Shown here: positions 1-27,079 of the stretch, in pieces
Layout of the letters: each line of letters starts with the position of its first letter
Numbering within the stretch: position 1 is the first letter of the stretch
From: a virus
Strand: one strand, 5' to 3'
Virus record (IMG/VR): IMGVR_UViG_3300005918_000105
Coordinates: 1 to 27,079 of that record
DNA length: 27,079 nt
Translations under genes and position numbers: made by a program
Notes under the pieces: generated by a model
Database searches by the model: none
What the model saw: the letters and a program-made list of their open reading frames with translations, nothing else
What the model was told of the DNA's origin: nothing

Positions 1-282
1 ATGTTCTATTTCGACATCATCATTAAGGTAAACAAATACATCACCATTAAAATTATGTTCAAGATAATAATTCCAAAAGGTAGGAGCAGTATATTTCTGT
101 TTATACATTATGTGATTAATGAAATTATCTCTGTATTTTTCCCCCATTTTCAACCATTCATCCCTGATAGAATAAAAGATATTGAGATGGACACCCGGAA
201 TCCAAGCCTTACGTATCGACTCAATACATTTACCAAGCTTTTCTTCTCTCTTGTATGTAGGAATTACTATTTCAATTTTCAT
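1..282 (-). CDS. Glycosyltransferase family 2, N-terminal part (cut by window edge)
   Basis: The minus-strand frame is open from an ATG at 282 to the first base of the window, giving 94 residues of a longer protein. It begins MKIEIVIPTYKREEKLGKCI, the classic nucleotide-binding start of a GT-A fold (GT2) glycosyltransferase, and near residues 85-92 has FVYLNDDVE, which fits the DXD-type motif that binds the metal and nucleotide sugar. A purine-rich AGAGAG lies just upstream of the ATG. It is the last visible gene of the cassette that follows the capsid gene and starts 27 bp after the methyltransferase gene. The family transfers a sugar from a nucleotide donor; the acceptor (virion protein, DNA or host glycan) cannot be told from the sequence. 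Confidence 0.8.
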   Translation of the reverse strand, partial: MKIEIVIPTYKREEKLGKCIESIRKAWIPGVHLNIFYSIRDEWLKMGEKYRDNFINHIMYKQKYTAPTFWNYYLEHNFNGDVFVYLNDDVEIEH

Positions 283-309
283 TTTCTCTCTTAGTCTGAA
301 GATGTTTGT

Positions 310-846
310 TCATTTTATAAACAATATCCAAGGTGAGTTGTCTCTTATTGGTTTAATTTTAAACTCTTCCATAAAATGCTTTATTGCGAGTGAGGCTTCC
401 CATGTTTTTTTAGGATACCAGTCATGGCATAATATCAAACCACCTTCCGAGGTATGTCCCCAAATCCATTCCAGTGTTTTGAGTGTCGGGAAATAATGGT
501 CGAGGTCTACATGGGAAAAGGAAAGAACTAAACCTGACTCAGTTTCCAAACTCTCTGGAAGAAAGCCTTTATGGATGATAAAATTATCTTTTTTTGATTC
601 TTTTAATCTCATAGAAAATCTATCTACATCCATTTTCATACTACCCTTTTCGTAGTGGCATTCCCCTTTCGGGTCAGTATCTTGGGGGGTTGGCTCTGCA
701 AATCCCTCAAAGCTGTCAAAGGCATGGGCTGTTTTATTCTGTATTTTAGCCTCTCTAAGTATCCGCATGAAGTTATTTCCGGCATGAACACCAAATTCCG
801 CAAAATCCCCATCAATATCTTTTACTGTTTTTAAATACTTAATCAC
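310..846 (-). CDS. TylF/MycF-like SAM-dependent O-methyltransferase
   Basis: The 178-residue protein has the order of motifs expected of the TylF/MycF (macrocin O-methyltransferase) group of class I methyltransferases. EFGVHAGNN (17-25) is the SAM-binding loop, FDSFEGF (43-49) is the typical acidic strand end, and HVDLDHYFPTLKTLEW (112-127) carries the paired aspartates that bind metal in this family. A GG near 135 and a WYP segment follow. Family members methylate sugar hydroxyls with Mg2+ and SAM. The gene overlaps the upstream cupin gene by 8 bp, so the two are probably translated together. Placed among glycosyltransferases, it most likely methylates a sugar, but this is inference. At 178 residues it is shorter than typical TylF proteins (about 250), mainly because the N-terminal lid is missing. 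Confidence 0.8.
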   Translation of the reverse strand: MIKYLKTVKDIDGDFAEFGVHAGNNFMRILREAKIQNKTAHAFDSFEGFAEPTPQDTDPKGECHYEKGSMKMDVDRFSMRLKESKKDNFIIHKGFLPESLETESGLVLSFSHVDLDHYFPTLKTLEWIWGHTSEGGLILCHDWYPKKTWEASLAIKHFMEEFKIKPIRDNSPWILFIK

Positions 847-1540
847 TTAAACCCCCTACTGTCCTTCGTTCGATGTCTATACCATCATATTTATAATTAT
901 ATATCTCTATACAACTAACATCAGTAATTGCTGTGAATTTATGGAAGAATCCTACTGGTATTTCCCGGGGCGGTTGACCTGCCTTGATAGTAATAGTCCT
1001 CTTTGTATCATCCTTCCACCAAAAATCTATTTTAAGAGTGCCTTTAATCACATGGAATATATTGGTTTTTTGATTGTGCTTATGCTCTGAGCAGTAGCCG
1101 CCCTTCTTAATATCGAGATAATGTACTGTTGAGGTTGAATTCCTAAATATCTCAACGGTTGTACCCCATACTTTTTTCTCTGGTTTACAATCCCACTGAG
1201 GGACCCAATCCGCTCGGCTACTGAATTTTGTTGTGGGAGATGCACAATCAGCATAAACCATCACATCAACCGTGCGTTTTAATTTATGAGCTACCGCAAT
1301 CCTATGCCCACCATTTTCAATCCACCGGCACTTTTTACAGTAATATAATGGCTCAAATTTCTTTTCATCGAAGTTATCTACTATGCTATTGACTTTCTTT
1401 GTCCACCTTTTATTCTGAACATCTTTAGTTCTAAAAGAAGCATCGACAGCCTGTTCATCGAGACTTACATTTGTTACAAGGGTATCTGCCGGATATTCAT
1501 AAAGAGATGAGCCTTCTTTATATCTTATGATATGTTTCAT
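839..1540 (-). CDS. ParB/sulfiredoxin-like domain fused to a cupin
   Basis: The protein has 233 residues and two parts. Residues about 15-100 resemble the ParB/Srx fold, with the hallmark GGHRIAVAHKL (77-87) preceded by a CxxC (C68, C71). Residues about 125-220 form a cupin barrel: H153 and H155 of motif 1, N160 where the usual Glu would be, G167, and motif 2 around P196-H200. The cupin half resembles the small phosphomannose-isomerase-like cupins. The start overlaps the stop of the upstream DUF115 gene (ATGA), which indicates coupled translation. ParB/Srx domains bind nucleotides and in some proteins act as small-molecule kinases; cupins often isomerise or bind sugars. A role in preparing a sugar for the neighbouring transferases is plausible but not shown. 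Confidence 0.65.
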   Translation of the reverse strand: MKHIIRYKEGSSLYEYPADTLVTNVSLDEQAVDASFRTKDVQNKRWTKKVNSIVDNFDEKKFEPLYYCKKCRWIENGGHRIAVAHKLKRTVDVMVYADCASPTTKFSSRADWVPQWDCKPEKKVWGTTVEIFRNSTSTVHYLDIKKGGYCSEHKHNQKTNIFHVIKGTLKIDFWWKDDTKRTITIKAGQPPREIPVGFFHKFTAITDVSCIEIYNYKYDGIDIERRTVGGLSD

Positions 1541-3009
1541 TGGCCTACCTCTCGCTTTAGATGTCGGCTTGCTTGGTAGAATTCAATAACAGGTTCTCCA
1601 AGTTCTGACATTGAATCGAATATCTGACAATACGAATCTGGAAGTTTAATAAAATTAATATTGCTCTTATTGCGGTCTAACACTGTCTTGAGATTATGTT
1701 GCTCCATTGCAATTCTGGCAAAAGAGTTTTTATTCTCATTTATCCATTCCTCTACAAATCTATGAGTCTTGTTATTGTTTTTTAAGAAGATAGCTCCACT
1801 GAGCAGTTCTATTCCGCTCTGCCTAGGACTCTTTTTGTATTGACTCCAATCGACAATACAGACAGATATATCGGCTTTTGTTTTTAGAAGGAAGTCTGGC
1901 ATTTGGAAAACAGCGCTGTCGGCATCGAGCCAGACAATGTTTCTGCCGGGGTGCTTATCGAGCATTTCCTTCAGGAAGGTTGCCTTATAATAAGTATTTT
2001 TCTTCCATCCCCCGAGGCTGTCGATTCCTTGAATATCATAATCAAGATTAAAATTATTGAGGGAACCCATGAGACGATGAGCTTCTTTCTCATATCCGGT
2101 ATTTTTTGTATAATATGAGACAAAGAGAGGCTTTTCTTCTACCTTTATTTTTTTCTCATTCAGTACATTTTTTACCTCATCAAACTTAAAACACTTCAAG
2201 GCTGATTCAGGATTTAGATTAATTACCTTTATTCCTCTTTTCTCCCAAGCAGGAGCGACTTCATGTAGATAGTCCCGGAATGTTTTATAGACACCTTCGC
2301 TCTGTTTGTCAGGGTATCCATCATGGAACCATCTTTGATTGCCCTTACCGTCACCTTTCATATCGAATCCGAGAAGGTATATTTCCTTTGCCCCGAGTTC
2401 TATTGCGAGATTAATAGATGCGTGGCCGGAGTTCGTTCCACAAATGCCGAGGTCCGGGACCGTAAAAATATTATCCGGGAAACAGAAAGTTCCGTTATTA
2501 AGCCATACCTGATAGCCCCCAAAGTTTTCATATCTAATCCGGGCTTCCTCTCCCAATTTGCCTCTTACGAGCCATCCCCATACCCTTGTGTCCATAGAAA
2601 AAAGGATTGTGGGGTCATACTTCTCTATTGCCCTATTGATGCCAATAGAAAGCTCACCTTCGAGAAGCTTAAAGTTGAAGTCTTTCAGGCTTGGGCCGCC
2701 CCCGACTATAAAAACTCGTTGATTTGCCCATGAATTTCGAGGGACAGCATCAAAAAAGATTTTCGATTTTGCGAGATTGTAATTTAATATTTCCTGATTA
2801 GGACTTAGATTAGGATTCTGTGCCAGATTAGGCCATTGCCTGATACGGTCAAGACGGGTTTTTTCTTTGATTTTATTGAGAACACGCTTGTCGGACATTG
2901 TAAGAATGGGGGATTGCTTTTCTGCGGCATCTTTGCTTTTTAATTGGTTTTCTTTGATTCTTTTATTCTGTAAAACTTTCTTAGTGTCGGACATGCGAAC
3001 GATGGTCAT
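1537..3009 (-). CDS. DUF115 (MptE/Maf-like) domain fused to a DXD glycosyltransferase-like domain
   Basis: The protein has 490 residues. A charged N-terminal extension (1-80) is followed by a DUF115-type Rossmann domain (about 95-270) with VFIVGGGPSLKDF (99-111), GINRAIEKYDPTILFSMD and the ELGAKEIYLLGFDM strand. This domain occurs in motility-associated Maf glycosyltransferases and in MptE. The C-terminal part (about 293-490) looks like a GT-A transferase: KATFLKEMLDKHPG is followed by IVWLDADSAV, whose D362 and D364 form a DXD motif. The start ATG at 3009 has AAGG seven bases upstream. It is the first gene after the capsid gene, beyond an intergenic hairpin, and leads the cassette of cupin, methyltransferase and GT2. 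A bifunctional enzyme that glycosylates a virion protein or a host surface glycan is a reasonable inference. Confidence 0.75.
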   Translation of the reverse strand: MTIVRMSDTKKVLQNKRIKENQLKSKDAAEKQSPILTMSDKRVLNKIKEKTRLDRIRQWPNLAQNPNLSPNQEILNYNLAKSKIFFDAVPRNSWANQRVFIVGGGPSLKDFNFKLLEGELSIGINRAIEKYDPTILFSMDTRVWGWLVRGKLGEEARIRYENFGGYQVWLNNGTFCFPDNIFTVPDLGICGTNSGHASINLAIELGAKEIYLLGFDMKGDGKGNQRWFHDGYPDKQSEGVYKTFRDYLHEVAPAWEKRGIKVINLNPESALKCFKFDEVKNVLNEKKIKVEEKPLFVSYYTKNTGYEKEAHRLMGSLNNFNLDYDIQGIDSLGGWKKNTYYKATFLKEMLDKHPGRNIVWLDADSAVFQMPDFLLKTKADISVCIVDWSQYKKSPRQSGIELLSGAIFLKNNNKTHRFVEEWINENKNSFARIAMEQHNLKTVLDRNKSNINFIKLPDSYCQIFDSMSELGEPVIEFYQASRHLKREVGQ

Positions 3010-3032
3010 TGTGAATCCTTTTCTTTAAATGA

Positions 3033-3054
3033 GGGGGGGATATTCTCCCCCCCC
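3033..3054 (-). terminator. Hairpin between capsid gene and glycan cassette
   Basis: A run of seven G plus A (3033-3040), a five-base loop (TATTC) and a T plus eight-C run (3046-3054) form a nearly perfect GC stem just after the capsid stop. On the transcribed minus strand it is followed by TCATTTAAAG, which is not a good U-tract, so partial termination or protection of the capsid mRNA 3' end is more likely than full termination. Confidence 0.55.
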
Positions 3055-3077
3055 AATCTTAATTAAGGCGATGCAAA

Positions 3078-4100
3078 TTACGATGTTGAACAGCGAACGA
3101 GTTGTTTTGTTTCTCCAATCGCTCCACCGTACCGTAACCATCCTGCAACGAGGTTTGCATAAGCTAATACGTCAGGCTGACCCGTAAGAGTCAAATCCAT
3201 TCTGTATCCACCCATCATCTTCCGTTTCGGGAGAATTACATAATACTCTGTTGAACTCGAAAGCATCGTTGTGTATATGACCCGGACGTTGAAAACTGAG
3301 TGTCCAGTGCTTCCTGCATACGGCTGTTGAACCAGTCCGAGCGCTCTTGCAAGCCGCTCTTTGAGTTCCACAGGAGCCAAGATAATGAACTCGGCATCCG
3401 CAGTTGCATCAGCAAAGAGATTACGAGTACGGCTAAGAATATCCGTACAGGCTTGATTGATGGTGCGAATATCCCTCAACGGAACATAATTCTCGTTCGT
3501 GTTGGGGATAGCGCCTTCAACCACTCTCCATTCTTGGTCGTATGTTGCCGCAACCGCATCGATAAGAGCATAGAAGTTTGTAGCCCGAGAGCTAAAAGCT
3601 TTATTCCTGAACGAAGCGGCAGTATTTTCGATGGTCCACCAATGATTGTCGTCAAACCACACTTTCAACCATTGTAATGCTCCACCGTAGAGGTCAAATG
3701 TTACGGTTTCCCTTGCACCTGACATCTTGTAAACTCGGGCTTTATCGCCCTGCTCGACTTTATTAAAGGATAAGCCGTCTGCAATATCATCGATGTAGAA
3801 CCCTGACTCCCGGGTTCCTGTGAAATCGATAATGTCAAAGACTTGCTCGTAACCTCTGTCAAAAGCCGTAAGCTGTTGATATTTTCTGATTGCGGTAAGA
3901 ACTTCTGCCGGGAAATCACCGGAAGCTGTGAAAGCCTGAGCCGGATTGCCATGTCTCGAATAAGCTTCAGCCATAACTAAAGCTTCGGGAGAACTTGGGA
4001 TGTCAAAAAATGCTTGGATTGCTCCGTACACTTTTCTAACATCATTCGGGTTGTATAAGTTAACACCATCCCAATCAGAAACAATTTTTCCTTTAAACAT
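3078..4100 (-). CDS. Major capsid protein (HK97-fold, probable)
   Basis: A 340-residue protein in the place expected for the major head protein: after terminase, portal, protease/scaffold and decoration genes. The central part (about 95-280) is consistent with an HK97-type shell protein. There is a region rich in aromatic residues and beta strand, a helix with RTINQACTDILSRTRNLFADATADAEFIILAPVELKERL written as two neighbouring segments (spine helix then loop), and a C-terminal strand region ending GWLRYGGAIGETKQLVRC. No long N-terminal delta domain is present, which agrees with a separate scaffold domain in the protease protein. AGGAG lies 10 bp before the ATG. I assign it from size, order and general character, not from a specific motif. 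Confidence 0.8.
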   Translation of the reverse strand: MFKGKIVSDWDGVNLYNPNDVRKVYGAIQAFFDIPSSPEALVMAEAYSRHGNPAQAFTASGDFPAEVLTAIRKYQQLTAFDRGYEQVFDIIDFTGTRESGFYIDDIADGLSFNKVEQGDKARVYKMSGARETVTFDLYGGALQWLKVWFDDNHWWTIENTAASFRNKAFSSRATNFYALIDAVAATYDQEWRVVEGAIPNTNENYVPLRDIRTINQACTDILSRTRNLFADATADAEFIILAPVELKERLARALGLVQQPYAGSTGHSVFNVRVIYTTMLSSSTEYYVILPKRKMMGGYRMDLTLTGQPDVLAYANLVAGWLRYGGAIGETKQLVRCSTS

Positions 4101-4117
4101 TTTGTATTGTCTCCTAA

Positions 4118-4516
4118 TTAACTTACAACTCCGAGTGCGCCAATAAGCGTGATTTCGACAGTAGTATCACCAACAGCACCGTTTTTCTGAACGATACCGC
4201 ATGGAGTATTGCCGGATGCGGTTTGTGTAACCGTTTCTGCGGAAGAGTCGAAATAGACTTTACAGCCCACTTCCCATACTCCCGAATCTCCGGCTCCTGA
4301 TGCCATAGCCGCACAGGGAACAACAATACGAGTTGCTTCCCATACGAATACATCTGCGACACCAGTTGCCTTTGTGGACACAAAAACACCGACAACATCG
4401 TTGATTTTAGCCATATCTCCGGCTGTAACACCCGAATGACCGTCATACTCAAAAACTGTATAAGTATCACCGAGAGTTGAGGACCGGAGTTTAAAGGCAG
4501 TACCACCGATAGCCAT
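4118..4516 (-). CDS. Head decoration / capsid cement protein (DUF2190-like)
   Basis: The 132-residue protein is rich in Gly, Ala, Val and Thr and has almost no charge clusters, like the small beta-barrel cement proteins (DUF2190 type) that cap HK97 capsids. Features seen are a start rich in small residues, YDGHSGVTAGDMAKINDVVG in the first half, a central VGCKVYFDSSAETVTQ and an ending ALGVVS. It sits between the protease/scaffold gene and the capsid gene, the usual place for decoration proteins. AGGAG lies eight bases upstream of the ATG. It would stabilise the mature head by binding the capsomers from outside. Confidence 0.7.
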   Translation of the reverse strand: MAIGGTAFKLRSSTLGDTYTVFEYDGHSGVTAGDMAKINDVVGVFVSTKATGVADVFVWEATRIVVPCAAMASGAGDSGVWEVGCKVYFDSSAETVTQTASGNTPCGIVQKNGAVGDTTVEITLIGALGVVS

Positions 4517-4568
4517 CTTTTACACTCCTAAAAGGATTAAAAAATTAAAGTATTACATAAATAAATAT

Positions 4569-5750
4569 TTAGACAATTTGGGCTGCTTTTTCTGCCGCAC
4601 CCCCCGGGATAAGGTTGTTTTTACCGGGGTCAGATAGGTCGCCTCTGAACGGAGCCTCAGATGTTTGGTTTTGGGGGTTAACGTGTGCGTTCGTCTCATT
4701 AGTTTCAGTGTTTTGCGAATTCTCGTTTTCTCCCACAACTTTCACACCCAAAATCTCTGCTACCGATTTGAGCTTTTCCAACCCGGTATCAACAAACTTA
4801 TTCAAATCTTCCTTCATTGTTGCTTCATCTGTGGCTTCGGTTCTGAAATTAGTAAGTTCAGAAGTTAGATACTTCGCCTGTGGTTCAGGAAGCTTTCTTT
4901 CACCGATGATAGCACCGAGGACACCCGTTGATTTAAGTACGAGGTTTTCGGACTTCAGAGTTTTTGTCTCTTTTGCATGTGTTTCGTCTGCGGAAGTGAT
5001 TTGGCCTTTAAGTTCGTCCATCTCTTTCAGGTGTCTTTGGTTCTGATTCCACAAATCATGCTTTTCGGTTTTGATATGCTCGACAACAATGTTGTCTGCC
5101 TTGAGCGTCTCAGCATCGAAAATGTCAGAAGGTTTGTGTTGACCGGTTGCAACTGCATTCTTAATGTCTTGGATATTCATTACATTGTTTCCTTCTCCGG
5201 CAAAGGCTTGCATAGCCCCCACCAAGGTTGCTTCAGGAAATCCCGGTTTGTCTGTGGCTGAATTACCGAGTGCTATTCCTGAGATTTTGTCTATTGCAAC
5301 AGGCCAATTTGCCACGCCATCCGTTTCAGTTGCAATATTCGTTTCTATCGAGGCGACATTAAACGGTTTCTGTTTAAATTGAGGATAAACATATACTGCG
5401 GCAAGCACATTCAGCTTATCTCCAATGTTTTGAAGCGACTTTCCAACAACTTCTCCAATCTTGACCCTTCCTTCATGCTCGTTTCCAGTAGGCTCATGCT
5501 TCTCAAATAGCGGAGTGCTGATTGGAAGTTTTTCATAAATGGCATTTACAGCGCCTTTTAGGAAAGTTGTAACCCTGTGTCCCATTCCCGGGAAAGTAAG
5601 ATTGGCATCGCCTTCATGCCCAACCGAAAATACTTTAATCTCGGGATGTTCCTCTTTTGTCTTAATCTCATTAAGCTTTTGAGGGTCTACTATTTCCTCA
5701 ATTTCTGCCTGAGACATCGCTTGCGCTGTTGCCAGAAGGGATATTTTCAT
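4569..5750 (-). CDS. Head maturation protease fused to scaffold domain
   Basis: A 393-residue protein in two halves. The N-terminal half (about 35-185) looks like an assemblin-type serine prohead protease, with FEKHEPTGNEHEG (H85 is a candidate catalytic His), a central beta segment, VASIET (S134 is a candidate nucleophile) and a KISGIALGNSA strand. The C-terminal half (about 215-350) is charged, helical and coiled-coil-like, and the tail is low in complexity (Asn, Thr, Pro), which fits an internal scaffold. The protease would digest the scaffold and free the capsid lattice. The start lies inside the portal gene, with a 53-bp overlap. ATG 5750 and the in-frame ATG 5717 are both possible and neither has a clear ribosome-binding site. 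The catalytic residues are my inference. Confidence 0.75.
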   Translation of the reverse strand: MKISLLATAQAMSQAEIEEIVDPQKLNEIKTKEEHPEIKVFSVGHEGDANLTFPGMGHRVTTFLKGAVNAIYEKLPISTPLFEKHEPTGNEHEGRVKIGEVVGKSLQNIGDKLNVLAAVYVYPQFKQKPFNVASIETNIATETDGVANWPVAIDKISGIALGNSATDKPGFPEATLVGAMQAFAGEGNNVMNIQDIKNAVATGQHKPSDIFDAETLKADNIVVEHIKTEKHDLWNQNQRHLKEMDELKGQITSADETHAKETKTLKSENLVLKSTGVLGAIIGERKLPEPQAKYLTSELTNFRTEATDEATMKEDLNKFVDTGLEKLKSVAEILGVKVVGENENSQNTETNETNAHVNPQNQTSEAPFRGDLSDPGKNNLIPGGAAEKAAQIV

Positions 5751-7083
5751 TGTTTGGACTCGTTTGGGTTAATTGTTTTTTCTTAACATCTACTTCTATT
5801 TTCTTAATTTCCTCTTTAATATCAATATCAGAACTCAGGAATGATAACAATGTTTCCAGAGAGATTGCATTCGCCATATACATCGGGAGATAAGTGTCTC
5901 CAATAAGCCTTAGCTTTTCAGAAGATGAGAACGGTAAAATTGCATTCACGGCATCAGGTCTGAGGTTTTGTTTAAAATTCTCATTATACATAACGATTGC
6001 CTTCTCGAAAAGCTCATCATATCCTGATACCCATGTCTTGCGCTCTTTGGTTGTGGAAAGTTCAATAAGTTCAAGAAGATTCTCTGCGGTGGCTCTGTTG
6101 CTCAAAAGGTCCGGGTATCCTAAAAAGTGGACAGGTACACCGGTTGTGCCTGATATAATCTTTATATCACCCTGAATTGCTTCCATGATGGTTGTATATC
6201 CCTCACCCTGATAGCCTTCAAGCGTGAACTGTGCGGTAGTTACAATCGTCATGCCTAAGCGCCAGTTGATAGTATTTAAGACGTTTCGCAACTGTTTAGC
6301 CTGAGCTTCAGACTCTACCTTAAATACAGGGGTCGGACTTGCATAAAGATGGTTGTTCTTTCTCCAATCGAACAATTCTTTATCGAGATATTCCATGTGG
6401 GCAAGAACAAAGGCAACTTTTGGGGGAGTATTATTCACCATTGAGGCAGTACCACCGAACTTCAGATAAACAAATTCGGGTTCAGCGTAATCAAAATTCT
6501 TCGATGTGTCAGAGCTTTCGTACTGCGCCCTGACATAATGGGAAAAATCTCCCTTCTCTGCGGTCACTTTATATGGCGCTTCCTTGTAAGGCTTTAAAAC
6601 AACCCTGATATTCTTTTTCTTTTCATCCGGGGAGATATGTAGAAGTGACTTACCCTCAAGTTCACTCATTGTAGCCCATTCGTGGGGTCTATCCTCATTG
6701 ATGTTGTTGAATTCCATGAACTCATTGATAAATTTAAGCTCTCTCTCTATATCGGGATATTTTTTAGAGCTTCTTACCTGTACGCCTGAGCCAATTTGGA
6801 AAGCAGACCGAACATCTACGATATTTTTGCATATCATACATCCCCAATCTGCCGTGAGATTGTATTTGTTACTGAGTGCATTTATTTGAGAGGAATAAGT
6901 GTTATAGGGGTTTCCGGTGTAATGCTTGTTCTGAGCGTCCACATCCTGCACATTGGATAAAGCAACGTCAACTGTAGCTTGCATAACTTTCATGTGTTGT
7001 CGAAGGAATTTAAGGCTTCTATCGGATTGAATTATCCGATATTCTCTATCGAATAACTCAGTTGCCTTACTGAGAATATTCAT
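5698..7083 (-). CDS. Portal protein
   Basis: The 461-residue protein has portal character. The helical N-terminus is followed by a mixed domain (60-240), then a region rich in helices where TGVPVHFLGYPDLLSNRATA and the following ENLLELIEL match the stem and crown region of many siphophage portals. The C-terminus is a charged linker with a Ser/Asn-rich tail (KKKQLTQTSPNNENIPSGN). It is the first gene downstream of a promoter-like sequence at 7137-7163 and lies next to the large terminase, which it would dock during packaging. Twelve copies would form the DNA channel at one capsid vertex. Its end overlaps the protease gene by 53 bp. Confidence 0.85.
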   Translation of the reverse strand: MNILSKATELFDREYRIIQSDRSLKFLRQHMKVMQATVDVALSNVQDVDAQNKHYTGNPYNTYSSQINALSNKYNLTADWGCMICKNIVDVRSAFQIGSGVQVRSSKKYPDIERELKFINEFMEFNNINEDRPHEWATMSELEGKSLLHISPDEKKKNIRVVLKPYKEAPYKVTAEKGDFSHYVRAQYESSDTSKNFDYAEPEFVYLKFGGTASMVNNTPPKVAFVLAHMEYLDKELFDWRKNNHLYASPTPVFKVESEAQAKQLRNVLNTINWRLGMTIVTTAQFTLEGYQGEGYTTIMEAIQGDIKIISGTTGVPVHFLGYPDLLSNRATAENLLELIELSTTKERKTWVSGYDELFEKAIVMYNENFKQNLRPDAVNAILPFSSSEKLRLIGDTYLPMYMANAISLETLLSFLSSDIDIKEEIKKIEVDVKKKQLTQTSPNNENIPSGNSASDVSGRN

Positions 7084-7096
7084 AACTTGCCCACAT

Positions 7097-7163
7097 TTAA
7101 GTATAGTTAAGTTGCTATATAGCTATTTGTAAGCAAATTATATTAAAGAATCTTTTTTGTCAA
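7097..7163 (-). promoter_or_regulatory. Promoter and operator-like repeat before the portal gene
   Basis: On the minus strand TTGACA (7163-7158) is followed 15 bases later by TATAAT (7142-7137), or 17 bases later by TAATTT. About 24 bases further on lies AACTTAACTATACTTAA (7113-7097), a variant of the ACTTA repeat also found at the early promoters. It would drive the head operon from the portal gene on. The 15-base spacing is short for sigma70, so activity may need an activator. Confidence 0.6.
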
Positions 7164-7171
7164 GCACTTTT

Positions 7172-8710
7172 TTATATTGGATTCGTATCATGGTCTAAAA
7201 CTTCGGCCCCTACGTTACCGCCTCTGGCAATTTTCACATCGACAAAATATCTTATTTCATCCATTGTATGGTCCATTGCTTTTACGATTACATAATTACC
7301 GGCAGGAAGCTTCTTTACTTTGTAGCTTGCAAATTCTCTGCGGCATTCCTTGCAGATTCTATTGAAAAATATTTTAGGGTTCCCGAGTGTGGGGCTGAGT
7401 GCTGATTTTACATTCTCTATTCCGGGGTCAACATCAGTATTTGGAAGGTTCACTTCTACATTCAACCCACTGAGTAAAAATTCATCTTCCCATTCCTCAA
7501 TACAATCAGGCCGCCTCGGGTCTGGAATCATTTCTACTATATTCTTCCACCAAGGCGCTTTCTTGCACTCTTTTATTACTTTACCGTTGGTAGTTTTAGC
7601 CTTAAAGACTTCCGTAACTCTGATATACGCATCATCTCCGAGTTCAGGGGGCGCTTCCTGCCATACACCTACCGAGAAAGGGTTTGCTCCCCCAAAGTCA
7701 ACAGAAATATATACGGGCGCTGAGAGGTTAAGCCTTGCATTTACTAAATGTATTTCCTCATCCCATTCTTCTTGATATACCAAGTCTCCACGACCTGTTT
7801 TTATGCACAACCAATCTCGTTGTATTGAATCCCATGAAAGGGTATTGAGCTTTTCAATGAAGTCCTGAATCTTGTAATACCCATCTGCTTCCTTCATGTG
7901 TTCCCCCGGACAGAAAGAGGCAAGGGGGCATGTTGAACATTCAAAATCTACACACGCCTCAAGGCATTCCCATACGCAGTACCGATAAACTTTATGACCT
8001 TTTTTTGCGGCCCGAGCGATAGCTAAATCCATCTGACCGTTCACATGATGATTTGTACTGAACATTCCGAGGACAGAGGGATGCCCAAATTTTGACTGAG
8101 GAATAGACAGGGCATACTCATAGATGATGGGGTCAATCTCATCAACCTCATCGAGCTTGAGCGATATTGTGTGAGGGCCTCGAACAGATTTTGGGGAAGC
8201 TGTAAGGATAGAGACTTTTGAGCCGTTCTTTAAATTGCCAGACTGTTTCAATAGCCCGGGATGCTTAAACAATTCTTTTTCTGTGTTTGTGATGTCAACA
8301 AATTCCCTCATAGCATCATAAGATAATTGAGACTGTCCCTCAGAACCACCGAGAATCTTTGTGGAGTAATTTGGCTTCGTAATTGATTTATAGAAGGTAT
8401 CAAGTCCACCATAGATATACGTCTTTGAACCGCCCCGGTTCGCCCATATCACATAATAATTTGACTTATCAAGAATTAAATCACAGAATATATCAAAAGG
8501 GGATATATGGTTAGGGTTTACAATAAGCTCCCCTGTCTCCCTGTCGGTAATTCTGCAATTAACTTTCGTCCCCACTACTGGCCGGTTCATCGCTTTCAGG
8601 AACAGCATCACTTCCGTTACTGTCTTTGCCGGTTTCAGAATCAGCCTGTTCAGTATATCCTTCCTCAATATCTTTTGGGCGAGAGCTAAGGAGTTCGATT
8701 TTTTGTTCAT
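7172..8710 (-). CDS. terL: Terminase large subunit (packaging ATPase/nuclease)
   Basis: The 512-residue protein has a terminase-type Walker A (NRGGSKT, 91-97), Walker B LKLDEVDE (D187, E188) and an RNase H-like nuclease beginning YISVDFGGANPF (D338). A cysteine group between the domains (C245, 249, 253, 258, 261, 267; ending CSTCPLASFC) is typical of one TerL subgroup and may bind metal. It pumps DNA into the prohead through the portal and cuts the concatemer. The start is uncertain. ATG 8710 has AGGA about ten bases upstream but lies 152 bp inside the small-subunit gene; ATG 8608 (GGAAG just upstream) or 8590 would still leave about 57 residues or more before Walker A. Confidence 0.95.
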   Translation of the reverse strand: MNKKSNSLALAQKILRKDILNRLILKPAKTVTEVMLFLKAMNRPVVGTKVNCRITDRETGELIVNPNHISPFDIFCDLILDKSNYYVIWANRGGSKTYIYGGLDTFYKSITKPNYSTKILGGSEGQSQLSYDAMREFVDITNTEKELFKHPGLLKQSGNLKNGSKVSILTASPKSVRGPHTISLKLDEVDEIDPIIYEYALSIPQSKFGHPSVLGMFSTNHHVNGQMDLAIARAAKKGHKVYRYCVWECLEACVDFECSTCPLASFCPGEHMKEADGYYKIQDFIEKLNTLSWDSIQRDWLCIKTGRGDLVYQEEWDEEIHLVNARLNLSAPVYISVDFGGANPFSVGVWQEAPPELGDDAYIRVTEVFKAKTTNGKVIKECKKAPWWKNIVEMIPDPRRPDCIEEWEDEFLLSGLNVEVNLPNTDVDPGIENVKSALSPTLGNPKIFFNRICKECRREFASYKVKKLPAGNYVIVKAMDHTMDEIRYFVDVKIARGGNVGAEVLDHDTNPI

Positions 8711-9242
8711 CGGTCATTTTTCCTAATTGTTTTTTCATTTCATTTTCTGCTCGGGACTTACCATCTTCATCCTTCCCGGCCAGTTCGATGTATAGCTTGA
8801 TAAGTTCCTTCTCTGCATTCACTAAATCAAGAAAATCCTTTGCATGTCGTATGTCAAATGTTGGGACAAGTTTTCCTTCTTCATTGACAATAAAACAGCC
8901 CTCAATCACTTTACTTATTTGGTTCACTACTCCCCTGACTTGCGTCTGCCCCTCTACCTCGTTAATAGTAGGAACTGGGTTGCTTAATGAGCTATCCATG
9001 CCACGCACATAGTCACTTGCTTCAATAACACGTTGCCGCCAGTTAAAACTAAGCGCCCATTTCTGGACGCTCGTAATTGTTGTCTTAAAAGCCTCTGCAA
9101 CGAGTCGATATGTACGCTCCGGCCCAAGCTCAAGATAGTATTTATAGGCCTTCTTGTGTTTGTACTTCTCAGTTTTGAGAAGGTGCATATAATCAATCTT
9201 CGGCTGTGTTGAGGCTGTATCCGTCTTTTTCTTTTTTACCAT
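8559..9242 (-). CDS. terS: Terminase small subunit
   Basis: The 227-residue protein has a helix-turn-helix near residues 40-75 (RTYRLVAEAFKTTITSVQKW followed by NWRQRV), the pattern seen in phage small terminases that recognise the packaging site. A helical middle (NAEKELIKLYIELAGKDEDG) fits the oligomerisation region, and the acidic Ser/Asp/Glu-rich tail would contact the large subunit. It lies directly upstream of the large terminase gene, as usual. AAGGA eight bases before ATG 9242 supports this start even though it overlaps the previous gene by 50 bp. The low-complexity 3' end is read in a second frame by the proposed terL start. Confidence 0.85.
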   Translation of the reverse strand: MVKKKKTDTASTQPKIDYMHLLKTEKYKHKKAYKYYLELGPERTYRLVAEAFKTTITSVQKWALSFNWRQRVIEASDYVRGMDSSLSNPVPTINEVEGQTQVRGVVNQISKVIEGCFIVNEEGKLVPTFDIRHAKDFLDLVNAEKELIKLYIELAGKDEDGKSRAENEMKKQLGKMTDEQKIELLSSRPKDIEEGYTEQADSETGKDSNGSDAVPESDEPASSGDES

Positions 9243-9498
9243 CCTGATTTTCCTTCCCTACCCGAATTGCAACCCACGAACGATACATTTTAAGCAGGGC
9301 CTTATCCGGGTTTTCTGATTTTTTTGCAACATGATAATCTTTTAGGAATTGCTTTACCTTAAGAATGGGAACATTCTTGTCTTTCATTTCCTCATAAATA
9401 AGGTCATAAAGCCATTCAACATCTTCCATTACTTCCCGTTTTACATTGATGATAATATGGGGAAGTTTTGGTTTTACAATTTTACGTTCTTCTAACAT
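9193..9498 (-). CDS. Conserved-looking protein of unknown function upstream of terS
   Basis: The 101-residue protein is charged and mostly helical (EVMEDVEWLYDLIYEEMKDK, then a Lys-rich stretch) with no motif I recognise. The start ATG lies 7 bp inside the 3' end of the ribbon-helix-helix gene, and its 3' end overlaps terS by 50 bp, so it is part of the same mRNA. The tight overlaps on both sides support it as a real gene. Its place just before the terminase genes could mean a packaging or DNA-binding role, but the sequence itself does not show one. Confidence 0.65.
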   Translation of the reverse strand: MLEERKIVKPKLPHIIINVKREVMEDVEWLYDLIYEEMKDKNVPILKVKQFLKDYHVAKKSENPDKALLKMYRSWVAIRVGKENQDGKKEKDGYSLNTAED

Positions 9499-9665
9499 GG
9501 TTTTTTAATCCTTTTATTCCTCGCCAGTTCATTTTTGATAGCACAGAGAATAAAGTGATGGCGAGATTTATACTTATCTCTATGCTTGCTAACCGATGCC
9601 TCAATATCATCGCTGAGTTCTGCTGTCATGCTTACTGATACGGGGTGAATCTTTGTTGCGGCCAT
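9492..9665 (-). CDS. Small ribbon-helix-helix (Arc/CopG-like) DNA-binding protein
   Basis: A 57-residue reading frame (MAATKIHPVSVSMTAELSDD at the start, ending KRIKKPC). VSVSMTAELSDDIEASV is the strand and first helix, and YKSRHHFILCAIKNELA is the second helix, as in Arc/MetJ/CopG repressors, where the pattern K-S-R-x-x-F-I-x-x-A-I is typical. CTCC complementary to a ribosome-binding site (AAGGAG on the coding strand) lies a few bases before the ATG. It overlaps the next gene by 7 bp. Proteins of this fold bind DNA as dimers through the strand. It could regulate phage promoters or assist packaging-site recognition. It is short and easily missed. Confidence 0.75.
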   Translation of the reverse strand: MAATKIHPVSVSMTAELSDDIEASVSKHRDKYKSRHHFILCAIKNELARNKRIKKPC

Positions 9666-9667
9666 AA

Positions 9668-10036
9668 TTACTCCTTTATTAAGTCTTTAAGTGTGATTTC
9701 CTGTATCCTCGGAGTCCATTTACGGGCTTTCATGCCACGTTTTACTTTCAAATTTCGCCAACTCCATATTTCTATACGACAACCGGCCTTCAGCCAAGCT
9801 CTTGTATTTTCAACCTCATCAACCGTTATCTTTTTTACGTGAGACTGAAAATCCTGTCCGCATACCTGAATGCCAAGAGCATATTTATCTAAAACTAAAA
9901 TATCAATAATGTTTAGCAAATCATATTTTTTACCGAACGGCATTGGGTATTTTCCAGTAACCTCAACTTTTCGATGGAATACGCCTTTATCTTTAAGGAC
10001 CGCCAATGTTCTCTGCACCGGGGATGTGCTTGCCAT
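9668..10036 (-). CDS. PD-(D/E)XK-like phage nuclease (putative)
   Basis: The 122-residue protein matches the pattern of a small family of phage nuclease-fold proteins. YDLLNIIDILVLDKYALGIQ (38-57) continues to QVCGQDFQSHVKKI and then AWLKAGCRIEIWSWRNLK. D45 and Q57-V-C59 would be the variant (D/E)XK positions, and K68/K69 may replace the missing lysine. The canonical ExK is not present, so activity is uncertain. It lies between the DnaD-like initiator (1-bp overlap) and the ribbon-helix-helix gene. A role in recombination, such as junction or branched-DNA cleavage, would suit the neighbours but is inference. Confidence 0.6.
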   Translation of the reverse strand: MASTSPVQRTLAVLKDKGVFHRKVEVTGKYPMPFGKKYDLLNIIDILVLDKYALGIQVCGQDFQSHVKKITVDEVENTRAWLKAGCRIEIWSWRNLKVKRGMKARKWTPRIQEITLKDLIKE

Positions 10037-10728
10037 TATTTTACCTCATCGGTTATTACTTCAACATCCATACCAAAAGCATCCATCAAAGATTCTTTTC
10101 TTAAATCATCCCTCATTAACCGGCCTCGGACATACTCAGTTGGAGAGTAAAGGGACACAACCTTATCTTTTTCAGAGATAAACCGCAGGGGGTCGATGAG
10201 TAACTTCATGTTTTCTTTTGAGAATTCAGCATTAAGCAGTTCATAAGCCTCGGGATGTGAGTCTTTAATGCCCTTTCCTTTTTTTATTATCTTTTGTTTT
10301 TTTAGTGACTCTTTATCCTCATCTTTTTTGTTAAACAGGCCGACATCAAGCATCTCGTCCTTATGGTATTTGATATACTTGTCCTGAATGTTTTGAGGAA
10401 GGCTTTTTGCAATATTGAGCATCCCAGTCCTGATGTGGGTATTGCTTCTTTTCTGATGTTTATAAAAATTCAGGATTATAATATATCCATCATCAAACGC
10501 CATTTTTTTGTCTTTAATAAAAGCGTTTATTATCTCCCTTATTTTCTTTTCGGGAATGGATGTGTCGTAAGAAATGCGCTCGGCAGTAATCTCAAATATG
10601 CCAAGTATGTTTGACATAGAGCTTGTAAGTAGGTTAATAAACACTAATTTGCCATCAACGTCAAGCTTCTTTATATACCCATCTTCCCAAAAGAAAGTAT
10701 TTACATATCGATTCGTACCCTTCATCAT
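10036..10728 (-). CDS. DnaD-like replication initiator / replisome organiser
   Basis: The protein has 230 residues. The N-terminal 75 residues follow the winged-helix pattern of phage replisome organisers: LDVDGKLVFINLLTSSMSN, GIFEITAERISYDTSIPEKK and DDGYIIILNFYKHQ. A Lys/Asp-rich linker (about 130-155) joins a helical C-terminal part, which in this type of protein contacts the helicase loader or ssDNA. The start overlaps the stop of the DnaC-like gene (ATGA), so the two proteins are made together, as expected for an initiator and loader pair. It probably binds the phage origin; the iteron block at 18411-18476 is a candidate target. Confidence 0.75.
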   Translation of the reverse strand: MMKGTNRYVNTFFWEDGYIKKLDVDGKLVFINLLTSSMSNILGIFEITAERISYDTSIPEKKIREIINAFIKDKKMAFDDGYIIILNFYKHQKRSNTHIRTGMLNIAKSLPQNIQDKYIKYHKDEMLDVGLFNKKDEDKESLKKQKIIKKGKGIKDSHPEAYELLNAEFSKENMKLLIDPLRFISEKDKVVSLYSPTEYVRGRLMRDDLRKESLMDAFGMDVEVITDEVK

Positions 10729-11552
10729 CCCCCCATTTCGATAGTTGCGTATTCTTTTATTTTCTCTCCGAAAACGTCACCGAAGTCATTGTCTATTTTA
10801 TCCTTGGAAAATGGGGTCGTTATAATGGTCTGCCGATGCTCAAAATACCGGGATGAAATAATTTGATAAAGAATATCTCGCCTGTGTTCTGTTAGTTTTA
10901 TTGAGCCAATATCTTCGAGTACAAGTAAATCATAATCGACAATTCTGTTTGTTATGATGGCGTAATCTTCATCGTTTGCAATTTTCTGCTGAATGAGTGA
11001 GTATAATTGAGGCACAGACTGGAACCAACATTTATAAGGCCGGTTCTTACCGTATTTTAAGAGAAGCCCTATTGCTAAATGAGTCCTGTCTTTCCCGTTA
11101 ATTATCAGACATTCGTTGGCTACAACTCTTGTTTTTACTTTTGAGGTATGGTCAAATGTGAGGTTTTCGAGAGTCATTGAATGTAAACCTGACGGGATTC
11201 CCATTTTTTCACAGAGTTCGGGGATACCCGTACTTTCAGTTATTTTCCCTTCGTAATTCTGTTCCTCTAATCGCCATCTCCTAATAACTGCCTGATAGTC
11301 CTGACATTTACTGTTCGCACAGAACCATCTTGGCCACCCTATTTTACTGTCAGGGTCGTTGATTGTATCTTCATACATCTCTTGTCCACATACGGTGCAT
11401 TTAGGCTTTTCACCCCACGCAAGAGACGCAACCAACTCTGCCCTACCCTCACATATTACCCCGATGTTCTTTTTCACATCGTCAGGGTGTTTTTTTATAA
11501 AATTATTTATAAGTTTTATGTATTTCCGTGAGAAATACTCATGCTTTTTCAT
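10725..11552 (-). CDS. DnaC-like AAA+ helicase loader with degenerate Walker A
   Basis: I start the gene at ATG 11552 (AGGAAG six bases upstream) rather than ATG 11573. The 275-residue protein has a four-Cys zinc site (CTVC, then CANSKC), then an AAA+ domain of DnaC/IstB type. The expected P-loop GTGKTHLA reads GKDRTHLA, so the invariant lysine is Arg and the second Gly is Asp. The Walker B region reads YDLLVLEDIGS, with Glu for the first Asp. The segment that usually holds the arginine finger reads FGEKIKEYA without the usual Arg. It would load the replicative helicase, but ATP hydrolysis is doubtful. It sits between a small gene and the DnaD-like initiator, overlapping both. Confidence 0.8.
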   Translation of the reverse strand: MKKHEYFSRKYIKLINNFIKKHPDDVKKNIGVICEGRAELVASLAWGEKPKCTVCGQEMYEDTINDPDSKIGWPRWFCANSKCQDYQAVIRRWRLEEQNYEGKITESTGIPELCEKMGIPSGLHSMTLENLTFDHTSKVKTRVVANECLIINGKDRTHLAIGLLLKYGKNRPYKCWFQSVPQLYSLIQQKIANDEDYAIITNRIVDYDLLVLEDIGSIKLTEHRRDILYQIISSRYFEHRQTIITTPFSKDKIDNDFGDVFGEKIKEYATIEMGG

Positions 11553-11697
11553 TATCTTCCTTCCTACATTCAACCATTATCTGAAATTGAGTGAGCTTAT
11601 TAATAACATAATCTATTTCATAAAGTTCTATTATAACCACACTTGAATTATGGGTTATAAAAACATGCTTGTCATTAAATGACTCGACTTTAATCAT
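11539..11697 (-). CDS. Small protein of unknown function between nuclease and loader genes
   Basis: A 52-residue frame (MIKVESFNDKHVFITHNSSV at the start, ending EDNEKA). Its ATG overlaps the stop of the Cas4-like nuclease gene as ATGA, and its 3' end overlaps the loader start by 14 bp, so it fills the otherwise empty gap and is coupled on both sides. The sequence predicts two short strands and one helix; I recognise no domain. Confidence 0.6.
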   Translation of the reverse strand: MIKVESFNDKHVFITHNSSVVIIELYEIDYVINKLTQFQIMVECRKEDNEKA

Positions 11698-12695
11698 TCT
11701 ATAGGGTCGATGTTGACTGTTATTTTTTTGCCTCGCTTAACTTTAACCTCATAGTTTCCGCATACAAAATAATCCAAGTTTGCGGCTTTAATAATGTCCT
11801 TCGCTTGCTTATCGACAGTATCAAACTCTTTTTTTACTATCTTTAATGGATGGCGCTTATCAAGGATAGCTTCAAGCTTTGTGTCAATAAGAACTCGGGC
11901 GTGGGCCTCACGGTATTCATCAGGAAGGCAAATTGTTCTGTAAGGACAATACTGGCATATCTCGTCCTTATTGAGACGTTCCGGTAGCTTGTCCTCTATA
12001 ACTTGAGCAATTTCATTTTTAATTGCAAGGTAATCAGTAAAATCATCTTCCTGTTTAAAGTCAGCGATGTCATGTATTTGATATTGTTCGAGAAGCATTG
12101 CTTTGATTTCGTCAACAATGACGTTAATATAATCACACTTTTTGAAGCAGTCCTTAACTATTTTCATGTCAAGCTCTACATCGAATTGCTTTAGCTCCCC
12201 GGTGTTTTTGTTTTTACAAAGGAAAAAGCCTCTTTTGACTCCCTTACCGTATATGTAAAGATTCATCTGACCGATGTATGCGAGATGCCAGTAATGTTTA
12301 TTGAAATCACTAAGCTCTTGTACTCCTTGGAACGAATACTGGCTCATGGTTTTGAAGTCAACTACTCTCCGAACTCTGCTCTGTACCCACATACCATCTA
12401 TATGACCAAATAGTCGGTGCTGAGGGAAAGATACCTCAGACTGTTGTTCAATAATCTCGACACCCATATCGAGTAAATCTCTTTGGATAATAAGCTCCTG
12501 CCGATTCCCTTCATTGAATATTACCTGAAGTCCCGGGTCTATGTCAGGTAGAGCGTCCCTGCGAACGAGGTCATATACAAGCTTTCTAACGCACGGAAAC
12601 CCGATTGATGAACAGCGATTTGCGTGTTGCGGCCAAGGCTTTCCTGCTTGTTTTGCTACATGCTTATAGTACTTTTCAACGATTGTATCTGCCAT
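11694..12695 (-). CDS. Cas4/RecB-like PD-(D/E)XK exonuclease with Fe-S cysteines
   Basis: The 333-residue protein has the RecB/Cas4 nuclease motifs. GHID (H98, D100) is followed by VVDFKTM (D113, K115) and the QMNLYIYG helix (Q143). Four cysteines placed as in Cas4/AddB iron-sulfur nucleases are C35 (GFPCVRKLVY) and C247, C250 and C256 (CQYCPYRTIC). Such enzymes resect duplex DNA, here probably to make single strands for the annealing-type protein encoded at 14345-15364. The C-terminal 75 residues (IVKKEFDTVDKQAKDIIKAA onward) form a further helical part. There is no CRISPR array in the window, so the name Cas4 refers only to the fold. A structured leader precedes the gene. Confidence 0.8.
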   Translation of the reverse strand: MADTIVEKYYKHVAKQAGKPWPQHANRCSSIGFPCVRKLVYDLVRRDALPDIDPGLQVIFNEGNRQELIIQRDLLDMGVEIIEQQSEVSFPQHRLFGHIDGMWVQSRVRRVVDFKTMSQYSFQGVQELSDFNKHYWHLAYIGQMNLYIYGKGVKRGFFLCKNKNTGELKQFDVELDMKIVKDCFKKCDYINVIVDEIKAMLLEQYQIHDIADFKQEDDFTDYLAIKNEIAQVIEDKLPERLNKDEICQYCPYRTICLPDEYREAHARVLIDTKLEAILDKRHPLKIVKKEFDTVDKQAKDIIKAANLDYFVCGNYEVKVKRGKKITVNIDPIE

Positions 12696-12715
12696 TATAT
12701 TAATCCCCTAAATTA

Positions 12716-12804
12716 CCTCTTTGTGATGTGCGGCCCCGGTGGAAATCTCCCGGAAATATTGTCTTAACAATAAAGCCTTTGTCTCTCAACGGGGGCCGAC
12801 ATCT
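12716..12804 (-). ncRNA. Structured leader before the nuclease gene (candidate cis-acting RNA)
   Basis: CGGCCCC and GGGGCCG (12792-12798 and 12731-12737 on the minus strand) can pair across a 54-base interior. At its centre ATTGT-TAAG-ACAAT forms a second hairpin. The element lies between the end of the coiled-coil frame and the nuclease start, so it would be in the leader of that mRNA. No tRNA T-loop or terminator U-tract is present. A regulatory fold or RNA-processing site is possible. Confidence 0.4.
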
Positions 12805-12889
12805 TTATCCGAGTATATTCTCGTCAATGTGAAAAACGAAAGAACAATTTGGACATTTTAAAGTTTGTCCTACTTTTTGTTTCAAATCC

Positions 12890-13537
12890 TCATGCTCGGT
12901 AAGGGGGGAGTTTGATTTCTTTTATTTCCTCATCCTTTTTGACGATAACACCCTTTACGAGTTCAAGGTTGCTTTCGGCAGTCTGAATTGTTTTTTTCGC
13001 AACACGCACTTCCTTTTTGGATGCTAAAAGCTTTTTATTCTTCTCATCCAAAGCACGTTTGAGTTGAGCGTTTTCTTTCCGAATCCTCGCTTGCTCTATA
13101 CAGTCCTCATTCACCTTGCGAAGTCGTTCGGTTTCCTGCTCTTTCTCATACTTCTCCCTGCGGACCCGAGCTTCCTCTTTTGCTTTGATTTCGATGTAAT
13201 GTTCCTGCTTGTCAAGATGGTCCTCGATTGGTTCAAGAATAGTTCTGTAAACTTTTGCGATTGCATCGATAGTCTGACCTCTACGGAGAGAATTCTCTTT
13301 CTTGCGCTTGCGCTCTTTTTCGAGGTCAAGCCGAACTCTTTGGATAACCTTACGCCCTACCCCGGCACGTTGCATGTCCACAATCTGAGACTCATGCGTG
13401 ATGTTAATGTCAAATGCTTCCTTCTCCCACTCTCCGACAAGAGCAAAGATATTATTGAATGTTTCGAGGATTTCTTCGGCCTCTGTTTTCTGAAGCCCTG
13501 ATTCTTTAACAATTACCTGAAGTTGTTTATTGTCCAT
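12890..13537 (-). CDS. Coiled-coil early protein (DUF1351-like pattern), possible frameshift at the 3' end
   Basis: The 215-residue protein is helical and strongly charged. The pattern ITHESQIVDMQRAGVGRKVI, then ENSLRRGQTIDAIAKVYRTI and LEPIEDHLDKQEHYIE, resembles phage coiled-coil proteins usually found next to recombination genes. Residues about 100-205 should form a long coiled coil. The frame ends shortly after a run of six C (minus strand, 12908-12903). If one C were absent the frame would continue for about 33 codons to a stop at 12805 with a CPNC motif (LKCPNCSFVFHIDENILG). The downstream reading looks like coding sequence, so this may be an assembly error, an indel or a programmed shift. 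The start overlaps the upstream gene by 11 bp. Confidence 0.7.
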   Translation of the reverse strand: MDNKQLQVIVKESGLQKTEAEEILETFNNIFALVGEWEKEAFDINITHESQIVDMQRAGVGRKVIQRVRLDLEKERKRKKENSLRRGQTIDAIAKVYRTILEPIEDHLDKQEHYIEIKAKEEARVRREKYEKEQETERLRKVNEDCIEQARIRKENAQLKRALDEKNKKLLASKKEVRVAKKTIQTAESNLELVKGVIVKKDEEIKEIKLPPYRA

Positions 13538-13907
13538 GTTCTCCCTCTGTGTTTGGAATTAACTTATATTCCCAAAGGCCAGACTTAGCCCCTGAGCGCC
13601 TTTTGTCTACTGTGTGGCTACCATTACCCTCTTTTCGTAAATTACGCAACTGAGCGCTAATTGAAGCCTCTCCATCACCGGTTATCTCTGCTATTTCAGG
13701 AAGGCTACGCCACTCCCCATCTTTCATGCAGTCATAGATTCGATAAATCTGCCGGGTAAGCCGTTCTTTATCCTTTGCCGGTGTGTATTCTGCTCCGTGA
13801 AATGTTTCCATTGTCTTATTTTCTTGGCTGATTGGATTTGAAACAGGAATCATTACTCCTTTACGGTTTTTGCCAATGTTGCCAAATAAGCTCATTTGAT
13901 TTTCCAT
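13527..13907 (-). CDS. Winged-helix DNA-binding protein
   Basis: I start the gene at ATG 13907 (GAGGA six bases upstream), giving 126 residues; a longer frame from 13940 would run into the previous gene. The N-terminal 45 residues look disordered. Residues about 55-115 form a winged helix: RIYDCMKDGEWRSLPEIAEI, then GDGEASISAQLRNLRKEG as the recognition helix, and a wing ending SGLWEYKL. It probably controls transcription or assists replication initiation in this early operon. It follows the ArsR-like gene by 7 bp, and both genes have nearly the same GAGGATAA ribosome-binding site. Confidence 0.7.
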   Translation of the reverse strand: MENQMSLFGNIGKNRKGVMIPVSNPISQENKTMETFHGAEYTPAKDKERLTRQIYRIYDCMKDGEWRSLPEIAEITGDGEASISAQLRNLRKEGNGSHTVDKRRSGAKSGLWEYKLIPNTEGEHGQ

Positions 13908-13914
13908 GTTATCC

Positions 13915-14190
13915 TCAGTACATTTCTTGGAATGTAACAATATTTTGAATTAGTATTCTCATGCTTTCTACAAGGCTGTAATATACTTCATTTCCTACTC
14001 GTCTTGCTTTAATGATTCCGCTTAATCGTAATATTGTAATCTGTTGTGAATTTAAAGACTGCTTCATACCTACTGCTTTGGCGATAGCACCAGACTTTAC
14101 TTCTGTACGATAGAGAAGAAGTATTACAATTTGGAGTCTTTTTGTATGCCCAATGGTTTTTAGAATTTCTGCTGTTCTTTCAAATTTCAT
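13915..14190 (-). CDS. ArsR-like winged-helix regulator
   Basis: The 91-residue protein follows the ArsR/SmtB pattern closely: LKTIGHTKRLQIVILLL (first helices), VKSGAIAKAVGMKQSLNSQQ (helix-turn-helix), ITILRLSGIIKARRVGNEVY and YSLV (wing). The usual His/Ser-His-L of the recognition helix is Ser-Gln-Gln here, and I see no CxC metal site, so metal sensing is unlikely. It lies in the early minus operon after a 154-bp leader, so it may repress or time the phage's own promoters. The (ACTTA)n motifs are possible operators, but no link is shown by the sequence. Confidence 0.8.
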   Translation of the reverse strand: MKFERTAEILKTIGHTKRLQIVILLLYRTEVKSGAIAKAVGMKQSLNSQQITILRLSGIIKARRVGNEVYYSLVESMRILIQNIVTFQEMY

Positions 14191-14344
14191 ATTATCCTCG
14201 GTTTAATGTTGGGGGCTTTAATAGGGCTTCCACCGCTTCAACCACACGGTAATTTAATCGATATTATCCTAACCGCTACAAACCCGGACATCGTATAAGG
14301 AATTACGTCCTGACCCTCACCGGAGTCTCGCCCCCTCAAATTAT
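14191..14344 (-). ncRNA. Structured 154-bp leader before the ArsR-like gene
   Basis: No gene is seen here. GGGGGC and GCCCCC at the two ends can pair, and inside lie GGAC/GTCC, CCGG and ACCG/CGGT pairs, so on the minus strand the whole stretch can fold into a multi-branched RNA. It is transcribed between the annealing-protein gene and the ArsR-like gene. Its length and number of GC helices in AT-rich surroundings suggest a selected RNA structure, but I do not recognise a known riboswitch. Confidence 0.4.
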
Positions 14345-15364
14345 TTAAAATGGTAAATCAGGCTGATAATCATCATCATCTCCATCGACCGGGGGAGAAG
14401 GTGGCACATCAGGTTTGTCAGGTGCAACAAGTTCCGGGGGAACCTCAACAGGAGCTTCCTCTGCCGGTTGATTCTTCTGAGCCTTGAGATGTTCGTGATA
14501 ATCGTCTCTAATTTTATCGATGTTGTATTTGACTTGATTCTCAGTGAGAAGTTTAACAGACCGCTTACCCTTCATTTTCTTTTTGTCCTTCGTTTCCCAT
14601 TGAGTATATCTCTCAAGCATGTCTGCGGCAATTTCTTTATCATCGTTTGACATGGACATGAGCATCATGGCAATCTCATGCTTTGATTCTACTGTCTCAG
14701 GGTCAGAAGCACCCTTATTACCGCCCTGAGAGCCGCCCTTAAACTCAACCTTACCAATCTTACTCGTATCGAATCCAAGGTCTTTCAACTGTTCCAAAGT
14801 GATACCTGAGAGGCCAAGAAGCCGGGAGATACCGTCACGATACATCTTTGTCCGGGCAACACCTTCCATGTGAGTGATTTCAATATTATCAACTTCTTTA
14901 TATCCTTCACTCGTTTTGCCTAAAAGCTTAAAATGAGTATCGCATTCTCCAAAACCAACATCGAGCATTTGCCCCATTTTAAATGTTGCACGATACGTTA
15001 CTCTCTGGCGCTTTGCAGTATCGCTTTCGAGTATTTCTAGGCCTCGGAGAGGAATGCGCTCCATATCCATTACAGAGATACCAAAATATTTCTTCAGTTT
15101 AACGCATCCATGTCCTTCGAGATAAAGCGTTTTTCCGAACATTGTGAAATCGCTTGGATAAAGCTGTTGGATTGCAAGCTCGGTTATTTTGGTAATTGCC
15201 TCGTTCTTACGCCTTACTTGGTCTACATACCGGTTCACTTCTGCATCTGAATTAAAAGTTGGCATATCGCTCGACTCACCGGGAGTAACTACCATCCGGC
15301 CTTCACGCACAGGAACTATCTGAGCATCTTCAATTCCCATCTCTTTGTCTAAATCATCAACCAT
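14345..15364 (-). CDS. Single-strand annealing / ssDNA-binding-like protein with SSB-type tail
   Basis: The protein has 339 residues. The core (about 60-200) follows a phage protein family in which a lone sheet strand DFTMFGKTLYLEGHGCVKLK is followed by an FGI segment and, after a beta region, a helix MEGVARTKMYRDGISRLLGL ending with an ITLEQLKDLG. Related proteins are proposed Rad52/RecT-like annealing proteins. A charged linker leads to a Pro-rich stretch and a C-terminus DDDDYQPDLPF (329-339). This matches the acidic SSB tail that ends in Pro-Phe and recruits DNA-repair enzymes. It is the first gene of the minus early operon, read from the promoter at 15537-15509, and is followed by nuclease and loader genes, which supports a role in recombination. 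Confidence 0.65.
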   Translation of the reverse strand: MVDDLDKEMGIEDAQIVPVREGRMVVTPGESSDMPTFNSDAEVNRYVDQVRRKNEAITKITELAIQQLYPSDFTMFGKTLYLEGHGCVKLKKYFGISVMDMERIPLRGLEILESDTAKRQRVTYRATFKMGQMLDVGFGECDTHFKLLGKTSEGYKEVDNIEITHMEGVARTKMYRDGISRLLGLSGITLEQLKDLGFDTSKIGKVEFKGGSQGGNKGASDPETVESKHEIAMMLMSMSNDDKEIAADMLERYTQWETKDKKKMKGKRSVKLLTENQVKYNIDKIRDDYHEHLKAQKNQPAEEAPVEVPPELVAPDKPDVPPSPPVDGDDDDYQPDLPF

Positions 15365-15468
15365 TTGAAACCTACCTTTCTCTCCCGGGGGAGTTTGGTT
15401 TGAAATCTATACAAGGCTCCCGGGAAGACCTTATTTGAAATCTGTCAGTACGTACCGGGAGACATCCC
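15364..15468. repeat. Three 35-bp tandem repeats with TTTGAAA and CCGGG boxes
   Basis: Units start at 15364, 15399 and 15434, each exactly 35 bp. All begin TTTGAAA and have CCGGG at the same internal offset (20-25); positions 9-10 (CT) are also identical. A further CCCGGG at 15524 is in phase (two periods on), inside the promoter spacer. The array forms the 5' leader of the minus early mRNA, and the first unit reaches the start codon of the annealing-like gene. Confidence 0.85.
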
Positions 15469-15508
15469 CGGGGCATCCGTAAAATTGTTTGCGCAATGGC
15501 ATAGGTTT

Positions 15509-15537
15509 ATTCTACGGAATCTTCCCGGGAATGTCAA
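15509..15537 (-). promoter_or_regulatory. Early minus-strand promoter
   Basis: On the minus strand TTGACA (15537-15532) is followed after 17 bases by TAGAAT (15514-15509). The spacer contains the perfect palindrome TTCCCGGGAA (15522-15531), a possible operator. It would start the leftward transcript that covers the annealing-like gene and the replication operon. An ACTTA-type repeat (15563-15576) lies upstream of the -35 box. Confidence 0.7.
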
Positions 15538-15656
15538 GTTTATAGCGTTATAACTATATTAGACTTTACTTAACTTCTTCTCCCTTTTCACATATTAAAC
15601 ACGTAAGACTTAAAAGGGTTCCAATTTATTTTATTTAGCATTTCAAAAGATTTTTC

Positions 15657-15702
15657 TTGACAGAATGAAATAAAGGAGTATATTGTTACTTAACTTAACT
15701 TA
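15657..15702 (+). promoter_or_regulatory. Early plus-strand promoter with ACTTA-repeat operator
   Basis: TTGACA (15657-15662), a 16-base spacer and TATATT (15679-15684) form a strong sigma70-type promoter. Directly after the -10 box lie three tandem ACTTA units (15688-15702), placed where a bound protein would block transcription start. The same arrangement recurs at 16842-16885. Confidence 0.8.
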
Positions 15703-15726
15703 CTAACCAAATAAAGGAGACGGAAA

Positions 15727-15888
15727 ATGAGTAACATGAGTTATTGTAGGTTTCAAAACACAGCGCAAGACCTTGAGGACTGCCAAGACCATTTTGGCGA
15801 TAATGATTTAAGTGAAGATGAAAAAGAAGCACGGGGATTTATATTACAAATGAGTATTGACATTGTTCACGATTATGGAGATGAATAA
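15727..15888 (+). CDS. Small conserved phage protein (MSYCRFQNT family)
   Basis: A 53-residue frame that starts MSNMSYCRFQNTAQDLEDCQ and ends HDYGDE. The MSYCRFQNT start followed by an acidic helix (DLSEDEKEARGFILQMSIDI) is a pattern I know from many small phage proteins of unknown function. AAAGGAG lies seven to eight bases before the ATG. It is the first gene after the early plus promoter, so it is probably made very early. The leader in front of it is repeated almost exactly in front of the next gene. Confidence 0.75.
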   Translation: MSNMSYCRFQNTAQDLEDCQDHFGDNDLSEDEKEARGFILQMSIDIVHDYGDE

Positions 15889-15925
15889 TATAACCTATTT
15901 ACTAACCAAACAAAGGAGACGGAAA

Positions 15926-16234
15926 ATGGCTGAGAGGAAAATTAAATTTATTTCCAAAACTGTTAAATGGTTTGATAAAGTAAATGGTAATACATACCAT
16001 AGCAATCGAATCATAAGAGTAAAAGACAGTAAAACGATTGTAACACCTTTTACTTATGGATACGGGGAGCAGTATAAAACTACGGCATTAGAAACTATGC
16101 AAGAAAACAAATGGATTCCCCGGAAGTATTGGAATGAAAATAAATGGTGGTATTGCCGTGAAAACAATTATCCGATTCATTGGGAAGTTTCTCATGGATT
16201 AAAACGTGATTGTATTGCAAACGGGAGTATATAA
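15926..16234 (+). CDS. Conserved phage protein of unknown function
   Basis: I start at ATG 15926 (102 residues), because AAAGGAGACGGAAA lies just before it; the longer frame from 15857 would begin inside the previous gene. The protein has KIKFISKTVKWFDKVNGNTY, then YGYGEQYKTTALETM and a closing GLKRDCIANG. This combination of a basic strand region, a YGYG turn and a C-terminal LKRDC is a recurrent pattern in small phage proteins with no known function. It is cotranscribed with the neighbours on both sides. Confidence 0.75.
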   Translation: MAERKIKFISKTVKWFDKVNGNTYHSNRIIRVKDSKTIVTPFTYGYGEQYKTTALETMQENKWIPRKYWNENKWWYCRENNYPIHWEVSHGLKRDCIANGSI

Positions 16235-16238
16235 CACT

Positions 16239-16406
16239 ATGACCTATTTACTATTGTTTCTTGTCTCATATACTGCAATCGTTATAACGGTCGGAACAGT
16301 ATTGCATTTTAAGACAATCCGGTTTATAAAGAATGACACACAACAAAGATGCTTAGATTTAGAGTCTGAAATACAAAACTTTTTATGTGATATGGAAAGG
16401 GAATAG
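16239..16406 (+). CDS. Single-pass membrane protein, short
   Basis: From ATG 16239 (GGGAG upstream) a 55-residue protein runs: TYLLLFLVSYTAIVITVGTV (about 2-21) is one transmembrane segment, followed by a basic then acidic cytoplasmic tail (IRFIKNDTQQRCLDLESEIQ). A longer start at 16206 would overlap the previous gene by 29 bp and lacks a ribosome-binding site. An early membrane protein of this type could change host envelope function, but no family is recognised. Confidence 0.65.
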   Translation: MTYLLLFLVSYTAIVITVGTVLHFKTIRFIKNDTQQRCLDLESEIQNFLCDMERE

Positions 16407-16407
16407 A

Positions 16408-16554
16408 ATGCACTCATATTTTAAAATTGTTATTAAGTATGATGAAGAACATCCCGAAGCAATAAACGAATTTCAAATTCAAGAAGAACTTATAACGGTG
16501 TTTGAGGCAAAGGATATTGATTGTGTAATTGATGTTTATGATTTAAAACAGTAA
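16408..16554 (+). CDS. Small acidic protein of unknown function
   Basis: A 48-residue frame, MHSYFKIVIKYDEEHPEAIN to IDVYDLKQ, starting one base after the previous stop with AGGGAA upstream. The predicted order strand-helix-strand (FKIVIKY, INEFQIQEELITVFEA, CVIDVYD) suggests a compact alpha/beta fold. It is the last gene before the terminator at 16601-16633. I do not recognise it. Confidence 0.6.
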   Translation: MHSYFKIVIKYDEEHPEAINEFQIQEELITVFEAKDIDCVIDVYDLKQ

Positions 16555-16600
16555 CACCGGGAGAAAGAAATTTGAATTCTCACTTGAAAACTATTATTTG

Positions 16601-16633
16601 AAAGGCCTTATTTGAAATATAGGGCCTTTTTTT
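16601..16633 (+). terminator. Rho-independent terminator of the first early plus group
   Basis: AAAGGCC (16601-16607) pairs with GGCCTTT (16623-16629) across a 15-base loop, and a run of T follows. The loop contains TTTGAAAT, which is also present in the 35-bp array; TTTGAAA or CTTGAAA recurs at about 16583, 16597, 16611, 16635 and 16650 around the hairpin. Confidence 0.8.
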
Positions 16634-16841
16634 ATTTGAAAACGTTTGACTTGAAAACTATGTATTCCGAGGCCGAGAATTTTTAACCAAAATAGTAAGA
16701 ATAATAAATAATAATATAGTATTATCACTATTTCTAATTATCTCACTCCCCTATTGCGATATTGTTTTATCGAATAGATAAACGATAATATTTTATCTTT
16801 AAACTATTTTTAATCCCCGGAAAATAAATTGCATTTTTTAC

Positions 16842-16885
16842 TTGACAGAATCAATATTAATGTTATATTAAGTTAAGTTAAGTTA
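16842..16885 (+). promoter_or_regulatory. Second early plus promoter with ACTTA-repeat operator
   Basis: TTGACA (16842-16847), a 16-base spacer starting GAAT, and TATATT (16864-16869) repeat the architecture of the promoter at 15657. Directly after the -10 box lies AAGTTAAGTTAAGTTA (16870-16885), the same repeat read on the other strand. It would drive the genes from 16923 to 18255. The rest of 16634-16841 is AT-rich and without a gene. Confidence 0.8.
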
Positions 16886-16922
16886 TTTTATTAATATTAA
16901 TTTTTATTGAAAGGTGTACGCA

Positions 16923-17690
16923 ATGAAAAAACATTTATCGAATCATTCGGAAGTATTACATTTTTGGGCCAATGAAAAACAAGATACGGGATATTGTGGA
17001 AACATTGAATTTGAGAATAAAACGATTTATTCTTATGGACATCATTTTCCAATGGCCCGGCATATCCCCGGTGATTATGTTTTAATAACAACAAGAAAAG
17101 ACTCAGTAACAACTGCCGGTCATTTGTCGGGATGCTTAAGCGCTATTCCGGCCCATAAAACAGTTATATATTGTGATTATGTTTTCCCGTTGGGATATTA
17201 TAGCAATGATGAGGATTTATTTTTCCCGATGGAATCACATATATCCAATTTACAAATTATGTGTACTGAATTGGAAGAAATAAAATTGCGTTTTAAACAT
17301 GCAAGAATTTACAAAGAACATTATTTAAATGATTATTCCCGAAAACTTGACAATATGATATTATATACAACTGTTTTTAAGATTAAATCCAAAATCCCTT
17401 ATGCAATAAAACAAGTTATTAAGGCCGGGCCAATAGTAAAAGACGAAAAATATTTTAAATGGGAAAAAAGAAAGAAAGAATTAGATATTATTAATCAAAA
17501 AAAAGAAGTAGAAAGACAGCGACAATATGCAATAGACAATAAAGAAAGACTTGAAATGATTATACGAATTTATTCACTCAATAACACATTTATACAAGAA
17601 TTTAGAATAAAAACTCTGAAACGTGCATACAGAATAGCGAAAAAACTTCGTTCAATGGGATTTAACGCCGTTATCATATCTTGTTTGTAG
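16923..17690 (+). CDS. Conserved phage protein with coiled-coil tail, unknown function
   Basis: From ATG 16923 (AAGG nine bases upstream; an earlier GTG at 16914 lies inside the ribosome-binding site) the protein has 255 residues. The N-terminal domain has a recognisable phage pattern: HLSNHSEVLHFWANEKQDTG, then FENKTIYSYGHHFPMARHIP, DYVLITTRKDSVTTAGH. The middle (190-225) is a strongly charged helix likely to be a coiled coil, and the end is basic. The gene follows its own promoter and operator, which suggests independent timing. The function of the family is not known to me. Confidence 0.75.
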   Translation: MKKHLSNHSEVLHFWANEKQDTGYCGNIEFENKTIYSYGHHFPMARHIPGDYVLITTRKDSVTTAGHLSGCLSAIPAHKTVIYCDYVFPLGYYSNDEDLFFPMESHISNLQIMCTELEEIKLRFKHARIYKEHYLNDYSRKLDNMILYTTVFKIKSKIPYAIKQVIKAGPIVKDEKYFKWEKRKKELDIINQKKEVERQRQYAIDNKERLEMIIRIYSLNNTFIQEFRIKTLKRAYRIAKKLRSMGFNAVIISCL

Positions 17691-17736
17691 TATTATATCA
17701 ATTCATAATTTAAACGCTTAAATAGGGGATTGTACA

Positions 17737-18054
17737 ATGATAACCGGGATATATTATTTTTACACAGATAAAATAGAATTTATTAACAATAAAAAGCATT
17801 ATACAGTAATTAAAGTAAATATTTATAATAATAATGTTGATGTGGGAAATAGAAAAGCCAAAACATTAAACGATAAATTAGGTTTTGGTAAAATGCCGGG
17901 GGGATATTTTAACGGGAATTGTAAAACGTGTTGGGATGATTGTACTATTATAGAATGCCGGGATAATACCAAAATACAAGATTATACCGAATATGATAAA
18001 TATATAATTGATTTAATCGAATATGAAAATAATCTTGATTATGTCATTATGTGA
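17737..18054 (+). CDS. Protein of unknown function, AT-rich gene
   Basis: The 105-residue protein has an Asn-, Ile- and Lys-rich composition, as the AT-rich DNA dictates. A glycine-rich middle (GFGKMPGGYFNGNCKTCWDD) with C62, C65 and C69 could bind a metal or be a turn. I recognise no domain. GGGGATTG lies before the ATG, and it is cotranscribed with the genes before and after. Confidence 0.6.
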   Translation: MITGIYYFYTDKIEFINNKKHYTVIKVNIYNNNVDVGNRKAKTLNDKLGFGKMPGGYFNGNCKTCWDDCTIIECRDNTKIQDYTEYDKYIIDLIEYENNLDYVIM

Positions 18055-18090
18055 TTAAATATTAACCGTATCATATACCGGGGAATTAAA

Positions 18091-18255
18091 ATGAATTTAT
18101 TTAGAGAATTAACAAAGGAAGAAGAAAAACCATTCCGTAAATGGGCTAATGATAATTACATCCCATTTGACGATATAAAGGGTATATGGCATCCCATAGT
18201 ACAAGAAGAATGTAAAAACATGAATATTAAGGCCGGGAAAGAATTCATTATTTAA
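18091..18255 (+). CDS. Small conserved-looking phage protein
   Basis: A 54-residue frame, MNLFRELTKEEEKPFRKWAN to AGKEFII. The pattern E-L-T-x-E-E-E-x-x-F-R-x-W-A, followed by IWHPIVQEECKNMN, is one I know from small phage proteins; the function is unknown. A GGGGAA lies upstream of the ATG. It is the last gene before a strong terminator and the long gene-free block. Confidence 0.7.
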   Translation: MNLFRELTKEEEKPFRKWANDNYIPFDDIKGIWHPIVQEECKNMNIKAGKEFII

Positions 18256-18278
18256 ACCGCATTACACCGCCATACACT

Positions 18279-18325
18279 GGGACCGGGAATATAAACGCTT
18301 ATAATATCCCCGGTCCTTTATTTTA
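18279..18325 (+). terminator. Rho-independent terminator of the second early plus group
   Basis: GGACCGGGAATAT (18280-18292) can pair with ATATCCCCGGTCC (18304-18316) with one bulged C, and TTTATTTTAT follows. It lies 24 bp after the last gene of the group and separates it from the origin-like block. Confidence 0.8.
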
Positions 18326-18410
18326 TCCCCTTACAAACAAGAAAAGAAAGAACCAAAGAAAAGAATATATAAAACTACTAAGACAATTAGAATTAGAATG
18401 TTTTATACTA

Positions 18411-18476
18411 TATGTTTCATACATGTTTCATACATGAGACATACATGAGACATACATGAGACATACATGAGACATA
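18411..18476. repeat. Six tandem 11-bp iterons
   Basis: Two TTTCATA-type units (TATGTTTCATA, CATGTTTCATA) are followed by four identical copies of CATGAGACATA, all in perfect 11-bp register. An 11-bp period places each site near the same face of the helix, as in iteron-controlled replication origins. Confidence 0.9.
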
Positions 18477-18631
18477 CTTATCTTTAATAAACGTCACCGT
18501 TTAAAAATATCTATTTTACTACTTATTAAAGAATATTACTAATTATTATGGACTATATTACGTAATCCAAATATTGACTTTTCTTAATGTTTTGTAATGT
18601 TTTCATAAGAATTCATATTACGATTATACAG

Positions 18632-18658
18632 TTATCAACAAGTTGTTAACAAGTTGTC
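18632..18658. repeat. DnaA-box-like sequence and 11-bp direct repeat
   Basis: TTATCAACA (18632-18640) differs at one position from the DnaA-box pattern TTATNCACA. AACAAGTTGTT (18637-18647) and AACAAGTTGTC (18648-18658) are tandem copies, each a near-perfect dyad. Their place 160 bp after the iterons fits an origin. Confidence 0.5.
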
Positions 18659-18914
18659 AACATTACGAGAATAGATTAAATTTACTATTGACGGGGAAAC
18701 CTGTCACTATTAAGGCCTTATTTATCATGTATACACTGGATGAGTATAAATAATGAGGTAAGAGAATAAGGGATTGACAATATTTTGAACGTTGTCTCTG
18801 TCTCCCGGGGAAACTAATTGCATGAGATTTATCCAAGCATTAATTAAATGAATTGAACAGAATGTTTACAAGGTGTTTTTATAGGGTGGGGGATAGAGTC
18901 AATATATTAGGGTA

Positions 18915-18943
18915 TTGATAGAGGATAGTTTACATAATATAGT
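18915..18943 (+). promoter_or_regulatory. Possible promoter for the third plus group
   Basis: TTGATA (18915-18920), a 17-base spacer and TATAGT (18938-18943). It would transcribe the rest of the origin-like block and the genes from 19357. In AT-rich DNA such matches arise easily, so support is moderate. Confidence 0.4.
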
Positions 18944-19356
18944 TTATACGTACCAAGTTTTTATTAAGTTTATTAATAGTTTATTATAGTAATAACACTA
19001 TATAAATTTAATTACTACTATTTAATATCATCACCTATTATTAATTCGTATCATGCTATATAAATAAAGGGCCTATCCCCTGCCGGGAGAGAGGATGCCC
19101 CACATTTTTTCATCTTCACTTTTCTATAATGATGCCAATCATTGGTACTTAGAACCGCTATCAAATTTGTACCTCCAAAAGTTTATCAACTAAAAGCAGT
19201 TAAAAAACAAAGGGTTAATAAAAAAATATCACAAAAAAATTTTTAAAAGATGAATAAAGTTTATAAAATTGGAACTTATTACAAGTTTCCCCGTTTAATA
19301 GTGTATGGAAGAAAATAAAACATAAAGAATTCTTTTAATAAAAAGGAGATACTCTA

Positions 19357-19611
19357 ATGCTTCCACAATCGACACATTTTTTTATCAAAGAGGTTAATGG
19401 TAAGAAAATACTATTCGCTGACACAGATTATATTAATTATTGCGATGATGATTTAAGCGGAACCAAGAAGTATTGTTTTTCATTAAATGTTCCCTTGGGG
19501 GAGATAAGGAGTTGCACAAAGTCAGTGCCAATGAAGTATGTAATAAAGGATGGCAGGATAGACTTTATAAATATTACCTTTAAGGAAAAATATACCGATT
19601 CAATATTATAA
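19357..19611 (+). CDS. Protein of unknown function
   Basis: The 84-residue protein has three cysteines (C29, C40 and C53) and alternating strand-like segments (FFIKEVNGKKILFADT, CFSLNVPLGEI, MKYVIKDGRIDFINITF), suggesting a small beta-rich fold. AAAAGGAGATACTCTA precedes the ATG and is a strong ribosome-binding site. It opens the third plus group, just after the origin-like block. I do not recognise the family. Confidence 0.6.
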   Translation: MLPQSTHFFIKEVNGKKILFADTDYINYCDDDLSGTKKYCFSLNVPLGEIRSCTKSVPMKYVIKDGRIDFINITFKEKYTDSIL

Positions 19612-19696
19612 AAGATACGAAAATAAATTTTTTGGAACTTAATGTTGAGAAAGGGATAGTGTGCGCTTCATTTAATGCAGGATAAGGGGGATTTTG

Positions 19697-19933
19697 ATGC
19701 CTAATAAAGAAGAAAAGAAACAAGATTGGTATTTCACGTTCGGTGTTGGTCACGGGAACAGGATGTTCTATGTGAAGATTAATGGGACTACCGGCTCATC
19801 AAGAGAGCGTATGCACGAACTATTTGGAGCGGTGTGGGCATTTCAGTATTCAGAGAAAGAGTTTGAGGGAACGGCTGAGAGATGGGGATATACCCTACAC
19901 CCAATATCATTAACAAAGGAAGGGCAGGCTTAA
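19697..19933 (+). CDS. Protein of unknown function
   Basis: A 78-residue protein from ATG 19697, with AAGGGGG eight bases upstream. It opens with a charged MPNKEEKKQDW and continues with TFGVGHGNRMFYVKINGTTG, then RERMHELFGAVWAFQYSEKE and a GYTLHPIS end. The order strand-loop-helix-strand resembles small phage proteins of unknown role. Its stop overlaps the next start as TAATG. Confidence 0.6.
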   Translation: MPNKEEKKQDWYFTFGVGHGNRMFYVKINGTTGSSRERMHELFGAVWAFQYSEKEFEGTAERWGYTLHPISLTKEGQA

Positions 19934-20127
19934 TGCTCAAAATAAAACCCAAAAATTATACTTATAAATGTCAGTGTTGTGGAGTTCGTTTCCATATAGG
20001 CACAGACAGTGAAATATGGGATGAGACTGATGTTTTTGCCGTAACAGTTAAGCATACAGTGTATCCTGCCCATTTTTGTGGCAAAGAGAGAATTGGATTA
20101 ATTAAAGTTGTGGGAGTGAATGTCTAA
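19933..20127 (+). CDS. Small Cys-containing protein, possible zinc binder
   Basis: From ATG 19933, which overlaps the previous stop (TAATG), a 64-residue protein runs MLKIKPKNYTYKCQCCGVRF to VVGVNV. CQCC (C13, C15, C16) and a distant HFCGKE could form a zinc site, in the style of a short zinc ribbon. The longer frame from 19882 lies inside the previous gene and is rejected as a start. Confidence 0.6.
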   Translation: MLKIKPKNYTYKCQCCGVRFHIGTDSEIWDETDVFAVTVKHTVYPAHFCGKERIGLIKVVGVNV

Positions 20128-20375
20128 TGCTTGAAATAAAAGCAGATGGCCCGGATTATCAAAAAGCCCGGGAGATGCGTGATAAAAAGATGTTTGATTC
20201 CCGGGACTGCCAGTTCGGTGAATTTGGGACCGATATATGTCGAATGGACTTTATATTTAAAGAGGCAAGAATAACTCAAAAGTGCAGACATCTTTTGTGG
20301 CCGGGGGTATGCCCAGATTATAAGCCGAGCATGACTCTATGGGAGAGATTCAAGGAGTGGATTATAGAGATTTAA
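20127..20375 (+). CDS. Cys-containing protein of unknown function
   Basis: The 82-residue protein starts at ATG 20127, overlapping the previous stop (TAATG). It has four spaced cysteines (C28, C38, C53 and C62) in DCQFGEFGTDICRMDF and KCRHLLWPGVCPDYKP, followed by an amphipathic helix at the end (LWERFKEWIIEI). A metal-binding fold is plausible. The gene is part of the same tight operon as its neighbours. Confidence 0.6.
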   Translation: MLEIKADGPDYQKAREMRDKKMFDSRDCQFGEFGTDICRMDFIFKEARITQKCRHLLWPGVCPDYKPSMTLWERFKEWIIEI

Positions 20376-20392
20376 AAAATTGAAGGATGATA

Positions 20393-20821
20393 ATGAAAGA
20401 ATACACAACAAACGAAGTAATGCAGATAGTCGATATGGAGCGTGAAAGCTTCCGCTCTCTGACTAATTATTACAATCTTCATCCGATATATCAATCTCCG
20501 GGCGGTCACGGACGGCAGAACCTTTATTCCCAATGGGATATTTATGGGATAGCTGTGTTTCAGATATTAAGAAAAACCTTTCACGGCAACTATCTTATGG
20601 GATTTTTTAATAAATGGAGAGATGTTGACCCCGGGGAAGCATATAAAACTATTTATTCAGTTGTTGTCGTGTCCACAATGGAACTTATTATTTTGCGACA
20701 ATTTACGGATGGACCATTCCCTTATTCTGTTATTGAAAATGACCCGTATGTTATTTTAAAGATTTCAGAAATAATACGTTACATCAATAAAAAGGCAGAG
20801 GGCCTTGGGAGAGAAATATAA
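20393..20821 (+). CDS. MerR-like helix-turn-helix regulator
   Basis: I start at ATG 20393, because GAAGG lies six bases before it but touches the alternative ATG at 20387. The 142-residue protein has a MerR-type N-terminus: YTTNEVMQIVDMERESFRSL (helix-turn-helix) followed by NYYNLHPIYQSPGGHGRQNL and YSQWDIYGIAVFQIL. The C-terminal half is hydrophobic and helical and could be a dimer or ligand part. It is the only clear DNA-binding protein of the third plus group and may regulate nearby promoters. The short hinge differs from classic metal-sensing MerR proteins. Confidence 0.65.
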   Translation: MKEYTTNEVMQIVDMERESFRSLTNYYNLHPIYQSPGGHGRQNLYSQWDIYGIAVFQILRKTFHGNYLMGFFNKWRDVDPGEAYKTIYSVVVVSTMELIILRQFTDGPFPYSVIENDPYVILKISEIIRYINKKAEGLGREI

Positions 20822-21036
20822 TGTTCATGGTTTTGCTTGTAGCAGAGAAAAGCCCGGTCAGTATTGAAAGGATGAGCGGTCCTGTAAAGGGCGAGATTAA
20901 TCTTTCTTGGGCTACCGGGATGGTAGGGGCTATCCCTGTATTTGGGACGTATGAGGAAGCCGAGTTGTACGCATCATTAAATAAACAAAAGAATGGGAAT
21001 TTCCCTGACATTCAAGAAATCGAGGAATATAAATGA
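20821..21036 (+). CDS. Protein of unknown function
   Basis: The 71-residue protein starts at ATG 20821, overlapping the previous stop (TAATG). MFMVLLVAEKSPVSIERMSG, then a glycine-rich middle and an acidic end (DIQEIEEYK). The repeated strand and the FGTYEEAELYASL helix suggest a small alpha/beta fold. It overlaps the next gene as ATGA. Confidence 0.6.
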   Translation: MFMVLLVAEKSPVSIERMSGPVKGEINLSWATGMVGAIPVFGTYEEAELYASLNKQKNGNFPDIQEIEEYK

Positions 21037-21254
21037 AATTAAAACTCGTAGAACACAAAGAGCAGGCAGGATATTTCTACGTCTATGACGAGCAAAGCAC
21101 TATGAGCCTATGTGGACAAGTAGGAAAGTACGGTAGTGGCGGATATTGGCTCCACGATATTAAGAAAGCGAAGCTGTTTAAAGATTTATCCTCAGCACAA
21201 AACGCAAAAGACTTCCAAGAGAAACAACTCGCAGAATTAAAGAAAAATTTCTAA
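21033..21254 (+). CDS. Protein of unknown function, last gene of the plus group
   Basis: The 73-residue protein starts at ATG 21033 (ATGA overlap with the previous gene). The first half is strand-like (KLKLVEHKEQAGYFYVYDEQ) with a G-rich YGSGGYW turn, and the second half is a Lys/Ala/Gln-rich helix. No family recognised. A strong hairpin follows 4 bp after the stop. Confidence 0.6.
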   Translation: MKLKLVEHKEQAGYFYVYDEQSTMSLCGQVGKYGSGGYWLHDIKKAKLFKDLSSAQNAKDFQEKQLAELKKNF

Positions 21255-21258
21255 AGAA

Positions 21259-21318
21259 AAAGCCCGGGATAAACACTCACAATCCTTCACTCAGAGGATG
21301 GGGGCCGTCCCGGGCTTT
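21259..21318. terminator. Bidirectional-type hairpin between convergent operons
   Basis: AAAGCCCGGGA (21259-21269) pairs perfectly with TCCCGGGCTTT (21308-21318). The 38-base interior holds a second possible stem, ATCCT (21282-21286) with AGGAT (21295-21299). It lies between the plus group (stop 21254) and the minus-strand gene ending at 21369. A-runs before and T-containing DNA after would let it act in both directions. Confidence 0.75.
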
Positions 21319-21343
21319 GCTCTTATTGGTACACACGGAGCAT

Positions 21344-21372
21344 AATCTAACTATACTTTATTTGTTTGTCAA
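21344..21372 (-). promoter_or_regulatory. Possible antisense promoter at the operon junction
   Basis: On the minus strand TTGACA (21372-21367), a 17-base spacer and TAGATT (21349-21344) fit sigma70 well. The spacer contains a TAACTATACTT-type variant of the ACTTA motif, 11 bases of which are shared with the head-operon promoter. Transcription from it would run into the terminator hairpin and then antisense to the third plus group. Confidence 0.4.
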
Positions 21373-21695
21373 TGATTTTTTACTGATACCGTAATACTGT
21401 ACCGGCATCCAATGTCAACGTATTGGGATTGTTTAATCATTATAATATTTCTGTCACCTATGTTTCTTGCAAAGTTACCGATGAAAAAGGCATCAAGATA
21501 TTCTGAATATATTTCTGTTGAGATGATTGAATCGAATTCATAAGGTACCTTGATTATAAAATAATCTATAATAAGCATTTCCTCAGTGAGAGCGCCGTCA
21601 ATAACCTCGATATTATAATCAGGCCCAATAAAATCGCAATTATTAGAGCATCCAATAAACAATAATAGCGATAAAGCTATAATAATATTTTTCAT
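21369..21695 (-). CDS. Lipoprotein, small
   Basis: I start at ATG 21695 (AAAGGAGG five bases upstream; a second ATG lies directly before it). The 108-residue protein opens MKNIIIALSLLLFIGCSNNC, a lipoprotein signal peptide with lipobox FIGC, cleaved before the Cys at residue 16. After it comes an 85-residue domain with C20 and C97 that may form a disulfide. It is the last gene of the right-hand minus operon. A spanin or host-surface role is possible because it lies downstream of lysis genes, but it is not adjacent to the amidase, so this is only a suggestion. Confidence 0.7.
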   Translation of the reverse strand: MKNIIIALSLLLFIGCSNNCDFIGPDYNIEVIDGALTEEMLIIDYFIIKVPYEFDSIISTEIYSEYLDAFFIGNFARNIGDRNIIMIKQSQYVDIGCRYSITVSVKNH

Positions 21696-21727
21696 CATTC
21701 CTCCTTTAAGTGGTTTCATCGGCGGTT

Positions 21728-22141
21728 TCATAGCAATTCCTTTATTTCTTTCTGAAAGTTTTTTAACATCTGATGAGTCTCAGTAAATAACCAATACTCC
21801 CGATTATTCTGTGGTTTTAAATCCGGCTTAGTTGAATCGTCAGAATAATCAATCTCAAACTGAGCCAGCAGATTATCTGTGAGTATCTTAACTGTTTGCT
21901 TTTCAATTGGCGGTTTCGCCAACTTTGGTTGCACAGTTACTACATATACTACCCCATCAAGCGTAACCTCATTCGTTGCTCCTTTCGGAGCTTTATACAT
22001 CATGTGCTGAACAACTGCTCCCATAATCATCCCAGACGCAGACTTTTTATTGAGAGCTAAGTATGGGTTTTTACCAGTCCTAATAATAAACAATTCTCCC
22101 GACAACGGTGAGCATACTACAGATATTTTATCCATTTTCAT
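21728..22141 (-). CDS. Conserved phage protein with CSPLSG start, unknown function
   Basis: The 137-residue protein begins KISVVCSPLSGELFIIRTGK, a pattern seen in small phage proteins (CSPLxxxIYAG-type) without a known role. A GMIMGAVVQHMMY helix follows, then strands (TNEVTLDGVVYVVTVQP) and a charged C-terminal helix. The start overlaps the stop of the previous gene (ATGA). Confidence 0.7.
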   Translation of the reverse strand: MKMDKISVVCSPLSGELFIIRTGKNPYLALNKKSASGMIMGAVVQHMMYKAPKGATNEVTLDGVVYVVTVQPKLAKPPIEKQTVKILTDNLLAQFEIDYSDDSTKPDLKPQNNREYWLFTETHQMLKNFQKEIKELL

Positions 22142-22581
22142 CCTATCATCTCCTTTGCGTGTGCGAGTGCTTTGTCTGATTCATCAACAATATGTTTCTC
22201 CTCTTGAAAATAACTCGGTGAATCGCAAAGCGTATGACGTACTAAATATATCATGTCTTCCAACGCATTGGCAGACTCTTTGATGACTATGTCTTTGGCT
22301 TCATTCTCTTCACGTAAACCTGTCATACAATCATTTGCACCGTCAATAAGCTCTGTCTGTGTGACTTGCTCGTTTACCTCACGCACAGCATCTTTGCAGG
22401 CTTGACAACGGAAAGGCATATTAGTATTTATCATTCCATCAAATACTGAAAGGTAAGCATCAAATAATGCACACTCCCAACAACTCTTGCCTTCTTTCTT
22501 TTGTGAACATTCACTCCCACAAAACTCACCGTCAATTTTAATCTTAATTGGTGGTCGGACTTCTACTGTTTGTTCACTCAT
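22138..22581 (-). CDS. Cys-rich protein with helical C-terminus, unknown function
   Basis: I start at ATG 22581 (AAAGGAGATGATAGA upstream), giving 147 residues; a longer frame from 22620 lies in the previous gene. The N-terminal half has many cysteines (CGSEC, SCWECALF, RCQACKD), which could bind zinc. The second half is helical and ends DKALAHAKEMIG. That ending and the following ribosome-binding region are a copy of the end of the upstream gene, so the two genes share an ancestor at least in part. Confidence 0.65.
   Translation of the reverse strand: MSEQTVEVRPPIKIKIDGEFCGSECSQKKEGKSCWECALFDAYLSVFDGMINTNMPFRCQACKDAVREVNEQVTQTELIDGANDCMTGLREENEAKDIVIKESANALEDMIYLVRHTLCDSPSYFQEEKHIVDESDKALAHAKEMIG
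22143..22172. repeat. 30-bp direct repeat, copy 1
   Basis: Identical to 22583-22612. It covers the last codons (ALAHAKEMI) of one gene and the AAAGGAGATGATA ribosome-binding site of the next. The two copies lie 440 bp apart and are probably the trace of a tandem duplication. Confidence 0.9.
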
Positions 22582-22781
22582 TCTATCATCTCCTTTGCGT
22601 GTGCGAGTGCTTGCTCGCAATGTAGGTCTAACGCTACTATTGGATTATCAGAACTTCTTGCTATAAATTGTATTTGCTCCAGCGCATCGACAAGCTCTTT
22701 GATGAGTGCGTCTCGTTCAGCACACATAGACTCGGCAAGTAATACATTGGGTGATGTTCGCCTATTCTTTATTCCAAACAA
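22578..22781 (-). CDS. Short helical protein related to the next gene's C-terminus
   Basis: A 67-residue frame from TTG 22781; ATG 22727 would give 49 residues (MCAERDALIKELVDALEQIQ onward). Neither has a good ribosome-binding site, so the start is open. The C-terminal part (KELVDALEQIQ to ALAHAKEMIE) is alignable with that of the downstream protein (KESANALEDMI to ALAHAKEMIG). It starts at or just after the end of the mini membrane gene and ends in an ATGA overlap. Function unknown. Confidence 0.55.
   Translation of the reverse strand: MFGIKNRRTSPNVLLAESMCAERDALIKELVDALEQIQFIARSSDNPIVALDLHCEQALAHAKEMIE
22583..22612. repeat. 30-bp direct repeat, copy 2
   Basis: Identical to 22143-22172; it holds the end of the short helical gene and the ribosome-binding site of the Cys-rich gene. 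Confidence 0.9.
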
Positions 22782-22845
22782 GTGGATATATGAAAATCAT
22801 AATAGCAATTAATATAAGTACGACTGTTTGTATAATTTCATTCAT
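22762..22845 (-). CDS. 27-residue single-pass membrane peptide
   Basis: MNEIIQTVVLILIAIMIFIY continues with PLVWNKE. Almost the whole peptide is one transmembrane segment. Its ATG overlaps the stop of the ASCH-like gene as ATGA, so it would be made by coupled translation. It fills a gap that otherwise holds no gene. Very short; a role cannot be told. Confidence 0.5.
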   Translation of the reverse strand: MNEIIQTVVLILIAIMIFIYPLVWNKE

Positions 22846-23501
22846 TCCATTACTCCTTTTGTCCAAGCGTTAAACTCAAGCATCGGATTTGCGTATATTG
22901 TAAGCGGTAAGCCTTTCCAGTAATACCAATTACCAAGTAATTCACATCTCTTATTCTGCTCAAGTATTTTATAGTAACTATCATCATACGGAAAGCATTC
23001 ATACCCTAAGCCGTCAGCCGTCTTGCTCGGTTTGGTATGGTTGGCGTTCCAATAATTACATAATTGCTCGTAGAATTTATTCTGATACCACCTGTTCCAA
23101 TCCCTATGTGTCATATCGCTTGTTTGGGGTGGGCGGATATCTAATAGATTTCGTACTTCTTTTGGGGTCAAATCCTGCACACATTTGACAGTCGTCGCCA
23201 CACTCAGCTTTGTGTCGGTTTTGGTTGGGATAGTTATTATTTTATCATATTCACCAGTAACTTCAAGACCTACTTTTACTTGTGTCGGTGCATACATCAC
23301 GTAATCGCCTGATGGATAGTGGAGTGGAATGCCTACCTGACCATCATAAAACCATGCAGACCCATGGCTAGCATATTTATTAATATCACCGAACTCAGCG
23401 AAATCCTCACGCGGTTGCGGACTCAGTAGTCGAGCAAACAGACCACTGTTATTATCCTTTACCTGCTGTGCTTCTGCAATTGTTGTGTATATTCGTTTCA
23501 T
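22842..23501 (-). CDS. ASCH/PUA-like phage protein
   Basis: The 219-residue protein resembles the phage ASCH-like group. It opens with KRIYTTIAEAQQVKDNNSGL, then FARLLSPQPREDFAEFGDIN, GIPLHYPSGDYVMYAPTQVK and a central VKCVQDLTPKEVRNLL. Near the end, YEQLCNYWNANHTKPSKT fits the WNxxY region of that group. ASCH domains have a PUA-like fold and are thought to bind RNA or modified nucleotides. The gene is followed by the mini membrane peptide gene. Assignment rests on the pattern only. Confidence 0.6.
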   Translation of the reverse strand: MKRIYTTIAEAQQVKDNNSGLFARLLSPQPREDFAEFGDINKYASHGSAWFYDGQVGIPLHYPSGDYVMYAPTQVKVGLEVTGEYDKIITIPTKTDTKLSVATTVKCVQDLTPKEVRNLLDIRPPQTSDMTHRDWNRWYQNKFYEQLCNYWNANHTKPSKTADGLGYECFPYDDSYYKILEQNKRCELLGNWYYWKGLPLTIYANPMLEFNAWTKGVME

Positions 23502-23578
23502 AATTTACTCCCTTTCAACTCTTTCACGCCCAGAACTAATAAATGTTCCATAAAAATCCCCCAACAGCTTGAGCGAAC

Positions 23579-23630
23579 TGTCGAGGGACCGAGGACCCTG
23601 CCGTAGCAGGCAGGGGGTGATTTCTTCGTA
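23579..23630. repeat. Palindromic REP-like element in an intergenic gap
   Basis: CCCTGCC (23596-23602) and GGCAGGG (23609-23615) form a perfect 7-bp stem with a GTAGCA loop, flanked by GGACCGAGGA and a GC-rich tail. Such CCTGCC palindromes next to CTCGACAGTTCGCTCAAG-like DNA occur as dispersed repeats in bacterial genomes. The gap 23502-23722 (221 bp) holds one 81-codon minus frame from a GTG at 23750, which overlaps the previous gene and has no ribosome-binding site; I do not call it a gene. Confidence 0.5.
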
Positions 23631-23722
23631 CATTACATTAAATCCAAAACTTAAATTAACTTCACATAGCGAAATGCATAATTTTCGCTCCTTTTTATTA
23701 GTAATTAAGCGATTCTGAGGGC

Positions 23723-24055
23723 TTATCCCTCCTTTTGCGACCCAGAACACCCCTCGGGGTCTAAAACAGTCCAGATTTGCCCCACAACAATCGGAGCATA
23801 CGTTTCTCCAACGAGCTCTTTAAGCATTTTAGTCTCATCAAGTGTCAGTTCAATAAGTTTTGTTGATTTTTGTATTTTCTGAGCTAAAACATACTTTCCA
23901 AACTTCGCTTCTCCGGTTTCCTGTTTATCTGATAGAGAGGTAAGGACCGTGATAAACGCATCTTTAAAAATCCAATCATCAACTTTACCTTTTTGGGTAA
24001 TTGGGATAGATGTTCCGTCAATATTAAGTATTTTGGTGCTTATGTCAAGTTTCAA
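23723..24055 (-). CDS. Conserved phage protein, unknown function, next to holin-like gene
   Basis: The 110-residue protein starts MKLDISTKILNIDGTSIPIT, a small beta unit, and ends with a helical part (TLDETKMLKELVGETYAPIV) and VGQIWTVLD. This combination is common in phages (a C-terminal LxxxEixxlxxLvgxxyxPxivGqxw pattern) with no known function. Its start overlaps the stop of the holin-like gene (ATGA). The C-terminal GCSGSQKEG extension overlaps the doubtful frame in the following gap. Confidence 0.7.
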   Translation of the reverse strand: MKLDISTKILNIDGTSIPITQKGKVDDWIFKDAFITVLTSLSDKQETGEAKFGKYVLAQKIQKSTKLIELTLDETKMLKELVGETYAPIVVGQIWTVLDPEGCSGSQKEG

Positions 24056-24366
24056 AGGTTGTCACTCCTTAACCCATCGTTAAAGCCATCTTTTATTGCT
24101 GACATGATATTATCAAATAGGTCGATAATATATGGCTCAATCATTTTTTCCCACAAAACTCTTGTGGGCTTCCATTTATTCATAGCGCCAGACAACAGCA
24201 CCCCGGGAATTTTAAATAACGTGTAAATTGGAACATACACGAAGGAGTTATCGATTTTCTTCAGGATATAGGCAAGGACGATTGTCCCGAGGCCTGAAGC
24301 GATTCCTGCCGGTGTAAGAAAAAAGGCTCCTGCGGCCTGTAATCCACCCCAAATTGCTGATAACAT
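24052..24366 (-). CDS. Holin-like membrane protein
   Basis: The 104-residue protein has a hydrophobic N-terminal part (GLQAAGAFFLTPAGIASGLG followed by TIVLAYIL, about residues 8-35) that forms one transmembrane helix, and a second weaker hydrophobic segment (VYVPIYTLFKIPGVLLSGAM, 43-62). A charged amphipathic C-terminus follows. Size, topology and place two genes after the amidase fit a holin, which would release the endolysin through the inner membrane. A minor structural membrane protein is the alternative. Confidence 0.5.
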   Translation of the reverse strand: MLSAIWGGLQAAGAFFLTPAGIASGLGTIVLAYILKKIDNSFVYVPIYTLFKIPGVLLSGAMNKWKPTRVLWEKMIEPYIIDLFDNIMSAIKDGFNDGLRSDNL

Positions 24367-24395
24367 AAATTACTCCTTTCGTTTAAGTTTAAGTG

Positions 24396-24611
24396 TTACC
24401 CATTCGGATATTTCATGTTTTTGTCGAAAATATAAAAATGACAAGGGTCAGGGAAACCCAATTCTGGTATTTTGTGACGATAATATGCTATATTGAAAGC
24501 ACATTTTTCTGTGTCATATTTAGCACAATTAAAACAGCTTGGCTTTATAGGCTTCACAAATAAACCAACTATAAGTCCCCATATCGTTAATATAAATGTT
24601 TTTCTTTTCAT
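24396..24611 (-). CDS. Membrane-anchored Cys-containing small protein
   Basis: The 71-residue protein has an N-terminal hydrophobic segment (FILTIWGLIVGLFV) after a basic KRK, so it is either anchored or has a signal. A SCFNCAKYDTEKCAF cluster and a later PDPCHFY give four cysteines that could bind metal or form disulfides. It lies between the amidase and holin-like genes, so a lysis or envelope role is possible. No family recognised. Confidence 0.6.
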   Translation of the reverse strand: MKRKTFILTIWGLIVGLFVKPIKPSCFNCAKYDTEKCAFNIAYYRHKIPELGFPDPCHFYIFDKNMKYPNG

Positions 24612-24620
24612 TTTATCCTT

Positions 24621-25148
24621 TCACTGTGTTGTTTTTAGAACTTTTAATTCCAAACGGAACCCTTCGAGATTAAACTTCTCCCCCGGGCATGTTTTTGATG
24701 AATCGAATTCCCTATGTCCCAATACGTTTTCCTCTGGAATGTCAAACACATCACAAAGACTGCGAACCCATTTAAGGTTCAGCATCCACATCTCAGGTGG
24801 CACTTCATCTATATCATAATTACCAACGATACAATGACCGTAAGTATTGTGATTATGACCCCGACAATGCGCCCCTTGCTCATTTAACATTCTCCCAATT
24901 AAGATTTCAAGTTCGTTATTTATAAGTTCGCAACCAGAATTATAACCTATGTCGTCCCATTTATTGATTTCGGTGTGATATTTTCTTATAACATCCCAAG
25001 ACACTGTACCCGAATCTGCGGTCAGGCTGTGATGCAAAACTATAAATTTAGGTTTTATTATCTTCATTAATATTTCCGGTGGTTTCTGTTCTTTTTTATT
25101 AAACGCCCATTGAAGGAATTTGTTCCATATTTTTTTAAACAATATCAA
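24621..25148 (-). CDS. N-acetylmuramoyl-L-alanine amidase (endolysin)
   Basis: The 175-residue protein has an Amidase_2/PGRP-type fold. IVLHHS (H39 or H40) is the first zinc ligand region, GAHCRGHNHNTYGHCIVGNY (92-111) is the core strand, and GHREFDSSKTCPG (144-156) supplies H145 and C154, the other ligands as in T7 lysozyme. It cleaves the amide bond between MurNAc and L-alanine in peptidoglycan. The N-terminal 33 residues are basic and aromatic (MILFKKIWNKFLQWAFNKKE) and could be a membrane-binding helix; no cleavable signal peptide is evident. It starts 17 bp after the lipoprotein stop and is followed by membrane protein genes, forming the lysis module. Confidence 0.9.
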   Translation of the reverse strand: MILFKKIWNKFLQWAFNKKEQKPPEILMKIIKPKFIVLHHSLTADSGTVSWDVIRKYHTEINKWDDIGYNSGCELINNELEILIGRMLNEQGAHCRGHNHNTYGHCIVGNYDIDEVPPEMWMLNLKWVRSLCDVFDIPEENVLGHREFDSSKTCPGEKFNLEGFRLELKVLKTTQ

Positions 25149-25165
25149 GTGTTTCTATTAGCCTC

Positions 25166-25582
25166 TTAATTTATACTCCCTTGATTGTGTGATACAGGTT
25201 TCCATAATTCAATTCTGCGGTATCTGCCGTTAAAGTACTCCATTACTGGCTCTCGCCAATCGTTACTTAATATTAGCCCATATTGATTATTGCTAAACAG
25301 ATGCCACTCGTTAGGTTCATTGTACGCTATTGTTATCTGATGCCCGATACCATCACCGATACCTTTTATCCACAAGTCAACCTTGAACGCTGTATAGCCA
25401 ATTTCCTCACAAGCTATCATCGCTTGGTTGGCGGCAGACATACACCCATTAAATTGAGTAGTCTCCATCATCTCACGAACATCTTGCAAGGTATCAACAC
25501 CCAGTATCGGGGGGCCTGTTGGCGATTGCATTGAGCATCCGAATAACATTAACGTTGCTGCAATTAATAATAAGTTTTTCAT
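25166..25582 (-). CDS. Lipoprotein of unknown function
   Basis: The 138-residue protein starts MKNLLLIAATLMLFGCSMQS, a lipoprotein signal with lipobox LFGC (Cys at residue 16). The mature part (about 120 residues) has a helical QDVREMMETTQFNGCMSAAN, then CEEIGYTAFKVDLWI and GDGIGHQITIAYNEPNEWHL, a small alpha/beta domain similar in feel to papain-like or transglutaminase-like folds (C47, C53 and H98), but the similarity is too weak to assert. It lies between the tail fibre gene and the endolysin. It could act at the host envelope, for example in superinfection exclusion. Confidence 0.65.
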   Translation of the reverse strand: MKNLLLIAATLMLFGCSMQSPTGPPILGVDTLQDVREMMETTQFNGCMSAANQAMIACEEIGYTAFKVDLWIKGIGDGIGHQITIAYNEPNEWHLFSNNQYGLILSNDWREPVMEYFNGRYRRIELWKPVSHNQGSIN

Positions 25583-25594
25583 GTATCCCCATTA

Positions 25595-27079
25595 TTACGT
25601 ATATGATTTTATAAGTCCGTCTGTTACGTTCGCAATATCACCACCGCCTGTCATGAAATTAGTATCGGTTCCGCCGTTTGCTACTATCCATGCGGCTATA
25701 ATGGCGTTTACTTTGGTGGTAATGTTTACTTTCGTCCATGCGCCCTCAGAAGCAATCAGAATGTCATCATTTGTAGGGCTTGCCGCTTCGTTATGCACCG
25801 TTATGAGATGATTGCTCGGTGTGAATGTGGCTGGCTGTCCTGTGATGTTTGAGCTCCAAGTTGCGCCGACGGTTGCTCCCGAGGCGATGCCGTTGAGCTT
25901 GCTGCCATCTGAGGCGACGTCCCTGCCGTCAACCGTGCCACCAATTGTAATGTCACCAGCAAAATAACCGTCACCCGCCTCATCAACACTAAATACCAGT
26001 GTGGGATACTCAACCCCAATCAACCCTGTAAATAAATTCCCAGTTTTAGCTGTCTCGATATTTGCGACATATATACCGTTGGTAGTACCCACAAGAGTAT
26101 AGTCTGCCTGACCAAAAAATATCCCCCCCTGTTCTGTATGAGAAACAGCGGTGACCACTCCAGTCCCTACTGTTGTTGTGGAGTTCCCGGCTATGTTAGA
26201 GATGTGAACTCTACCTGAATCGCTTTTAATTTCTAATCCGGGATAAGCACCATGCCATAACGTATCATCGAGCCGTATAATTGCAGTATTACTGTCATCA
26301 TATACTATAATACTATTTGGATATGTACCTTCTGATGCGCCCTTCACTTCTACACGCTTATAGTGGGCGGCCACAGCCGTATCCGTGCGTAGCGTCTGAC
26401 CTGTTAATATCCCAACATTAATCTTATCTGCATCCAAATTAACTATTTTAGCGCTTTGTATGGTGGCGTTGGCTATTTTAGCGTTTGTGACCGCAAGTGC
26501 GGCTATTTTACCCTCTGTCACATTGAGGTTGGCTATTTTAGCGTTTGTGACCTGTAAATCACCAATAAATGCTGTCCCAATCACCATATTAGCGGAATCG
26601 TTCCATACAAGCGTGTGAATTCCGGCTGTGTTGATGGCTATCATAAAGGCTGTAGCGCCTAATGTGGGGTGTGTGGCGCTGTCAGAGTATGTTGCGTCCC
26701 CTATCGTCCAATAAACATACTGAAGGGCTGTATTCCCTGCTGTAATGGGATATGAGTCTCCGTTATACACAATACTATGGGTATTCCATGAAATGTGAGT
26801 ATTAGCTCCGGGATTTGGAGAATCATTTGTCCATACGTCCGCAGTTAAGATGATTGCTTTAGTAAACATTTTTGTGGCCGTAATAGCAAAATCATCAATG
26901 TCTGTTGCTGTGACTCCAAGCGTTGTGGCGGTCAAAGTTACTGCCGGGGGCGTGGGAACAAAACCACTTGGAAGATTTGATGTGTTTCTTGCCCGAACCC
27001 AATAATAATACGTTTTATTTGGCAAACCTACTTCATGAATGAAAAAATTACCGTAAGCAGTCGCAAGTTGAGCCGAGTC
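25595..27079 (-). CDS. Tail fibre / tail tip protein, C-terminal part (cut by window edge)
   Basis: The minus-strand frame is open to the last base of the window, so at least 494 residues of a longer protein are present; the frame's internal TTG at 27025 is not the start. It begins with the end of a fibronectin type III domain (YYYWVRARNTSN), then a DUF1983-like central part. That part has four 10-residue repeats (VTNAKIANLN, VTEGKIAALA, VTNAKIANAT, IQSAKIVNLD), which should form a triple-stranded fibre shaft. A large beta region follows and a collar DGRDVASDGSKLNGIASGAT, typical of tail fibres. The Thr/Gly/Asn-rich C-terminus is probably the receptor-binding end. Confidence 0.8.
   Translation of the reverse strand, partial: DSAQLATAYGNFFIHEVGLPNKTYYYWVRARNTSNLPSGFVPTPPAVTLTATTLGVTATDIDDFAITATKMFTKAIILTADVWTNDSPNPGANTHISWNTHSIVYNGDSYPITAGNTALQYVYWTIGDATYSDSATHPTLGATAFMIAINTAGIHTLVWNDSANMVIGTAFIGDLQVTNAKIANLNVTEGKIAALAVTNAKIANATIQSAKIVNLDADKINVGILTGQTLRTDTAVAAHYKRVEVKGASEGTYPNSIIVYDDSNTAIIRLDDTLWHGAYPGLEIKSDSGRVHISNIAGNSTTTVGTGVVTAVSHTEQGGIFFGQADYTLVGTTNGIYVANIETAKTGNLFTGLIGVEYPTLVFSVDEAGDGYFAGDITIGGTVDGRDVASDGSKLNGIASGATVGATWSSNITGQPATFTPSNHLITVHNEAASPTNDDILIASEGAWTKVNITTKVNAIIAAWIVANGGTDTNFMTGGGDIANVTDGLIKSYT
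26463..26552 (-). repeat. 30-bp coding repeats of the fibre shaft
   Basis: Three consecutive 30-bp units begin with GGCTATTTTA on the plus strand (about 26471, 26501 and 26531). The first and third share 25 identical bases (26468-26492 and 26528-26552). They encode 10-residue units of the tail-fibre shaft, a substrate for length change by recombination. Confidence 0.8.

Follow-up and report, generated by a model that had tools for sequence, protein, structure and literature searches.

The window, i.e., the whole stretch of 27,079 nucleotides that was analysed (IMG/VR record IMGVR_UViG_3300005918_000105), contains on its minus strand a phage gene (10725-11552) for a protein of 275 amino acids that, judged from its sequence and its predicted fold, is a member of the DnaC/DnaI/IstB family by descent and that has lost the ATPase sites of this family. 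Based on these residue losses, the ATPase of the protein is almost certainly dead. The favored reading, to which a probability of about 0.55 is assigned, is that it is a phage helicase loader of DnaC/DnaI descent with an AAA+ domain that functions as a non-catalytic scaffold (a pseudo-ATPase).

Identity and authenticity of the loader gene

The open reading frame starts with an ATG at 11552 downstream of a Shine-Dalgarno-like sequence (AGGAAGGA), and its stop codon TGA overlaps with the ATG of the next gene, which encodes a DnaD-like protein. In a preliminary description the product had been regarded as a DnaC-like helicase loader that had kept the zinc site and the fold of the family, and both family profiles and structure prediction led to the same assignment. 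The protein matched the Pfam family IstB_IS21 with 39.2 bits (cut-off 24.1) and phrog_50, which is labeled as DnaC-like helicase loader in PHROGs, with an E-value of 4e-18, and its top sequence match in the PDB was DnaC. Over most of the AAA+ core, an AlphaFold2 model that was built from 56 relatives reached pLDDT values of 91-96, and its top Foldseek matches were the DnaC structures 3ec2/3ecc (E-value 8e-8 and probability 1.0 for 3ec2) and the E. coli DnaBC complex. The N-terminal zinc-site-like segment (11304-11399, minus strand) contains cysteines at all four family positions (Cys52, Cys55, Cys78, and Cys83), a DnaI-like pattern that marks a putative metal site.

Residues 152-160 of the loader read N-G-K-D-R-T-H-L-A and are encoded by the codons at 11099-11073. 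It was verified that this P-loop sequence, which had been the basis of the preliminary description, is authentic, because the identical stretch is present in three further IMG/VR contigs with the loader gene (3300025736_000078, 3300035698_004679, and 3300023246_000420). In overlaps of 11-17 kb, 1-2 substitutions and a single 10-bp indel separated the window from these contigs; the sole change in the loader among the three other contigs was K27R. The four records are separate assemblies, which may represent one population. As the three other contigs encode the same protein, a sequencing or assembly error was ruled out as the origin of the broken sites. A pair of compensating frameshifts across the P-loop was also ruled out, because both other frames contain stop codons in this stretch, as was found by reading the codons.

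Loss of the nucleotide-binding residues

The residues of the loader were compared in an alignment with 88 non-redundant relatives, most of which had been retrieved with patterns that favor an intact P-loop or Walker B motif, and with an E. coli DnaC sequence that was checked against the residue numbers of a published study (PMC8213410). All of the following motif remnants are encoded on the minus strand. The Walker A remnant (LIINGKDRTHLA, residues 149-160, 11073-11108) does not fit the consensus GxxGxGK[ST], but reads NGKDRT. The lysine, which is present in 87 of the 88 relatives (the remaining one is a fragment that lacks the motif), is replaced by arginine (K156 to R), the third glycine, which is invariant in all 88, is replaced by aspartate (G155 to D), and the P-loop is three residues shorter than that of the relatives. 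The exchange of the lysine had been recognized before, but the lost glycine had been taken for the second one of the motif, while it is the third of GxxGxGK.

The Walker B remnant DLLVLEDIG (residues 208-216, 10905-10931) deviates from the consensus hhhhD[DE], because the first acid of LVLED (E213-D214) is a glutamate, whereas 87 of the relatives have an aspartate and the other one a gap; the second acid, D214, is retained. At the end of the sensor I remnant IITTP (residues 243-247, 10812-10826) the asparagine, again found in 87/88 relatives with a gap in the other, is replaced by Pro247, so that TTN has become TTP. The Arg-coupler/Arg-finger segment GDVFGEKI (residues 258-265, 10758-10781) has lost two arginines: V260 occupies the coupler position and K264 the position of the finger, which is an arginine in 87 of the 88 sequences and a gap in the last one. 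The sensor II arginine, present in 85 of the relatives, is absent because the loader ends at EMGG (10725-10739 including the stop codon), ahead of the respective position. Thus, the glutamate in Walker B and the missing arginine of the finger segment had been described correctly, and all three ATPase positions that had been listed as lost are indeed lost, but this count was too low, because the length of the P-loop, sensor I, the Arg-coupler, and sensor II are also affected.

Further changes were found outside of the catalytic motifs. In the loader, the helix that precedes the first AAA+ strand has about 10 residues fewer. Of the four positions that align with the ssDNA-binding locus of DnaC, three are altered (K143 to Q, F146 to I, and Y179 to H), while the exchange at the fourth position is conservative (S177 to T). 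In the AlphaFold2 model the first strand comprises residues 149-153 and a helix begins at residue 156, so that only about two residues remain at the place of the P-loop and the predicted structure has no phosphate-binding loop. The preliminary description had pointed to an offset P-loop elsewhere in the protein as a possible substitute. None is present in the loader; the other two GK pairs, in EGKIT and YGKNR, do not fit GxxxxGK[ST].

The distribution of the changes was quantified with 23 alignment columns that have a conservation of at least 75% among 84 relatives, i.e., nine nucleotide-site columns and 14 others, including the zinc cysteines and the core. Seven of the nine nucleotide-site columns, but none of the 14 others, deviate from the consensus in the loader (Fisher exact test about 1.5e-4, computed by hand), whereas any single one of the 84 relatives departs at no more than two of the nine. 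The hydrophobic core positions are kept. The losses are selective for nucleotide handling and are not the result of general decay.

Search for other broken loaders

It had been suggested to determine whether the lysine to arginine exchange is conserved among homologues. It is not: the relatives, most of them retrieved with the patterns for intact motifs, keep GK[ST], which indicates that the loss is lineage-specific, and a family-wide exchange was ruled out. Within the limits set by these patterns, IMG/VR, annotated phages, and genome contigs yielded no divergent relative that shares the losses. Less biased searches agreed with this result: neither tblastn against annotated phages (37 records, 11 of them read from the phage and plasmid matches) nor an alignment of the C-terminal half revealed another broken loader, and a scan of genome contigs with the whole loader protein yielded no match. 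Two Acidobacteriota loci, which were retrieved from genome contigs with the C-terminal-half alignment, were set aside, the open reading frames having about 800 codons. In IMG/VR, the Walker B variant DLLVLEDIG was present only in contigs of this phage, and 14 stretches with a simple lysine to arginine exchange in the P-loop (GxxGxGRTHLA) included no loader. A search for sister phages with the terminase and the Cas4-like nuclease retrieved only the same phage from IMG/VR, and the terminase, the Cas4-like nuclease, and the portal protein had remote or no matches in annotated phages. The nearest full-length relative that was found is encoded on the IMG/VR contig 3300033148_006741 (L023), with 25% identity over residues 52-275. 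It resembles the loader in length and in the pattern of the zinc segment, but, unlike the loader, it has canonical motifs (GKNGIGKS, LVLDDLG, TTN, SR, and a C-terminal sensor II arginine). A natural ATPase-dead member of the DnaC/DnaI/IstB family was not found in the open-access literature that was searched.

The replication module and its context

In the order of transcription, the module consists of the genes for a Cas4-like nuclease, the loader, and a DnaD-like initiator, followed by a small open reading frame and the terminase and portal genes. The gene for the Cas4-like PD-(D/E)XK nuclease (11694-12695, minus strand) is located just upstream of the loader gene. The DnaD-like initiator of 230 amino acids (10036-10728, minus strand), the start codon of which overlaps the loader stop codon, matched phrog_1701 with an E-value of 1e-8, and a loader gene next to a DnaD-like gene is also found in the phages phi OH2 and Pavlov. 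The overlap of the two genes suggests that the loader may contact the DnaD-like protein.

The C-terminal half of the DnaD-like protein (10036-10386 of the window) exhibited a weak collinear similarity to DnaA domain I over about 70 residues (hhalign P-value 0.003; similarities as high were observed in 2 of 300 natural and in none of 200 shuffled controls), and the Pfam profile DnaA_N did not detect DnaA domain I in the protein. DnaA domain I is known to bind to the helicase, and the domain-I-like half could provide the initiator with a helicase contact of its own. A single-sequence structure prediction of the DnaD-like protein had a pLDDT of 32 and was unusable. Relatives of its N-terminal part have different C-termini and different partner genes; the partners of DnaD-like relatives include an intact AAA+ protein (L176), a DnaB helicase (L180), and a Toprim-DnaB primase-helicase (Tenacibaculum phage JQ).

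A DnaB_C domain was found neither in the window nor in related records, which reach lengths of up to 37.6 kb; control genomes were positive. Presumably, the helicase of the host is used. The phage genome is incomplete, and thus a helicase or a second loader could be encoded in the missing part.

A candidate replication origin is located at 18417-18662. This region is non-coding and AT-rich and contains about 5.5 copies (four exact ones and further partial ones) of the tandem iteron CATACATGAGA as well as three DnaA-box-like 9-mers with a spacing of 11 bp (TTATCAACA, TTGTTAACA, and TTGTCAACA).

Possible modes of action

Several ATPase-dead variants of E. coli DnaC have been characterized. The exchanges K112R, E170Q, N203A, R220D, and R237D each abolish the ATPase activity; nevertheless, DnaC-K112R and a sensor II mutant load DnaB onto circular ssDNA in vitro about as well as the wild-type, and the bare helicase-binding domain of DnaC still reaches about half of that loading on ssDNA (PMC8213410). 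The view of the preliminary description that a loader with these losses would need a different mode of action was therefore too strong, though DnaC-K112R was reported to be defective both in binding ATP and in loading at oriC (PMC4705694). As loading on ssDNA is possible with a dead ATPase, though K112R fails at oriC, the best reading is that the N-terminal part opens the ring and that the AAA+ part is a scaffold or a contact to the initiator. Most likely, the phage protein would thus be a non-catalytic loader or adaptor that opens host DnaB with its N-terminal zinc/helicase-binding part. The N-terminal part would open the DnaB ring, the AAA+ remnant would hold the subunits together or contact the neighboring initiator, and the initiator would bring the loader complex to the phage origin. 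Release would be left to the ATP cycle of DnaB itself, to the binding of primase, or to a weak affinity, and ATP hydrolysis by the loader would not be the timer. It is tempting to go further and to speculate that the protein is a natural DnaC-family loader without ATP, for which binding energy alone opens and delivers host DnaB while helicase or primase times the release; this extended proposal is slightly less probable than its opposite. The intact open reading frame with its ribosome-binding site and its overlap with a replication gene counts for a working loader. Two observations speak for caution: given the reported failure of K112R at oriC, a loader that does not respond to ATP may be unable to function at a genuine origin, and, with most positions of the ssDNA-binding locus changed, the AAA+ part may no longer bind DNA.

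The overlap of the loader gene with the DnaD-like gene would also fit a protein that does not open the ring, but is only an adaptor between the DnaD-like initiator and host DnaB, with ring opening left to a host loader (DciA or DnaC/I). The preliminary description had named a pure adaptor as an example. However, the weak resemblance of the C-terminal half of the DnaD-like protein to DnaA domain I, which ties this protein to helicase contacts, has two sides, because a bridge is superfluous if that domain itself binds DnaB. In addition, as no helicase is encoded in the phage records, direct binding to the host ring is more economical, and a role as pure adaptor is rather unlikely. Still somewhat less can be said for a decoy that binds host DnaB or the host loader, blocks initiation in the host, and diverts the replisome to the phage. 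In its favor, the half that would bind the helicase looks intact, next to a dead part that would time the release, and some phages are known to encode proteins directed against the helicase loaders of their hosts, e.g., the inhibitor of S. aureus DnaI (PMC4887207). However, the gene resides in a replication module and overlaps with a DnaD-like gene, exactly the place of active loaders in relatives, and the phage records revealed no second loader.

It is very unlikely that the gene is a decaying, functionless relic with an open frame by chance. The searches yielded no relative that shares the losses, hence no deep conservation of the dead state is evident, and the available copies of the loader differ by just one substitution. 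Random decay, however, would also have struck the zinc cysteines and the core, while the losses are confined to the nucleotide sites (seven of nine versus none of 14 columns), and the frame, the ribosome-binding site, and the gene overlap are all intact. Least of all is it to be expected that ATP is still bound or hydrolyzed, either in a rearranged site or by joining an active loader of the host in mixed rings. There are AAA+ proteins that cope with an unusual P-loop, and the second Walker B acid D214 is retained. But both halves of the composite site are lost, Walker A and the sensors on one face and the Arg finger on the other, so that the loader is unable to complete a site together with a neighbor, and the predicted structure lacks the loop that would wrap around the phosphates.

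Comparison with known systems and significance

The DnaC proteins of E. coli (6qel/6qem) and A. aeolicus (3ec2/3ecc) share the fold, the order of motifs, and the N-terminal helicase-binding part ahead of the AAA+ domain with the phage loader, and one loader per phage replication module is a further common feature. In contrast, DnaC keeps K112, D169/E170, N203, R216, R220, and R237, whereas the loader has R, E/D, P, V, and K at these positions, lacks the last one, and has a P-loop that is shorter by three residues. Bacillus DnaI (2w58 and 4m4w) and phage DnaC-like loaders (phrog_50 and phrog_3277) also have a zinc site on the N-terminal side of the AAA+ domain, and the phage loaders likewise adjoin DnaD-like genes, but the aligned relatives of this group keep the P-loop, the Walker B aspartate, the sensor I asparagine, and the Arg finger, all of which the loader has lost. 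IstB, the helper ATPase of IS21, belongs to the same AAA+ family, from which the loader differs by the loss of the ATP sites; no IstA-like transposase gene was seen next to the loader gene, the neighbors of which are replication and packaging genes.

A dead loader of the DnaC family would be surprising, yet it would have precedents in kind in ATP-independent loaders of other folds and in AAA+ subunits that are pseudo-ATPases. Lambda P, DciA, T4 gp59, and SPP1 gp39 are helicase loaders without an ATPase of their own, and they act as is proposed here for the phage protein. Their folds are unrelated to that of DnaC, and none of them is known to be a dead AAA+ protein. The clamp-loader delta subunit and ORC subunits without Walker A have kept the fold and lost catalysis. 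However, these pseudo-ATPases are part of mixed rings with active subunits, whereas no active partner was found in the phage.

The ATP switch is thought to be central to loaders of the DnaC/DnaI type, and the purpose of ATP hydrolysis by the loader is debated, as ATPase-dead DnaC loads on ssDNA and reportedly fails at the origin. A natural loader that has kept the rest of the fold but no ATP sites would uncouple the opening of the ring from a release timed by ATP, and it would be a ready-made test protein; if it still works, the ATP switch must have been dispensed with. If the ATP-free reading is true, the protein is the natural counterpart of the experiments with DnaC-K112R and the helicase-binding domain, and it would suggest that the ATP switch of loaders serves fidelity and that a small replicon can do without it.

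Further features of the window and related contigs

The gene at 12890-13537 contains a 10-bp insertion (AAGGGGGGAG) at position 12901 that is absent from the three other contigs. In these contigs the gene encodes 240 amino acids with a zinc-ribbon-like CPNC tail, in the window 215 amino acids. The insertion is possibly an assembly slip or a real variant. The motifs CCGGG and CCCGGG are over-represented across the AT-rich window, most strongly at 15365-20400 (18 copies of CCGGG versus about two expected). Within that region, at 15690-15930, two consecutive small genes are each preceded by a near-identical leader (ACTAACCAAAYAAAGGAGACGGAAAATG). A long open reading frame, which may be a tail fiber gene, contains 2.7 copies of a 30-bp tandem repeat (26471-26552), which encodes a repeated NAKIANLNV-like motif. 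In the contig 3300025736_000078 two adjacent open reading frames (14157-15892) next to tail genes resemble, by eye, the halves of a transketolase, and they are surrounded by genes that, also by eye, are radical-SAM-like and glycosyltransferase-like.
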